Shown: piece after piece, positions 1 to 55,505 of the stretch
How the letters are laid out: the number at the start of each line of letters is the position of its first letter
Numbering within the stretch: the first letter of the stretch is position 1
Source: Phycisphaerales bacterium
GTDB lineage: Bacteria > Planctomycetota > Phycisphaerae > Phycisphaerales > SM1A02
Direction of reading: 5' to 3'
DNA: 55,505 nt
Assembly: GCA_022446885.1 (NCBI GenBank)
Contig: JAKVBU010000010.1
Span: forward strand, 101,362 to 156,866
Made by a program: the position numbers and the translations under genes
The notes under the pieces: generated by a model
Database searches by the model: none
Told to the model about the DNA's origin: nothing
The model's input: the letters and a program-made list of their open reading frames with translations, nothing else

Positions 1-659
1 AACGACAACGCCGGATTCATGCACAGATGGACGACCCGGCCACCCTTGGACGCGGCCGCCCCGGCTTTGGAGCTCCATTGAACACCTCGAGCGAGCATGT
101 CAGTGGCATCGCTCCACGAGTCATGTCTCAGCGAGCCAGTGAGCCGAGTGGTGCGGCCTCGATTCACCTCGACCCGATCATGCACACCTGATGGATCCGA
201 CTCCAGGCGAGCAGCGTCAGGCCGCACCAGTCGAAGTCGCCACTCAGGTTGAAAAGTGTGCCGCAGCGCGCGGCCATGAAGCCAAGTGACTCGATTGAGG
301 TCGAATCCTGTCGTCAGCTCATCGGCATTACTGACTGCTGATCGGATGGACTCTGCAAGATCGTCCTGAATTGTCTCGTCTGAGTCCAGCAGAAGCACCC
401 ATGAAGTGTCCGTACACAGCGACATCGCGAACCGCTTCTGTTGGGTTGGATTCGTCCAGTCACGATGGGCTGGTTCGATGCCCTGTTCACGACAGTATTC
501 GAGCGTGCCGTCGGTCGATCCAGAATCAACGACAACGACGTGACTGGCCAGCGCAGCAGACGCTTCCAGTGACCGGGGAAACGTGGACATGCTGTTGAAG
601 GTCGTGTAACAAACCGTCAGATTCTCGAGTGGGGGAACTGCCTGATAGGACTGTGCCAT
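1..659 (-). CDS. Family 2 glycosyltransferase, WaaE/KdtX-like (partial, C-terminus off the window)
   Basis: The frame opens at the ATG at 659 and runs off the left edge, leaving about 219 N-terminal codons. It is a GT-A fold nucleotide-sugar transferase: VVVVDSGSTDGT (residues 41-52) is the sugar-nucleotide loop, QKRFA follows near residue 74, and WVLLLDSDE (87-95) holds the acidic metal-binding pair. This spacing resembles the WaaE/KdtX glucosyltransferases that decorate the lipopolysaccharide inner core, so a cytoplasmic, membrane-associated role in envelope sugar assembly is inferred. It lies 23 bases behind the ROK kinase gene in the same direction and is probably cotranscribed. The acceptor cannot be told from sequence. 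Confidence 0.8.
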   Translation of the reverse strand, partial: MAQSYQAVPPLENLTVCYTTFNSMSTFPRSLEASAALASHVVVVDSGSTDGTLEYCREQGIEPAHRDWTNPTQQKRFAMSLCTDTSWVLLLDSDETIQDDLAESIRSAVSNADELTTGFDLNRVTWLHGRALRHTFQPEWRLRLVRPDAARLESDPSGVHDRVEVNRGRTTRLTGSLRHDSWSDATDMLARGVQWSSKAGAAASKGGRVVHLCMNPALS

Positions 660-682
660 GATGTGTGCTCGCAGGAGTGGAG

Positions 683-1621
683 TCAGTTGGACAGTTGGCG
701 AGGTCGAAGACGCGCCGCGCCAAGCACGCCGCTGCTGTCCCCGTGGGTCGCCTTGTGAATCGGCGTTGTACAAGCGCCGTTGAAGGTGTAGCGGCCGATG
801 CGCTCGGGGAGATCGTCATACAGAGCCTCGATACAACTGAGGCCGCCCCCGATAACGATTACATCCGGGTCAAGCACGGTCACCAAGCCACCGAGTGCTC
901 GAGCCAGTCGATCAAGCCACCGCTCAATGACTGCGGCCGCTTGAGCACTCGATGCATCTGACCGTGATCTGGCCCTGGCGGCGATGTCGCTCGCCCGCAT
1001 CGAGTCGTTGCCCAAGTCAAGCCATTGCCGCTCCAGCACGGGGCCAGCCAGCCACGCCTCAAGGCAGTGGAGCATGCCGCACCAGCAGCGTACGTCCCGC
1101 AGTTCGTCGCTTTGCAGCCGGGGCAGGGCCGTGTGTCCGAACTCGCCTCCGAGGCCGTTGGCTCCAGTGTGCAATTCACCATCGATCACCAGGCCGCCGC
1201 CCACGCCGGTCCCGAGAATCAGGGCGAACACACATCTGTGGCCGGCTCCAGAGCCGTCGTGAGCCTCAGACAGGGCCAGGCAGTCGGCGTCATTGGCCAG
1301 CTTGATGGGTCGGCCAATCGCCGCTGTGAGATCATCCTGCAGGGGACGACCATTGAGCACGGTCGAATTGGCGTTGCGATGCAGCCCGGTTGCAGGGTCC
1401 ACGCTGCCCGGAGCGCCGATTCCTACATGAGGGGCCTGTGCATCGGCCGCCTCTTCGACGGTGTGCACCAGGTTGGCGACGGCCGCCAGTGTGCCCTCGT
1501 AGTCGCCTTGGGGTGTAGGGCAGCGTTTGCGGGCGAGCACCTGACCGCCTGCCGACAGCACTGCGGCCTCGATTTTGGTGCCGCCGAGATCAACCCCGGT
1601 TGAAGAGGCCCTTTGAGACAT
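683..1621 (-). CDS. ROK-family sugar kinase (fructokinase / N-acetylhexosamine kinase type)
   Basis: A 312-residue cytosolic ATP-dependent sugar kinase. GVDLGGTK (9-16) is the phosphate loop, Asp111 in the NDADC block is the expected catalytic base, LGTGVGGG (137-143) is the second ATP motif, and His163 with Cys179, Cys181 and Cys186 forms the ROK zinc site. The zinc loop reads CWCGMLHC, a variant of the usual CxCGxxGC. The nearest known types are Mak fructokinase and NagK; the substrate cannot be decided here. The start at 1621 is chosen because a longer frame would cross the divergent ettA start, and because TACCAT lies six bases upstream (1628-1633). Confidence 0.85.
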   Translation of the reverse strand: MSQRASSTGVDLGGTKIEAAVLSAGGQVLARKRCPTPQGDYEGTLAAVANLVHTVEEAADAQAPHVGIGAPGSVDPATGLHRNANSTVLNGRPLQDDLTAAIGRPIKLANDADCLALSEAHDGSGAGHRCVFALILGTGVGGGLVIDGELHTGANGLGGEFGHTALPRLQSDELRDVRCWCGMLHCLEAWLAGPVLERQWLDLGNDSMRASDIAARARSRSDASSAQAAAVIERWLDRLARALGGLVTVLDPDVIVIGGGLSCIEALYDDLPERIGRYTFNGACTTPIHKATHGDSSGVLGAARLRPRQLSN

Positions 1622-1627
1622 GGCCAG

Positions 1628-1633
1628 ATGGTA
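1628..1633 (-). promoter_or_regulatory. -10 hexamer TACCAT, leaderless-type, for the ROK kinase
   Basis: TACCAT lies six bases before the ATG at 1621. A start site about seven bases downstream would coincide with the start codon, leaving no room for a ribosome binding site. A TCGTCA at 1652-1657 lies 18 bases upstream as a possible -35, inside the start of ettA. Confidence 0.5.
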
Positions 1634-1646
1634 CGAATACGCATCC

Positions 1647-3323
1647 ATGGCTGACGAGACGATCATCTATTCCATGCTCGGGGTGACGAAGACCATTGAG
1701 CAACGCACCGTGCTCAAGGACATCTCACTGTCATACTTCTACGGCGCCAAGATTGGAGTGCTCGGGCTCAACGGGTCGGGCAAGAGCACACTCCTGCGGA
1801 TTCTCGCCGGTGTTGACAGCGAATTTGAAGGCTCGACACAGGCGGCCCCGGGCTTCACCATCGGCTATCTGGAACAGGAGCCACTGCTGCGAGAGACGCG
1901 GCGGGTTCGAGAGGTGGTCGAGGAGGGCTTTGGGGAAATCGCCGCCTTGATGCGGCAATTCGATGAGATAAACGCCGCCTTCGCTGAGCCCATGGACGAG
2001 GCAGCCATGTCAACTCTGCTTGAGCGGCAGGCTGATGTACAGGCCAAATTGGATGCAGCTGACGCATGGGATATCGACCAGCGTGTCGAAATGGCCATGG
2101 ATGCGCTGCGATGTCCGCCTGACGATCGCACAGTGGACACGCTCTCGGGTGGTGAGCGACGTCGCGTGGCTCTGTGTCGCCTCCTCATCGCCGCCCCGGA
2201 CATCCTGCTGCTCGATGAACCGACGAACCACCTGGATGCCGAGTCAATCGCCTGGCTGGAGCAACACCTGCAGCGATATGCCGGAACGATCATCGCAGTG
2301 ACGCACGATCGGTACTTCCTCGACAACGTGGCGGGCTGGATTCTCGAACTCGACCGAGGCGAGGGCATCCCGTGGAAGGGGAACTACTCGTCGTGGTTGG
2401 AACAGAAGCAGGTTCGTCTGGAAACGCAGGAACGCCAGGAGGGCAAGCGGCGCAAGGCCATGGCCCGAGAACTGGAGTGGATTCGACGGACGCCTCAGGG
2501 CAGACAAGCAAGGAACCAGTCGCGAATCACGGCATATGAGCGTCTGGTTGATCAGGATCGCCGTGAGCGTGAGACGCAGGTCGAGATCTATGTGCCTCCC
2601 GGGCCGCGGCTGGGTGATGTCGTCATCGAAGCGGATGGGCTCTGCAAGGCCATGGGTGACGTCCAGTTGATCGAGGACCTGACATTCAGTGTTCCCCCTG
2701 GCGCCATTGTCGGTGTTGTGGGGCCAAATGGGGCGGGCAAAACCACCTTGCTTCGCATGCTCCTTGGCGAATTGTCGCCGGATTCAGGCTCATTGCGACT
2801 GGGCGATACCGTCCTGACCGCGACGTCGGCTCAAGGCCGCGATGCGCTCCCAGATGACCAGACTGTGTGGGAAGCGATCTCGGAGAAGGACGACGACATT
2901 GACCTCGGGGGCGTCAAGATCAACTCAAGGGCCTATGTGTCCAAGTTTGGCTTTCCTGGTTCAAGTCAGCAGCGGCGGGTCGGGGTGCTCTCTGGTGGTG
3001 AGCGAAATCGGGTGCAACTGGCGATGACATTGAGAAGCGGAGCAAACCTGCTGCTGCTCGACGAGCCGACCAACGATCTGGACGTGAACACGATCCGGGC
3101 GATCGAAGAAGGGCTCGAGTCATTCGCCGGAGCCGCATTGATCGTGAGTCATGATCGCTGGTTCCTTGATCGTCTGGTGACGCATGTGCTGGCATTCGAG
3201 GGGGACGCCAGCGTGCGATTTCACGTGGGCGACTGGACGAGTTACGAGGCAGATCGCCGTCGCCGTCTTGGCGAGGAGGCTGATCGCCCACACCGCATGA
3301 AATACCGAAAGCTCACGCGGTGA
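1647..3323 (+). CDS. ettA: EttA, ABC-F energy-dependent translational throttle ATPase
   Basis: A 558-residue soluble tandem ABC ATPase, matching E. coli EttA (about 555). It binds the ribosomal E site and gates early elongation according to the ATP/ADP ratio. The first domain has GLNGSGKST (40-48), an inserted arm (about 65-160) and LSGGERRR; the second has GPNGAGKTT (from 359) and LSGGERNR (from 448). There is no transmembrane segment, as expected for ABC-F. I take the ATG at 1647 rather than 1620, because MADETIIYSM is the usual EttA beginning. It is divergent from the ROK kinase with only 25 bases between starts, and its TGA overlaps the GTG of the cupin gene. Confidence 0.95.
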   Translation: MADETIIYSMLGVTKTIEQRTVLKDISLSYFYGAKIGVLGLNGSGKSTLLRILAGVDSEFEGSTQAAPGFTIGYLEQEPLLRETRRVREVVEEGFGEIAALMRQFDEINAAFAEPMDEAAMSTLLERQADVQAKLDAADAWDIDQRVEMAMDALRCPPDDRTVDTLSGGERRRVALCRLLIAAPDILLLDEPTNHLDAESIAWLEQHLQRYAGTIIAVTHDRYFLDNVAGWILELDRGEGIPWKGNYSSWLEQKQVRLETQERQEGKRRKAMARELEWIRRTPQGRQARNQSRITAYERLVDQDRRERETQVEIYVPPGPRLGDVVIEADGLCKAMGDVQLIEDLTFSVPPGAIVGVVGPNGAGKTTLLRMLLGELSPDSGSLRLGDTVLTATSAQGRDALPDDQTVWEAISEKDDDIDLGGVKINSRAYVSKFGFPGSSQQRRVGVLSGGERNRVQLAMTLRSGANLLLLDEPTNDLDVNTIRAIEEGLESFAGAALIVSHDRWFLDRLVTHVLAFEGDASVRFHVGDWTSYEADRRRRLGEEADRPHRMKYRKLTR

Positions 3324-3691
3324 TTCGGCCACGGGCGCTCGCCGACATCTCGCTGACGCCGACCTCGCACGACCCTTCCATCCTCAAGCGGGTGTTGGTC
3401 AGCGCCAGCGACTCGGTGGGGTCCCTGATGCAACTGGCCATCAGTACGCTCGAGCCAGGGCAGGTCGTCGAGCCCCATGTGCATCGGGATCTGTGGGAGA
3501 TCTTCATGGTGCGATCAGGGCGGGTGCTGATCAAGATCGATAGAACCGATCATCTGATGGCCACCGATGATTGGGTGGTGGTCCCTCCAGGGGTCCAGCA
3601 TGCTGTGGCAGCCCATGGTGAGGTGGCTGCCCAGATGCTGGTGGTGGGGGTCGCTGGCGATCCGCCCGACACAGGGGCTATCGGGGCCTGA
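3320..3691 (+). CDS. Small single-domain cupin protein
   Basis: A 123-residue protein with one cupin barrel. Metal-binding motif 1 is seen as HVHRDLWE (two His and a Glu, residues 53-60) and motif 2 as PPGVQHAV, giving the usual three-His/one-Glu set. It resembles WbuC-type and sugar-binding small cupins; no substrate can be named. The GTG start at 3320 overlaps the ettA stop as GTGA, so translation is probably coupled to ettA. It is not a 3-hydroxyanthranilate dioxygenase: it is too short and lacks that enzyme's substrate-binding arginine block. Confidence 0.8.
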   Translation: MIRPRALADISLTPTSHDPSILKRVLVSASDSVGSLMQLAISTLEPGQVVEPHVHRDLWEIFMVRSGRVLIKIDRTDHLMATDDWVVVPPGVQHAVAAHGEVAAQMLVVGVAGDPPDTGAIGA

Positions 3692-3822
3692 GCATGCCCT
3701 CGGAGGGCTGAAACGGCCCAATCTCCCCGAACTGACTGAATCGCCCACGCTGGAGCGCCGATGGGCGAAAGGACCCCTTGTCAAGGGGATCGTCCAGTCG
3801 TGCCTGTGGGCACCGGAGATGC

Positions 3823-4608
3823 ATGCCCGTGCTCAGTCTTGCCCTCGTGGTCGTTCTTGCCCAAACAAGTCCTGCTGGTGAACTGCAGCCTGCTGGTGAA
3901 CTTCAATTTGCATCGATCGATAGCGCTCAGGCGGCGATTGACGCATTCAAGGCTGATGCACAAGCTTCGGATGAACGTCAGGGCGGGTCTGGTTTTGAGT
4001 TCTGGTTGGACGCCGCCCACGCTGGCGACGTCGATGCGATGCATCTGGTTGGGGTGCGGCTGTTCAACGGGGTGGGCACGAGTCGCAATCGGGGAGATGC
4101 CTATGCCTGGTGGCGCATTGCGGCCATGCAGGGGCATGCGCCGTCGCTGTTTGAAGTGGGCCGATGTCGCCAGAGCGGACGTGGTGTCAATCTGAACGAA
4201 CCCGATGCGGTGCGTTGGTTTGAACGCGCGGCCGAGGCCGGGCATGTTCCGGCCATGGTTGCGTTTGGGCGATGTCTGAGCCATGGTCGCGGCTGCCCTG
4301 CCGACCACAAGCGGGCGGCGCATTGGTACGAGCGGGCGGCCCAAGCGGGGCACGTGGATGCGATGCGGGCACTGGCCTTGGCCCATCAGTTTGGTCGCGG
4401 CGTCGATCGAAGCATCACAACTTCCGCCAAGTGGTGGCGATCAGCGGCCCAGGCGGGTGACCTGCAGGCCATGCTCATCACAGCGGCGAATTACGAGATG
4501 GGGCATGGCCTCCCACAAGATCCTGCCAACGCAGACGAGTGGTACGCCAAAGCCTCCTACCTGATGCTGCCTGCGCCCGACAGTCCAGCGGTGGCGCTGG
4601 CCCGCTGA
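3823..4608 (+). CDS. Exported Sel1-repeat (TPR-like) protein
   Basis: A 261-residue protein with a hydrophobic N-terminus (PVLSLALVVVLAQTSPAGE) that looks like a signal peptide, followed by four to five Sel1-like repeats of about 36 residues. The recurring signature is A-G-H-V/D-A-M with G-R-G-V (for example WFERAAEAGHVPAMVAFG and HWYERAAQAGHVDAMRALA). Sel1 repeats form alpha-solenoids for protein contacts; the partner is unknown. The start at 3823 keeps the signal peptide intact; a longer frame from the TTG at 3778 would bury it. Residues PAGELQ are duplicated just after the signal. No leaderless -10 hexamer is seen; a GGAG lies 3-6 bases before the ATG. Confidence 0.8.
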   Translation: MPVLSLALVVVLAQTSPAGELQPAGELQFASIDSAQAAIDAFKADAQASDERQGGSGFEFWLDAAHAGDVDAMHLVGVRLFNGVGTSRNRGDAYAWWRIAAMQGHAPSLFEVGRCRQSGRGVNLNEPDAVRWFERAAEAGHVPAMVAFGRCLSHGRGCPADHKRAAHWYERAAQAGHVDAMRALALAHQFGRGVDRSITTSAKWWRSAAQAGDLQAMLITAANYEMGHGLPQDPANADEWYAKASYLMLPAPDSPAVALAR

Positions 4609-4646
4609 AGCCCCTCATTTGCTCGACGGCCACGATCAGGGCAGCC

Positions 4647-4676
4647 TCGACAGCGCTGCGGTCGCTGGGGTACACT
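4647..4676 (+). promoter_or_regulatory. Promoter of tRNA-Glu
   Basis: TCGACA (4647-4652) and TACACT (4671-4676) are separated by 18 bases, and the mature tRNA begins 18 bases after the -10. Five of six -35 positions and four of six -10 positions match the sigma-70 consensus. Confidence 0.6.
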
Positions 4677-4693
4677 GCACTGTTGGCATGTTT

Positions 4694-4765
4694 GGCCCCT
4701 TCGTCTAGCGGCTAGGACGTCAGGTTCTCATCCTGAAAACAGGAGTTCGATTCTCCTAGGGGTCA
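4694..4765 (+). tRNA. tRNA-Glu, anticodon CTC
   Basis: A full cloverleaf can be drawn by hand. The acceptor GGCCCCT pairs with AGGGGTC (one G-T pair), followed by discriminator A; the D stem is GTC/GAC; the anticodon stem is TCAGG/CCTGA around the loop TTCTCAT, with anticodon CTC reading GAG; the T arm is AGGAG-TTCGATT-CTCCT. No CCA is encoded, so it must be added after transcription. Confidence 0.93.
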
Positions 4766-4827
4766 TTTGACAACTGATTCTTAAGCCGGTCAGTACGTGC
4801 GTGTTTGCATGGAGGCCGGCGATCCAG

Positions 4828-4902
4828 GCCGATGTAGCTCAGTCCGGTTAGAGCGAGGGATTCATAAACCCTAGGTCGCTGGTTCAAGTCCAGCCATCGG
4901 CA
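4828..4902 (+). tRNA. tRNA-Met, anticodon CAT (elongator type)
   Basis: Acceptor GCCGATG pairs perfectly with CATCGGC, followed by discriminator A; the D stem is GCTC/GAGC; the anticodon loop TTCATAA carries CAT; the T arm is GCTGG-TTCAAGT-CCAGC. The fully paired first acceptor position argues against the initiator tRNA. The 31-39 pair of the anticodon stem is A-A. A lysidine-modified tRNA-Ile with CAT is the alternative. CCA is not encoded. A TTGACA at 4767-4772 could be its own -35, but no convincing -10 follows. Confidence 0.88.
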
Positions 4903-4906
4903 TTCT

Positions 4907-4943
4907 CAGGCCTGCCCTCTTCGGGGCGGGCCTGTTCTCTTGT
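4907..4943 (+). terminator. Terminator hairpin after the tRNA pair
   Basis: CAGGCCTGCCC (4907-4917) pairs with GGGCGGGCCTG (4924-4934) through 11 base pairs, one of them T-G, around a TCTTCG loop. The run TTCTCTTG follows. A second short hairpin of the GGGGGCC/GGTCCCC type with a TTT tail lies at 4944-4962. Confidence 0.7.
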
Positions 4944-5023
4944 GGGGGCCTCGGTCCCCTTTGACAGGGCAGGCGCCGATCAACAGATCAGGCGAGCGGC
5001 CGCCTGAATCACGTCGGCAATGG

Positions 5024-6874
5024 TCAGGATCGGGCGGGTTCAGCCCCGGTCTGCATGGTCCATGCCTCGATGGCCTTGGACGTCGCTTCCGGATGGGCCC
5101 GGCGAATGGCTGCCGCCATGAGGCCCATGAACATCGGTTGCGGATGCAGCGGGCGGCTGGTGAGTTCTGGATGGAACTGGCCGCCGACGAAGTAGGGGTG
5201 CACCGAGGTGGGCAGTTCAATGCCCTGCATGATCGGCTGCCGCGGATGACGGCCACTAAAGATGAGTCCGGCGGCTTCCAATTGCTCGATGCAACCCGGA
5301 TCGACCTCGAATCGGTGCCGGAAACGCTCTCGCACGAGCAGGTCACCGCCGAACAATTGCGCCAGCAGCGACCCCTCCGTCAACTGCACGTCCTGGCCAC
5401 CAAGCCGCATGGTGCCGCCCAGCCCCTCGATGGCTTTCTGCTCGGGCAGTTCGGAGATGACAGCCGACTCCAGCGAGGGGTCGAACTCGGTGGAGTGAGC
5501 ATTTTCGATGCCGGCGACCGATCGGGCGTACTCAATAACGGCCACCTGGAATCCCAGACAGATGCCCAGGAACGGGATGCCCGCTTGTCGAACGTGTCCG
5601 ACCGAAGCGATCTTCCCCTCAACCCCACGTTCGCCGAATCCACCGGGCACGATGACTGCGTGCAGGTCGAGCGGCGAAAGCCTGCCCTCGACATTGCCGG
5701 CGTCCACGTCGCTGACGTCGATCCACTGCACATCCGGGGTGGCGCCTAGATGCGTCGCGGCGTGTTCGATGGCCTTGTCGATGGAGGCGTAGGCGTCTCG
5801 CAGCGCCGTGTACTTGCCCAGGATGCCGATGTTCACGGACCAAGGTCGAGAGGCGCTGATGGCGTGTGCGTACCGATTCCACTGGGCTCGGGCTGAGTCT
5901 TCATGGACCGGGTCTACCTTCTGGTGCCGATCCAGAATCGTGAGCACTTCACGATCCAAGCCTTGTGCCCGCATGGCTTCGGGAATGGTGTAGATCGAGG
6001 CCCGATCGTGCATGGAAAAGACGCGAGGCAGCGGGACATTGGAGAACATCGAGACCTTCTGTCTAGCAGTCTCGGTGACCTCGTGTTCGGCGCGGCAGGC
6101 GATCAAGTCGGGCTGAATGCCCGTCTCCATGAGCCTCTTGATACCCAGCTGCGCCGCCTTGGACTTCTGTTCCCCCAGCGTTGGCGGTTCCAGGATGTAG
6201 GTCAGGGCGACTGAGCAGAAGTTCTCGCGGCCCTCCTCAAATGCCAGTTCACGCAGGGCCTCCACATAGAAGCCATTTTCATAGTCGCCGATTGTGCCAC
6301 CAACTTCGATGAACACGAGATCGACCGGGCCTCCCTCGGGGCCACCGGTCATGGCCAACTCCCGTAGGCGGCGTTTCACCTCACCAGTAACGTGGGGGAT
6401 CATCTGGACATCCCGTCCCAGATAGCCGCCGCGTCGCTCACGTTCCAGAATCTCGGTGTAGATCTGCCCCGCGGTCGTGAAGTTGCGAACCGTGAGATCC
6501 TGATCGAGCAGCCGCTCGTATGTGCCTAGATCCATGTCGCACTCGGTGCCGTCATCGAGCACGAACACTTCACCGTGCCGATATGGATTCAGCGTGCCGC
6601 TGTCTACGTTCAGATAGCCCTCGAGTTTGATCGGAGCGACCGTGAGCCCCTTGTCCTTGAGGAGCTTGGCCAGCGAGGCGCTGAAGATGCCCTTGCCCAG
6701 CCCCGACATCACGGTGCCCATGACGGCGACGAACGCGGTTCGCCCGCGCTGATAGCCCTCGGGGACCGGTGAAAAGAACTCGGTGGTTTCGCTAGTGCGT
6801 CCGAATTGGCTCAAAAAGCCTTCTTCGCAGGCAGATTGGGCGTTGGGACTGGCGCCGGGATCATCTGGGTGCAT
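5024..6874 (-). CDS. pyrG: CTP synthase (glutamine-hydrolysing), divergent form with N-terminal extension
   Basis: A 616-residue enzyme making CTP from UTP, ATP and glutamine. The synthetase half carries the ATP loop as GTVMSGLGKG (usually GGVVSSLGKG) and YLNVDSGTLNPYRHGEVFV (usually YINVDPGT.SPYQHGEVFV). The glutaminase half has the nucleophile in FLGICLGFQ and its His/Glu in GGQFHPE. About 38 residues precede the first strand; most family members start right at it. I place the start at the ATG at 6874, because a longer frame runs antiparallel to nothing but deep into kdsB in another frame, and because TATCCT lies five bases upstream. It is the last gene of the TPR-kdsB-pyrG operon; CTP is the co-substrate of KdsB. 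Confidence 0.92.
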   Translation of the reverse strand: MHPDDPGASPNAQSACEEGFLSQFGRTSETTEFFSPVPEGYQRGRTAFVAVMGTVMSGLGKGIFSASLAKLLKDKGLTVAPIKLEGYLNVDSGTLNPYRHGEVFVLDDGTECDMDLGTYERLLDQDLTVRNFTTAGQIYTEILERERRGGYLGRDVQMIPHVTGEVKRRLRELAMTGGPEGGPVDLVFIEVGGTIGDYENGFYVEALRELAFEEGRENFCSVALTYILEPPTLGEQKSKAAQLGIKRLMETGIQPDLIACRAEHEVTETARQKVSMFSNVPLPRVFSMHDRASIYTIPEAMRAQGLDREVLTILDRHQKVDPVHEDSARAQWNRYAHAISASRPWSVNIGILGKYTALRDAYASIDKAIEHAATHLGATPDVQWIDVSDVDAGNVEGRLSPLDLHAVIVPGGFGERGVEGKIASVGHVRQAGIPFLGICLGFQVAVIEYARSVAGIENAHSTEFDPSLESAVISELPEQKAIEGLGGTMRLGGQDVQLTEGSLLAQLFGGDLLVRERFRHRFEVDPGCIEQLEAAGLIFSGRHPRQPIMQGIELPTSVHPYFVGGQFHPELTSRPLHPQPMFMGLMAAAIRRAHPEATSKAIEAWTMQTGAEPARS

Positions 6875-6879
6875 GGAAG

Positions 6880-6885
6880 AGGATA
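6880..6885 (-). promoter_or_regulatory. -10 hexamer TATCCT, leaderless-type, for pyrG
   Basis: TATCCT lies five bases before the ATG at 6874, and TTGCTG lies 18 bases further upstream (6904-6909). Both are in the 46-base gap after kdsB, so pyrG may have its own start site in addition to read-through. Confidence 0.45.
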
Positions 6886-6920
6886 CCGCGCCGAGGCGGC
6901 TGCCAGCAACTGAAAAAGGA

Positions 6921-7643
6921 TCAGGCTCGCCGCTGCAGCCAGTCTTCGTACTGCTGGGGGGTATCAATGCCACAGTGGCAGGTCTCAACTCTGGCCACCG
7001 CGATGGGGCGAGCGTGCTCCAGCAGCCGGAGTTGCTCCAGTTGTTCAGTCTGCTCCAATACCCCCGGTGGCAACTGGACATAGTCATGCAGCGCTTCAGG
7101 CGTGTAGACGTACAAGCCCACATGCCGCAGATACTCGACGCCTGCCCCGTCACGGTCACAGGGGATTGGAGCGCGTGAGAAATAGATGGCTCGGGAGGCC
7201 TGATCGACCACCACCTTGACCACGTTCACGTCATCGACATGCGTCGGGTCAGTGCAAGGTGCCGCAACGGTGGCGATGCCAGCATCCGGGTCACAGCGGA
7301 GGGCGTCGATGGCGGCGTCGATGGTCGATGGATCAAGTTCCGGCTCGTCGCCTTGTACGTTCACGATGATGTCGGCCTCGAGCGAGTCCGCGATTTCGGC
7401 GATGCGGGAAGTGCCATTGGGGTGATCGCCCCGAGTCAATCGGTGATCGATTCCGGCGGCGGTCGCCGCCGCCTCGATTGATTCGCTGTCGCTGGCGATA
7501 CAGACGTGGTCAACGCAAGCGGCCGCCATGGCATTTTTGGCGCAATGCACAATCAGGGGCGTGCCGCTCTTGTCGGCCAGCATTTTGCCTGGGAACCGTG
7601 TGGAGGCCATTCGGCCGGGCACCACCGCAACGACCCGACTCAC
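6921..7643 (-). CDS. kdsB: 3-deoxy-manno-octulosonate cytidylyltransferase (CMP-Kdo synthetase)
   Basis: A 240-residue cytosolic enzyme that activates Kdo with CTP for lipopolysaccharide core assembly. The nucleotidyltransferase signature is clear: VVPGRMASTRFPGKML near the N-terminus, then NVQGDEPELDP with the metal-binding Asp, and SRAPIP and HVGLYVYTP in the second half. Length matches the family (about 245-250). The GTG start overlaps the TGA of the upstream TPR gene as GTGA, so translation is coupled. Its presence implies that this organism makes a Kdo-containing outer membrane lipid. Confidence 0.95.
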   Translation of the reverse strand: MSRVVAVVPGRMASTRFPGKMLADKSGTPLIVHCAKNAMAAACVDHVCIASDSESIEAAATAAGIDHRLTRGDHPNGTSRIAEIADSLEADIIVNVQGDEPELDPSTIDAAIDALRCDPDAGIATVAAPCTDPTHVDDVNVVKVVVDQASRAIYFSRAPIPCDRDGAGVEYLRHVGLYVYTPEALHDYVQLPPGVLEQTEQLEQLRLLEHARPIAVARVETCHCGIDTPQQYEDWLQRRA

Positions 7644-9091
7644 AGCGACTTGACCAGTTCGTCGATCTCGCGACGCCGTTCGCGGATGTCCTTGTAGGTG
7701 ATGTCCTTGCGAGCGATGCCCGAGCAGATCTCCAAAGCCGCTCGAGCCCGCTCCTCTGATTGCTCCGAACGAGCTGCTTCAATGAGCGAGAGCATCAGGT
7801 CGTAGCGAATCTCCAGTTCAAGGCCCGCTTCGGTGGCGTCAATCTTGGACAGCACTTCCTTGAATTCAGCGATCGCTTCTGAATGCCAGCCTTCAGATGC
7901 AAAGCACAGCCCCAGTTTGTGGCCAGCCCGGCTGCGTAGGCGAGGCTCATCCTTCGCTTTCTGGAAGCAGCCCATCGCAGTCTCGATTTTCTGTTGTCGA
8001 AATGCGACCTCTCCCAGATGGAATCGAATCTGTCGATCCGTGGGGTAGCGATCCGCCCGTTCGCCATATTCCTTGGCTTCGAAGGCCAGCAGTTGTTCTT
8101 CGAGCGATGCCGCTCTTTCAGCGCCATCTTCTTCGGCTCGTTCCGTGATGTCTCGGATGCGCAACCGGAATCGCTGAATGCGGATGTCGCCGGCGGCCAT
8201 CCGGAACCGGTACTCACCGGTGGACTTGTAGCCCGTCATGAAGACATCTTCGGCCTTCTTGAGAGAGGTTTCATCACCTTGGCGTCGAAGCAGCGTGCCG
8301 TATCGATTGACGTTTTCAGGTACGTCGGGCGACTCCTTGAAGCTCTTTCGGGCCCGAGCCAACACTCGATCGCTGCCGCCGCCAACCCCGGCAATGGACT
8401 CCTCCTCCTCCAGCTCACGCTGCTTGTCCATGTCCTTCACGAATGAGCGGAATCCACCTTCTTGACCAATGGCATCTTCGTAGCCCCCCTGAGCCATGGC
8501 TCGTTGGGCCGACAGGTCCTTGATCGACTGATCAAGGGCTCCATCGGAGGGGTCGTGCTCCAAGGCGAGTTGCCCGGCCTGGAGGGCTTCGTCCCAAGCG
8601 CCAATCTCGGAGCAGGCATCCTTGACCGAAACCAAGGGCGCCTTGCCAGTCTTCTTCCAATGTCGAACGATGCCCAGCACATGCGGTGCAAAGAACCGGC
8701 CGGCTTGGTGCAGAGGGGCAGGAGCAGCAGCGTCGAGCGCCTTGACCGCAAGGCCGCCGTTTTCCAGATCGCTCATCCAGAGGGCCAGCGCCTCAGCAAA
8801 GGCGGTCATGTCCGGATGGCCACCCAGCCCCTTCAGATCATTGGCCTTGAGGCGTTTTCCGCCGTCCTGCCGGTGCCGTAGTGCGGCCTGAAGAATGCCG
8901 TTGTGCCCTCTGTCGGACTCCGGGTCAAGTGCGATGCCGGTGGCGAAGTAGATGATCGCCGTGGAGACCTGCCCGGAGTTGACCTGAACCGAGGCATGGT
9001 CGAACCACTTCACAGCCTTCTGTGGTTCGGCCACGAACGGCTTGTCGTCGCCATCGGAATCGCCGGATTTCTTTCTCGGGAAGAGTGCCAA
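7640..9091 (-). CDS. Tetratricopeptide-repeat protein of unknown role
   Basis: About 483 residues, soluble, almost all helical. The N-terminal part reads FPRKKSGD, then a lone TPR-like block (AVKWFDHASVQVNSG); a charged, Glu-rich linker sits mid-protein; further TPR-like helices appear towards the C-terminus (FHLGEVAFRQQKIETAMGCF and HKLGLCFASEGWHSEAI). No catalytic motif is visible. The start is uncertain: I use the TTG at 9091, which gives the FPRKK beginning and leaves 94 bases to def, but a GTG at 9121 or an ATG at 9187 overlapping def are possible. Its stop overlaps the kdsB start, so it heads the kdsB-pyrG operon. Confidence 0.7.
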   Translation of the reverse strand: MALFPRKKSGDSDGDDKPFVAEPQKAVKWFDHASVQVNSGQVSTAIIYFATGIALDPESDRGHNGILQAALRHRQDGGKRLKANDLKGLGGHPDMTAFAEALALWMSDLENGGLAVKALDAAAPAPLHQAGRFFAPHVLGIVRHWKKTGKAPLVSVKDACSEIGAWDEALQAGQLALEHDPSDGALDQSIKDLSAQRAMAQGGYEDAIGQEGGFRSFVKDMDKQRELEEEESIAGVGGGSDRVLARARKSFKESPDVPENVNRYGTLLRRQGDETSLKKAEDVFMTGYKSTGEYRFRMAAGDIRIQRFRLRIRDITERAEEDGAERAASLEEQLLAFEAKEYGERADRYPTDRQIRFHLGEVAFRQQKIETAMGCFQKAKDEPRLRSRAGHKLGLCFASEGWHSEAIAEFKEVLSKIDATEAGLELEIRYDLMLSLIEAARSEQSEERARAALEICSGIARKDITYKDIRERRREIDELVKSL

Positions 9092-9173
9092 GGTGCTTGC
9101 TCGTGACCAGTTGGAATGCACACGGTACTCGCCATGGCTCCAGGGCGGCAAGGCCTGAAGGGAATCGCCGAGA

Positions 9174-9179
9174 TACGAT
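9174..9179 (+). promoter_or_regulatory. -10 hexamer TACGAT, leaderless-type, for def
   Basis: TACGAT lies six bases before the def ATG at 9186. No -35-like hexamer is evident 16-18 bases upstream. This would drive the def-to-mraY operon. Confidence 0.45.
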
Positions 9180-9185
9180 ACTTCC

Positions 9186-9698
9186 ATGAATCTGGAGGGC
9201 CTGTCCATTGTCCTGCATCCGGCCGAGATCCTCACCTCGGTGGCGACCCCTGTTGAGCGGGTCGATGACGACATCAGGGCTCTGGCGCACGCCATGGTCG
9301 AACTCATGGATCAGGCCGATGGCGTCGGTTTGGCGGCCCCGCAGGTCGGCGTAGGGCTGCGGATGTTCGTGACAATTGACCCTGAGGATGAGCGAGGCGC
9401 CCAGGTCTGGATCAACCCCGAACTTGAGGTGATCGATGAAACGAGCCAGTCGGGCATCGAAGGCTGTCTCAGCCTCCCCGGCATCGATGTGAGTGTGGCA
9501 AGGCCTCGAGGGGTGCGAATTCGGGGTTTGGGCCTCGACGGCCAGATGCGTGAGGCTGAGTCCTGTGAGCACATCGCTCGTGTGTGGCAGCACGAGCATG
9601 ATCACCTCGATGGGCGTCTCATCATCGACCGAATGTCAACCATGGATCGCATGCGCAATCGTCGTGCTCTGCGGGCACTCATCGGTCGAGCCACCTGA
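9186..9698 (+). CDS. def: Peptide deformylase
   Basis: A 170-residue metalloenzyme that removes the N-formyl group from new proteins. All three family motifs are present: GVGLAAPQVG, EGCLSLPG (metal-binding Cys) and QHEHDHLDG (the HExxH block with two metal-binding His and the catalytic Glu). Length is typical. It is followed one base later by fmt, the usual partner that formylates initiator Met-tRNA. It is the first gene of a plus-strand run reaching mraY. Confidence 0.95.
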   Translation: MNLEGLSIVLHPAEILTSVATPVERVDDDIRALAHAMVELMDQADGVGLAAPQVGVGLRMFVTIDPEDERGAQVWINPELEVIDETSQSGIEGCLSLPGIDVSVARPRGVRIRGLGLDGQMREAESCEHIARVWQHEHDHLDGRLIIDRMSTMDRMRNRRALRALIGRAT

Positions 9699-9699
9699 C

Positions 9700-10611
9700 A
9701 TGCGTGTGGCCTTCTTCGGATCGGGGGCGTTCGCACTTGCGACCCTCTCGCGTCTGCACGAGAGAGGCTCCATTGTCCGGGTCATCAGCCAGCCCGATCG
9801 CCCTGCTGGTCGGAAGCGGGTACTCACGCCCACTCCGGTGAGCGCCTATGCGCTGGAGCACGGATTGGATCTTGATCGGATCGAAGACGTGAACGCGACG
9901 GAGGCGACGTCCCATCTGCGTGATCTGGACGTGGACGCCTGGGTGGTCATCGCCTTCGGTCAAAAACTCTCATCGCAATTGCTCGAAGACCGCGTGGCCG
10001 TGAATCTGCACGGTTCGCTCCTGCCCAGGTGGCGTGGCGCAGCGCCGATTCATCATGCCATCCTTGCAGGCGATACGCACACTGGCGTGAGTGTCATCAC
10101 GCTTGCCAACGTCATGGATGCCGGGCTGGTATTGGGCAGTCGGTCGATCCCGATCGGTCATACGGACACCACGGCAGATGTACACGATGCGCTGGCTGCA
10201 TTGGGCCCGGACCTGATTGACGAGGTGCTTGCGTCACTTCTGTGCGGTGCGCAAGAGGGCACGCCCCAGGACGCAGCTCTGGTGACGACGGCGCCCAAGC
10301 TCACTCGAGCTGATGCTCAACTGGATCTGAATGCGTCAGCAGATGTCCTACGGAGGCGAATCAACGCTTTGAGCCCTTGGCCAGGGTGTCGTCTGAGGGT
10401 GGATGGCGTCGAACTGCGGCTCTTGCGAGCCGCCTCCAGCGCAGGTGAACTGCCTCTGGGCAAAATGACATCGGCGGGTTTGGTGGGAACGGGCGAGGGG
10501 CTGCTTGAAGTGCTGCAGGTGCAGCCCGCCGGTGGGCGGGTGATGGACATCGGCCAGTGGCTGCCCGGCCGGCGATCCGCAGGTGATCTCATCGTGGAGC
10601 AGATCGGATGA
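9700..10611 (+). CDS. fmt: Methionyl-tRNA formyltransferase
   Basis: A 303-residue enzyme transferring a formyl group from 10-formyl-THF to initiator Met-tRNA. It shows the N-terminal Rossmann-like start RVAFFGSGAFA, the catalytic block NLHGSLLPRWRGAAPIHHAI (Asn and His of the active site) and the D in NVMDAGLVL. The C-terminal RNA-binding OB-like domain begins near residue 205. The start at 9700 is chosen because MRVAFFGSG is the standard beginning and def ends at 9698; a longer frame from 9493 would lie inside def. Its TGA overlaps the ATG of the next gene. Confidence 0.95.
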   Translation: MRVAFFGSGAFALATLSRLHERGSIVRVISQPDRPAGRKRVLTPTPVSAYALEHGLDLDRIEDVNATEATSHLRDLDVDAWVVIAFGQKLSSQLLEDRVAVNLHGSLLPRWRGAAPIHHAILAGDTHTGVSVITLANVMDAGLVLGSRSIPIGHTDTTADVHDALAALGPDLIDEVLASLLCGAQEGTPQDAALVTTAPKLTRADAQLDLNASADVLRRRINALSPWPGCRLRVDGVELRLLRAASSAGELPLGKMTSAGLVGTGEGLLEVLQVQPAGGRVMDIGQWLPGRRSAGDLIVEQIG

Positions 10612-11132
10612 CGTTCGGGCTTGAGTTGTGGGACCTGCTGCGGCCTTCCCGGCGGCGCAAGGCAAAGGCGAGCAAGTCCGCCCCTCCACCTAGATCTCGG
10701 GCGATGCAGGATCGCTACGACGCGTTGGTCGTCGAAATGAAACAAGTCTGGGGGCTGAAAGTTCGCAAGTGGCGTTCTTCCACAAGCGGTGTGGCGTGGG
10801 AGACGCATTGGCGGGACGGCACGATCAGTCGGATGATCGAGTCGCCCTATCCGCGTGGCCCCATGTCGTGCGCCATCTTTCTCCATGAGGTCGGACATCA
10901 TGCTATTGGGCTCTCCTCCATCAAGCCACGCTGCCTCGAGGAGAAGCGGGCATGGGACTGGGCACTCGCCACCATGCGTGAGCGGGGCTTCAACGTGACT
11001 GACCGTGTGATCAAACGCCGAGATGACGCGCTTCGCTATGCCGTGGCGAAGTCAATTCGGCGCAAGATTCGCCGGATTCCACTGGAGATGGTGCCTTGGA
11101 TTCCACCGGGCGTGCGTCTGGAGCCTGCCTGA
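10608..11132 (+). CDS. Small putative zinc metallopeptidase (HEVGHH motif)
   Basis: A 174-residue protein with the zincin signature LHEVGHHAIG (about residues 93-102) followed by CLEEKRAWDWA, whose Glu residues could supply the third zinc ligand. There is no signal peptide or membrane helix, so action in the cytoplasm is inferred. The N-terminus is basic and proline-rich, and the C-terminal half (about 125-160) is also strongly basic, which would suit nucleic-acid or ribosome contact. I do not recognise a named family. ATGA overlap with fmt and only one base before the queA start tie it to a translation-related operon. Confidence 0.7.
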   Translation: MTFGLELWDLLRPSRRRKAKASKSAPPPRSRAMQDRYDALVVEMKQVWGLKVRKWRSSTSGVAWETHWRDGTISRMIESPYPRGPMSCAIFLHEVGHHAIGLSSIKPRCLEEKRAWDWALATMRERGFNVTDRVIKRRDDALRYAVAKSIRRKIRRIPLEMVPWIPPGVRLEPA

Positions 11133-11133
11133 G

Positions 11134-12210
11134 TTGCTGATCGACGAACTCGACTACGACCTGCCTGGAGATCGCATTGCCACGCGGCCCTGTGCCCGCC
11201 GTGAAGACGCAAAGCTCATGGTTGTGCGTCTCTCAGATGGAGTTGCTCCGCCACAACACTGCAGCGTCAGGGATCTGCCCCATCTTCTGCGAGATGGTGA
11301 TCTGCTGGTGCGAAACGACACTGGGGTGTTGGCCGCCCGTTTGCAGGGCCGCCGAGCGGTGCTTGAGGGAGGGAGAGGCGGCGGCCGGGTTGAGGGGCTG
11401 TTTCTGGAGCAACTACCACGAGGGGAGTGGCGGGTGCTCCTTGAGGGCAAGGGGCGTCTTCGGCCTGGAGAACGAATCGATCTGGGCGAGACGCTTTCGA
11501 TCACGCTCCGTGAGCGATCCGGGCATGGCTGGATCGTCGAGCCTTCTTCAACTGCACCGCCCGCAGCGCTGTTGAGCGACTGTGGCCGCACGCCGCTTCC
11601 GCCCTACATCCTCCGTGCTCGACGCACCCGTGGAGAGCAGATTGACGATGCAGACGATCGCCGTTGGTACGCCACGACGTTTGCCCGAGCCGGGGCCTGT
11701 GGATCAGTGGCAGCTCCGACGGCTGGCCTGCACTTGAGCGAGGCACTTGATGCTCGACTGCACGAACGGGGCGTGGAGACGCTCGCCGTCACGCTGCATG
11801 TGGGTGAAGGCACCTTTCGGCCGGTTGAGTCAGCAACGCTCGATGCTCACAAAATGCACGAGGAGGCTTTCCACGTCGGGGCTGAGGCCATGGCCCGACT
11901 GGCGCAGGGCGTGGCCAAACCTGGGCGACTGATCGCACTGGGCACCACCACGACGCGTCTGCTGGAGTCTCTGCCAGAGCAACTTCCAGAGGGGCAGCTC
12001 TCTGGTTCGACGGATCTGTGTATTGCGCCGGGGCACCAGTGGAAGCGAGTAGAGGGCTTGATGACCAATTTTCACCTGCCTCGTTCTACGCTGCTGGCGC
12101 TGGTCGCGGCATTTACCGGGCTCGATCGACTGCTCGAGCTCTACGCAATCGCGATCGAGCACGAGTACCGGTTTTATTCCTACGGCGATGCGATGTTGAT
12201 CCTGCCCTGA
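11134..12210 (+). CDS. queA: S-adenosylmethionine:tRNA ribosyltransferase-isomerase
   Basis: A 358-residue enzyme that builds epoxyqueuosine on tRNA in the queuosine pathway. The family blocks are all visible: LPGDRIATRPC at the start, VRNDTGVLAARL, TAGLHLSE, TLHVGEGTFRPV with HKMHEE, and NFHLPRSTLLALVAAF near the end. I take the TTG at 11134, one base after the preceding stop, because it gives the normal length (E. coli 356) and begins just before the conserved IDELDYDLP. The frame stays open upstream to 11023 only as an overlap with the zincin gene. Confidence 0.93.
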   Translation: MLIDELDYDLPGDRIATRPCARREDAKLMVVRLSDGVAPPQHCSVRDLPHLLRDGDLLVRNDTGVLAARLQGRRAVLEGGRGGGRVEGLFLEQLPRGEWRVLLEGKGRLRPGERIDLGETLSITLRERSGHGWIVEPSSTAPPAALLSDCGRTPLPPYILRARRTRGEQIDDADDRRWYATTFARAGACGSVAAPTAGLHLSEALDARLHERGVETLAVTLHVGEGTFRPVESATLDAHKMHEEAFHVGAEAMARLAQGVAKPGRLIALGTTTTRLLESLPEQLPEGQLSGSTDLCIAPGHQWKRVEGLMTNFHLPRSTLLALVAAFTGLDRLLELYAIAIEHEYRFYSYGDAMLILP

Positions 12211-12211
12211 C

Positions 12212-13723
12212 GTGCCCGAACCCAACGCCAATCCTGCTGCCGCCGACCTCAAGCATCTGCTGCGTGATGAAGTTGTCCAACTGCACAACGGTGCAGGCGC
12301 ATTGCGGCCACGACGTGTTGTTGAAGACTCACGTCTGGTCGAATCTGGAGACGTGTTTCTGGCCCGCCCCGGCGCCTCAGTTGACGGTCGTGAACTGATT
12401 GACGTGGCCATCGAGGGCGGCGCTCAGTTGATCCTGACCGATCAGGAGACGGCTTGCCGGTTGGCGTGCCCGTGTATCGGCGCTGATGAGGTCCAAGGTG
12501 TGGGGGCCCGATTGGCGCATGCACTGGCTGATTGGCCAACTGCGCACATGGCAGTGACGGGGATCACCGGAACCAACGGCAAGAGCACCTGCGCCTGGTT
12601 GCTGCAGCATGTTCTGCAGGTCACGGGGCACGCCTGCGGTCTGGTTGGGGGCATTCAGAATTTCGACGGCCGGGGTTGGTCCGATGCCGCGCTGACAACA
12701 CCGCCAGCGTGCGAGCTGGCCTCGCTGCTGTCCTCAATGCAGACGGCTTGCTGCACACATGTCGCAATGGAGGTGAGCTCACAAGGCATCGCCACAGGGC
12801 GCATCGAAGGTGTCGAATTTGCAACGGGCATCTTCACCAATCTGAGTGGTGACCATCTTGATCTGCACGGGGATCTCGAGACCTATGCCGCGATCAAGTG
12901 CGACTGGATGGCGTCACTTGGCCAGCAGGCGACGAGGATCATCAATACAGATGATGCAGTAGGCAGACGCCTTGCGAAGCGATGCGGCGGGAGGGGCGAT
13001 GTGCTCACCTGCGGCCGCGGCGGCGATCTGCAGGTGGAGAGGCATGATGCTTCGCTCGATGGTCAGACGCTGGGCGTGCACACGCCTTGGGGAAGCGCCG
13101 AGGTTCATCTGTCGCTTGTGGGCGAGCACAACGCCTTCAATGCACTACAGGTAGCGGCCGCTGCCAGCGTCGCTGGATGTGAACTGGAGGCCATCGCCTC
13201 GGCGATGGCCTCGGCGCGACCACCGCGCGGTCGGCTCGATCGGGTTCCCGCCCCACCTGGCAGCCCAAGGGTGTTCGTGGACTTCGCACACACGGATGGG
13301 GCGCTCGATTCGGCCTGCGGGGCCCTGGCCCGCTTGGTGCCTGCTGGAGGGCGGTTGATTCTGGTGATGGGCTGTGGGGGAGACCGTGACCAGACCAAAC
13401 GCCCTCGAATGGGGCGTGTCGGCGCCGCCCATGCCGATTTGCTCTGGTTGACGTCGGACAACCCACGTTCAGAGGACCCCGAAGCCATCATCGACATGAT
13501 CGAAGCGGGGGTGCCTGTTGAACACCGGGTCAGAGTTCGCCGAACGAGTGATCGCCGCAAAGCAATCGAGGCGGCGCTGGCTCAGGCCGGTGCTGGCGAT
13601 GTCGTGCTGATTGCCGGCAAGGGACATGAGGCCCTGCAGATTGTCGGAGATGAGGCCCTGCCATTCGACGATGCCCGAGTTGCGGCCCAAGTACTTGCGC
13701 AGGGAACTGGCCACGATGCCTGA
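12212..13723 (+). CDS. murE: UDP-N-acetylmuramoyl-tripeptide synthetase, meso-DAP-adding
   Basis: A 503-residue cytosolic Mur ligase. It has the ATP loop GITGTNGKST (residues 116-125), the carbamylated-lysine region ending in AIKCDWM, and GEHNAFNALQVAAAA. The substrate-selecting motif reads DNPRSEDP; DNPR is the form found in ligases that add meso-diaminopimelate, so a Gram-negative-type stem peptide is inferred. It starts at a GTG one base after the queA stop and overlaps murF. The presence of murE, murF and mraY together shows that this organism makes peptidoglycan. Confidence 0.95.
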   Translation: MPEPNANPAAADLKHLLRDEVVQLHNGAGALRPRRVVEDSRLVESGDVFLARPGASVDGRELIDVAIEGGAQLILTDQETACRLACPCIGADEVQGVGARLAHALADWPTAHMAVTGITGTNGKSTCAWLLQHVLQVTGHACGLVGGIQNFDGRGWSDAALTTPPACELASLLSSMQTACCTHVAMEVSSQGIATGRIEGVEFATGIFTNLSGDHLDLHGDLETYAAIKCDWMASLGQQATRIINTDDAVGRRLAKRCGGRGDVLTCGRGGDLQVERHDASLDGQTLGVHTPWGSAEVHLSLVGEHNAFNALQVAAAASVAGCELEAIASAMASARPPRGRLDRVPAPPGSPRVFVDFAHTDGALDSACGALARLVPAGGRLILVMGCGGDRDQTKRPRMGRVGAAHADLLWLTSDNPRSEDPEAIIDMIEAGVPVEHRVRVRRTSDRRKAIEAALAQAGAGDVVLIAGKGHEALQIVGDEALPFDDARVAAQVLAQGTGHDA

Positions 13724-15089
13724 GATGATGGCGACGCTTGCTGAGTTGGCACAGGCCGCAGGCGGTGCGTGCAGGGGGCCGAGCGAGGGCTCGGTCACCG
13801 GCGTGTTTCATGACACCAGATCGCCTCTGGCAGGCGGGCTATACATCGCCTTGAGGGGGCCTGTGCACGATGGCCACGAGCATCTGGAGGCGGCCCTGAA
13901 GGCAGGGGCCAGCGCCGTGTTGGTGGACCGGCCCTGCCCCGGGCTCGAGGGAGTTGCCGCCATTGAGGTGCCCGACACAAAGGCGGCACTCCTTGAACTG
14001 GCCCGATGGTGGCGTGGCCGCTTGAGCGGCACGCGGGTCATCGGTGTCACCGGAACCGCTGGCAAGACAACGACCAAAGACCTGCTGCAGGCGATCGGCA
14101 ACGCCTCAGGCAGCGCCTTTGCATCTCCCAGGTCGTTCAACAACGACATCGGGGTGCCCTTGACGATTCTGGGTGCTCGACGGGGAGACGACATGCTTGT
14201 CGCCGAGGTGGGCACGAGTTCGCCGGGTGAGATCGGTCCATTGGCGTCGCTGCTGAAGCCCCATGTAGCGGTGATCACCTGCATCGGCGCCGGCCATCTT
14301 GATGCGCTGGGAACAATCGAGGGCGTCCGTCAGGAGAAGTACGACCTCGCTCGGGCGGCCAGCGAGCAGGTGATCATCGCCCATCAGGGACTCGATCTGC
14401 CCGAGGTGGACGTGCCCGTGATGACGTTTGGTGACAACGAGGCTGCCGACGCCGTGGTCTCCATCAATGTGGCAAGTCAGCGTGTGAGGGTGTCTGGCAC
14501 CTCATGGCCCATGGTGCTTCAAGGCAGGCATGGGGCCATGAACATCGCTGCAGCTGTCCTTGCCGCCAAGGCCTGTGGGTGCGATGACACGGCGATTTCG
14601 ACGGGGCTGCATGCAGCCAACATCACGCAAGGGCGATTCACCGTGTTCGAGACTGGCACCGCCCAGGTGATCGACGATACGTGGAACAGCAACCCCCTTT
14701 CGGCCGCTGCAGCCCTTGACTCGACTGAGGCCACTGCCGGCAAGATGCCTGTCGCCCTGGTGCTGGGAGAGATGAAGGAACTGGGAGAACTGTCCGCCGC
14801 CGCCCATGGGGAGTTGGTTGATCGGGTTGCAGCACTTCGGAATCGGGTGCAGGTTGTCGCTGTGGCGTGGGTCGGCCACGCATTTGTGCCATTGGTTGAG
14901 CCAACGCAGGACACCATTGTGCTGCCCGAAGCCTCAGAGGCAGCCATGGACGAGGCTGCCGCTCACGTCGCCGGCGAACGTCGAGTGGTGCTCGTCAAGG
15001 GTTCGAGATCACTTCGTCTCGAGCGAGTTGTGCAACGTTTGCGCGCCGATTCGGATGTTCGCGGGGCTCGACGGACGATGAGTCACTGA
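13716..15089 (+). CDS. murF: UDP-N-acetylmuramoyl-tripeptide--D-alanyl-D-alanine ligase
   Basis: A 457-residue Mur ligase that adds D-Ala-D-Ala to complete the cytoplasmic precursor. ATP loop GVTGTAGKTTTKD, the block SFNNDIGVPLTIL, EVGTSSPGEI and GRHGAMNIAAAVLAA all fit the family, as does the DDTWNSNPLS region. Three ATGs compete at 13716, 13725 and 13728. I use 13716 because AGGGA lies ten bases before it; the later two would give the more usual MATLAELAQ beginning. It overlaps the murE end by eight bases, and mraY follows after one base. Confidence 0.94.
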   Translation: MPEMMATLAELAQAAGGACRGPSEGSVTGVFHDTRSPLAGGLYIALRGPVHDGHEHLEAALKAGASAVLVDRPCPGLEGVAAIEVPDTKAALLELARWWRGRLSGTRVIGVTGTAGKTTTKDLLQAIGNASGSAFASPRSFNNDIGVPLTILGARRGDDMLVAEVGTSSPGEIGPLASLLKPHVAVITCIGAGHLDALGTIEGVRQEKYDLARAASEQVIIAHQGLDLPEVDVPVMTFGDNEAADAVVSINVASQRVRVSGTSWPMVLQGRHGAMNIAAAVLAAKACGCDDTAISTGLHAANITQGRFTVFETGTAQVIDDTWNSNPLSAAAALDSTEATAGKMPVALVLGEMKELGELSAAAHGELVDRVAALRNRVQVVAVAWVGHAFVPLVEPTQDTIVLPEASEAAMDEAAAHVAGERRVVLVKGSRSLRLERVVQRLRADSDVRGARRTMSH

Positions 15090-15090
15090 C

Positions 15091-16260
15091 GTGCTGTACC
15101 ACCTGCTGCAATCCAGTGATGCCTGGCTCGAGGAGATGGGTGTCTACTCCCTCATGCAGGTGCTGTACCAGATCGAGTTCCGGGCCTTTGCCGCGGCGAT
15201 CGCAGCGTGGGCCTTCGTGTTGGTGGCGGGCAGGCCGTTCATCAACTGGCTGCGGCGGATGAAGATCGGCGACGTGCCGGAGTTCAATCGCGAGGCGCTG
15301 AACCAGATCATGCGGTCAAAGGCCGCCACACCGACGATGGGGGGCGCGCTGATCATTGGCGGCATCCTCACGAGTGTTCTGCTGCTGGGCGACCTGACCA
15401 ATCGGTATCTGCACTTGGCGCTGGTCGTCATGATCTGGCTCGGGCTGGTGGGCGGGGCCGATGACTGGCTCAAACTCACCACGGCTCGGCGGGCGCCTGG
15501 CTCCCGTGACGGCCTCCGGCCCTGGGAAAAACTGCTGTTTCAACTCGGCCTGGGTTTCATTGCAGCCGTTTTTCTGTGGCGGCTGACCGGTGACAACGAG
15601 GCGGCTCGATCACTGGTTCTGCCGTTTCAACGGACCTACGTACCGATGCAGGAAGGGCTCGTGCTGGAGCCGAGCGTCATCGTTCTGGGATTCCCATTCT
15701 TCGTGATCAGTGTGATGCTGCTGGTGGCATTCACCAGTAATGCCGTGAACATCACCGACGGCCTCGATGGGCTTGCCCCGGGCACGATGCTGATTGCCTC
15801 GCTCGCCGTGATGTTGCTGTGCTACGTGGCGGGTTCTCCCGAGCGAGCTCAGTACATGTTGTTCCCCTATGTGGAAGGCGCTCTCGAACTCATGGTTGTG
15901 ACTGGGGCCATGGCCGGAGCCTGCCTTGGCTTTCTCTGGTTCAATTGCCAGCCCGCCTCGGTCTACATGGGCGACACCGGGTCACTGCCCTTGGGTGGTC
16001 TGTTGGCGACGATCGCCTGTGCAATCAGGCAGGAAGTGCTGCTGCTGATCATTGGCGGCGTTTTCTTCTTCGAGGCTGCGAGTGTGATGTTGCAGGTGGG
16101 CTACTTCAAACTCACCGGTGGCAAGCGGATCTTCCGCTGCGCTCCGATTCACCATCACTTCCACATGGGCGGGTGGCAGGAAAATCAGGTGGTGGTGCGT
16201 TTCTGGATTCTGGGGGTGATGCTGGCGGTGGGAGCGCTGGTGCTGCTCAAACTTCGCTGA
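15091..16260 (+). CDS. mraY: Phospho-N-acetylmuramoyl-pentapeptide-transferase
   Basis: A 389-residue inner-membrane enzyme with about ten hydrophobic helices that moves the MurNAc-pentapeptide onto undecaprenyl phosphate, making lipid I. Key blocks: SKAATPTMGGALI, FTSNAVNITDGLDGLAPG (catalytic Asp residues), YMGDTGSLPLGG and APIHHHFHMGGWQE. It starts at a GTG one base after murF. Its last 14 bases overlap the end of the convergent pseudouridine synthase gene. No ftsW, murD or murG follows, so the division cluster stops here. Confidence 0.96.
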   Translation: MLYHLLQSSDAWLEEMGVYSLMQVLYQIEFRAFAAAIAAWAFVLVAGRPFINWLRRMKIGDVPEFNREALNQIMRSKAATPTMGGALIIGGILTSVLLLGDLTNRYLHLALVVMIWLGLVGGADDWLKLTTARRAPGSRDGLRPWEKLLFQLGLGFIAAVFLWRLTGDNEAARSLVLPFQRTYVPMQEGLVLEPSVIVLGFPFFVISVMLLVAFTSNAVNITDGLDGLAPGTMLIASLAVMLLCYVAGSPERAQYMLFPYVEGALELMVVTGAMAGACLGFLWFNCQPASVYMGDTGSLPLGGLLATIACAIRQEVLLLIIGGVFFFEAASVMLQVGYFKLTGGKRIFRCAPIHHHFHMGGWQENQVVVRFWILGVMLAVGALVLLKLR

Positions 16261-17353
16261 CCTCGTCGCCCAAGACCAGATCCAGATCAAGCATCGACCC
16301 CGGTGGCGTGCTGGCTCGCATCGGCCCCCGAGAACGAAGTGCTTGGATGCAGTCTTTGAGGTCTGCGGGCACCGGAGCGATGAACTGCACCTGCTCTTGG
16401 GAGTGGGGGTGCTCAAAGCCCAGCAGGGTCGCGTGGAGGGCCTGCCGCTGGAGCACCACCCGCAACGGGTCGTCGCCTCGAGGCGGTGGCAGGATGTCCC
16501 GCACCTGCAGATGGGATCCGCCGTACATGTCGTCTCCGGCGATGGGCCATCCGCGGTGGCTCAGATGGACACGGATCTGGTGCGTTCGTCCGGTGCGAAT
16601 CTCGACTTCCAACAGGGTGAAGTCGCCATATCGCTCCCGCACTCGATAGATGGTCAGAGCCGACTTGCCGGTGTCGTCCCAGCGGACTGCCTGACGCTCG
16701 CGAATCGTCGGGTGCTTGCCTATGGGCAGGTCAATCTCATCGACCGTGGGTTCGACGTCGCCATGCACAAGTGCCAGATACCGTTTGCGAGTGGTTCGTT
16801 CCTCAAACTGCCGTCCCAGGCGCCAATGTGCGGTGTCGTGTTTGGCCACGACCAGAACGCCGCTGGTGAATCGGTCCAGCCGATGCACGACCCCGGGGCG
16901 GGCCTGATCTTCTCCCACACTGGAGAGGCTGCCGGACCCGGCGTTGGCGAAATGCCAGGCCAGTCCGTTGATGAGCGTGCCGCTCTGATGTGATCGAGCC
17001 GGGTGCACAATGAGATCTGGCTGCTTGTTGATCACGATCAGGTGGTCATCTTCGTGCAGGATGGCCAGAGGCAGTTCTTGGGCAAGCAGTTCCCGGCTCG
17101 GAGGCGGGGGTAGCACGATGGTCACTTCATCACCGGGATTGAGCCGAGTCGAAGCCTTCGGAACACGTCCATCGATGGTGACGGCGGACTCCTGAACGAG
17201 CTTTTGCAGAGCGGTTCGGCTCATCCATGGAATGCGGGAGCGTAGCCACTGATCGAGGCGTACGGCTCGAGCGCGGCCGACCGTCCAGGTGACCCTGCGG
17301 GGGCCGTCCGTGTCGTCGTCGAAAGGGAGGACGTCCTCGTCGGAGGCGTTCAA
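16247..17353 (-). CDS. RluA/RluD-family 23S rRNA pseudouridine synthase
   Basis: A 368-residue enzyme. An N-terminal S4 RNA-binding domain (about 32-80, VRLDQWLRSRIPWMSRTALQ) precedes the catalytic domain, where HRLDRFTSG holds the catalytic Asp, followed by KRYLALVHG and EIRTGRTHQIRVHLSHRGWP. This architecture matches RluD-like synthases; which uridines are modified cannot be told. The first 20 residues are acidic. The TTG start overlaps the stop of the upstream YfgM-like gene as TTGA. The end overlaps convergent mraY by 14 bases. Confidence 0.9.
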   Translation of the reverse strand: MNASDEDVLPFDDDTDGPRRVTWTVGRARAVRLDQWLRSRIPWMSRTALQKLVQESAVTIDGRVPKASTRLNPGDEVTIVLPPPPSRELLAQELPLAILHEDDHLIVINKQPDLIVHPARSHQSGTLINGLAWHFANAGSGSLSSVGEDQARPGVVHRLDRFTSGVLVVAKHDTAHWRLGRQFEERTTRKRYLALVHGDVEPTVDEIDLPIGKHPTIRERQAVRWDDTGKSALTIYRVRERYGDFTLLEVEIRTGRTHQIRVHLSHRGWPIAGDDMYGGSHLQVRDILPPPRGDDPLRVVLQRQALHATLLGFEHPHSQEQVQFIAPVPADLKDCIQALRSRGPMRASTPPGSMLDLDLVLGDEVSEV

Positions 17354-18141
17354 CCGTCCTCGCCGGCAGGTGCGGGTTCAGTTGTGTCGCCCACAGGCAG
17401 ATCGAGTGGATTGGTCTGGGCTGGTGGCAATGGGCCCGTGGGCGGCGTGTCGCCTGGCCCCAAGGGTTCCAATCCAGGCGGAAGCTGGAAGCCACCGGGC
17501 AAGGTGGGGGCGGTCGGTGCCGCGGGCCGGGCCGTGGGCAATGAAGCCACATCAGCCGTCTGGGCTCGAGCCAGCGCCTGTGTGGCCAGCGGCTCCAGCC
17601 AGCCCTCGGCGCGTTGAGCCGATCGGTTGTAGAAGTCTCTGGCGGTTTCGGCGTCGCCCCGAGACTCAGCTACGGCGGCCAGTCCGTTGAGGGCTGAGAC
17701 GGCGACGAGGGTCGTGGCTCTTGCGCCGTCATCTCCGGCAAGCACGAGTTCGAACTGCCGTGCGGCATCATCGAGTGCTTGCGTGCGTTGGGTGTCATCC
17801 AACTCTTCGGTGGAGAGCCGGCCCAGCAAGATGCGACCGGCCTTCAATCTCGCCAGCGGGGCGACCGCGTCGATGTCACCATGGATTGTCGCGATCTCAG
17901 CCAGCGATGCTGGCTCGGTCGTTGTCATCAACTCCACCCAGGCGGTGGCACGGCGAGAGGCCTCGGCAGTGTCGGCGTTGGTGACCCAAAGCCGGATGGC
18001 GATGACGGCGAGAATGGCGGTGATGACCCAAGGCCCGTATTGCTTGAGCCCGTCGAGGAAGTCCTCGTTGACGCGGCTCTCGCGCAGGTCGGTCTGATGC
18101 ACCTCTGCTTCAAGTCTCTTGCGGTCAGATGAGTCACTCAT
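17350..18141 (-). CDS. Membrane-anchored TPR-like protein (YfgM-like)
   Basis: A 263-residue protein with a cytoplasmic charged N-terminus, one transmembrane helix at about 37-53 (WVITAILAVIAIRLWV), then a helical solenoid (about 60-195) with paired AxxLAxxA patterns, and a long Pro/Gly/Thr-rich tail (about 205-263). This order is that of YfgM-like proteins, which work with periplasmic chaperones and the Sec translocon; that role is inferred from fold only. The start at 18141 (MSDSSDRK) is preferred to 18165. TACGAT at 18164-18169, with TTGGCC 18 bases upstream, could be its promoter, giving a leader of about 16 bases. Confidence 0.72.
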   Translation of the reverse strand: MSDSSDRKRLEAEVHQTDLRESRVNEDFLDGLKQYGPWVITAILAVIAIRLWVTNADTAEASRRATAWVELMTTTEPASLAEIATIHGDIDAVAPLARLKAGRILLGRLSTEELDDTQRTQALDDAARQFELVLAGDDGARATTLVAVSALNGLAAVAESRGDAETARDFYNRSAQRAEGWLEPLATQALARAQTADVASLPTARPAAPTAPTLPGGFQLPPGLEPLGPGDTPPTGPLPPAQTNPLDLPVGDTTEPAPAGEDG

Positions 18142-18251
18142 GGCGGGCTGCTCCCAGCCCAACATCGTACCGGCAGCCGACCCCCAAGGCCAAGCCCTGA
18201 GCCCAATCTGGCGCTCCTTGGGCTCTTCCCGAACGGCTGCCGATTGCTCCC

Positions 18252-19244
18252 TCAGGCGACGTCCAACCGGCCGGCAGCGGCGGTTGCTTGTTCAAGACAG
18301 GCTTGCAGGTGCTTGGGATGCCCCTCAGTACGCAGAAATGCCGGTGCCGTAGCCGCCATGAGGAGCCGGCGGATATCGGCAAGCGTGTGGTCCTCATCGG
18401 AGAGGCCCAGCCCTGCCGCTCGACGGGCGCGGCGCATGGTCTTGACCGGCGCCAATGCCAGCCGCTGTGATCGCGACCAGAGCTGCCGCTCCAGATAGAC
18501 GGCATCCTCGACCCAGTGGCCCGGTCGAACTTCAGCCAGATCAATGAGGATGACTGGCGCATCAGCCTCGTCACTACGGCACAGGGCATTGGCAAGATGG
18601 AGATCGCCGTGAATCCACTGATCGAGGGGGCGTTTGCGCCATCTGGCAACGAGCGAGTCAAGCGCCTTGCCCAGTCGTCGGTGGAGTTTCTTCCACTCGT
18701 TCGTCTGCTCCAGCGCGTTGTCTTTCAATGCCTGCATGGCCTTGTCGAGCGTCAGGCTCCAGTCTTCACGGGCGACCTGATCGGGGTCGATCTCGAAGGA
18801 TCGGGTCTGGGCATGCAGGCGGGTTGCAGCCTCGGCGATGCGGCCCACGTGGGTGTCTTCCCAGTGCAGCCCCAGCGGGCCAACTGGCAGCGCCTCGATC
18901 ACCATCCAGGCCAGGTCATAGGGGCCCAGTGTCAATCCTGAGGCCAGCAACTGGGCCACGGTGTCTGGTGGACTGCCGTCACCAGCCTGCAATCGTCTGG
19001 TCCAGAAGAGCTCACGCGGGCCCACCGGCACCTTCACGATCACCTTTCTAGCAGTGCCATCGTCTTGTTTCCAATTGCCTCGGCCGGTTGCAGCGCCACC
19101 ACGCTGCCAGTCGGCACGAAACCAAGTGATCCCATCAAGCCGCCCATTGCAGGCTTCGATGAGATGCGGCCGAAGTGACTCGGCCAGACTTCGATCGGCT
19201 CTTCCTGAAGGCCCCATCTGCGCTGACACTACCCACTTGGGCAT
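18252..19244 (-). CDS. Aminoglycoside-phosphotransferase-like kinase (choline/hydroxy-substrate kinase fold)
   Basis: A 330-residue cytosolic protein of the APH fold. The catalytic loop is WIHGDLHLANALC with the HGDLHxxN signature (near residue 218), and the metal-binding segment after it reads VILIDLAEVRPGHW, so the usual second acidic residue (IDxxD/E) is present only as the Glu of AEV. The nucleotide-binding Lys is probably in KVIVKVPVGP. Family members phosphorylate antibiotics, choline, homoserine or sugars; resistance should not be assumed here. It starts 54 bases from the divergent HAD gene and is separated by 110 bases from the downstream YfgM-like gene. Confidence 0.78.
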   Translation of the reverse strand: MPKWVVSAQMGPSGRADRSLAESLRPHLIEACNGRLDGITWFRADWQRGGAATGRGNWKQDDGTARKVIVKVPVGPRELFWTRRLQAGDGSPPDTVAQLLASGLTLGPYDLAWMVIEALPVGPLGLHWEDTHVGRIAEAATRLHAQTRSFEIDPDQVAREDWSLTLDKAMQALKDNALEQTNEWKKLHRRLGKALDSLVARWRKRPLDQWIHGDLHLANALCRSDEADAPVILIDLAEVRPGHWVEDAVYLERQLWSRSQRLALAPVKTMRRARRAAGLGLSDEDHTLADIRRLLMAATAPAFLRTEGHPKHLQACLEQATAAAGRLDVA

Positions 19245-19263
19245 CTCCGAGGCAAGGGGGGCC

Positions 19264-19292
19264 TTGCCCGGGGGCTCCGGCGGGCCTACCGT
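19264..19292 (+). promoter_or_regulatory. Promoter TTGCCC-17-TACCGT, leaderless-type, for the HAD gene
   Basis: TTGCCC (19264-19269) and TACCGT (19287-19292) are exactly 17 bases apart, and the ATG at 19299 begins six bases after the -10. The whole unit lies in the 54-base divergent gap. Confidence 0.5.
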
Positions 19293-19298
19293 CGCGGC

Positions 19299-20168
19299 AT
19301 GGGCGTGATCGTGGTCGATCTGGACGGAACGCTGGTGGACCCCCAAGGGGCCGTCTCTCAGCCGGGTGCTGCTGCCTTGCGAGATGCTCGCGCGGCCGGC
19401 TGGCAGGTGTTGATCGCGACCGGACGGAGCTGGAGCGAGTGCCGTCAATTGCTGGACGAGGCCGGCGTCGATGGCCCAGTCATCACGGCAGGGGGTGCCA
19501 CTGTGACGCAACACCCCGGGGGGATGACCCTCGACGCGGTGGCGATGGAAGAGGCACAGGCTCAACTGGCCGCCGAGATTCTCATCAGCCACGGCCTGGG
19601 TGTACTTGGTCTATTGGACCCGGACCATTGTGGGGTGGAGTATCTGCACATCGGTCCTCACCCGCTCCATGCGGTGTCTGCTTGGTGGCACGAACATCAC
19701 GGCCACTCGATCGTGGCATGCCCCTCCCTCGATGGGGCGTTGGCTCATGGTCCAATGCTGCGAATTGCTGCAGTTGCTGATGCAGAGTCATTTGCTGCCC
19801 CAATGAGCGAACTTGAGGCCCGACTGAGTTCGGCGAGCCGAGCTTGGCACTGGGCTGCTGTGATTGATCAGGCCCAAGGGCATGCACCGGTTCATCTGCT
19901 GGAGGTGTTTTCCAGATCAGCCTGCAAGTGGGCCATGGTCGAGCGGTGGTGTCGTTCAAATGGCTTTGATCCTGACCAGGTGGTAGCCATCGGGGACGGT
20001 CGCAACGATGTGGAACTCATCCGCCATGCGCCCTTGGGTATCGCCATGGGGAATGCAGACGCGCAGGTGCTTGCGGTGGCTGATCATGTTGCGCCTTCCA
20101 ATGCACAGCACGGGGTGGCACACGCCGTGGAGGCCCTGCTCGAAGGGGCGTTGGCGGTGCCGTCATGA
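19299..20168 (+). CDS. HAD-superfamily hydrolase, Cof type (IIB)
   Basis: A 289-residue cytosolic phosphatase. Motif I is VVDLDGTLVD (nucleophile Asp7 and acid/base Asp9), motif II is the Thr of LIATGRSW, and motifs III/IV are the Lys of SACKWAMVE followed by AIGDGRNDVELI. The type IIB cap lies between about residues 85 and 195. Cof-type enzymes dephosphorylate sugar phosphates, pyridoxal phosphate or nucleotides; the substrate is unknown. Its stop overlaps the ATG of the giant downstream gene as ATGA, so the two are translationally coupled and may act together. Confidence 0.85.
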   Translation: MGVIVVDLDGTLVDPQGAVSQPGAAALRDARAAGWQVLIATGRSWSECRQLLDEAGVDGPVITAGGATVTQHPGGMTLDAVAMEEAQAQLAAEILISHGLGVLGLLDPDHCGVEYLHIGPHPLHAVSAWWHEHHGHSIVACPSLDGALAHGPMLRIAAVADAESFAAPMSELEARLSSASRAWHWAAVIDQAQGHAPVHLLEVFSRSACKWAMVERWCRSNGFDPDQVVAIGDGRNDVELIRHAPLGIAMGNADAQVLAVADHVAPSNAQHGVAHAVEALLEGALAVPS

Positions 20169-23100
20169 TGCGAGACCTGCTTCAAAGACACGACGGTGCA
20201 GCCGTGGTCGGGGCACCCGAGGCCGTCGTCAAGGCGGTGCTTGAGTGCTCCGGCCATGTGACGAGTTTTACATGGGCCCGGGCGGATGCGAGCCGTGGGC
20301 TGGACGATCTACTGCAATCCCCCGGAGCTCAGGAGGCCTTGGCGCTACATCGGTTGAGTGTGCGGGCGGCTTCCGATGCCCAGCGGGCGTTGGCAACGGC
20401 ACTGGCAGCGGCTGGGCGTGGGGGGCTGCATGTGGTGTTTGCCGCAGGGCAGGGCGCGCTCTCACTTGCGACCAGGCTCGATGGTCGAACGCTGCCTGAA
20501 GCTGCAGGTCTTCTCGTGATCAGCGACCATCCGCCAAGGGAGCGATCTGCAGTACTGGGGCTTGACTTGCCTGTGCTCGAACCGGGCACGGTTTCGCAGC
20601 TGCGAGATGATTTGGAACCAGCTTTGCGCATGAGCAGAGCATCCGGCCGAGCCGTGATGATGGCGGTCGATGCACGAGTGCTGCGATCGGGTGCCTCCAT
20701 TGATCTTCGGCCTAATCATGGGGCAGATGCGCCCAGACGTGAGGGGCAGCGGCATCGCTCGATGCGATGGGATCGCAAAGAGGATGCGCTTCGTATGGCC
20801 CGGCGGCTCGAGTTGAGCCGCTTCAGAGAGCTGCCCAGCCCTGGCGAAGTGGCTCCCGCAGGTTTGATCACCGTCGGTAGCGCTGATGGACATGTTCAAT
20901 TGGCACTGAGAGACAGCCAGTCAAGTGCACGCGTTCCAGTTCTGCACCTTGGTGTGTCGGCGCCGGTTGATCCGGCGGCGGTGATTCGCATGCTCGGACG
21001 CTGCGCTCGCGCCATCGTGGTTGAGCCAGGCTCGGAGTCAGTTGCCCACGAGATTCGGCGCATCGCTGACGAGCATCGAATGCAAGGTGAGACGGTGGCG
21101 GCGGTCGAGTCGGCCATGGTGCCCGAGTCGAGTGTGCGGGCCACCAGGTGGCTGCAGACGCTCTTGTCAGGCGAGGCCCAGGGGGCGTCACCGCCACCGC
21201 CAATCGTGGCTGCGCCTGTGATCGAGGGACGGGCGATGGGCCTCTCGGCCATGAGAGACGCCATTCGTCGGCAACTGCACACCTTGCTGACGCAGCGCGT
21301 GGACGCCTTGGAACCGGTGCCTATCCAACTCGACGGGCTGTCAATAGGCGATGAGCCTGGTCAGGGCATCGGTGTGGAGACGTGGACAGCATCGAGTTTC
21401 CGTGACGCTGGAGCAGCGGCGGTTGATCAGTCGATCGAGGCACCTGGCACTTGGCTGCATGTCATCGCGGCGGGCGCACCACCACGGGGCGTGATGATCG
21501 AGCGATTGGCTGCGGCATTCGTGCCACCGGAACTGGATCCGGCGCCGCGGGTTCGTCGAGTGCCCTTTGACGAGGAGATTGCATTCAGTGAGGCCGTGGC
21601 AGAAGCGCTCAGCGCCCCGGGCGTGACGCTTCTGGTGGTGTCCGACGTCAACGGACAATGGGATGTTGACGCCAGAGAGCAAGCGGCCAGAGAGGTCGAT
21701 CGGGCGGGGTTCCGTCCGTTGCAACGGGTCGTTCAGCCGGTGGAGCGATTCAGCAGCCCGCAGCCGGCGGCGCTGGGGGCCATCGATCCGGCCGGACTTG
21801 ATCCCGAGATTCAAAGTGCAGCCAGAGTGACCAAGATCGATGGCCCTTGGCGGCCCCGACTGGCGCTCAGGATCAGGCCTCGGCAGGAGATGATCGAGGT
21901 CACTCGCAATCAGGCGCCACGCGTTGATGTACATGCCAGCGGTCTGCCAGTGCCCGTGCCAAGGCATGCCCGTGAGCCAGTCTGGCGAATTCACCTTGCT
22001 GGTTTCAGAGGGCACCGGCCCGGCGTTGTGGGCACGATCCTGGCGATGGCGGGCGAGGCCATGGGATATCAGGTGGACTTCACCTGCGACACGACCCCCA
22101 CCGGACCGGGTCAGCGGGCATTTGTGCAGATGCGCTTTGAGCAGCCCGGGGCACCGCGGACACTCCGCATCGAACCTGGCATGGCTGACGTTCTGTTGTC
22201 ATTCTCAGACGCTCAAGCGGCGGCAGCGGCCACTTTGTGTGATCCCGACCGCACCTGTATCGCGGCTGGGGCGGCCGAAGGGGGCGCCATTGCTCAGTGG
22301 ATCCGGGGCAAGTGGCAGCGTGATCGTTGTCTGGTTGCCGATGTGCAGGAAACCTGCCGCCGCCGATTTCACACCAGCCGTCTGGTCGATGTGGTGTTGG
22401 TCGGCGCAGCATTTCAATCGGGGTGGATACCACTGCGGGTGGACACGGTCGAAGCAGCGCTGACACAGGTTGAGGCATCCGGACATGCAAGAGTGCGGGA
22501 GGCATTCACATTTGGGCGACACGCTGCGTTGGACCCTGCTTTGCTCTCACCTGAGCGGGCGGTAGATGAAATCGACACACCTCTGCGGCGAGCCCGGCGT
22601 TGGCGGTTGCTCGCTCGCATGGGCACGCGCCGCACCGACCAGAAACTCGGCACGCTGCTTGAGCGGGTGTTGCAGGGGCTGCCAGGGTTGGCGGAGACTG
22701 CCGACGGGCGGCAGATGCGTGGGCTGCTTGTAGATGGCCTCGCTGGGGCAACCACGTGGGGTGGGATCGACGTGGCCCAATCGCTTGCAGATGACGTGCT
22801 CGCCTTGTACCGAGCCGATCGGGCCGACACCGGCCGCCGCCTGACTCGCGCCGCGATCGGGCCACTTGTTGAGACAACGCTACTCCGAGATCCGATCCAT
22901 GTGGCCCGCATGGCCGTCTCTCCCGGCCACCGTGCCCAGTTGCGGCGGTCTTTCAATGTCCGGCCAAGCCGAGGCGACACCATGGAGATCCGATACCTCA
23001 CGCGAATCGAGTTCGTGGCCGGATCTCATGCGCTGCACTTGGATGTGCGTACCAGCGACTGGGTCGCCCGTTTGGTGGCGGCGCTGGGGGCCATCGTTCC

Positions 23101-23320
23101 GCGTCGATGGCGAGGATCTCCTCAACAACGTGCCCGACGCGAAGCGGTCAGGTCTATTGTCCAGCGTTCAACGACCGAGGCCAGCGAAGGGCACGACCAT
23201 TGGTTGGCAGTGCTTGAACAGTTGCGAGGCCAGTTTGAGTCGGGGCGACTCGGGGCAATGTCGCCCGATGAGATTCGTTTGCTTCCCGACTCGGTCAGTG
23301 CGCCCGCTGCTCCCTTCTGA
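20165..23320 (+). CDS. Giant protein resembling fused indolepyruvate ferredoxin oxidoreductase but lacking cofactor motifs
   Basis: A 1051-residue soluble protein. By order and residual motifs it looks like an IorA-IorB fusion. The N-terminal part (about 1-190) has GLLVISDHPPRERS followed by LPVLEP, as in the pyrimidine-binding domain. A second block (about 235-300) has VPVLHLGVSAP and IVVEPGSESV. The segment at about 365-480 sits where the thiamine-diphosphate domain belongs. About 608-800 resembles the gamma domain, with GFRGHRPGVVGTILAMAGEA in place of GxGGxGxxxAxxxLA. What is missing: there is no GDG...N thiamine motif, and the seven cysteines form no CxxCxxC iron-sulfur cluster set. A pseudoenzyme or a new activity is inferred. 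It ends 26 bases inside convergent rlmN. Confidence 0.6.
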   Translation: MMRDLLQRHDGAAVVGAPEAVVKAVLECSGHVTSFTWARADASRGLDDLLQSPGAQEALALHRLSVRAASDAQRALATALAAAGRGGLHVVFAAGQGALSLATRLDGRTLPEAAGLLVISDHPPRERSAVLGLDLPVLEPGTVSQLRDDLEPALRMSRASGRAVMMAVDARVLRSGASIDLRPNHGADAPRREGQRHRSMRWDRKEDALRMARRLELSRFRELPSPGEVAPAGLITVGSADGHVQLALRDSQSSARVPVLHLGVSAPVDPAAVIRMLGRCARAIVVEPGSESVAHEIRRIADEHRMQGETVAAVESAMVPESSVRATRWLQTLLSGEAQGASPPPPIVAAPVIEGRAMGLSAMRDAIRRQLHTLLTQRVDALEPVPIQLDGLSIGDEPGQGIGVETWTASSFRDAGAAAVDQSIEAPGTWLHVIAAGAPPRGVMIERLAAAFVPPELDPAPRVRRVPFDEEIAFSEAVAEALSAPGVTLLVVSDVNGQWDVDAREQAAREVDRAGFRPLQRVVQPVERFSSPQPAALGAIDPAGLDPEIQSAARVTKIDGPWRPRLALRIRPRQEMIEVTRNQAPRVDVHASGLPVPVPRHAREPVWRIHLAGFRGHRPGVVGTILAMAGEAMGYQVDFTCDTTPTGPGQRAFVQMRFEQPGAPRTLRIEPGMADVLLSFSDAQAAAAATLCDPDRTCIAAGAAEGGAIAQWIRGKWQRDRCLVADVQETCRRRFHTSRLVDVVLVGAAFQSGWIPLRVDTVEAALTQVEASGHARVREAFTFGRHAALDPALLSPERAVDEIDTPLRRARRWRLLARMGTRRTDQKLGTLLERVLQGLPGLAETADGRQMRGLLVDGLAGATTWGGIDVAQSLADDVLALYRADRADTGRRLTRAAIGPLVETTLLRDPIHVARMAVSPGHRAQLRRSFNVRPSRGDTMEIRYLTRIEFVAGSHALHLDVRTSDWVARLVAALGAIVPRRWRGSPQQRARREAVRSIVQRSTTEASEGHDHWLAVLEQLRGQFESGRLGAMSPDEIRLLPDSVSAPAAPF

Positions 23321-24386
23321 GTTGACCGCAGGCCGCCGCGATGTCGCGGCCTCGTGAGGCTCTGATGTGGGCATTGACAGACGCCCGGCGAAGGATGCGT
23401 TGAAAGCCCAGTACGTCGTCATCCGTGGGGCGGCGGTAAGGCAGGCCATCGACTTCGTTGTACCGAATGAGATTCACGTTGGCCCGAAGCGTCCGTGCGA
23501 GTCGCGCGAGTTCACGGGCCTGCGACGATCGATCGTTTACGCCACCCAGCAGCAGATACTCGAGCGTGATCTCGCGGCCGGATTGCTCGAAGTACGCCCT
23601 GCAGGCATCCAGTAACTCTTCGATGGTTGAGAACTTCGCCCATGGGATCAACTCCCGTCGAAGGTCATCATCTGGGGCGTGCAGAGACAGCGCCAGCGTC
23701 ACCGGCAGTTCGAAGTGGGCAAACCGACGAATGGCCGCCGGCAACCCAACGGTGCTGACGGTGATGCGACGGGCGCCGATGCCCATGCCCCAAGGGGCGT
23801 TCAGCGTTCTGATGGCCTGCATGACTGCGGTGGCATTCGCCAGCGGTTCACCCATGCCCATGAAGACAACATTGGAAACGCGCGATCCACCTTCAAGCCA
23901 ACTGAGGCGATGCGCCTGTTCCACGATCTGTCCCGCGTCGAGATTCCCTTCGAGACCACCCAAGCCCGAGGCGCAAAATCGGCACCCGACAGGGCAGCCC
24001 ACTTGTGATGACAGGCATGCAGTTCGCCGATCCTCCGTCGGGATGAGCACTGTCTCCGTGCTCCGGTCGCTGGGGCCGCCTGTCGGCGCCAGCACGGGAA
24101 GGGGCGATGGGCCCGCTGGTCGGGTCTTCATCGAGTCCCAACCCAGCAGCAACTTGTGAGTGCCGTCGCTGGCAAGTGCGCTCGCGAGCAGTTCGCCACG
24201 GTAGAACTCAACCTGCTCAGCGATCAGATCACGGTGGGCGGCCGAGACATTCGTCATTGCGGATGGATCAACAACACCCTGCCGGTAGACCCATCTCAAG
24301 ATCTGGTCTGCCCGATGCCGTGGCATGTCGTGGTCGGCGCAGAACGACTCCAGCGACGTGGGGTCGAGGTCGAAGAAACTCAGCAC
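23295..24386 (-). CDS. rlmN: Dual-specificity 23S rRNA/tRNA (adenine-C2) methyltransferase
   Basis: A 363-residue radical-SAM enzyme that methylates A2503 of 23S rRNA and A37 of some tRNAs. The cluster motif is CPVGCRFC within TACLSSQVGCPVGCRFCASG. GMGEP, TVSTVGL and LALSLHAPDD follow, and the resolving cysteine is in IAAACGQL near the C-terminus. Length is close to E. coli RlmN (384). It starts at a GTG that overlaps the end of ispH by seven bases, so the two form an operon. Confidence 0.94.
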   Translation of the reverse strand: MLSFFDLDPTSLESFCADHDMPRHRADQILRWVYRQGVVDPSAMTNVSAAHRDLIAEQVEFYRGELLASALASDGTHKLLLGWDSMKTRPAGPSPLPVLAPTGGPSDRSTETVLIPTEDRRTACLSSQVGCPVGCRFCASGLGGLEGNLDAGQIVEQAHRLSWLEGGSRVSNVVFMGMGEPLANATAVMQAIRTLNAPWGMGIGARRITVSTVGLPAAIRRFAHFELPVTLALSLHAPDDDLRRELIPWAKFSTIEELLDACRAYFEQSGREITLEYLLLGGVNDRSSQARELARLARTLRANVNLIRYNEVDGLPYRRPTDDDVLGFQRILRRASVNAHIRASRGRDIAAACGQLRREQRAH

Positions 24387-25435
24387 GAGCCGTTCACCGT
24401 CAGATCGACCAGCCGGTGAGAGATGCCGTTGGCCTGAAGAAACGACTTGGTCGCCTTGATGTTGTCCATGGAGATTCGACGGCCCTCTGGATCGACCCCG
24501 CGTGATCGCATGAACTTCTTCAGGCTGCCAGGCAGGCCGAACTCGATGCTCTCGTGGAAGACGTCGTGCTGTTCGACTTCGCCACCGTGGTTGCGTACAA
24601 GTTCGAGGATGAGCGAGTGGACGAGGTCTTCAGGAGCGCTGGCACCTGCAGTCACCAGTACACGATGGACACCTTCCAGTGCATCAGGGTTGAGTTCACC
24701 CACGTCGTCGATCAGAATCGCATCGGTGCCCACATTTCTGGCAATCTCAGTGAGTCGAACGCTGTTGGAGGAATTTGTCGAGCCAACGACGATGACCAGA
24801 TCACAGTCGGGGGAGAGCCGTCGCACAGCCTGCTGTCGGTTTGTCGTGGCGTAGCAGATGTCCTCACTGGGCGGTGACTTGAGCGAGGGAAAGGCCCGCT
24901 TGAGCGCCGAGATAATGACCTCGGCGTCGTCCGTGCTCAGGGTGGTCTGGGTGAGATAGATGAGTTTCTCGGGGTCATCTATCTGAAGCGAGGGAATCTC
25001 GTCGGGATGCTCGACCACCTGAATGGCATCGGGGGCCTCGCCCTGCGTGCCGATCACCTCCTGATGGTCACGGTGCCCCACGAGCAGAATCTGCCATCCG
25101 CGATTGGCATATCTGATGGCCTCCGCGTGGACCTTCGTCACCAGCGGGCAGGTGGCATCGATGTCGATGAGATTCCGCCCGCGGGCTTGGGCTCGAACCT
25201 GCGGGCTTACACCGTGGGCGCTATAGACGATGATGGCATCCTCGGGAGCAGCCGAGATTTCTTCGATGAAGATCACGCCTTGATCGCGAAATCGCTCCAC
25301 CACGTGCTTGTTGTGCACAATCTCGTGATAGACGTAGATGGGGTCGTCCGTGACCTCCAGCAGCTGATCGATCACGTCGATGGCCATGTAGACGCCGGCG
25401 CAGAATCCCCTCGGGTTGGCGAGGATGATTTTCAC
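24380..25435 (-). CDS. ispH: 4-hydroxy-3-methylbut-2-enyl diphosphate reductase
   Basis: A 351-residue iron-sulfur enzyme making IPP and DMAPP in the last MEP step. The three cluster cysteines are in NPRGFCAGV, DATCPLVTKVH and EDICYATTNRQ; EIVHNKHVV carries an active-site His. It is about 35 residues longer than E. coli IspH because of a C-terminal tail after EFGLPGSLKKF. I choose the GTG at 25435; the frame stays open to 25807, but that would run antisense through hpnC. It is divergent from hpnCDE, whose products consume its isoprenoids. Confidence 0.95.
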   Translation of the reverse strand: MKIILANPRGFCAGVYMAIDVIDQLLEVTDDPIYVYHEIVHNKHVVERFRDQGVIFIEEISAAPEDAIIVYSAHGVSPQVRAQARGRNLIDIDATCPLVTKVHAEAIRYANRGWQILLVGHRDHQEVIGTQGEAPDAIQVVEHPDEIPSLQIDDPEKLIYLTQTTLSTDDAEVIISALKRAFPSLKSPPSEDICYATTNRQQAVRRLSPDCDLVIVVGSTNSSNSVRLTEIARNVGTDAILIDDVGELNPDALEGVHRVLVTAGASAPEDLVHSLILELVRNHGGEVEQHDVFHESIEFGLPGSLKKFMRSRGVDPEGRRISMDNIKATKSFLQANGISHRLVDLTVNGSC

Positions 25436-25441
25436 GCCCAC

Positions 25442-25447
25442 ATGATA
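25442..25447 (-). promoter_or_regulatory. -10 hexamer TATCAT, leaderless-type, for ispH
   Basis: TATCAT lies six bases before the GTG at 25435. It faces the hpnC hexamer within a divergent gap of only 34 bases. Confidence 0.5.
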
Positions 25448-25454
25448 GCCCCGA

Positions 25455-25460
25455 TACAGT
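25455..25460 (+). promoter_or_regulatory. -10 hexamer TACAGT for hpnC
   Basis: TACAGT lies nine bases before the ATG at 25470, which would give a leader of only about two bases. Confidence 0.4.
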
Positions 25461-25469
25461 GCCGCCCCG

Positions 25470-26402
25470 ATGCGCATGGAGGTCATGCAGTTGCTGGACA
25501 GGTGGGGCCCCGACGGGTGCGAGCCCATGTCGGAGGCCGCTGCGTTGCAATGGTGCGACCAGTTGACAAGGGCGCACCGGGAAAATTTCACGGTGCTCAG
25601 TGGGCTCATGCCCGAGGCCATGCGGGCCGGAGCATGCGCCGTGTACGCATGGTGCCGCTGGGCCGATGATCTGGCGGATGAAGCAGGCGGGCAGGATGCG
25701 TCCATACGGCTGCTGCAGTGGTGGCGTGAGGAACTGCATGCCTGCTTTGAGGGCAGGGCATCCCATCCGGTGCTGATCGCGCTGCGGCAAGCCGTTGCGC
25801 ACCACAATCTGGAACTGGCCCCATTCGACGCCCTGCTCGATGCCTTCGAGCACGATCAGGTGTGCAGCCGCTACGAGACCTACGAGCAGGTCTTGGGGTA
25901 TTGCCGGGGCAGTGCAGAACCGGTCGGTCGCATCGTGTTGCAGTTGGGGGCCGTGGAGCCGACGTCACGGATACTCCAATTGTCTGATCAGGTCTGCACT
26001 GGTCTGCAGTTGGTGAACCACTGGCAGGATGTCCGGCGCGATCTGCTCGAGCGTGATCGCATCTACATTCCTGCAGATGCCCACGATATTGACGCGTTCG
26101 AGTCGAGGTTGCGGGCAACTTGCACGCAGGGACATGCGCCCGACCGCACCTTTCTTGGGGCGTATCGGCAACTCATCGAGTCGCTATGTGAGAGAACAAG
26201 GCCCTTGCTGGAGGCGGCGCATGAACTGAGTGAACTGGTGCCGGCAGGACTGGCTCCCATGATTTGGCTGTTCGGTCAGGGGGGGCTCTCCCTGCTGGAG
26301 GGCATCGAGATGCACCAGTACGAGACTGCGCTGTTTCGGCCGCGCGTTTCCCGGTGGCGCAAGTGCATGCTGTTGCTTCAGGCAAGGCGGATGCGACCTT
26401 GA
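25470..26402 (+). CDS. hpnC: Hydroxysqualene synthase HpnC
   Basis: A 310-residue member of the squalene/phytoene synthase family. The first Asp-rich motif is seen as WADDLADEA and the second as NHWQDVRRDLLERDR, with YIP after it as in the family. HpnC turns presqualene diphosphate, made by HpnD, into hydroxysqualene. Assignment to HpnC rather than HpnD rests on gene order (first of three) and the NHWQD form of the second motif. It is the head of the hpnC-hpnD-hpnE operon and divergent from ispH. Its stop overlaps the hpnD start as TTGA. Confidence 0.88.
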   Translation: MRMEVMQLLDRWGPDGCEPMSEAAALQWCDQLTRAHRENFTVLSGLMPEAMRAGACAVYAWCRWADDLADEAGGQDASIRLLQWWREELHACFEGRASHPVLIALRQAVAHHNLELAPFDALLDAFEHDQVCSRYETYEQVLGYCRGSAEPVGRIVLQLGAVEPTSRILQLSDQVCTGLQLVNHWQDVRRDLLERDRIYIPADAHDIDAFESRLRATCTQGHAPDRTFLGAYRQLIESLCERTRPLLEAAHELSELVPAGLAPMIWLFGQGGLSLLEGIEMHQYETALFRPRVSRWRKCMLLLQARRMRP

Positions 26403-27256
26403 TTCGCTGGATTGACGATCCATCTTGTCGAGCCTGCGGGCGCATCACCCGTGAGCGAGCGGGCAGTTTTCATCTGGGCCTGCAGTTGTTGCCTCAGCCG
26501 ATGCGGACGGCCATGTTCGTGATCTACGCATGGATGCGCCATGCAGATGATCTGGTCGATGATCAGGCGCCCACAACGGACACCTCTGAGCGATTGGACG
26601 CATTCGCCTCCGATACGGCCGCCGTGTTTGACGGCGAAGTGCCAGAAGAAGGACTGCTGCGGGCCCTGGCGCTCACCCACCAGGCCTTTGAGCTGCCCCG
26701 AGGTCCGTTTGAAGAGATGATCGAAGGACAGCGGCGAGATCTCTCAGATGCACCAATTGAGAACGAGGCTCAGTTGGAGTCCTACTGCCAGCAGGTGGCG
26801 TCGAGCGTCGGCGTGCTGTGTGTACATGTGTGGGGTGCAAGAGATCCGCATGCCCATGAACTCGCTCGCCTGCGGGGCGTGGCCTTCCAGTTGACCAATA
26901 TTCTCAGAGACATCGGGGAAGACCTGCAGCGCGGCCGCTGCTATCTGCCTGTCAGTTCAATCAAGTCGAGTGTTGGCCGCGATGCACTGGCGGCGTGGCA
27001 CCCACCAGAGCCCTGCAGTGAACTGGTGATCAAGTGGTGCGGCCGGGCTCGTGAGTGCTATCAGGCGTCCGCTGGACTGGAGTCAATGATCGATCGTCGA
27101 TGCAGAGGCACCTTGGTCGCCATGACAAACATCTACAAGGGCATTCTTGGACAGATTGAAGCCAAGCCAGCTCGAAGTGTCCTGGGCCCGCGAGCTGGCC
27201 TGTCTTCGCTTGCCAAGTCATGGATCGCAGCCAGGGCGGTTTTGCTGAACCGATGA
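26399..27256 (+). CDS. hpnD: Presqualene diphosphate synthase HpnD
   Basis: About 285 residues, squalene/phytoene synthase family. It couples two farnesyl diphosphates to presqualene diphosphate. Motifs: GSFHLGLQLLP, YAWMRHADDLVDD (first Asp-rich), FQLTNILRDIGEDLQRGR (second Asp-rich) and CYLP. The start is uncertain. I use the TTG at 26399, which gives a TTGA overlap with hpnC and the normal distance to the first motif; a GTG at 26363 is the alternative. The frame is open to 26264 inside hpnC. Confidence 0.88.
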   Translation: MIRWIDDPSCRACGRITRERAGSFHLGLQLLPQPMRTAMFVIYAWMRHADDLVDDQAPTTDTSERLDAFASDTAAVFDGEVPEEGLLRALALTHQAFELPRGPFEEMIEGQRRDLSDAPIENEAQLESYCQQVASSVGVLCVHVWGARDPHAHELARLRGVAFQLTNILRDIGEDLQRGRCYLPVSSIKSSVGRDALAAWHPPEPCSELVIKWCGRARECYQASAGLESMIDRRCRGTLVAMTNIYKGILGQIEAKPARSVLGPRAGLSSLAKSWIAARAVLLNR

Positions 27257-28638
27257 GTAGTCGTCCCGTCATCATTGGTGCGGGGCTTGCCGGATTGACG
27301 GCGGCGCTGCGCCTCGCCGATGCTGACCTGCGACCGCTGGTGCTGGAGACGAGGAAGGGCCCCGGGGGCCGGGCGATTTCTTTCGATGACGTCCGCAGCG
27401 ATCTGGTGCTTGATAACTGCCAGCACGTGCTCATGGGCTGTTGCACCAATCTGATCGCCTTGCTTGAGCAGATCGGTGTGGCGGACGCTATCGAGTGGTC
27501 GGACACGCTGGCCTGGATGAGGCCCGATGGGGGTGTGGATGTATTGGAAACGGGGCGGCTTCCCGCTCCGGCGCATCGAATGGGTTCGCTGCTGCGCATG
27601 CGGCTGTTCAGTCTTCGTGAGAAGGTGAAACTCGGCCGAACCATGGTGAAGATCCTCCGTCTGGGCCGCAGTGGGCATGAGCTATGGCGGGGGCGCACGT
27701 TTGCGGCCTTCCTGGACACCTGCCCATGCACCGAGCAACTGCGCCAGTTGTTCTGGGATCCGGTGATCATCAGCGCATGCAATCTCGCGTTGCATGAAGT
27801 TGCAGCAACACATGCATTCCACGTCATTCAGGATGCATTCCTGGCCTCTCGTGAAGCAGGGCGGATCGGTGTGCCCAGCAAGCCGCTCTCGGCCTTGTAT
27901 GAACCCGCTGTTGCCAAGCTCACAGCTGCCGGGGGCGAGTTACGCACTGGAGCATCCGTCTCCCGGATCGAAGTTGGGGAGCGGAGGGTCAAGGCCGTTC
28001 ACACCCGATCAGAGGTGATCCCCTGCGACGATGTGATCTGCAGTGTTCCATTCAACCGGCTGGGCTCCATGCTTGATGCACCTGACGCCCGAGTCGAGGG
28101 TTTGAGGCATCTGGAACACAGCCCGATTCTGGGCGTGCATCTGTTGGTTGATCGAGTTCTGATGCAGCGTGAGCATCTTGTGACAGCGGGGCGGCAGGTG
28201 CAATGGGTCTTCAACAAGGGACCGCTTCCGGAGGGGGCTGGCCAACATCTGCACGCCGTGATCAGCGGCGCTGACGATTGGATGGCCCTCGATGAAGCCT
28301 CGATTCGTCATCGCATCCTTGAGGATCTCGAAGGGGTCTTTCCCGCCCTGCGCGTGGCAAAGATCGTTGGCTTTCGCCCGGTCAAGGAGAGGCAGGCCAC
28401 CTTTCGTGCAACGCCCGAAGCGGAAGCGCTTCGGCCTGAAGCCGCGCCTGGTCAATCAGACGTGCAGGGGCTCTATCTGGCGGGCGATTGGTGCCGAACC
28501 GGCTGGCCCGCCACGATGGAAGGGGCTGTCATCAGCGGTCATCTGGCGGCGCAGGCGCTGCTGGGAGAAGCTGCTGCGGGGCCCAAGGGGCCACTGGCAC
28601 CCGCTCGCTTGCCAAGATGGCTTGGCATTCGTCGCTGA
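27253..28638 (+). CDS. hpnE: Hydroxysqualene dehydroxylase HpnE
   Basis: A 461-residue FAD-dependent protein of the phytoene-desaturase/amine-oxidase type. It reduces hydroxysqualene to squalene. The N-terminal dinucleotide fold is PVIIGAGLAGLTAALRLA with the following GGRA motif, and the C-terminal FAD-binding block is GLYLAGDWCRTGWPATMEGA. The ATG at 27253 overlaps the hpnD stop (ATGA). Together hpnCDE give squalene for hopanoids or sterols; no cyclase is seen in the window. The end lies 21 bases from the convergent peptidase gene. Confidence 0.9.
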   Translation: MSSRPVIIGAGLAGLTAALRLADADLRPLVLETRKGPGGRAISFDDVRSDLVLDNCQHVLMGCCTNLIALLEQIGVADAIEWSDTLAWMRPDGGVDVLETGRLPAPAHRMGSLLRMRLFSLREKVKLGRTMVKILRLGRSGHELWRGRTFAAFLDTCPCTEQLRQLFWDPVIISACNLALHEVAATHAFHVIQDAFLASREAGRIGVPSKPLSALYEPAVAKLTAAGGELRTGASVSRIEVGERRVKAVHTRSEVIPCDDVICSVPFNRLGSMLDAPDARVEGLRHLEHSPILGVHLLVDRVLMQREHLVTAGRQVQWVFNKGPLPEGAGQHLHAVISGADDWMALDEASIRHRILEDLEGVFPALRVAKIVGFRPVKERQATFRATPEAEALRPEAAPGQSDVQGLYLAGDWCRTGWPATMEGAVISGHLAAQALLGEAAAGPKGPLAPARLPRWLGIRR

Positions 28639-28659
28639 AGATGCGCTCCTGAGACTGCG

Positions 28660-30780
28660 TCAGGGTGTCAACACTGGGGGAACGACAGGATTCACCCCGA
28701 TGTGCTCGGCCAGGAAACTCCACATGTCGGCCGTCTCGTCAAGGCGCATTGACGTGGGCTTTCCGGCGCCGTGGCCGGCCTTTCGATTCACTCGAATCAG
28801 TACCGGCGCATCTCCTGCCTGTGCATGCTGCAAGGCTGCGGCAAACTTGAATGAGTGTCCTGGCACAACTCTGTCATCGGTGTCACCTGTCGTGATCAGC
28901 GTCGGCGGATAGGCCTTGCCGCGCTCACAATTGTGGTAGGGGGAGTAGGCAATGAGCGCCTCGAATTCTTCCTGAACCTCCGGGTCGCCGTAGTCCGGAA
29001 CCCATGCTCGACCGATGGTGAACTTCGGGTATCGGATCATGTCCATGACACCCACGGCAGGAAGGGCGGCGCCAAACAGTTCTGGGTGCTGTGTGATACA
29101 GGCGCCCACCAGAAGGCCACCGTTTGATCCGCCCTGAATGGCAAGATGCGATGGATCGGTGTATCCATTGTTGATCAGCCAGCGAGCCGAGGCCATGAAG
29201 TCGTCGAACACGTTCTGCTTCTGCAGCTTGGTTCCAGCTTCATGCCAGGCCTTGCCGTACTCGCCACCACCCCGGAGGTTAGGCATTGCGAATACGCCAC
29301 CCATCTCCATCCAGGCCAGGCGTGATGGCGAGAAGTAGGGCGTCAGATTCACGTTGAATCCGCCATAGCCGTACAGCAGCGTCGGGTTGGATCCGTCGCG
29401 TACAAGGTCGGCGCGGTGGGCAATGAACATCGGCAGCATGGTGCCGTCGTCGCTCTGCACAAACACTTGGCTGACGCTGAAGTTGTCCGGGTCGAATGCA
29501 ACCTTGGGCTGCCACCACAAAGAAGATTCCCCGGTTGCCACGTTGTAGCGATGAATGGCTGGTGGTGTCGTGAAGCTGGAGAAGCTGAAGAAGGTCTCGG
29601 GGTCGTCATCACGCCCGCCGAAACCACCTGCGCTGCCGATGCCCGGAAGATCGACAGTGCGAATCTCGGTGCCGACCAGATCGTGCACACTCACTCGGCT
29701 TGTGGCATCCTGCAACCAGTTGGCCACGAGGTGTCCGCCCACCTGTGAGGCACCTCGAAGGAGTGCTTGCCGCTCCGGGATCAGAGTCTTGAAACTCGCT
29801 TGGGGATCGGCCATGTCGATCGACACGAGTCGATACATGGGTGCATCCTTGTCCGTGCGGAAAAAGAGCACGTCGCCGTCGTTGCCCACCAGGCTCCAGG
29901 CGTCATCCCAGTTGGGAACGAGTTCACGCAGGGGCCCGATGCCGCTGCGCAGGTCACGTACATACACGCGGTCTTTGGATCCACCTTTCCAGGCGTGCAC
30001 CACCAGCCAGTTGCCGTCTTCAGTTACGGCGGCGTCCCAGCCCCACTGCGGGTGCTCGGGATCCTCATGCACCAGTACATCTTCACTCTGGGGCGTGCCA
30101 GTGCGATGGAAAAACAGCGCCTGATTCAGATTCGAGGCCACCATCTCCGTGCCAGCTTCCGGCTCGGGGAATCTCGCATAGAAGAAGCCGCTGCCATCGG
30201 GCAACCATGCGGCCCCGGAGAACTTGCTCCACTTCACTCGATCGGGAAGCGTCTCGCCCGTGGCCAGATCCATGACATGCCAGGTTTTCCAGTCGCTGCC
30301 CCCTTCAGACAGGGCGTATGCGAAGTAGCGTCCGTCGTCGCTGAACGCGGCGCCCGAGAGTGCAATCGTGCCGTCTTCTGAGAGCGTGTTGGGGTCGAGC
30401 AGCACGCGAGGTGTGGCGTCCAGATCGTCGAGTACGTACCAGACGCTCTGGTTCTGCAGGCCGTCATTGCGAGTGAGGTAGTACTTGTCGCCGACCTTGC
30501 GGGGGCTGGATGACTTTTCGTAGTCCCAGAGTTGTTCGAGTCGGCGCCGGATGTCCTTGCGATGCTCAATCTGCTCCAGATACCCGAACGTAACTTCGTT
30601 CTGAGCATCAACCCAATCGGACACCTCGGGCGCTTCACGGACGTCCGCCTCTAGCCAGCGGTAGGGGTCGCGCACTTCGACGCCGTGATACACGTCCACC
30701 GTGTCACCGCGGCGGGTCTCTGGCGTATCGATTGTGGTGGCTGAGAGGGCCAGCCCAAGGGCAAGCAGATTGACGAACAT
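28660..30780 (-). CDS. Prolyl oligopeptidase (S9A family), exported
   Basis: A 706-residue serine peptidase. A short hydrophobic N-terminus (FVNLLALGLALSATT) suggests export to the periplasm. A seven-bladed propeller (about 70-430) precedes the alpha/beta-hydrolase domain. The catalytic triad can be placed at Ser552 (GGSNGG), Asp635 (GDTDDRV) and His670 (KAGHGAG). Such enzymes cut short proline-containing peptides. It has a true ribosome binding site, AGGAG (30788-30792), seven bases before the ATG, with TAGGCT at 30805-30810 as a plausible -10, so unlike most neighbours it has a normal leader. Confidence 0.93.
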   Translation of the reverse strand: MFVNLLALGLALSATTIDTPETRRGDTVDVYHGVEVRDPYRWLEADVREAPEVSDWVDAQNEVTFGYLEQIEHRKDIRRRLEQLWDYEKSSSPRKVGDKYYLTRNDGLQNQSVWYVLDDLDATPRVLLDPNTLSEDGTIALSGAAFSDDGRYFAYALSEGGSDWKTWHVMDLATGETLPDRVKWSKFSGAAWLPDGSGFFYARFPEPEAGTEMVASNLNQALFFHRTGTPQSEDVLVHEDPEHPQWGWDAAVTEDGNWLVVHAWKGGSKDRVYVRDLRSGIGPLRELVPNWDDAWSLVGNDGDVLFFRTDKDAPMYRLVSIDMADPQASFKTLIPERQALLRGASQVGGHLVANWLQDATSRVSVHDLVGTEIRTVDLPGIGSAGGFGGRDDDPETFFSFSSFTTPPAIHRYNVATGESSLWWQPKVAFDPDNFSVSQVFVQSDDGTMLPMFIAHRADLVRDGSNPTLLYGYGGFNVNLTPYFSPSRLAWMEMGGVFAMPNLRGGGEYGKAWHEAGTKLQKQNVFDDFMASARWLINNGYTDPSHLAIQGGSNGGLLVGACITQHPELFGAALPAVGVMDMIRYPKFTIGRAWVPDYGDPEVQEEFEALIAYSPYHNCERGKAYPPTLITTGDTDDRVVPGHSFKFAAALQHAQAGDAPVLIRVNRKAGHGAGKPTSMRLDETADMWSFLAEHIGVNPVVPPVLTP

Positions 30781-30787
30781 GTGAGGG

Positions 30788-30810
30788 CTCCTGTGGAACC
30801 CCGAAGCCTA
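30788..30810 (-). promoter_or_regulatory. -10 (TAGGCT) and ribosome binding site (AGGAG) of the prolyl oligopeptidase gene
   Basis: TAGGCT at 30805-30810 would start transcription near 30798. AGGAG at 30788-30792 then sits seven bases before the ATG at 30780. This is a leadered counter-example to the leaderless pattern elsewhere. Confidence 0.5.
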
Positions 30811-31635
30811 CCCGCTGGCGCCGACCACGTCAGGCAGGTTGAACATCTCAGCCGTCAGCACCTCGATGCCCTCTTCGTGCACCAGTACATCGGCCTCGTA
30901 GTGGGCGCTGCGACTGCCGTCCTTCGTCAGAATCGGCCATCCGCCGGGAATCCCCTGAACCTCGTGTCCACCCAGATTGAGCATGGGCTCGACTGCGACG
31001 AGCATGCCCGGCGTCCAGGTGCGGAAAGCGTCGGGCCACTCGCCTGGAGCCGAGGGCACGACGTTGCTGATAAAGGGCGGCCCATGCAAGGCGCGTCCAT
31101 ACCCATGGCCACCCAGTCCACGCACCAGTGACATGCCAGCCTCGGTCTCAACACACTGCTGCACCGCTCGGGCCCAGTCCAGCAGTGGCCGCCCCGGCTT
31201 GATGGCCTCCAGCCCGGCTGCCAATGAGGCACGGCCTGTCGTGAGCAGCGACTGGTCTTCGTCAGAGATACTTCCGAGGGCGTAGGTCCAGGCGGCATCG
31301 CCGATCCAGCCCTTGTGTTTGACGCCGATGTCCACTGAGAGCAGGTCTCCCTCAACAAGCGGCTCATCGTGCATGAGATGTGTGCCGTGCACCACGCAGT
31401 CATTGGGTGACAAGCAGGAGTGGCTCGGAAACGGTGGATACCCCGAGGCTCGGTACCGCAGAAAGGCGCTCGTGCTGTCAAGCGAGTGCAATGTCTCTGC
31501 GACGAATGCATCTACTTGGGCCAAGGTGACACCCGGCCGCAGCATGTCTACGAGTGCTTCGTGCACCTTGTAGACCCTGCTGGCTGAGGCTCTTGCCCCA
31601 GCGACGTCTGCAGCCTTTCGAACAAGTGTCTTCAT
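30808..31635 (-). CDS. map: Type I methionine aminopeptidase
   Basis: A 275-residue dinuclear metallopeptidase that removes initiator Met. Metal ligands can be read in order: Asp in SVDIGV, Asp in GDAAWT, His in GHGYGRALH, Glu in VAVEPML and Glu in HYEADVLV; CVVHGTH carries the substrate-facing His. There is no N-terminal zinc finger. The position is unusual: it is the last gene of the hut operon, with its ATG overlapping the hutI stop as ATGA, instead of lying near secY or def. Confidence 0.93.
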   Translation of the reverse strand: MKTLVRKAADVAGARASASRVYKVHEALVDMLRPGVTLAQVDAFVAETLHSLDSTSAFLRYRASGYPPFPSHSCLSPNDCVVHGTHLMHDEPLVEGDLLSVDIGVKHKGWIGDAAWTYALGSISDEDQSLLTTGRASLAAGLEAIKPGRPLLDWARAVQQCVETEAGMSLVRGLGGHGYGRALHGPPFISNVVPSAPGEWPDAFRTWTPGMLVAVEPMLNLGGHEVQGIPGGWPILTKDGSRSAHYEADVLVHEEGIEVLTAEMFNLPDVVGASG

Positions 31636-32873
31636 TCAGCGCCATCCACTTCAAAGCGGGTTGGTTGCCCGGATACGAGCAGCACCGGGGGCGGCGGAGG
31701 CGCCACCTCCCAGCAGAGCAGCCGTTCGTCGGGAACATCGAGAATCTGGACGTTTGCTCGCATGCCCGGCGCCAGTGCGCCCACTTCATCTTGCAGGCCC
31801 AGCACACAGGCGGCATTCCAGGTGCCCGCCGTGATGGCCTCTTCCGGAGAGAGACCGCATCTGCGGCAGGCCAAGGCCAATGCCATGGGCATGGATGGGC
31901 ATGGTGCCGAGCCGGGGTTGTCATTGGTCGCGACGGCCAGAGCACCTCCGGCATCAATGATGGCCCTGCCGTTGGCCCATCGTCCATCCAGATGAAAGCC
32001 GCTCACCGGCAGGAGCACGCCGATGGTGTCCGATTCGGCGAGCACTCGCTGGTCATGGGCTGAGGTTGCTTCGAGGTGATCAACGCTGCGAGCGCCCAAT
32101 TCGACGGCGAGGGGTACGCCTCCGAGGCTGTTGAACTGATCCGCGTGCAGGCGTATCGGACAACCGCAGTCCAAAGCCCGCTCCAGATACCGCCGGGTGT
32201 CCTCCAGCGACCAGGCGCCCTCCTCCAGATAGGCATCGCACGGGATGCCGGGGAACTCCTCAGCAACCGCGGGGAGCGTTTCCGAGATGGTCCGTTCGAT
32301 GAAGTCTTCCTGGGTCGGATCGAGGGCGTGGGCGCCCAGGAACGTGCCCGTGACGAGGATGTCGGTCGCTCGGGAGGCGTCGTGCACGGCTCCGAGCATG
32401 CGAAGTTCCGCCTCGGTGTTCAGTCCGTACCCGGACTTGACCTCCAACGTGCCGGTTGCAAGCAGCCGATGCCGTCCGACTCGAGCCAGCAGATTGGCGG
32501 TGAGCTGTGGCCCATTAGCCTCACGCACGGCCTCGACCGTGCTCATGATGCCACCGCCGGCCTTGAGCAACTCAAGATAGGGCGTGCCCTGCATCAGGCT
32601 CGACCACTCGTCGATTCGAGACCCAGCCCAGCACGCATGGGTATGGCAGTCAACCCATGAAGGCAGCACGGCTCGGCCTTCGACGTCGAGTACGGCATCG
32701 GGCTTGAGATTCTCTGGTGGCTGGTCGGGGCCGATGGCCGCGATGCGGTCGCCCTCTATCGACAACCAGCCCCGATCGATGACTGCCAGATCGCCCATCG
32801 ACGCCCCGCGACGCGGGCCTTCGTGGCCAGCGAGCGTGACGAGCCGGGCATTGACCAGCAGTAGATCGGGCAT
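31632..32873 (-). CDS. hutI: Imidazolonepropionase
   Basis: A 413-residue cytosolic metal-dependent amidohydrolase, third step of histidine degradation (imidazolonepropionate to formiminoglutamate). Blocks: VDCHTHACWAGSR (metal-binding His pair), EVKSGYGLN, HADQFNSLGG, DHLEATS and ATNDNPGSAP. The ATG at 32873 (MPDLLLVNARL) is preferred to 32960, which would overlap hutU. TACACT six bases upstream suggests an extra internal start site. The stop overlaps map. Confidence 0.95.
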   Translation of the reverse strand: MPDLLLVNARLVTLAGHEGPRRGASMGDLAVIDRGWLSIEGDRIAAIGPDQPPENLKPDAVLDVEGRAVLPSWVDCHTHACWAGSRIDEWSSLMQGTPYLELLKAGGGIMSTVEAVREANGPQLTANLLARVGRHRLLATGTLEVKSGYGLNTEAELRMLGAVHDASRATDILVTGTFLGAHALDPTQEDFIERTISETLPAVAEEFPGIPCDAYLEEGAWSLEDTRRYLERALDCGCPIRLHADQFNSLGGVPLAVELGARSVDHLEATSAHDQRVLAESDTIGVLLPVSGFHLDGRWANGRAIIDAGGALAVATNDNPGSAPCPSMPMALALACRRCGLSPEEAITAGTWNAACVLGLQDEVGALAPGMRANVQILDVPDERLLCWEVAPPPPPVLLVSGQPTRFEVDGAE

Positions 32874-32879
32874 GGCGCG

Positions 32880-32885
32880 AGTGTA
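32880..32885 (-). promoter_or_regulatory. -10 hexamer TACACT, leaderless-type, for hutI
   Basis: TACACT lies six bases before the hutI ATG, in the 16-base gap after hutU. It would allow hutI-map transcription apart from hutHU. Confidence 0.4.
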
Positions 32886-32889
32886 GCGG

Positions 32890-34563
32890 TCAGGTGCGGC
32901 CCATGGGCACGGGTACGTCAAGTCGACGGGCGCAGTCGGTGGCGATGTCGTACCCGGCATCGACGTGTCGGATGATCCCCATCATCGGGTCGTTGGTCAG
33001 CACGCGCTTCAGGCGAGCTGCTGCCGCGTCGGTGCCGTCGGCGACAATCACCTGGCCGGCATGCTGGCTGAATCCGATGCCAACACCTCCGCCATGGTGA
33101 AACGACACCCAACTGGCTCCACTTGCGATATTGACGCCGAAGTTGAGCAGGGGCCAGTCGCTCACGGCATCGGTGCCGTCTTTCATGGCTTCGGTCTCTC
33201 TGTTGGGAGATGCGACTGAGCCACAATCGAGATGGTCTCTGCCGATCACAATTGGCGCCTTCACCTTGCCGGTGCGAACCAACTCATTGAACAGCAGTCC
33301 GGCCTTGTCTCGCTCACCCAGCCCGAACCAGCAGATGCGACAGGGGAGGCCCTGGTAGGCGACACGTTCGCCAGCCATCTTCAACCAGCGATGCAGACTC
33401 TCGTCTTCAGGAAACAGCTCGAGCAGTGCTTCATCCGTGACTCGAATGTCGTCCGGGTCGCCTGACAAGGCGCACCAACGGAACGGGCCTCGCCCCAGAC
33501 AGAATTGAGGCCGGATGTAGGCGGGCACGAAACCGGGGAAGTCGAATGCCCGATCAAACCCCTCGTCGGCCGCTCGCTGGCGGATGTTGTTGCCGTAGTC
33601 GAAGGTCTTTGACCCACGGTCCATCAGCTCGACCATGCACTCTACGTGCCGTCGCATCGAGGCCAGTGACCTTCTCTGATAGCCCTCAGGGTCTGCAACG
33701 CGCATTGTGGCACCCTCTTCCATCGACATGCCTTGTGGCAGGTATCCCTCAAGGGGGTCGTGGGCAGAGGTTTGATCAGTGAGGGCATCAGGCGTGATGC
33801 GACGTTCCAGCAGTCGCTCCAGCAGATCCGCCGCGTTACCCGTCCAGCCGATGGAAACCGCCTCGCCGGCGTCACGGGCAGCAAGAGCGCGATCGATCGC
33901 AGCATCGAGATCATCGATGATCTCATCCAGATAGCGATCAGTGACACGCTTTTGAAGCCGGCTGTGATCCACGTCGGCGATCAGGCAGGTGCCTTCGCAC
34001 ATGGTGACGCTCAATGGTTGGGCGCCGCCCATGCCGCCGCAGCCGGCTGTGACGCACAGTCGACCCTTCAATGTTCCACCGAAGTGGTCGCGGGCACACT
34101 GAGCAAACGTCTCATAGGTGCCCTGCAAAATGCCCTGCGTGCCGATGTAGATCCAAGAGCCAGCCGTCATTTGACCGAACATCATGAGGCCCTTGGCTGC
34201 CAGTTCATCAAAGTGGGCCTGGGTGGCCCAGGCTGGAACCAGATTGCTGTTGGCGATGAGCACACGAGGCGCGTCTTCGTGCGTCTGCACGATGCCCACT
34301 GGCTTGCCGGATTGCACCAGCAAGGTCTGATCCGCTTCGAGCGAGATCAGGCACTCGATGATGGCGTCGTAGGCCTCCCACGATCGGGCCGCCTGCCCTC
34401 GCCCACCGTAGACCACGAGCTTCTCGGGCGCTTCCGCCACCTCTGGGTCGAGGTTGTTCATGAGCATGCGCATGGCGGCTTCCGCCTGCCATGTCTTGCA
34501 CTGCATGTCGGTGCCTCGCGGTGCGCGGATGATTCGTTTCTCATCGAGAATCGTGTGCGTCAT
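32890..34563 (-). CDS. hutU: Urocanate hydratase
   Basis: A 557-residue NAD-dependent enzyme converting urocanate to imidazolonepropionate. The sequence follows the family throughout: [49 protein letters not shown], the [10 protein letters not shown] block, [18 protein letters not shown]-like [14 protein letters not shown], and [19 protein letters not shown] near the end. Length equals E. coli-type urocanases (about 555). The ATG overlaps the hutH stop as ATGA. Confidence 0.97.
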
Positions 34564-36098
34564 TGGAGCTCTTCTTCGGCCGCTCTTTGAATGAGGTGGG
34601 AGATGGCGGCAATGTCCGGTGCGGGTGATCGATCTTCGGTGAGTGGGGGCACGATCGAGCGAATGTCTGCATGCAGCAGCTCGAGCGCATCGCCACTGCG
34701 CAGCGGGCGTTGATGGTCAATTGCCTCAGCCATGACCAGTAGCTCCATCGCCACGACATCACGGGTGAGTTCCACTGTTCGGCGAAGGCGGCGGGCGCTG
34801 GTCGCGCCCATCGAGTTGTAGTCTTCGATACCAGCCGATGTGGAGATATTGCCGACGCTTGCCGGGTAGGCCAGTGCCCGCAACTCGTTGCAAACCGCCG
34901 CAGCTGTGTACTGCACGATCATCAGTCCGCTGTGGAGGCCTGGTTGAGGGCTCAGGTAGTGGGGTATGCCCGAGTGCGGGTCGTGGCCGGCGAGGGCCCA
35001 GAAGATGCGTCGCTCGGCGATCCCGGCAAGATGACAGAGGGCCGTGATCGCTGCGTCTGCCGCCAGTGCCAGCGGCATGCCGTGGAAATTGGCCCCGGAG
35101 ACAAGTTCATCCTCGCTCACCACCAGCGGGTTGTCGGTGACGGCGGCCAGTTCGTCAGTGACAATCTTGATGCTCTGATGCAGCGCGTCGTACACCGCAC
35201 CAAGTACTTGGGGGGCGGCTCGCAGGCTGTATGGATCCTGCACCCGTGGATCGTTCTGGGCATGGTCAGGGCCGATGGTGGAGCCGCTCAGGGCCGCTCG
35301 CATGCGAGTTGCAATCAGTTGTTGCCCCGCTTGATTACGCAACTCGTGGATGCGGGCATCCAGTGGACCGGCGCTACCGCGGCATGCGTCTATCGCCATG
35401 GCGGCGGCATCAACCGCTCGGTCCAGCACACCAGATGCATCATGCAGGGCAAGAGCGCAGGTGCCTGCCATCAGATGGGTGCCGTTGAGCAGGGCCAGGC
35501 CTTCCTTGGCCCGCAAGGTGACTGCACTGAGCCCGGCACGCTGCAGCGCTGCAGCGCCGCTCAGGCGTTCTCCTTCAAAGATGGCTTCACCTTCTCCGAG
35601 CAGCACAAGCGCCGCGTGCGCCAAGGGGGCAAGATCTCCCGAGGCGCCGACCGAACCAAGCTCGGGCACGCAAGGCGTCACATTGGCATTGAGCAACGCG
35701 AGAATCGACTCGACCGTCTTGACCGTTACTCCACTGGCCCCTCGACTGAGCGAGGCCGCGAGCACGACGAGCATGGCTCGAACGGCCTCTTCAGGCAGAT
35801 CAGGTCCGACCCCAGCGGCGTGCGACCGAACAAGATTGCGCTGTACCGCCTCGGTGTCTTCAGGTGCGATGCGTTGCTGTGAGAGCGATCCGAAGCCGGT
35901 GTTCACGCCGTAGACGGCCGCTTCACCGGCGGCCACGGCGTCGATAGAAACAGCCGCCTTACTGATTGCCCGGCGGGCTTCATCGCCAAGTTCAAGAGAC
36001 AAATTGCCACGAGCAACCAGCGCAACCTGCCTGCAGGTCAGCGGCTGGCCGTCGATCACGATCACAGAAGCTCGGGCATCGTCACGGGTGGAAGACAA
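34560..36098 (-). CDS. hutH: Histidine ammonia-lyase
   Basis: A 512-residue enzyme, first step of histidine degradation (histidine to urocanate and ammonia). The MIO cofactor forms from Ala152-Ser153-Gly154 within [22 protein letters not shown] (63-70), the active-site loop, and [11 protein letters not shown] also fit. The start is uncertain: the TTG at 36098 has TAGAAT seven bases upstream, whereas GTGs at 36065 and 36059 start just before the conserved IDGQPLT. It heads hutH-hutU-hutI-map. No hutG, hutF or hutC is in the window. Confidence 0.96.
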
Positions 36099-36105
36099 GA
36101 TGCAG

Positions 36106-36111
36106 ATTCTA
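36106..36111 (-). promoter_or_regulatory. -10 hexamer TAGAAT, leaderless-type, for hutH
   Basis: TAGAAT matches the -10 consensus at five of six positions and lies seven bases before the TTG at 36098. If used, it makes the TTG the first codon of the message and drives the hut operon. Confidence 0.5.
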
Positions 36112-36170
36112 TCGCGTCCATGGGGGTGACGGGCTTGACCTCAAGGGCGAGAACCTGCTCCCATGCGTGA

Positions 36171-37001
36171 ATGCGTGCCGCCATCGACTGGATCGTGATT
36201 ATCGCCGCCGGAGCGCTCGTAGCCGCCATCGCTCGGGTGGCGATCGGGTTTTTTGCAACGGCGCAGGGCGGGCTTGGGCCCACCTTGCTCGATGCCGCTC
36301 ATCCTCTGCCAGCGGCAGTGGCAGTTGCTGCGTTGATCCTCGTCATGTGCACTGTCGCCATCGGGGCGGCTCGGATCGTGTCACCGCTCCTCGCCATGGG
36401 CGCCATCGGGGCTGGGCTTGGCTGGGGCGCACTGGGATTGGAGCCGATGCGTCAAGTGCTGATCGAGGGATCGATCGGCCCCACAGCTGTGGATGGCGTG
36501 CTCTGGACGATAGTGGTGCTCGCCTTGTCCTGGGTCCTCCTGCGCTCGCTCGATCGCGTCGAACCGCCCGCAGGTGGCACGCACCCCGATCCACTTGCCA
36601 GCTCGGATGCACTCCGCGCGGCACTGGTTGGGGCCATCGCCGGGTTGCTTGCCGTTTCGCTGATCGCACAGAGCGACCTTCGGCAGCAAACAGCAGTTGC
36701 CGCCGTGGTGGGCGGTCTGGCGTGCGGCTTTGCCGGCCGGCTTGCATCGCCCCATGTTCGACCGGTGCTGGTGCCCCCGGCATTGGTACTTGCCGGCACC
36801 CTGGCAGCTTGGATTGGGTCAATGATGATGGACCCGCAAGTTGAAGCTGCGGTTGTCTCGGGAGATGTCCCTCGTGTGCTCTTGCTACTGCCAATTGACT
36901 GGGTTGCGGGTGCGCTCTTGGGCGTACCGATGGGATTCGCTGCTGCCCAAGGCTTTCTCAAGCATGATGACGATGTGGGCACGGGGGCAGTTGGCGCATG
37001 A
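36171..37001 (+). CDS. Multi-spanning membrane protein of unknown function
   Basis: A 276-residue hydrophobic protein with about seven predicted membrane segments (for example IVIIAAGALVAAIARVAIG near the N-terminus and ALVGAIAGLLAVSLIA in the middle) and short charged loops. The C-terminal tail FLKHDDDVGTGAVGA is cytoplasmic or periplasmic. No family motif is recognised. It is divergent from hutH by 72 bases and its stop overlaps the next membrane gene as ATGA, so the pair likely works together. No leaderless hexamer or clear ribosome binding site is seen at this ATG. Confidence 0.65.
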   Translation: MRAAIDWIVIIAAGALVAAIARVAIGFFATAQGGLGPTLLDAAHPLPAAVAVAALILVMCTVAIGAARIVSPLLAMGAIGAGLGWGALGLEPMRQVLIEGSIGPTAVDGVLWTIVVLALSWVLLRSLDRVEPPAGGTHPDPLASSDALRAALVGAIAGLLAVSLIAQSDLRQQTAVAAVVGGLACGFAGRLASPHVRPVLVPPALVLAGTLAAWIGSMMMDPQVEAAVVSGDVPRVLLLLPIDWVAGALLGVPMGFAAAQGFLKHDDDVGTGAVGA

Positions 37002-37564
37002 GCACACGAGGTGGCAACTGCTGCTGTTGGCCGCTGGTGATGGGCACGCTGCTCATCACGCTTGGGGGGGTCAATGTGCTCTTCGGAGTGGCTTCCACGC
37101 TGGCCGCAATCGAAGTTGCCGACATAGCAGGCCAAGTGAATGACAATTCCGATGCCATCGACATCGGCCGCACCTTTCGCAAGATCACTGGGGGTCTGCT
37201 GAGCTTGGGAGACTCGGGCATGGGGGCCCAGGCCCAGGAGTTGCTCAAGGAACTTCCCTCACCGGGGCTCGCGGGTTTGCTGGGCGTGCTGCGAACCGGC
37301 ATGGCCCTCCTTGCGATTGGGCTGGGCGCAGCAATGTGCGCTCGCTGGCGGCGGGTGCTGGGGCCATTGCAAGTGTGGTCCCTTGGAGCCACCGCATTGG
37401 GTGTGGTGGGCATGTGGGCCATCGGGCTGCCCACTGCAAACCTGGTCGGTGGTCTAGGTGGGTGGGTGGTCTTGTGCCTCGATGTGGCCCTGCACATCGC
37501 CTGGCCGATCGTCGTGTTCACCACGATCCGCGCTGCTCGCCGCTGTGGTCACTCGCTGTCCTGA
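36998..37564 (+). CDS. Second membrane protein of unknown function, coupled to the first
   Basis: A 188-residue protein with three to four membrane helices: PLVMGTLLITLGGVNVLFGV (about 12-31), a soluble stretch (about 35-90), then LLGVLRTGMALLAIGLGAAM and two more. A CCCWP cysteine cluster lies just before the first helix. No known family is recognised. It begins at an ATG overlapping the previous stop. Its last 20 bases overlap a tiny zinc-knuckle-like ORF in another frame. Confidence 0.62.
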   Translation: MSTRGGNCCCWPLVMGTLLITLGGVNVLFGVASTLAAIEVADIAGQVNDNSDAIDIGRTFRKITGGLLSLGDSGMGAQAQELLKELPSPGLAGLLGVLRTGMALLAIGLGAAMCARWRRVLGPLQVWSLGATALGVVGMWAIGLPTANLVGGLGGWVVLCLDVALHIAWPIVVFTTIRAARRCGHSLS

Positions 37565-37685
37565 GTGCGGTTTCCAGGTGGATGGCAAAACTGCAGACAG
37601 CCCATGGCAGTTGTTCTTGACGTGCCTCTCATTGCGTGGACAGATCACGCCAGATTGGGCTTCTGAATTCAGCGATAAGGTGTAA
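37545..37685 (+). CDS. Tiny ORF with a CPECGF knuckle (doubtful)
   Basis: A 46-codon frame from the GTG at 37545 to the TAA at 37683-37685 reads VVTRCPECGFQVDG and ends in DWASEFSDKV. CPECG knuckles of this kind are common in planctomycete proteins, often as the end of a larger domain. It overlaps the end of the preceding membrane gene by 20 bases in another frame, so it could be a remnant tail joined by an old frameshift. A single CxxC cannot bind zinc alone. Confidence 0.3.
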   Translation: MVTRCPECGFQVDGKTADSPWQLFLTCLSLRGQITPDWASEFSDKV

Positions 37686-37689
37686 TCTC

Positions 37690-37839
37690 ATGAGCATGCG
37701 ATCTTCTGGAACCAACTGGCGGCTTGCTGTGTGTGTCTCTTGGGTGGCGTTTCCGGCAGTGGCCCATGATCACACGCCATGGTGGGCTGAGGCTGCGGTG
37801 GAAGATCTGCTTCTGCTGCTGGGCGCCTTCAGCGGTTGA
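37690..37839 (+). CDS. Short secreted peptide: signal sequence plus dockerin-like end (doubtful)
   Basis: A 49-residue frame. Residues 1-25 look like a signal peptide (a basic Arg-containing start, then LAVCVSWVAFPAVA). The remainder, HDHTPWWAEAAVEDLLLLLGAFSG, has an end like the second helix of the dockerin-like modules common in Phycisphaerales (compare VADILGIIAAFG in the secreted protein at 49149). TAAGGT lies eight bases before the ATG. Either a real small secreted peptide or a deletion remnant of a larger secreted protein. The end overlaps convergent mtnA by 11 bases. Confidence 0.35.
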   Translation: MSMRSSGTNWRLAVCVSWVAFPAVAHDHTPWWAEAAVEDLLLLLGAFSG

Positions 37840-38884
37840 GGACACGTGCGATGGCGGTCCGCTTGGTCTCGCAGGGGCCGTGCTCGGTCAGCAGTGTGTT
37901 GACCAATGCTGCAGGTGTCACGTCGAAAGCGGGTGAGTAGACATCGCTGCCCGGGTTGGTCAGGGTTGTCGAGTGCCCTTGGCCATCCACCGCATGCGTG
38001 ACTTCCATTGCACTTCGGTGCTCGATGGGAATGTCGTTTCCACTGGACACGTTGGGGTCGATACTGGAGGTTGGTGCGGCGACCCAGAAGGGCACCCCGG
38101 CAGCCTGCGCCCCAAGCGCCAGCGCATAGGTGCCAATCTTGTTGCAGACATCTCCGTTGGCGGCCGTTCGATCGGTGCCGGCGATCACGAGGTCTATGTC
38201 ATCATCGCGGAGCACACTGGCCGCGGCCGAGTCCACGATGATCCGATGCTCGATGCCCTCTTGCTCCAATTCCCAGGCTGTGAGCAACGCCCCTTGTCGC
38301 CGAGGGCGGGTTTCAAGGCAGGTCACCCGGACCTCGACGCCGGCATCTCGGGCGGCGTAGATGGTGGCGGTTGCGGTGCCACGGTCAACCGTCGCCAGCC
38401 AGCCCGCGTTGCAGATGGTCATGATGTGCAAGGGGCGATGTGTGGGGATCAGGCCATTGCGCAGCCCATCCAGCCCATGCCTGCCGATGGCCGTATTGCA
38501 GGCCACATCCTCGTCGCAGATGGCCTGGGCCATGGCGCGAGCAGCCTGAGGCCGATCATCAAGGGAAAGGCGATCAAGTGCCTCGACCATCCGGTCGACC
38601 GCCCAGGCCAGATTCACCGCCGTAGGACGCGAGTTCTTGAGCAACTCGGCAGGCGCATTGAGGTCGCTCGGGTCGCTCGCCATCGCCAAGGCCATGCCCC
38701 ATGCCGCCGTGGCGCCGATCAGCGGAGCGCCCCTCACCTGCATGTTGGCGATGGCTTGGGCTGCCTCAGTACAGGCGTGGAGTGAGGCAATCTCGACGGC
38801 AAAGGGCAGCCGCGTCTGGTCGATGATGCACACCTTGGGGCCTTCGCTCCAGATCGCCCGCATCGGTTTGCCATGGACAAGCAT
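37829..38884 (-). CDS. mtnA: Methylthioribose-1-phosphate isomerase
   Basis: A 351-residue enzyme of the eIF2B-related fold that isomerises methylthioribose-1-phosphate to the ribulose form in methionine salvage. Signature blocks: MQVRGAPLIGATAAWG, TICNAGWLAT (catalytic Cys), LETRPRRQGALLTAWEL and VIAGTDRTAANGDVCNKIGTY (catalytic Asp). Both active-site residues are kept, so it is not one of the homologues acting on other pentoses by motif loss. TAGACT lies six bases before the ATG at 38884, supporting that start over the ATG at 38863. No other mtn gene is nearby. Confidence 0.93.
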   Translation of the reverse strand: MLVHGKPMRAIWSEGPKVCIIDQTRLPFAVEIASLHACTEAAQAIANMQVRGAPLIGATAAWGMALAMASDPSDLNAPAELLKNSRPTAVNLAWAVDRMVEALDRLSLDDRPQAARAMAQAICDEDVACNTAIGRHGLDGLRNGLIPTHRPLHIMTICNAGWLATVDRGTATATIYAARDAGVEVRVTCLETRPRRQGALLTAWELEQEGIEHRIIVDSAAASVLRDDDIDLVIAGTDRTAANGDVCNKIGTYALALGAQAAGVPFWVAAPTSSIDPNVSSGNDIPIEHRSAMEVTHAVDGQGHSTTLTNPGSDVYSPAFDVTPAALVNTLLTEHGPCETKRTAIARVLNR

Positions 38885-38890
38885 CAGGGC

Positions 38891-38896
38891 AGTCTA
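38891..38896 (-). promoter_or_regulatory. -10 hexamer TAGACT, leaderless-type, for mtnA
   Basis: TAGACT lies six bases before the ATG at 38884, in the 67-base gap shared with the divergent PfkB gene. Confidence 0.45.
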
Positions 38897-38936
38897 GAGC
38901 GACGTGGGGTAGCCACCTCGAGGTTCTCCACGGCGG

Positions 38937-38942
38937 TACCAT
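38937..38942 (+). promoter_or_regulatory. -10 hexamer TACCAT for the PfkB kinase
   Basis: TACCAT lies nine bases before the ATG at 38952, allowing at most a leader of about two bases. Confidence 0.4.
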
Positions 38943-38951
38943 TCCCACCCC

Positions 38952-39866
38952 ATGTCACTCATCGTCACCGGAACAATTGGCATCGACACCATTGAAACAC
39001 CTGTGGACCGCGCCGAGCGTGTGCCCGGAGGCTCATGTGCATACTTCGCTGCAGCCGCTTCGCACTTCACGTCCACCCGGCTGGTCGCAGCTGTCGGGGG
39101 AGACTGGCCCGAGGATCATCGCAAGGTGCTGCAGTCCTTTGAGGGCATCGATCTTCGGGGTCTGGACGAACGCCCCGAGGGAACGACCTTTGCATGGGGC
39201 GGTAAGTATCTCGACGACATGAATCAGCGGGAGACGCTCTTCACCGAGTTGGGTGTGGTTGAAGATGTTCCACCCACCGTACCCGGCGCATTTGCAGACA
39301 GCCGTTACGTGTTTCTCGCCAATACCCACCCGGCAGTGCAGGCCCAATTGCTCGCCCAACTGCCACAGCGGGTTCTGGCCGTCGCCGACACGATGGACCT
39401 CTGGATCAACATCGCCAACGACGATCTTCGGACGCTGCTCAAGCAACTCGACGGCGTGGTGCTCAATGATGCAGAGGCGATGCAGTTCACCGGCGCCCGC
39501 AACGCCATCTCGGCGGCCCAGGACATGCTCGAGATGGGACTCACCTTCGTCGTGGTGAAGAAGGGGGAGCACGGCTGCGTGCTCGTGCATCGCGAAGGCA
39601 TCGGCGCTCTGCCGGCCTACCCGGTAGCCGCGGATCAGGTCATCGATCCAACAGGCGCTGGCGACACGTTCGCCGGTGGCATGATGGGGTGGCTGGCGTC
39701 CACCGACGACACCTCTCTGGCGAATCTCCGTCGTTCACTGGCGTGGGGAACGGTCACGGCCTCGTTCACGCTTGAAGCCTTTGGCCTAGAGGGGCAGCGC
39801 CAGGCAGACCGCAGCGCAATCGATGCCAGAATGAAGGCCCTTTGCCAGATCGTCGGGCTCAGCTGA
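38952..39866 (+). CDS. PfkB-family carbohydrate/nucleoside kinase
   Basis: A 304-residue ribokinase-fold kinase. It has the GGSCAYFAAAASHF version of the N-terminal glycine motif and the C-terminal DPTGAGDTFAGGMMG with the catalytic Asp. The VVKKGEHG strand precedes it. The substrate is not recognisable. Lying back to back with mtnA, a nucleoside, methylthioribose-related or other pentose substrate is possible, but that is context only. Its end overlaps the end of convergent murQ by eight bases. Confidence 0.85.
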   Translation: MSLIVTGTIGIDTIETPVDRAERVPGGSCAYFAAAASHFTSTRLVAAVGGDWPEDHRKVLQSFEGIDLRGLDERPEGTTFAWGGKYLDDMNQRETLFTELGVVEDVPPTVPGAFADSRYVFLANTHPAVQAQLLAQLPQRVLAVADTMDLWINIANDDLRTLLKQLDGVVLNDAEAMQFTGARNAISAAQDMLEMGLTFVVVKKGEHGCVLVHREGIGALPAYPVAADQVIDPTGAGDTFAGGMMGWLASTDDTSLANLRRSLAWGTVTASFTLEAFGLEGQRQADRSAIDARMKALCQIVGLS

Positions 39867-40782
39867 TCAGGGCCCGCAAACGTCCGCCAACCTCACCAAG
39901 TCGCGTGCGGGCATCTGCGGGTGACAGGCCCGTGTGAGTGCAGGCGATCGCCGTTTTGAGTTCACCATCGGCCTCGAGGATCGCTCTGGCGGCGGCGGCC
40001 CGATCAAGATCGGGGGCGAAGATCTGCAGCATGCGAATGGCTCGGTCCAGCAGTTTGTCGTTGGTGGCGCGGAGATTGACCATGAGGTCGCCGTGCACAG
40101 CGCCTCGATGCACGAAGAGCGCCGTCGAAATGGCGTTGAGCGCAGCCTTTGTCGCGGCGGCAGCCGCGAGTCGAGTCGAGCCGCGAACCACCTCCGCCCC
40201 GGTGTCCAACTCAATCAGATGATCGCAACCAGGAGGGGGATCGCGTCGGGCGCAGGTGAGTAGGCCAGTGCAGGCCCCCCGAGCATGAGCGGCTTTGATC
40301 CCACCAAGCACCCAAGGCGTCGTGCCGCCTGCGGCAATGCCCAGGACTGCATCAATGGAGTTGACCTCAAGTCGCTCGAGTTCTGCCATCGCTCCCTTGG
40401 CGTCGTCTTCTGTCGCCTCAGATGAGACTCGAAGCGCCCGGTCGCCACCGGCAATCAGGCCCACCACGGCGTCTCTCTCGCTGCCGAACGTTGGGGGGCA
40501 CTCGGAAGCGTCCAACACGCCAAGGCGGCCGCTGGTGCCGGCGCCCAGATAGATCAGCCTGCCTCCACGCTCGATCAACTCGTCGATGAAGGCGCCGATG
40601 GCCCCGGCAGCAGCAGCGACCTGTCCGATCGCCTGCTGCTGAGCCTGGGCGATCCGAGCGACAATTGCACTGGACTGACACAGGTCCAGCGGTGGATCGC
40701 CGGCGGTCTGTTCGGTGCTGATGTGGCTGCGATCAGGGGGCAGGGGTGGGCACGGTTCAGTCACCCTCCTTGCATCGGTCAT
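39859..40782 (-). CDS. murQ: N-acetylmuramic acid 6-phosphate etherase
   Basis: A 307-residue SIS-domain enzyme cleaving the lactyl ether of MurNAc-6-phosphate to give GlcNAc-6-phosphate in peptidoglycan recycling. The substrate loop is YLGAGTSGRLGVLDASECPPTFG, followed by RVSSEATEDD with a catalytic Glu and the C-terminal LMVNLRATNDKL block. All are standard. The ATG at 40782 is preferred to 40833, whose extension is hydrophobic and unlike the family. With murE/murF/mraY elsewhere in the window, it shows both synthesis and recycling of cell wall. No anmK or murP is adjacent. Confidence 0.94.
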   Translation of the reverse strand: MTDARRVTEPCPPLPPDRSHISTEQTAGDPPLDLCQSSAIVARIAQAQQQAIGQVAAAAGAIGAFIDELIERGGRLIYLGAGTSGRLGVLDASECPPTFGSERDAVVGLIAGGDRALRVSSEATEDDAKGAMAELERLEVNSIDAVLGIAAGGTTPWVLGGIKAAHARGACTGLLTCARRDPPPGCDHLIELDTGAEVVRGSTRLAAAAATKAALNAISTALFVHRGAVHGDLMVNLRATNDKLLDRAIRMLQIFAPDLDRAAAARAILEADGELKTAIACTHTGLSPADARTRLGEVGGRLRALIS

Positions 40783-40810
40783 CAACGGTCCGGCCTGCCA
40801 CAGAGGGGCG

Positions 40811-40849
40811 AAAAACAACGGGAGGGCCAGCACGTGCTGGCCCTCCCGT
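40811..40849 (-). terminator. Strong intrinsic terminator of the HU gene
   Basis: A perfect 32-base palindrome (40818-40849, arms ACGGGAGGGCCAGCAC and its complement) lies 32 bases after the HU stop. On the minus strand it is followed by TGTTTTTCG. This is the clearest intrinsic terminator in the window. Confidence 0.9.
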
Positions 40850-40881
40850 GAGCATTCATGCTTGGGGAAAGGTCGACTGCG

Positions 40882-41232
40882 TCAGACCATTTCCTTGAGG
40901 TTCTTGAGCGCCGTGAACTTCACGACGGTCTTGGCCGGCTTGGCCTTGAACCACTGCATCTCACCCGTGAAGGGGTTCTTGCCGTAGCGCTTCTTGACGG
41001 CGGGCTTCTTGTGGGTACGGATCTTCATGAGACCCGGGACGGTGAAGGCGCCGGGGCCGCGCCGACCAAGGTCCTTCTTGATCATGCCCTGCATGCAATC
41101 AAAGACGCTGGCAACTTCCTTGCGGGTCAAGCCGGTGTCGTCGGCAATGTTGCCGAAGATCTGCGTCTTGGTGCGGGCCTTGACTGCGGTCTTCTTGGCA
41201 GTTTTCTTCTTGGTGGTCTTCTTCTTGGCCAT
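40882..41232 (-). CDS. HU-family DNA-binding protein with lysine-rich N-terminal tail
   Basis: A 116-residue nucleoid protein. Residues 2-22 are almost only Lys, Thr and Ala in KKT/AKK repeats, like the tail of histone H1. The HU/IHF fold follows: helices from QIFGNIADDTGLTRKEVASV, then the beta arm with KRYGKNPFTGEM and the closing FTALKNLKEMV. Typical HU is about 90 residues, so the tail is an addition. The leader contains AGAAGGG before the ATG. A strong terminator follows, so this is a monocistronic, probably highly expressed gene. Confidence 0.93.
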   Translation of the reverse strand: MAKKKTTKKKTAKKTAVKARTKTQIFGNIADDTGLTRKEVASVFDCMQGMIKKDLGRRGPGAFTVPGLMKIRTHKKPAVKKRYGKNPFTGEMQWFKAKPAKTVVKFTALKNLKEMV

Positions 41233-41289
41233 TGTTCGAATCCCTTCTTCTGAACAACTACTGACCTGAGGTCATCAGCGGTTCTTGGT

Positions 41290-41304
41290 GTCGGTTCCAC
41301 CGAC
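41290..41304 (-). promoter_or_regulatory. Hairpin in the HU leader
   Basis: GTCGGT pairs with ACCGAC around a three-base GGA loop on the transcribed strand, about 60-70 bases before the HU start. It could affect HU expression; nothing in sequence proves it. Confidence 0.3.
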
Positions 41305-41349
41305 TGTTGAACCAGTAAAAACATCGGGCTCCTTCACCCGACGGCGGGC

Positions 41350-41378
41350 ACGATAGACGTTTGATTGCCACCGAGCAA
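41350..41378 (-). promoter_or_regulatory. Candidate HU promoter (TTGCTC-17-TATCGT)
   Basis: In the 222-base non-coding stretch upstream of HU, TTGCTC (41373-41378) and TATCGT (41350-41355) are 17 bases apart. They would give a leader of about 110 bases containing a hairpin and a ribosome binding site. Nothing else recognisable lies in 41233-41454. Confidence 0.45.
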
Positions 41379-41454
41379 CACGTCCGGCACTGTTTTTGCA
41401 GGGTTTTTGTTGTTGCTCGAGCTGGAAACAACTGCCCACAAGGCCCCAAATCAG

Positions 41455-42768
41455 TCAGACAGTGGCAGCGTCGGGCATCTTGACGCCAGCCAGTTCATGA
41501 AGAATTGACCAGATCAAGTCGATCCATATGGCGGCCGTTGCATTCGACATCAGCGGTTCAGTCCAGGTGATGTTGATGCGCATGCGGCCTTTGTGGGTGT
41601 AGGGCACCACCAACAAAGGCAGCCCGCCAAAGTGCACGGCAGCCGTCATATCGATGCTGTCACAGATCAACGGCGGGTGATCGCCGCTGAAGGGCAACAC
41701 TCCGACGTTGCTGATGCAACTGCCGTGCCTGTAGTGGGTTCCGTTGGATGCCCACTCGCCGCTGCTGCCGGTGATGTCCTCCGGCATGAAGTCGACGGGC
41801 GGCATTCCGGCCTCGCCCAGGAACGGATCGAGGTTCTCCCGAAACTCACGTGCCACGGTCCATGGGTCAATGTTGGGGCTGACGTCCTGCAGCGGAATCC
41901 CCGTGCAATTCACACCCATCTGGAGTTCATCTGGGTCGGGCACGGCGGCGAACCAGCGTCGAAGATCGAAGGGCACCAGCACATCCGTCGTGATTGATGT
42001 GCCCGCGTGGCGGGCTTGTGCTGCTGCCAGAGCTGCAGCGAAGGCGCCCAGCACGGTAGTTTTTTCTCGCCGGCAGGCTTCCAGCAGCGCCTGCGATGCA
42101 GTTCCAGACATGGATCGAAATGCCACGCGTGGTCGTCGAGAAGCGATCGATGCCTCGCGGTCAAGCGGCCAGGGAGTGAGTTCTACCTCACCGGCGGCCT
42201 CCATCTGAGCCACCCAGGTCTCGCGAGGCATGAGGGGTCGAACCCGCTGCTCAGCTGGAAGTTCCAGGGCGAGGCTCGGCCGTTCCTCTGTTTCGGCTCG
42301 AAGGAGGGCGGCGGCTTCGCGAACCCACTGGTTCAGCAAACTGGCCATGGACCGACCGTCGGCGATGGCATGGTGGACCTTCAGTGCCAGCCGCCATGAA
42401 TCTCCGTCGGCACCCGAGAGCAGGCGACCTTCCCAGAGACGATGCTGGTCCGGCAGGGGGTCGTGGAGCATCTGTTCCCAGACCTGCGTACATCCTGAAG
42501 GGGGATCCAGTTACCCCAGCAGAGGAATGTCTTCAAATCGGACGTCCTCAATGAAGTCTGGTACATCTTCCGCTGCGCTGAATCGGCATCGGAGAATCTG
42601 ATGGCGTTGAAAGAGTCGCCGTGCTGCCTCAACGGCAGTCTGTTCGTCCAGTGGCCCTCGGCCGGCGGCCATGATGACCATGGTGCCGCCGCCCATGTAT
42701 CGACGAGAACTCAGGGCCGTCGTTGCTTCCCAAAACCCCAGCGGCCTGATGGTCTTCTCAGTGGGCAT
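41455..42768 (-). pseudogene. Condensation-type (HxxxD) acyltransferase interrupted by an in-frame TAA
   Basis: A single frame of 437 sense codons plus one internal stop. Codons from the ATG at 42768 encode the start of a CoA-dependent acyltransferase/condensation domain (LGFWEATTALSSRRYMGG, then LFQRHQILRCRF). They hit TAA at 42511-42513 and continue in the same frame with QMLHDPLPDQH and the catalytic HHAIADGRS, then GSCISNVGVLPFSG near the end. The spacing across the stop is what the family expects, so one gene has been broken by a point change, a read error, or is read through. A second start at 42471 would give only the C-terminal 338 residues. WS/DGAT or PapA5-like activity is possible. 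Confidence 0.72.
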
Positions 42769-42776
42769 CGCGCGGC

Positions 42777-42782
42777 ACCGTA
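42777..42782 (-). promoter_or_regulatory. -10 hexamer TACGGT for the acyltransferase
   Basis: TACGGT lies eight bases before the ATG at 42768, supporting that start over the ATG at 42795. It sits inside the gap shared with the PAS gene. Confidence 0.4.
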
Positions 42783-42804
42783 TCAGGCGGCGCATACTGT
42801 TGAC

Positions 42805-43167
42805 ATGAACGCCGACCCAGAATTCACACGACGGATCTACGAGCAGATGCCCGGTTACTTCTTCATGAAGGACCGCGACTCACACTTCATCGGCTGCAAT
42901 CGTGCTTTCGCCAAGTTTGCCGGCGAAACGATGGAGAGCCTGATGGACAAGCATGAGACCCAGATGCCCTGGGCCGCCGAGGCCGAGCACTTCATGCGTG
43001 ATGATCGCCGGGTGATGGAGACGGGGGAGGGGCTCTACAACTACCGCGAGCCCAAGCATGGGCACACCATCATCACCAACAAGATTCCGTTTCGGGACGC
43101 CAGCGGGGAGATCGTCGGTGTGATTGGCAACTTCATCATCATTCAGGGCGAGTTGGCGCCAGATTGA
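42805..43167 (+). CDS. Single PAS-domain protein
   Basis: A 120-residue protein that is one PAS domain and nothing else. It has the helix-strand start RRIYEQMPGYFFMKDRDSHFIGCNRAF, the mid-domain MDKHETQMPW, and the C-terminal sheet with IPFRDASGEIVGVIGNF typical of PAS/PAC. No kinase, cyclase or regulator domain is attached, so it would sense a ligand and act by contact with a partner. CATACT ends six bases, and TACTGT four bases, before the ATG. It is divergent from the broken acyltransferase and its end overlaps convergent phoD by 29 bases. Confidence 0.82.
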   Translation: MNADPEFTRRIYEQMPGYFFMKDRDSHFIGCNRAFAKFAGETMESLMDKHETQMPWAAEAEHFMRDDRRVMETGEGLYNYREPKHGHTIITNKIPFRDASGEIVGVIGNFIIIQGELAPD

Positions 43168-44362
43168 GGACATGGTTGTGCAGCACCTGCCCGGCGGCAT
43201 TCATGAAGCTCACCCGCATCTTGTGTTCGTCGGCGTCGATCAGTAAAAACGAGTTCACTTCGCCGCGGCTCCATCGCAACCATGGGTGCGGTGGGTCGGC
43301 TGCCGGAATGAGATGTTCGTGTACCGGCGACGTGACGAATTCAGCCAATTCGATGGGGGCCTCTTCCGTCGGGGGGCGGTGCTGCAGATGGCGGGACCAA
43401 TGCACATCGCCAGAGACCAGCACGACGCCGGGCACGGTGTCAACAAGGGCCCGAAGCCGATCGTACTCCTGCGGGTAGGCGCCCCAGCAATCGTGTTTGC
43501 CAGGTCGCACCGAGTTGTTGAAGACCATGCCGTTGGTCAAGATCTTGAAGGGGGCGTCGGATGATCGCAGTGACGTTTCCAGCCAGTCCCATTGCTGTGA
43601 GCCCAGCAGCGACCAATTGCCCTCGGTTCCCTCAGTGCGGGCGAACCAGCGGGTGTCCAGTAAGAAGACCTCGACCGGCCCGGATCGAAACGAGGTGTAA
43701 ATGCCCTGATCTTGTTCGCCAAAGGTCGGATTGGGGCGATGCTCCATGAACGCTCGCCTGCTGTTGGCCTTGCCCTTGAGTCGCCCGTCAGTGTCGTTGA
43801 GACCAAAGTCGTGGTCGTCCCAAGTGCTGTACACCGGCGTGTGGGCGGCCAGTGCGGCAAATGGTGGGAATGTCACCCACTCGCGGTAGCGGCGTCGCTG
43901 CACTTCAAGATCGGTCGAGTCGATGTAGGGCGTGTCGCCCAGCAGCACCAGCGCATCGGGGGACAGCGTGTTGATGCGGTCCCAGACCGCGCCCGATCCG
44001 GGCGCTTCCTTGGCACAGGAGCCAAATGCGATCCGAGTTCGGGGATTGTCGATTGGCGGGGTTGTCAGGTACCAGTCCGGGGTGTGCGTGCCATTGATGG
44101 TGTAGGCGTATCGCACGCCCGGATCGAGATCGCTGATCTGCACGGTCACGGCGCCCTCGTCTTCGGGGGACGGCTGCGTGGTGACGTCGGCCGCGGCGCT
44201 GGCAGCGTCTGGTGGCCAGAGCTTCACCTGCAGCGTTTCTCCTGCCTCAGTGCGACACCAGATGCGGGCACTGTGCGATGTCACGTCTCCGATCATTGGC
44301 CCTTGAAGCAGTGGGCCACTCTGGAAGACAGCGGCGAGCAACGTGATGGTTGAGAGGAACAT
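43139..44362 (-). CDS. phoD: PhoD-type alkaline phosphatase/phosphodiesterase
   Basis: A 407-residue secreted metallophosphatase. The N-terminus (LSTITLLAAVFQSG) looks like a short signal peptide without a twin-Arg motif. A fibronectin-like domain with PGVRYAYTINGT comes first (about 20-100), then the PhoD core: AFGSCAKEAP, LVLLGDTPYID, YSTWDDHDFGLNDTDG, VFLLDTRWFA and VVLVSGDVHWSRH. It likely hydrolyses phosphate esters outside the cytoplasm. TAGGCT lies six bases before the ATG, so it may be leaderless. It is divergent from tRNA-Ser. Confidence 0.9.
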   Translation of the reverse strand: MFLSTITLLAAVFQSGPLLQGPMIGDVTSHSARIWCRTEAGETLQVKLWPPDAASAAADVTTQPSPEDEGAVTVQISDLDPGVRYAYTINGTHTPDWYLTTPPIDNPRTRIAFGSCAKEAPGSGAVWDRINTLSPDALVLLGDTPYIDSTDLEVQRRRYREWVTFPPFAALAAHTPVYSTWDDHDFGLNDTDGRLKGKANSRRAFMEHRPNPTFGEQDQGIYTSFRSGPVEVFLLDTRWFARTEGTEGNWSLLGSQQWDWLETSLRSSDAPFKILTNGMVFNNSVRPGKHDCWGAYPQEYDRLRALVDTVPGVVLVSGDVHWSRHLQHRPPTEEAPIELAEFVTSPVHEHLIPAADPPHPWLRWSRGEVNSFLLIDADEHKMRVSFMNAAGQVLHNHVLNLAPTRPE

Positions 44363-44368
44363 GGCCTG

Positions 44369-44374
44369 AGCCTA
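44369..44374 (-). promoter_or_regulatory. -10 hexamer TAGGCT, leaderless-type, for phoD
   Basis: TAGGCT lies six bases before the ATG at 44362. Match to consensus is weak (three of six), but the position fits the window-wide pattern. Confidence 0.35.
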
Positions 44375-44414
44375 TCGAAGGACGTGATGCCTCGCCGCCT
44401 TGGGATCTGGCGTG

Positions 44415-44423
44415 TGCTAGACT
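44415..44423 (+). promoter_or_regulatory. Extended -10 promoter of tRNA-Ser
   Basis: TGCTAGACT is an extended -10 element (TG, one base, TAGACT at 44418-44423) nine bases before the mature tRNA. No -35 is obvious, as often with extended elements. Confidence 0.5.
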
Positions 44424-44432
44424 TCCCAGCCC

Positions 44433-44521
44433 GGACAGGTGACCGAGCGGCTGAAGGTACCGGTTTGCTAAACCGGCGTAGGGAGCAATCTCTACCGCGG
44501 GTTCGAATCCCGCCCTGTCCG
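44433..44521 (+). tRNA. tRNA-Ser, anticodon GCT
   Basis: Acceptor GGACAGG pairs with CCTGTCC, discriminator G. Anticodon stem CCGGT/ACCGG surrounds TTGCTAA, giving GCT, which reads AGC/AGT. A long class II variable arm (GTAGGGAGC..TCTCTACC) and T arm GCGGG-TTCGAAT-CCCGC follow. CCA is not encoded. Confidence 0.95.
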
Positions 44522-44529
44522 TTTCAATT

Positions 44530-44570
44530 CGCTGGCAATTCGATGCCAGCGGGCCGCCAGCGAGTTGGCG
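44530..44570 (+). terminator. Two tandem hairpins after tRNA-Ser (possible terminator)
   Basis: CGCTGGCA pairs with TGCCAGCG through eight perfect base pairs (44530-44551); CGCCA/TGGCG follows at 44555-44570. There is no T-run, so intrinsic termination is not certain; processing of the 3' end is the alternative. Confidence 0.4.
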
Positions 44571-44679
44571 CGCATTGAGCACTGGTGCCCGCCCGCTTCG
44601 GCGGTGCTGAGCCCTCCGCCCAGTCCTGCTTTCAGACCAAGCCCCTCAGGTGGCCCAATGTGCCAGCGGGCAATCGATC

Positions 44680-44685
44680 TACAAT
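44680..44685 (+). promoter_or_regulatory. -10 hexamer TACAAT, leaderless-type, for the kynurenine operon
   Basis: TACAAT matches five of six consensus positions and lies seven bases before the ATG at 44693. It would start the decarboxylase-kynU-kmo-kynA message at or next to its first codon. Confidence 0.55.
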
Positions 44686-44692
44686 CCTCGCC

Positions 44693-45724
44693 ATGACGCT
44701 GACGGTTGATCTGCACACCCACATTCTGCCCGAGCGATGGCCTGATCTGGCTGAGCGCTATGGCTGCGGTGGGTGGCTGCGGATGGAACATCCGGAAGGA
44801 TGCGCCTGTGGCCGGCTGATGCGCGGCGATGCGTTCTTCAGGGACGTCGAGCCCAACTGCTGGGACCCAACGGTGAGAGCAAGCGAGTGCGACGAGGCGG
44901 GCGTCGATGTGCAAGTGCTCAGCACCGTGCCGGTGATGTTCAGTTACGACCGCGATCCCCGACATGCCCATGACCTGAGCCAGTTGCTCAATGATCACCT
45001 CGCCGGGGTGGTCTCTGCGGCGCCGGGTCGGTTCGCCGGGCTGGGCACGCTTCCCATGCAAGATCCGGCGCTGGCTATCGAAGAACTCGAACGATGCGTT
45101 CGCGAACTTCCTCTGGCGGGCATCCAAATCGGCACGAGCGTCAATGGAAGACAACTCGATGACCCCGGCATCGTGGAGGTGCTCACCGCGGCTGCTGAGT
45201 TGGAGGCCTGTGTGTTCGTCCATCCGTGGGACATGGACCCAGCCGACCGCCTCGAGCGACACTGGCTCAAGTGGCTTTGTGGCATGCCCGCCGAGACGGC
45301 GGCGGCTGTTGCCAGCATCTGCATGGGCGGCGTCATTGAAGCACTGCCCAAGTTGCGGATCGGCTTTGCCCACGGTGGTGGCGCATCGGCCCTCATCGCC
45401 GACCGATGGAGCCACGGCCACCGGGTGCGGCCTGATCTCTGCGCTACCCGCACATACACAGATCCAGCCAGCCTGCTGAAGCGGCTGTATGTGGACTCAC
45501 TTGTGCACTCGGAGTCTGCCCTGCGAATGCTCATGGCTAGATTCGGGGTCGATCGGATCGCACTGGGCACCGACTACCCATTTCCGCTGGGCGAACTTGA
45601 GCCCGGTGCGCTCATTGGATCAATGGAACTCGAGGCCCCTGATCGCGATCGCATGCTTGGTGGAACAGCGCTGGAGTTTCTGGGCCCACGGGCAGCTGGC
45701 CAACTCAGGGCAGCCCGCACATGA
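44693..45724 (+). CDS. 2-amino-3-carboxymuconate-6-semialdehyde decarboxylase (ACMSD)
   Basis: A 343-residue zinc amidohydrolase-fold decarboxylase. It diverts aminocarboxymuconate semialdehyde away from quinolinate towards full oxidation. VDLHTHILPERW carries zinc ligands His8 and His10; CVFVHPWDM, FAHGGGASA and GTDYPFPLGE give the further His residues and Asp. YGCGGW.RMEH and GRLMRGDAFFRDVE are characteristic of ACMSD within the superfamily. The ATG at 44693 is preferred to 44585 because the family starts at the metal strand and TACAAT lies just upstream. It couples to kynU by ATGA. Confidence 0.92.
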   Translation: MTLTVDLHTHILPERWPDLAERYGCGGWLRMEHPEGCACGRLMRGDAFFRDVEPNCWDPTVRASECDEAGVDVQVLSTVPVMFSYDRDPRHAHDLSQLLNDHLAGVVSAAPGRFAGLGTLPMQDPALAIEELERCVRELPLAGIQIGTSVNGRQLDDPGIVEVLTAAAELEACVFVHPWDMDPADRLERHWLKWLCGMPAETAAAVASICMGGVIEALPKLRIGFAHGGGASALIADRWSHGHRVRPDLCATRTYTDPASLLKRLYVDSLVHSESALRMLMARFGVDRIALGTDYPFPLGELEPGALIGSMELEAPDRDRMLGGTALEFLGPRAAGQLRAART

Positions 45725-46986
45725 GTGCACACTTGGGCAGTCTGGAAGAAGCCCGGGCCTTGGATCGAGCGGCTGGTGAGGCCGCGCTTCGGCGTGATGC
45801 CTTTCACATGCCGCCTGGAGTAAGCGCCTACATGTGCGGCAACTCGCTGGGCCTGTGCCCGCGAGCTGCCCAACGAGCCCTGTTGGGCGAACTCGAGGCG
45901 TGGCAGAAGAGCGCTGTTGATGGTCACTTTAAAGACTGGCGCGGCTGGTATCGCTACCACGAACACGCTCGCGGCCCATTGGAGCGACTGGTCGGCGCCC
46001 GCCATGGCGAGGTCGTGGCCATGAACTCGCTCACCGTCAACCTGCACCTGCTCCTGACCAGTTTCTACAGGCCCGAGGGCAGTCGCACCAAACTGCTCAT
46101 GGAGTCGCCCGCCTTTCCCAGCGACACCTTTGCGGTGGAAACGCATGTGCGCAGTCGGGGCCTCGAGCCCGATACGCACGTGATCACGGTGCAAGGCGAC
46201 AGCGACGGCTTGTTCGGCGTCGGCTGTTTCGAGCGGGCAATCGCAGATGCCGGCGACGAGTTGGCCTGCGTGCTGCTGCCCGGAGTCAGTTTCCTCACGG
46301 GAGAGGTGCTCGACATGGCGTCAATCGCGGCCGCAGCCCACGAAGTTGGGGCTACGGTCGGGTTTGATCTCGCCCACGCTGCGGGGAACATCCCGCTGTC
46401 GCTGCACGACTGGGATGTCGACTTTGCGGCGTGGTGTTCCTACAAGTATCTCAATGCAGGCCCCGGCGCCATTGCGGGGGCATTCGTGCATGAACGCCAC
46501 CACAGCCGATCTCAGGCAGAATTGCCGCGACTATCAGGCTGGTGGGGGACTGACCCCGACACTCGATTCGACATGCACCTCAACGATGGGTTCGAACCGG
46601 TGGCTTCGGTCGACGCCTGGCAGTGTTCGAATCCACCTGTCATGGCGATGGCACCGCTGCTGGCTTCGCTGGATCTGTTCGACCAGGTTGGTATGACGGA
46701 GCTACGCGAGCGATCACTTCGCCTGACGTCGTGGCTGCGCTCACTGCTGGAGTTTGAGGGTGCCCCATGGCGGATCATCACGCCAAAGGAGTCCCATCGG
46801 CACGGGGCTCAATTGTCGGTGCATCTGCACATTGACGCTGGAACGGCTCAAAGACGTTTGCAGGATCAGGGCGTGCTTGCAGATGTCAGGCCCCCGAGCA
46901 TGATCCGTTTGGCACCGACACCGCTGTACTCCACCTTCGAGGACTGCTGGCATGTTGCCGATGCCATGCGCAGGTGTCTGACGTGA
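45721..46986 (+). CDS. kynU: Kynureninase
   Basis: A 421-residue PLP enzyme cleaving kynurenine or 3-hydroxykynurenine to anthranilate or 3-hydroxyanthranilate plus alanine. YMCGNSLGLCPRAA, FKDWRGWYRYHEHARGPLE, AMNSLTVNLHLL and DLAHAAGNIP are family blocks; PLP binds Lys242 in WCSYKYLNAGPG. HHSRSQAELPRLSGWWG follows as usual. With kmo next to it, 3-hydroxykynurenine is the likely substrate. ATGA overlap with the decarboxylase gene and a GTGA overlap with kmo. Confidence 0.96.
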   Translation: MSAHLGSLEEARALDRAAGEAALRRDAFHMPPGVSAYMCGNSLGLCPRAAQRALLGELEAWQKSAVDGHFKDWRGWYRYHEHARGPLERLVGARHGEVVAMNSLTVNLHLLLTSFYRPEGSRTKLLMESPAFPSDTFAVETHVRSRGLEPDTHVITVQGDSDGLFGVGCFERAIADAGDELACVLLPGVSFLTGEVLDMASIAAAAHEVGATVGFDLAHAAGNIPLSLHDWDVDFAAWCSYKYLNAGPGAIAGAFVHERHHSRSQAELPRLSGWWGTDPDTRFDMHLNDGFEPVASVDAWQCSNPPVMAMAPLLASLDLFDQVGMTELRERSLRLTSWLRSLLEFEGAPWRIITPKESHRHGAQLSVHLHIDAGTAQRRLQDQGVLADVRPPSMIRLAPTPLYSTFEDCWHVADAMRRCLT

Positions 46987-48293
46987 CGGCGCCCCGGGCA
47001 ATCATCATCGGTGGGGGGCTGGTGGGGCCATTGGCCGGATGCATGTTGCGGCAACGAGGATGGCAGGTGACGCTGCTGGAGAAGCGAGGTGACCCGCGGG
47101 CCCAAGGCTATGGGGGCGGCCGTTCAATCAATCTGGCCCTGTCGCACAGGGGGATTAGGGCGCTGGCCGAGGTTGAGCTCGATCGCCGGGTGCTGCAGGA
47201 TGCTATCCCCATGCGTGGTCGATGCATTCATGACGCTCAAGGCGACGTGACAATGCAGCCATACAGCGCCCGTTCCAGTCGCTTCATCAACAGCGTCTCA
47301 CGCGGCGGCCTCAACTGCACCTTGCTGGAGGCGGCTGAGCAAGCCGGGGTGGAACTCATGTTCGATGTCGCGATCGATGCAGTTGACTGCGACAGTGCCG
47401 GGGTTCGGCTTGGTAGCGGCGCAGCATTGGAGGCTGACCTGTTGCTGGGGGCCGATGGCGCCGGCTCTCAGATTCGCAGCGTCATGGCTGATGCCGGGGC
47501 ACTCGTTGCCGAGCAGGTCATGCTGCCCCATGGGTACAAGGAATTGCACATTCCCCCGGGCGATGGAGGTAGTTGGCAACTGGCGCGTGAGGCGCTTCAC
47601 ATCTGGCCGCGAGGGGGCTCGATGATGATCGCCCTGCCCAACCCTGATGGCTCCTTTACCTGCACGCTTTTCTGGCCAAAGGAGAGCGAGCCCGGGGCAC
47701 ATGAACGCGTGTCCTTTGCAACGGGCAGCGCCGATGTCGTCCGGCAGACCTACCCCGATGCCGCCGCACGCATGCCCTCGCTGGAGGATGACTGGTCGAA
47801 CAACCCCGTCGGTGCGTTAGGAACGATTCGCTGTGACCGCTGGCACATGGGTCGCACGCTGCTCATCGGCGATGCCGCCCACGCCATCGTGCCTTTCTAT
47901 GGCCAAGGCATGAATGCCGGCTTTGAGGATGTGCGCCTGCTGGGTGAGTCAATCGATCGAGGCGAGTCGGTGGAGGCATTCGCCCGAAAGCGAAAGGTTG
48001 ATGCTGACGCCATCGCCGATCTGGCCCTGCATAACTTCATCGAGATGCGAGATCACACCGCATCGCCCCAATTCGCTCGGCGGCAACGTCGGCGCCAGCG
48101 TCTCTCAAAGCTGTTCCCCTGGTTGCAGACCACCTATGAACAGGTCACCTTCACCGATCGCCCCTACAGTTTGGCCCTGCGAAGCCTCCGATCTCGCGGC
48201 ATGATCTTCCATGGATTGCTTGCGTGGCAGGTGACCAGCTGGACGATTCTGGCCTGCCTTCTTGTTGGGCTCGCTCTCTCGAGGATGTCATGA
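46983..48293 (+). CDS. kmo: Kynurenine 3-monooxygenase
   Basis: A 436-residue FAD/NADPH hydroxylase. The dinucleotide fold is AIIIGGGLVGPLAGCMLRQRG, the substrate loop YGGGRSINLALSHRG, and the second FAD block LLIGDAAHAIVPFYGQGMNAG. A C-terminal hydrophobic helix (FHGLLAWQVTSWTILACLLV) resembles the membrane anchor of mitochondrial KMO; many bacterial forms have none or a weak one. I take the GTG at 46983, which overlaps the kynU stop; a GTG at 46974 is the alternative. The stop overlaps kynA. Confidence 0.95.
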   Translation: MTAPRAIIIGGGLVGPLAGCMLRQRGWQVTLLEKRGDPRAQGYGGGRSINLALSHRGIRALAEVELDRRVLQDAIPMRGRCIHDAQGDVTMQPYSARSSRFINSVSRGGLNCTLLEAAEQAGVELMFDVAIDAVDCDSAGVRLGSGAALEADLLLGADGAGSQIRSVMADAGALVAEQVMLPHGYKELHIPPGDGGSWQLAREALHIWPRGGSMMIALPNPDGSFTCTLFWPKESEPGAHERVSFATGSADVVRQTYPDAAARMPSLEDDWSNNPVGALGTIRCDRWHMGRTLLIGDAAHAIVPFYGQGMNAGFEDVRLLGESIDRGESVEAFARKRKVDADAIADLALHNFIEMRDHTASPQFARRQRRRQRLSKLFPWLQTTYEQVTFTDRPYSLALRSLRSRGMIFHGLLAWQVTSWTILACLLVGLALSRMS

Positions 48294-49093
48294 CTGCCGA
48301 GTTCAAGATTCCCGATCTGACCTACGCCGACTATCTGCACTTGGGCGGGCTGCTCGACCTGCAGGTACCACGGAGCGATCCGCCTGAGCATGATGAAACG
48401 CTGTTCATCATCATCCACCAGACCTATGAACTCTGGTTCAAGCAGATGCTGCATGAGCTCGACCTCGCCGGAGGGCTGCTGCGATCCGGAGACCTTTGGG
48501 CGGCCTTGCACACACTGCGCCGCACTCGAACCATCTTGAAGACGCTGGTCGGGCAGGTGGACATCATCGAGACGATGACGCCGCAGTCGTTCGAGTCATT
48601 CCGATCAAGGCTCGATACGGCCAGCGGCTTCCAGAGCATGCAGTTTCGAGAGCTGGAGTTTCGCCTCGGCATCAAACGCGAGGCCGTGCTCAAATACATG
48701 CCCGAGGGTATGGTCGGCCGCGACGCGGCCCTTGCCAGATTCCATGCCCCTTCGCTGGTAGACGACCTGCACGCGTTCCTTGCCAATGAAGGATTCAGCG
48801 TGCCCGCTGACGTGCTTGAGCGCGATGTCACGCAGGCATGGGCTGGCGATGAACGAATGGAAGATGTGCTCGTTGAAGCAACGCGAACCCGTCCAGACAT
48901 CGAACAACTGCTCGAGTCTCTTCTGGACATCGATGAAGGGTTGCAGGAGTGGCGGTTCCGGCACACCCAACTCGTGCGGCGGACAATCGGTGACAAGCAC
49001 GGCACGGGAGGCTCTCCTGGCGTCGAATACCTGAAGAAGACGATCTTCGTGCCCGCATTTGCGGATCTGTGGGCGGTGCGGAGCCGATTCTGA
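48290..49093 (+). CDS. kynA: Tryptophan 2,3-dioxygenase
   Basis: A 267-residue heme enzyme opening the indole ring of tryptophan to N-formylkynurenine. YADYLHLGGLLDLQ, HDETLFIIIHQTYELWFKQ with His55 in MLHELD (the substrate-facing His, same number as in the Xanthomonas enzyme), axial heme ligand His225 in FRHTQLVRR, and GTGGSPGVEYLK are all present. Slightly shorter than most (about 280-300). The ATG overlaps the kmo stop as ATGA. It is the first enzyme of the pathway but the last gene of this coupled run. Confidence 0.97.
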   Translation: MTAEFKIPDLTYADYLHLGGLLDLQVPRSDPPEHDETLFIIIHQTYELWFKQMLHELDLAGGLLRSGDLWAALHTLRRTRTILKTLVGQVDIIETMTPQSFESFRSRLDTASGFQSMQFRELEFRLGIKREAVLKYMPEGMVGRDAALARFHAPSLVDDLHAFLANEGFSVPADVLERDVTQAWAGDERMEDVLVEATRTRPDIEQLLESLLDIDEGLQEWRFRHTQLVRRTIGDKHGTGGSPGVEYLKKTIFVPAFADLWAVRSRF

Positions 49094-49148
49094 CTACTGT
49101 GGAGATGTGGGGTCTCCCCGTCAGATCGCCCCGGAGCGCCCGAGCCAG

Positions 49149-50939
49149 ATGAACACGTCGACTTCCGTTTTGATCGCATCCAGTCTTTGCGGTGGCTTGC
49201 TGTGTTCCTGCACAACGAGCGGGCCCCAATTGCCCGCCAGTGCCGGTCCCGACTGGCCCGCCGATTGGAGCCCGACCACAGGGCATCCACGCCCGAGCGA
49301 TGTTCCGTACATCGACGTGAGCCAGGACAACGTGCCGGCCACGTGGCATTGCGAGGCGACCATCATCGACACGCGATCATTCGCCGATCAACATCAACTG
49401 CGTGACACTTGGACCGGCACCACCCAACGGCCGGGCAAACTATTGCGGCCGCACAAGCACCAGAAGCCACCAATGGACATGGATGCTGAGCCCAATACTT
49501 TGCGGGCCGGCGGCCTGACGCGAGGGCAGGTCACAGACAATCACACCGGCTTTGCGTCTATTGCCCAGACGCCATGGACACCGCCGGATCCATCCATCGC
49601 CGTGGGGCCTGACCATGTCCTCACGACGGTGAATATGGCGATCGCTTGGTATGACCGGGAGGGCAACGAACAATTCAGCGCCTATCTGGACAACACCGGC
49701 AGTCCCGGTTTTTTCGAAGACATCGGCGCTGGTGGGTTCACGTTCGACCCCAAGTGCTTCTACGACCCCATCGCCGAGCGATTCGTAGTGCTGGCGCTTG
49801 AGTGGTATGACGACACTGAGGAGAGTTGGATCACCTTTGCCGTCAGTGATGACGCCGACCCTAATGGCATCTGGTTCAAGTATCGAACCTGGTCGGTCGT
49901 GCAAAACGGCTCTGAGACACACTGGGTGGACTACCCAGGTTTCGGATACGACGAAGATGCCTATTACGTCACCGGCAATCTCTTCGGCCTTGGATCGGGC
50001 AGCGGCTGGGGCGGCGTGCTCTATCGAGTGATCGAGAAGGCCGAGGTTCTGGCGGGCGATCCAGCCACGATTCACGACGTACGCAAAGGCAATCACGGGA
50101 GCGTGCAATGCACCCAGCACCATGGCGATGCGCCGCGGGCCTTCTTCGTATCCAATCGCGACTACTCCCGTCTTCGCATCTCCTCGATTGCAGACCCCAC
50201 AAATCCGACTGTGCAGTCAGCGAACGTGAGTGTGCCCTCATGGGACTATCCCAGTAGCGGCGCCCCCAACCCCGGCGGTGAGGTGAGCACCCTTGATGGC
50301 CGTATTCTCAACGCCCACTGGCGTGAGGGCAGCCTCTATACCTGCCATGCCATTGACGGTCCCTCAAACAACACTGTGTCACGCTGGTATGAGGTGGACG
50401 TTTCCAATCCCTCGAGCCCCTCGCTGGTTCAAAGCGGGGATATCACCACGCCATCGGGTGTGCACAACTTCTTCCCCGCCATTGGTGTCAACAGCCACGG
50501 CGATGTTTCTCTGGTGATGGCCATGGCTTCTTCCAGTGACGTGCCAAGTGTGCAAGTGACCGGTCGCCAAGCAGACGACCCACTGGGCACGATGGGGGCG
50601 CTGCACGAAGTTGCAACTGGAACCCACGGCGCCGATGGTCGCTATGGCGACTACTACGACATGACCGTGGATCCAATCGACGACACCACCTTCTGGTACA
50701 TCGGTGAGTACTCCAATGCCGGCGGCTGGCAGGCATGGGTCGGTTCGTTCACGATCACCGAGCCCGACACCTGTCCGGTCGATCTCGACGGCGACGGTCA
50801 GGTCGGCGTATCAGAGATTCTCACGGCGCTGGCCGAATGGGGCGGCGACGGCGCTGCGGCAGGCATTGCCGAGCCCGAGGACATCGTGGACGTGGCCGAC
50901 ATTCTCGGCATCATCGCCGCATTTGGGCCTTGCCCCTGA
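49149..50939 (+). CDS. Secreted protein with C-terminal dockerin-like (DLDGDG) module
   Basis: A 596-residue exported protein. The N-terminus (NTSTSVLIASSLCGGLLCSC) is a signal peptide that could be a lipoprotein signal ending at Cys21, though CS before the Cys is not a classic lipobox. The body has blades such as PDPSIAVGPDHVLTTVN and FDPKCFYDPIAERFVVLALE, suggesting a propeller. It ends in two calcium-loop repeats, CPVDLDGDGQVGVSEIL and IVDVADILGIIAAF, the dockerin-like tail of Phycisphaerales secreted proteins. Function unknown. It sits oddly between kynA and kynB. TACTGT at 49095-49100 could be its -10, giving a leader of about 42 bases. Confidence 0.75.
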   Translation: MNTSTSVLIASSLCGGLLCSCTTSGPQLPASAGPDWPADWSPTTGHPRPSDVPYIDVSQDNVPATWHCEATIIDTRSFADQHQLRDTWTGTTQRPGKLLRPHKHQKPPMDMDAEPNTLRAGGLTRGQVTDNHTGFASIAQTPWTPPDPSIAVGPDHVLTTVNMAIAWYDREGNEQFSAYLDNTGSPGFFEDIGAGGFTFDPKCFYDPIAERFVVLALEWYDDTEESWITFAVSDDADPNGIWFKYRTWSVVQNGSETHWVDYPGFGYDEDAYYVTGNLFGLGSGSGWGGVLYRVIEKAEVLAGDPATIHDVRKGNHGSVQCTQHHGDAPRAFFVSNRDYSRLRISSIADPTNPTVQSANVSVPSWDYPSSGAPNPGGEVSTLDGRILNAHWREGSLYTCHAIDGPSNNTVSRWYEVDVSNPSSPSLVQSGDITTPSGVHNFFPAIGVNSHGDVSLVMAMASSSDVPSVQVTGRQADDPLGTMGALHEVATGTHGADGRYGDYYDMTVDPIDDTTFWYIGEYSNAGGWQAWVGSFTITEPDTCPVDLDGDGQVGVSEILTALAEWGGDGAAAGIAEPEDIVDVADILGIIAAFGPCP

Positions 50940-50940
50940 C

Positions 50941-51561
50941 ATGTTGCATGACATCTCTCCTGAGTTGAGCTCTGACATCGCTGTCTTTCCGGGCGACACA
51001 CCGCTCTCACGTGACGTGATCCTTGAGGTTGAGCGAGGTGACCCCGTCACGCTCTCAACCTTGCGCACGACGGTGCATGTCGGGGCCCATCTCGACGGGG
51101 CCAATCACTACAGAAAGGGAGGCCAAGGCGTTGACAAGTGGCCGCTTGAGCGATGCATTGGCCCCTGTCGCGTGATTCGCGTTGATGTTTCAAGGGGGGA
51201 ATTGATCGAACCGGGGCATCTTGCTGATGCGCTGCTCGACGAAGCCAGAGTGCTGCTGGCAACGGGCACCTATCCCGATCCCAGGGCTTTCAACACAGAC
51301 TTTGCCGCCCTGCATCCGGAGACAGTGGACCTGCTTGCCCAAGCCGGTGTGGAATTGGTCGGTGTGGATACCCCAAGCGTGGATCCCGCCGACAGCAAGT
51401 CGCTGCCGGCTCACGGGCGATTCGGCGCTCATGGCATGACAATTCTGGAGGGCATTGTGCTCACCGACATCGAGCCGGGCCGCTACGAGCTGTTGGCGGC
51501 GCCCCTCAAACTGACAGGCTTTGATGGGTCTCCCGTGCGAGCCCTGCTGCGTGACCTGTGA
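50941..51561 (+). CDS. kynB: Kynurenine formamidase
   Basis: A 206-residue metal-dependent cyclase-fold hydrolase, turning N-formylkynurenine into kynurenine. DISPELSSDIAVFPGDTP at the start, the metal motif TTVHVGAHLDGANHY, PLERCIGPCRVI and GVDTPSVDPADSKSLPAH match KynB closely, and length equals known enzymes (about 210). The ATG at 50941 follows the stop of the secreted-protein gene by one base, so it is probably cotranscribed. It supplies the step between kynA and kmo/kynU. Confidence 0.93.
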   Translation: MLHDISPELSSDIAVFPGDTPLSRDVILEVERGDPVTLSTLRTTVHVGAHLDGANHYRKGGQGVDKWPLERCIGPCRVIRVDVSRGELIEPGHLADALLDEARVLLATGTYPDPRAFNTDFAALHPETVDLLAQAGVELVGVDTPSVDPADSKSLPAHGRFGAHGMTILEGIVLTDIEPGRYELLAAPLKLTGFDGSPVRALLRDL

Positions 51562-51603
51562 TCAGGCACTGGCCCAGGCGTCGGATCAGGTCTGTGTTCG
51601 AGT

Positions 51604-52035
51604 TCAGGCGTTCCGAACAGCTGTGATCTTGATTTCAACTGCGATGGGTGTGGGCAGTGCAGTGATCTCGATCGTTGTCCGGGCTGGGTTGGGGTTGCCC
51701 TCGCCGGCGAAGCACTCGGCATACACCCGGTTGTAGGTCGCAAAGTCCTCTTTCATGTGGGTGAGGAAGACCAGCACATCAACGACGTCGCTCCAGCGAA
51801 ACCCGGCTGCCTCGACAACCGCTCGCGCATTGGCGAAACAGGCGCGGCACTGGGCCTCAATGTCTCTCTCGGTGACCTGCCCTGACGCATTCAGGGTGAC
51901 ACCGGGGATGTCGGTTGAGTTCGCCTGCCGTGGCCCGACACCACTCAGGAAGAGCATGTCACCGACGACGCGGGCATGTGGGTAGGCGCCCACTGGCGGT
52001 GGGGCGTTCGATGTGTTGACGGTGGAGTCACTCAT
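51604..52035 (-). CDS. RidA-family deaminase, probably 2-aminomuconate deaminase
   Basis: A 143-residue RidA/YjgF protein with VGAYPHARVVGDMLFLSGVGP and the conserved Arg of PARTTIEI. RidA proteins hydrolyse enamines/imines; the 2-aminomuconate deaminases of nitrobenzoate and aminophenol pathways (AmnD/NbaF) belong to this family and have the same length. Coupling by ATGA to the aldehyde dehydrogenase and the surrounding kynurenine genes make 2-aminomuconate the likely substrate. A general RidA housekeeping role is the alternative. It converges on kynB with a 42-base gap holding no clear terminator. Confidence 0.85.
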   Translation of the reverse strand: MSDSTVNTSNAPPPVGAYPHARVVGDMLFLSGVGPRQANSTDIPGVTLNASGQVTERDIEAQCRACFANARAVVEAAGFRWSDVVDVLVFLTHMKEDFATYNRVYAECFAGEGNPNPARTTIEITALPTPIAVEIKITAVRNA

Positions 52036-53519
52036 GACGAAGCCTCCCTTGGTACGGCGCCGGTGGCATCCACGCTGCTCGCGGATGCAGTGCAGATCGT
52101 TCTTGCTTCAGTTGCAAAATGCATGGCTTCCTCGCCGCCCTCACGGCCCAATCCACTGTCCTTTACGCCACCAAAGGGCACGCGAAAATCGCGTTCCAAC
52201 CAGCAGTTGATCCACACGGTGCCGGTCTGAATGGCGTGGCCCATCCTGTGGGCTCTTGCTTCATCACCTGTGCAGACAACGGCGCTGAGCCCGTATCGGG
52301 TGGCATTGGCCAGTTCGATCGCGTGGGCTTCGTCTTGGAACGGCATGGCGCACACCACCGGGCCGAAAACCTCACTGGTGTTGAACTGATCCCGCATGTC
52401 AAGGCCTGCAAGGACCGTGGGGCGGTAGAAGGCGCCGCCTTGAACACGCTCAGGCAGATTGTCGGGGCGGCAACCCCCGGTCAGGCAGGTGGCGCCTCGT
52501 TTCAGGGCACCTTCAACGGCGCGCCCCACCCGATTGCAGTGATCGGCGCTGATGAGGGATCCCTGTCTGGTGTCATCATCCAGTGGATCGCCGATTGTCA
52601 GTGCCTTGGCCCGCTCAACCAGCCCTTCGACGACGCGGTCATGAACAGAAGCCTCAATCAGCAGCCGCTCTCCGCAGAGGCAGATCTGCCCCTGATTGGA
52701 GAATGCTGCTGCCGAAGCTGTGTTGATGGCGGCATCGATGTCAGCGTCGGCGAAGATCACTGTGGGATTCTTGCCGCCCATCTCAAGAGCGACCTTTTTG
52801 AACAACTCGGCGCAAGCGCTGTTCACGAGTCGTCCCGTGTCGGTTCCGCCTGTGAACGTGATGGCTGGCACGTCGGGGTGGGCTACGAGCGGTGCGCCGG
52901 CACTGGGGCCGGTTCCGTGCACGATGTTGAGGACGCCCGGGGGGAAGCCCACCTCGGACGCAGCCAGAGCGAGCATGCTCGCGGTCGTCGGCGTGAGTTC
53001 CGATGGCTTGGCGACCACCGCATTGCCCATGGCCAGCGGGGCTGCGATCTTCCAGGTGAGCAGGTACAGCGGCAGATTCCACGGGGCGATGACGCCCACC
53101 ACGCCCACCGGAACCCGAATCACTTCGCTCGTGGCCCGAGCCGTCGTGTAGATTTCGGAAGCGCTCTGGCCCGAGGCGGCATCAGCGAACCAGCGGAGGT
53201 TCGCCACGGCGCGTGGTATGTCCACCTGCCTTGCCAGCGTGATGGGTTTGCCCGTGTCGATCGACTCGGCCCGCGCAAAGACCTCGAGTTGGTCTTCGAC
53301 TCGGTCGGCGAGGGCGTGCAAACGGGCGGCCCGTCCATTTGCGCCCATGGAAGACCACAGGGGGGCCGCTCGGGTTGCTGCGGCTACGGCCTGCTCGACA
53401 TCATGGTGGTCGCCGGCGGCTACCTGGCCCATGACGAGCCCGGTGGCCGGTTCCATGCAGTCGATCCACTGATCGCTGTTCGTGGCGGCCCCGTCGATGA
53501 TGTGTTCAACCAACTGCAT
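52032..53519 (-). CDS. Aldehyde dehydrogenase, 2-aminomuconate-6-semialdehyde type
   Basis: A 495-residue NAD-dependent aldehyde dehydrogenase. Asn148 in APWNLPLYLL, Glu246 in ALEMGGKNP and the nucleophile Cys280 in NQGQICLCGER are in place; FTGGTDTGR is the NAD loop. The overall sequence and neighbours fit the ALDH8/AmnC/NbaE group that oxidises aminomuconate semialdehyde to 2-aminomuconate. The ATG at 53519 is preferred; a frame open to 54164 would run through the short-chain dehydrogenase gene out of frame. It lies ten bases after that gene and couples to the RidA gene. Confidence 0.88.
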   Translation of the reverse strand: MQLVEHIIDGAATNSDQWIDCMEPATGLVMGQVAAGDHHDVEQAVAAATRAAPLWSSMGANGRAARLHALADRVEDQLEVFARAESIDTGKPITLARQVDIPRAVANLRWFADAASGQSASEIYTTARATSEVIRVPVGVVGVIAPWNLPLYLLTWKIAAPLAMGNAVVAKPSELTPTTASMLALAASEVGFPPGVLNIVHGTGPSAGAPLVAHPDVPAITFTGGTDTGRLVNSACAELFKKVALEMGGKNPTVIFADADIDAAINTASAAAFSNQGQICLCGERLLIEASVHDRVVEGLVERAKALTIGDPLDDDTRQGSLISADHCNRVGRAVEGALKRGATCLTGGCRPDNLPERVQGGAFYRPTVLAGLDMRDQFNTSEVFGPVVCAMPFQDEAHAIELANATRYGLSAVVCTGDEARAHRMGHAIQTGTVWINCWLERDFRVPFGGVKDSGLGREGGEEAMHFATEARTICTASASSVDATGAVPREASS

Positions 53520-53529
53520 CAGAAGCGCA

Positions 53530-54303
53530 CTATTGAGCCGCGAGGCGACCGCCATCGACTGGAATGGACGTGCCATTGATACTGCCTGCCTCGTCGGAGC
53601 AGAGGAACCCGACGAGGGCGGCCGTCTCTTCCGGCTGGGCGAACCGGCCGGTGGGAATCTGGGCACGGATACTGGCGGCGACGGTCTCGACATCGGTGCC
53701 TGAAGCAGCGGCCCGCTTGGCCAGCAGCGCATCAAGGCGGGCTGTCGCGGTGAACCCCGGCAGGACATTGTTGACGGTGATGCCCTCGGGGCCCAACTCG
53801 GCCGCGAGCGTGCGTGACCAGTTGCCAATGGCCCCTCGAACCGTGTTGGAAACGCCCAGCCCCTTGATGGGCATGACGATGGAGGTAGACACGATGTTGA
53901 CGATTCGCCCCCAGCCTCGCTGGGCCATTGAGGGGCGGACCAACTTGACCAGGGCGTGTCCGAGCAGCAGGTGGGGGCTGAGGCCTGCGAGAAAGTCATC
54001 CGCATCGGCCTCGACAAGCGGGCCCGGTGGGGGGCCGCCCGCGTTATTGACAAGCACATCCCAGCCACCTTCGGGCATGTGCGACTGGGCGGCGGCGGCA
54101 GCGGCCTCCCATTGACCGAAGTCCGCCACGATGCCCTGATGTTCGCCCGGAGGCAGTGATTCAATCGCTGACTCGACGGCTTCGGCGCGGCGGGCCATGA
54201 TCGTGACGGCCATGCCTGACTGGGCCAATCGAGCGGCGCAGGCCAGCCCGATGCCTTGGGTCGCGCCGCCCACCAGTGCGCGTCTTTGAAGCGAGGTACT
54301 CAT
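53530..54303 (-). CDS. Short-chain dehydrogenase/reductase with atypical active site
   Basis: A 257-residue classical-length SDR. The NAD(P) loop GGATQGIG (11-18) and NNAGGPPPGP are normal, as is the final PVDGGRL. The catalytic region reads NIVSTSIVMPIKGLGVSNTVRGAIG: the Ser is present, but the Tyr-x-x-x-Lys pair is replaced by a SNTVR segment. A known minority of SDRs carries this SNxxR form, so activity is not excluded. No step of the standard 2-aminomuconate pathway calls for an SDR. First gene of SDR-ALDH-RidA, divergent from the aminotransferase. Confidence 0.85.
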   Translation of the reverse strand: MSTSLQRRALVGGATQGIGLACAARLAQSGMAVTIMARRAEAVESAIESLPPGEHQGIVADFGQWEAAAAAAQSHMPEGGWDVLVNNAGGPPPGPLVEADADDFLAGLSPHLLLGHALVKLVRPSMAQRGWGRIVNIVSTSIVMPIKGLGVSNTVRGAIGNWSRTLAAELGPEGITVNNVLPGFTATARLDALLAKRAAASGTDVETVAASIRAQIPTGRFAQPEETAALVGFLCSDEAGSINGTSIPVDGGRLAAQ

Positions 54304-54315
54304 GGTGGGTACCGT
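54286..54315 (+). promoter_or_regulatory. Promoter TTGAAG-18-TACCGT, leaderless-type, for the aminotransferase
   Basis: TTGAAG (54286-54291) and TACCGT (54310-54315) are 18 bases apart; the ATG at 54323 starts seven bases after the -10. Confidence 0.5.
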
Positions 54316-54322
54316 ATCCCAC
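54305..54322. promoter_or_regulatory. Divergent overlapping -10 pair inside an inverted repeat
   Basis: GTGGG (54305-54309) and CCCAC (54318-54322) flank TACCGTAT. The plus-strand -10 TACCGT (54310-54315) and minus-strand -10 TACGGT (54311-54316) overlap almost fully, each seven bases before its start codon (54323 plus, 54303 minus). One bound protein could control both directions. Confidence 0.4.
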
Positions 54323-55495
54323 ATGGCCACTTCGAGCGCCGTCTCACACGCCCTGCGCCCCTTCGGCACGACGATCTTTTCCCGGATGACGGAATTGGCC
54401 CGCCAGCACGGGGCGATCAATCTGGGTCAGGGGTTTCCCGATTTCGATGGCCCCGAGTCGATCTGCGTGGCTGCTGCGGAGGCGATGCGTGCCGGTCACA
54501 ATCAGTACGCCCCTATGGGCGGTGTGCCTCAGCTGCAAGAGGCCATTGCACGAGATGCCGCCGAGGGGCTGGGGCGCACCATTGACCCGGCGGGCGAGGT
54601 GACTGTCACCTCCGGGTGTACTGAAGCGATCGCCGCAACCATGGCCGGCTTGTTGAACCCCGGTGATGAGGTGATTGCCTTCGAGCCCTTCTACGACTCT
54701 TACCCGGCGACGGTCGCCATGTGCGGTGCGACACTCAAGACTGTCACGCTTCGCCCACCGACATTTGCGTTCGATGCGGCGAGGCTTGAAGTTGCTGTGA
54801 CGGATCGAACTCGCGCGGTATTGCTCAACACCCCGCACAATCCCACGGGGCGTGTCGCAACCGCCAACGAACTTGAAGCGATCGCCGATGTCTGTCGCCG
54901 GCATGATCTGATTGCGATTACCGACGAGGTGTATGACCGGCTCGTGCTGGAAGGGGAACAGCAACATCTCTGTCTGGCTGCGTGCGACGGCATGGTTGAT
55001 CGAACGATCACGCTCCGTAGCCTTGGCAAGACGTTTTCGCTGACCGGTTGGAAGATCGGCTGGGCGATCGCCCCGGCCCATTTGACAGCGGCTATTCGAA
55101 GCGCTCATCAATTTCTGACCTACGCGGTGCCAACCCCGCTGCAGCATGCAGCCGCCCATGCCTTGTCGCTTGGTGAGCCTTACTACCGAACACTGCGAGA
55201 TGAGTACAGGCAGCGGCGCGATGTGCTGCTCCAAGGTCTCTCCCAGACACCCCTGCGTGTCTTCGAGCCGGAGGGCACCTACTTCGTCATGTGCGATCAC
55301 GCATCTCTGGGGCATGGCGACGATCTGGCCTTCTGTCGCTGGCTGGTTGAGACGGTTGGGGTGGCGGCTATTCCCCCCAGCTCCTTCTACGCCGATCCTC
55401 GCAGCGGAGCGGATCTGGTTCGCTTTGCATTCTGCAAGTCGCTTCCGGTGCTGGAGGCCGCTTCCAAGCGGCTGGCGGGGCTGCGGGCCCCCTGA
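54323..55495 (+). CDS. Class I/II aminotransferase, kynurenine/methionine aminotransferase type
   Basis: A 390-residue fold-type I PLP enzyme. GQGFPDFDGP (36-45), NPTGRV (173-178), DEVYDRL (201-207) and PLP-binding Lys236 in RSLGKTFSLTGWKIGW fit the group of human KAT/CCBL and bacterial YbdL. In this setting transamination of kynurenine or 3-hydroxykynurenine to kynurenic or xanthurenic acid is likely; methionine or aspartate are alternatives. The ATG at 54323 gives the family-like start and has TACCGT seven bases upstream; 54302 would overlap the SDR start. The window ends ten bases after its stop. Confidence 0.88.
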   Translation: MATSSAVSHALRPFGTTIFSRMTELARQHGAINLGQGFPDFDGPESICVAAAEAMRAGHNQYAPMGGVPQLQEAIARDAAEGLGRTIDPAGEVTVTSGCTEAIAATMAGLLNPGDEVIAFEPFYDSYPATVAMCGATLKTVTLRPPTFAFDAARLEVAVTDRTRAVLLNTPHNPTGRVATANELEAIADVCRRHDLIAITDEVYDRLVLEGEQQHLCLAACDGMVDRTITLRSLGKTFSLTGWKIGWAIAPAHLTAAIRSAHQFLTYAVPTPLQHAAAHALSLGEPYYRTLRDEYRQRRDVLLQGLSQTPLRVFEPEGTYFVMCDHASLGHGDDLAFCRWLVETVGVAAIPPSSFYADPRSGADLVRFAFCKSLPVLEAASKRLAGLRAP

Positions 55496-55505
55496 GGGCC
55501 CGGTG

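Follow-up and report, generated by a model that had tools for sequence, protein, structure and literature searches.

2-Oxoacid:ferredoxin oxidoreductases (OFORs) are ancient enzymes defined by thiamine diphosphate (ThDP) and iron-sulfur (Fe-S) clusters. Pyruvate:ferredoxin oxidoreductase (PFOR) binds ThDP and three clusters, and its domain order is unlike that of a fused IOR-type protein. The fused arrangement belongs to the indolepyruvate ferredoxin oxidoreductase (IOR) family (NCBIfam PRK13030/PRK13029), whose reaction oxidatively decarboxylates aryl pyruvates to acyl-CoA. EdcC of Novosphingobium tardaugens is an IOR-family member that was studied genetically (PMC7793797). A limited literature search found no published description of a cofactor-less OFOR-like protein such as the one described below.

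We analyzed a stretch of 55,505 nucleotides from a Phycisphaerales bacterium (contig JAKVBU010000010.1, hereafter the window) that holds an OFOR-like gene (Table 1). The gene is free of internal stops and its product carries seven cysteines. Its ATG (20165-20167) overlaps the TGA of the upstream HAD gene (20166-20168) in an ATGA. All of this agrees with the preliminary description, which also called the protein giant. That label is misleading because complete fused enzymes of the same order have longer stop-to-stop frames (1225-1332 aa, among frames whole in the fetched DNA, versus 1078 aa in the window). A defense role gained no support: at E 0.1, no PADLOC model, all of which represent described systems, matched the OFOR-like protein, the HAD, or the kinase.

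Table 1. Features of the window locus (coordinates are window positions).
Feature	Coordinates	Strand	Remarks
OFOR/IOR-like protein without cofactor sites	20165..23320	+	1051 aa; profiles, predicted fold
HAD-IIB (Cof-like) phosphatase	19299..20168	+	289 aa; DLDGT and GDGRND motifs present; directly upstream
Residues 9-339, OFOR pyrimidine-domain (I) and domain II fold	20189..21181	+	catalytic Glu position is A72
R74	20384..20386	+	near-invariant in f1 (73/75); 2 residues past lost catalytic Glu
Residues 353-540, shrunken ThDP-domain remnant	21221..21784	+	CPGC and GDTGCYT segment deleted; GDG and N replaced
E405	21377..21379	+	near-invariant in f1 (74/75); strand leading to former GDG site
Residues 526-600, cysteine-rich insert remnant	21740..21964	+	0/7 aligned enzyme Cys left in window copy
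Residues 605-792, gamma (POR) domain, best-preserved part	21977..22540	+	structure match, alignment
R615	22007..22009	+	near-invariant in f1 (74/75)
Residues 864-986, weak DUF6537 match (E 0.041)	22754..23122	+	C-terminal part; complete enzymes score above cut-off
APH-type kinase-like protein	18252..19592	-	divergent from, and adjoining, HAD gene

The window protein resembles the fused IOR family in having alpha-like and gamma-like profile matches in one chain, but it lacks the ThDP and Fe-S sites and scores far under the cut-off. PRK13030 matched at E 1e-19 (69.8 bits, best stretch residues 583-932; 44.5 bits in the genome search) and missed its cut-off of 816 bits, which was exceeded in none of 251 genomes and is missed by complete Phycisphaerales enzymes too. 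IOR_alpha matched residues 135-321 at 4e-6, far under the family cut-off, and DUF6537 was the sole Pfam match. A single-sequence PDB search gave no relevant match; a profile of 87 homologues matched a ThDP-binding domain and a KOR alpha subunit (3e-6 to 7e-6). The AF2 model is confident (pLDDT 89.6), and its top Foldseek matches were PFOR/OFOR structures (best E 5.4e-13). It aligned with PFOR 7plm at Z 25.5 and 3.8 Å over 482 residues, following the fold of domains I, II, and III, and the three PFOR structures 7plm, 1b0p, and 6cip covered 481-484 residues within model residues 9-792 at Z 24.3-25.5. When the ThDP remnant was compared separately, the 50 matches listed were ThDP-dependent enzymes, with modest scores (best Z 9.3 over 116 residues) and some fits to other domains of these enzymes; Foldseek alone gave no match for it at E <= 0.001. 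The IorA-IorB domain order proposed earlier is upheld, and the modeled fold is a related one. The window protein is almost certainly a derived, cofactor-less OFOR.

Families f5, f6, and f7 include complete IOR enzymes (e.g. L106, L122, and L166), full-length homologues that share 18-22% identity with the window protein. Unlike it, they keep FCPGCPHR, GDG..N, CExCLEC, and four more cysteines. The window protein has neither C..C nor GDG: alanine stands for the catalytic Glu, TASS for GDGT, and G for the Asn, while in the gamma domain the glycine loop reads G-F-R-G (with R615) and the RGGG loop PGQR. A loss private to the window genome was rejected, since the CPGC segment, the catalytic Glu, and GDG..N are gone from all 86 copies examined in its family, f1 (75 in alignment A1, the remaining 11 checked separately), confirming the absence of motifs noted from the window alone. 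In a single f1 row, L097, a lone Asp stands within the sequence VSDERF. Of the nine aligned enzyme cysteines, whose Fe-S ligand roles are assumed from motif, one persists in f1, C653 (64/75 rows and 11/11 further copies), and it is absent from the window. The f1 copies keep 36/78 enzyme-invariant columns in the gamma domain, 15/122 in the ThDP part, and 7/50 in the Fe-S part, with domain boundaries drawn by eye and seven complete enzymes, out of at least 23 fetched, supplying the residue counts. Given the loss of these key sites, we infer from the sequences that the f1 protein should be unable to run the OFOR reaction.

The protein is matched in 170 of 181 f1 genomes and in 44 of the 45 genera, mostly at full length; G080 and G177 match neither it nor the HAD. 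In eight of nine close f1 pairs (dS < 1.2), dN/dS was 0.038-0.146; the remaining pair gave 0.304 at dS 0.089. Seven further pairs had no usable dS and pairs inside the window's own genus were saturated (dS 1.9-2.8); purifying selection is a family-level result. At that level the earlier suggestion of selection holds, and the f1 protein is very probably under selection. By its sequence, it would count as a pseudoenzyme: the catalytic residues are gone and purifying selection acts across species.

What is conserved is partly new. The alignment has 63 columns that are conserved in 71 or more of the 75 f1 rows. In 42 of these the majority residue of the enzymes is kept, in 11 a residue found in five or more of the seven enzymes is replaced, and 10 are fixed in f1 and variable among the enzymes; the window protein breaks the f1 pattern at three of the 63 (a gap, E670, and F930). 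The near-invariant residues include R74, E405, D512, R615, and D742. The sole f1 row without E405 also lacks R74, and L040 has E405 with a Cys at position 74. In sequence and secondary structure, R74 and E405 adjoin former ThDP-site positions and R615 lies in a gamma-domain loop, from which we infer how they may be placed in space. With these new near-invariant residues, the f1 protein looks repurposed.

We propose that an ancestor of f1, and probably of f4, had an ordinary fused 2-oxoacid oxidoreductase of the IOR type. Its cluster cysteines were lost almost entirely, as were the catalytic Glu, the half of the ThDP domain that carries CPGC, and the Mg/diphosphate site. Almost all descendants retained the remaining body under purifying selection, as the family-level estimates show, and the f1 protein gained charged near-invariant residues of its own. 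Where ThDP once sat, between two domains that formerly bound cofactors, an R74-E405 salt bridge may now take its place. The arginine-bearing site of the gamma domain may bind an anionic metabolite, and this metabolite may also be a substrate of the HAD phosphatase, or gate it, in the many f1 members where the two genes adjoin. We give about even chances, more than to any other reading, to the f1 gene being such a repurposed pseudo-oxidoreductase, whose product would now bind a ligand without cofactors and serve in regulation or as a scaffold. Whether its role is binding or regulatory rather than catalytic seems to us just as evenly poised.

It is possible, rather than probable, that the protein is a new non-redox enzyme whose domain interface was rebuilt into an active site of conserved Glu, Asp, His, and Arg, acting on a CoA-like or phosphorylated substrate. 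The near-invariant polar residues E405, D512, H610, R615, R739, and D742 would suit this, as would the gamma domain, which is the best kept of all parts and in OFORs adjoins the active site, and the phosphatase gene that adjoins in 70 of 86 f1 loci. However, H610 and R739 also occur outside f1 (H in some enzymes, R in some f4 and g60 copies), no other enzyme family was matched in Pfam or NCBIfam, and no consistent substrate-giving neighbor was seen in the loci compared. More broadly, no neighbor common to f1, f4, g60, and the enzyme-bearing families was seen by coarse gene clustering, in which cluster c0 mixes HAD and IOR frames and c1 includes antisense-looking frames (a family search of one of these found none). 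A FabF-like ketosynthase lies beside several f6 IORs and one f5 IOR, but this link was rejected: ketosynthase matches in the f1 genomes searched were only ~28-32% identical. Three f6 genomes keep a close FabF-like copy without a fused IOR match. An E1-lipoyl-KASIII fusion was also discarded as a general partner; it was full-length in two of the 23 genomes searched, both g60.

Could the protein and the HAD phosphatase form an obligate two-protein unit, for instance with the OFOR-like protein as regulatory subunit? Besides the ATGA overlap in the window, in at least 70 of 86 f1 loci the HAD gene lies upstream in the same orientation and either overlaps the gene or is no more than 600 bases away. 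It is nearby but farther away or on the opposite strand in five of the other 16 and absent from 11, of which L006, L017, L040, L042, and L049 hold little upstream DNA. An obligate partnership is nevertheless unlikely because the protein is kept in four genomes (G014, G082, G083, and G088) that, searched as a whole, hold no HAD match at E 1e-8. The HAD gene is not always adjacent, a point that the preliminary description had proposed to check. It lies elsewhere in G011 and G003, and in the genomes of f4, f5, and f6 that were searched it does not adjoin the IOR gene. No f1-type HAD was matched in 41 non-f1 loci scanned, many with 1.5-kb flanks only.

Less likely still, a partner subunit might supply ThDP and Fe-S clusters to a complex that is still an oxidoreductase. 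The window genome does have a separate POR-domain match, a 657-aa open frame on contig 20, as long as an ordinary gamma-alpha OFOR subunit. However, six of the 12 f1 genomes searched (G008, G193, G101, G019, G011, and G024) keep the protein with no other POR match, making a separate OFOR an unlikely cofactor donor, and the pyrimidine-side Glu is gone along with the other ThDP side.

A decaying IOR pseudogene is hardly credible. In its favor, the f1 copies sit on long branches (15 of them differ from eight enzymes by a mean distance of 3.89, versus 0.67 among the enzymes), and at least seven f1 matches, among the matches listed, hold one stop. Near-universal spread, mostly full-length copies, low dN/dS, and new near-invariant residues reject simple decay. 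The preliminary description had named a decayed copy with cysteine-bearing orthologues as an alternative: homologues with the cysteines do exist in f5, f6, and f7, but the decay fails on a loss common to 86/86 conserved copies with new near-invariant residues.

Degenerate IORs also occur in family f4 and in g60, a genus of f6. They have lost the same sites as f1 and keep long frames, although the f4 copy of G039 seems to be divided between two frames (1060 and 326 aa). The four rows examined, two each from f4 and g60, do not share R74, E405, D512, or R615 with f1, and in g60 the residues were lost by substitution, not deletion. In g60, an intact E1-lipoyl-KASIII fusion lies near the degenerate IOR. 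A tree including f1 and f4 placed all degenerate copies together, apart from the complete ones (support 0.999), which would suggest one single loss. When f7 served as root and the long branches of f1 and f4 were removed, g60 fell inside f6 (80), beside two of three altered copies. An rpoB tree that included three of the four g60 genomes also placed g60 inside f6, at a position differing from that in the IOR tree, and gene order at the g60 copies resembles that of f6 loci. We therefore favor long-branch attraction as the source of the joint grouping, and the fused IOR was probably retired at least twice. A more doubtful idea is that the fused IOR of Phycisphaerales always had a second, cofactor-independent function, of which f1, almost universal across its large uncultured family, would be the pure version; the body would then survive cofactor loss repeatedly, once beside an intact ThDP dehydrogenase-ketosynthase fusion.

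An OFOR form without both cofactors, selected throughout a family, means that the scaffold can be kept for another use. If annotation follows domain order, a metabolic step could be wrongly assigned across a large lineage that is uncultured. The retirement of an enzyme can be traced stepwise here, from complete enzymes through partly altered copies to loss by substitution and loss by deletion.

An open reading frame at 20165-23320 on the forward strand encodes a protein of 1051 residues with seven cysteines and no C..C pair; its ATG overlaps the stop codon of a HAD-IIB phosphatase gene (HAD). The nearest NCBIfam family is the fused indolepyruvate ferredoxin oxidoreductase (IOR; E 1e-19, 69.8 bits versus a cut-off of 816), and the alpha-subunit model covers residues 135-321. 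A search with the NCBIfam IOR model found no second copy in the same genome. We modelled the protein with AF2 from 87 aligned sequences (mean pLDDT 89.6, pTM 0.88). Pyruvate:ferredoxin oxidoreductases ranked first when this model was compared with the PDB by Foldseek (best E 5.4e-13), and VIA-align matched it to PFOR 7plm across residues 9-792 (Z 25.5, 3.8 Å, 482 residues). Residues 353-606, modelled separately (pLDDT 83.6), had no Foldseek match at E <= 0.001; the best 50 VIA-align rows were ThDP-dependent enzymes (top Z 9.3, 116 residues). Because a Z near 9 is modest, it is mainly on sequence alignment that we read this region as a shrunken ThDP domain.

We compared copies from the protein's own family of genomes (f1) with complete enzymes of the same class, which keep the catalytic Glu, the GDG..N ThDP site and the cluster cysteines. 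The segment carrying FCPGCPHR and GDTGCYT is deleted in f1; the span 415-508 of L106, a complete enzyme from family f5, measures 94 residues in all seven reference enzymes versus 43-76 (median 63) in the 75 aligned f1 rows. The catalytic Glu and the Asn of the ThDP site occur in none of these rows, and the Asp of GDG in one, out of context. The sole survivor of nine aligned enzyme cysteines is the first of CxxCxxC (64/75 rows), which the window protein has lost as well. Eleven further f1 copies, checked separately outside the alignment, show identical losses and retain that first cysteine.

Eight of nine f1 pairs with dS < 1.2 gave dN/dS of 0.038-0.146; the ninth gave 0.304, at a dS of just 0.089. 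Seven more pairs yielded no usable dS, and dS was saturated among pairs inside the window's genus. The ratio was 0.065 in a complete-enzyme pair (one member being the G328 copy) and 0.082 in a pair from family f4. One residue occupies at least 71 of the 75 f1 rows in 63 columns: 42 hold the enzymes' majority residue, 11 substitute a residue held by at least five of the seven enzymes, and the remaining 10 are fixed in f1 but variable among enzymes. Replacements include E405, R615 and D742, where all seven enzymes have V, G and N, respectively. R74, E405, D512, R615 and D742 look like f1 inventions, since two f4 rows and two rows from g60, a genus of family f6, are without them. The single f1 row without E405 also lacks R74; a different row keeps E405 and has Cys at 74. 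Enzyme-invariant columns are kept in f1 at 36/78 in the gamma part, 29/81 in the C-terminal part, 38/141 in domains I and II, 7/50 in the Fe-S part and 15/122 in the ThDP part. The window protein is a pseudo-OFOR (2-oxoacid:ferredoxin oxidoreductase) under selection.

A family-wide search matched the protein in 170 of 181 f1 genomes (102/104 of good quality) and 44 of 45 genera, with one stop codon inside the matched span in at least seven matches. A narrower probe picked up 21 named records, every one titled as a MAG of Phycisphaerales, Phycisphaerae or Planctomycetota. We suspect that f1 is the family called SM1A02 (PMC11266412, whose main text makes no mention of indolepyruvate). The usual f1 order is a divergent APH-type kinase, HAD, the f1 gene, then RlmN-, IspH- and squalene/phytoene-synthase-like genes, the last three labels being read from sequence by eye with no family match behind them. 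In 70 of 86 f1 loci, HAD is on the same strand and either overlaps the f1 gene or lies no more than 600 bases upstream of it; it is located elsewhere in G011 and G003, and HAD had no match in G014, G082, G083 and G088. The genes following the window gene look like a hopanoid-type cluster (see table).

At E 0.001, the fused-IOR model matched 147 of the order's 251 genomes, a count that takes in f1 copies and partial matches. Complete enzymes were found in f5, f6 and one genome of f7, a family of another order. A complete copy in G328 (family f2; L123, G328:C14) is 91% identical to an f6 copy, and we take it as transfer or contamination. All five fetched f4 copies (one apparently split into two frames) and all four from g60 are degenerate. 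Two differing degenerate copies, L090 and L091, occur in the single genome G022, whose estimated contamination is 7%. Three other f6 copies are part-altered, with GDS (L080, G230), GDA (L115, G029) or GQG plus CAGC (L120, G236), and retain every aligned cysteine; these are possible early stages of enzyme retirement.

We examined how often the enzyme was lost. In an rpoB tree rooted on f7, g60 falls inside f6, adjoining an enzyme-bearing genome (0.90), and f4, f2 and f1 form one clade (1.00). When f1 and f4 were left out of the IOR tree, g60 again fell within f6 (ultrafast bootstrap 80), and g60 copies sit among genes resembling those found beside other copies in f6. We conclude that at least two losses occurred, one before the f1/f4 split and one in g60. 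The full IOR tree instead unites every degenerate copy (0.999), a grouping that is probably long-branch attraction.

The next long gene in all four g60 loci fuses E1alpha and E1beta to a lipoyl domain and KASIII, and its product carries GDG..DN; in 3/3 copies checked, the lysine of the lipoyl domain and the cysteine of KASIII are also there. Its presence suggests that in g60 2-oxoacid chemistry may have been handed to this neighbour.

Features in the window and at IOR loci of other families (KASIII, ketoacyl-ACP synthase III)
Feature	Location	Strand	Remark
tRNA genes (three)	window 4694-4765, 4828-4902, 44433-44521	+	sole Rfam matches at gathering score
RlmN-like, IspH-like, two squalene/phytoene-synthase-like, HpnE-like genes	window 23295-28638		after the window gene; names by eye
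2-oxoacid dehydrogenase E1alpha-E1beta-lipoyl-KASIII fusion, g60	L116:9677-13222		adjoins degenerate IOR; 1182-1214 aa and E1 motif intact in all four
same fusion, g60	L117:4383-7967	-	
same fusion, g60	L118:9144-12785		
same fusion, g60	L119:10660-14247		
GNAT-HisC/CobD-like aminotransferase fusion	L106:12201-13994		downstream of complete f5 IOR
GNAT-HisC/CobD-like aminotransferase fusion	L108:5584-7401	-	downstream of complete f5 IOR
Rho-family factor	L112:4322-5536	-	immediately downstream of degenerate f4 IOR

The window protein has probably taken on a new role. As to what that role, its ligand and its partners may be, we infer, by a small margin over catalysis, that the protein would serve in ligand binding and regulation.
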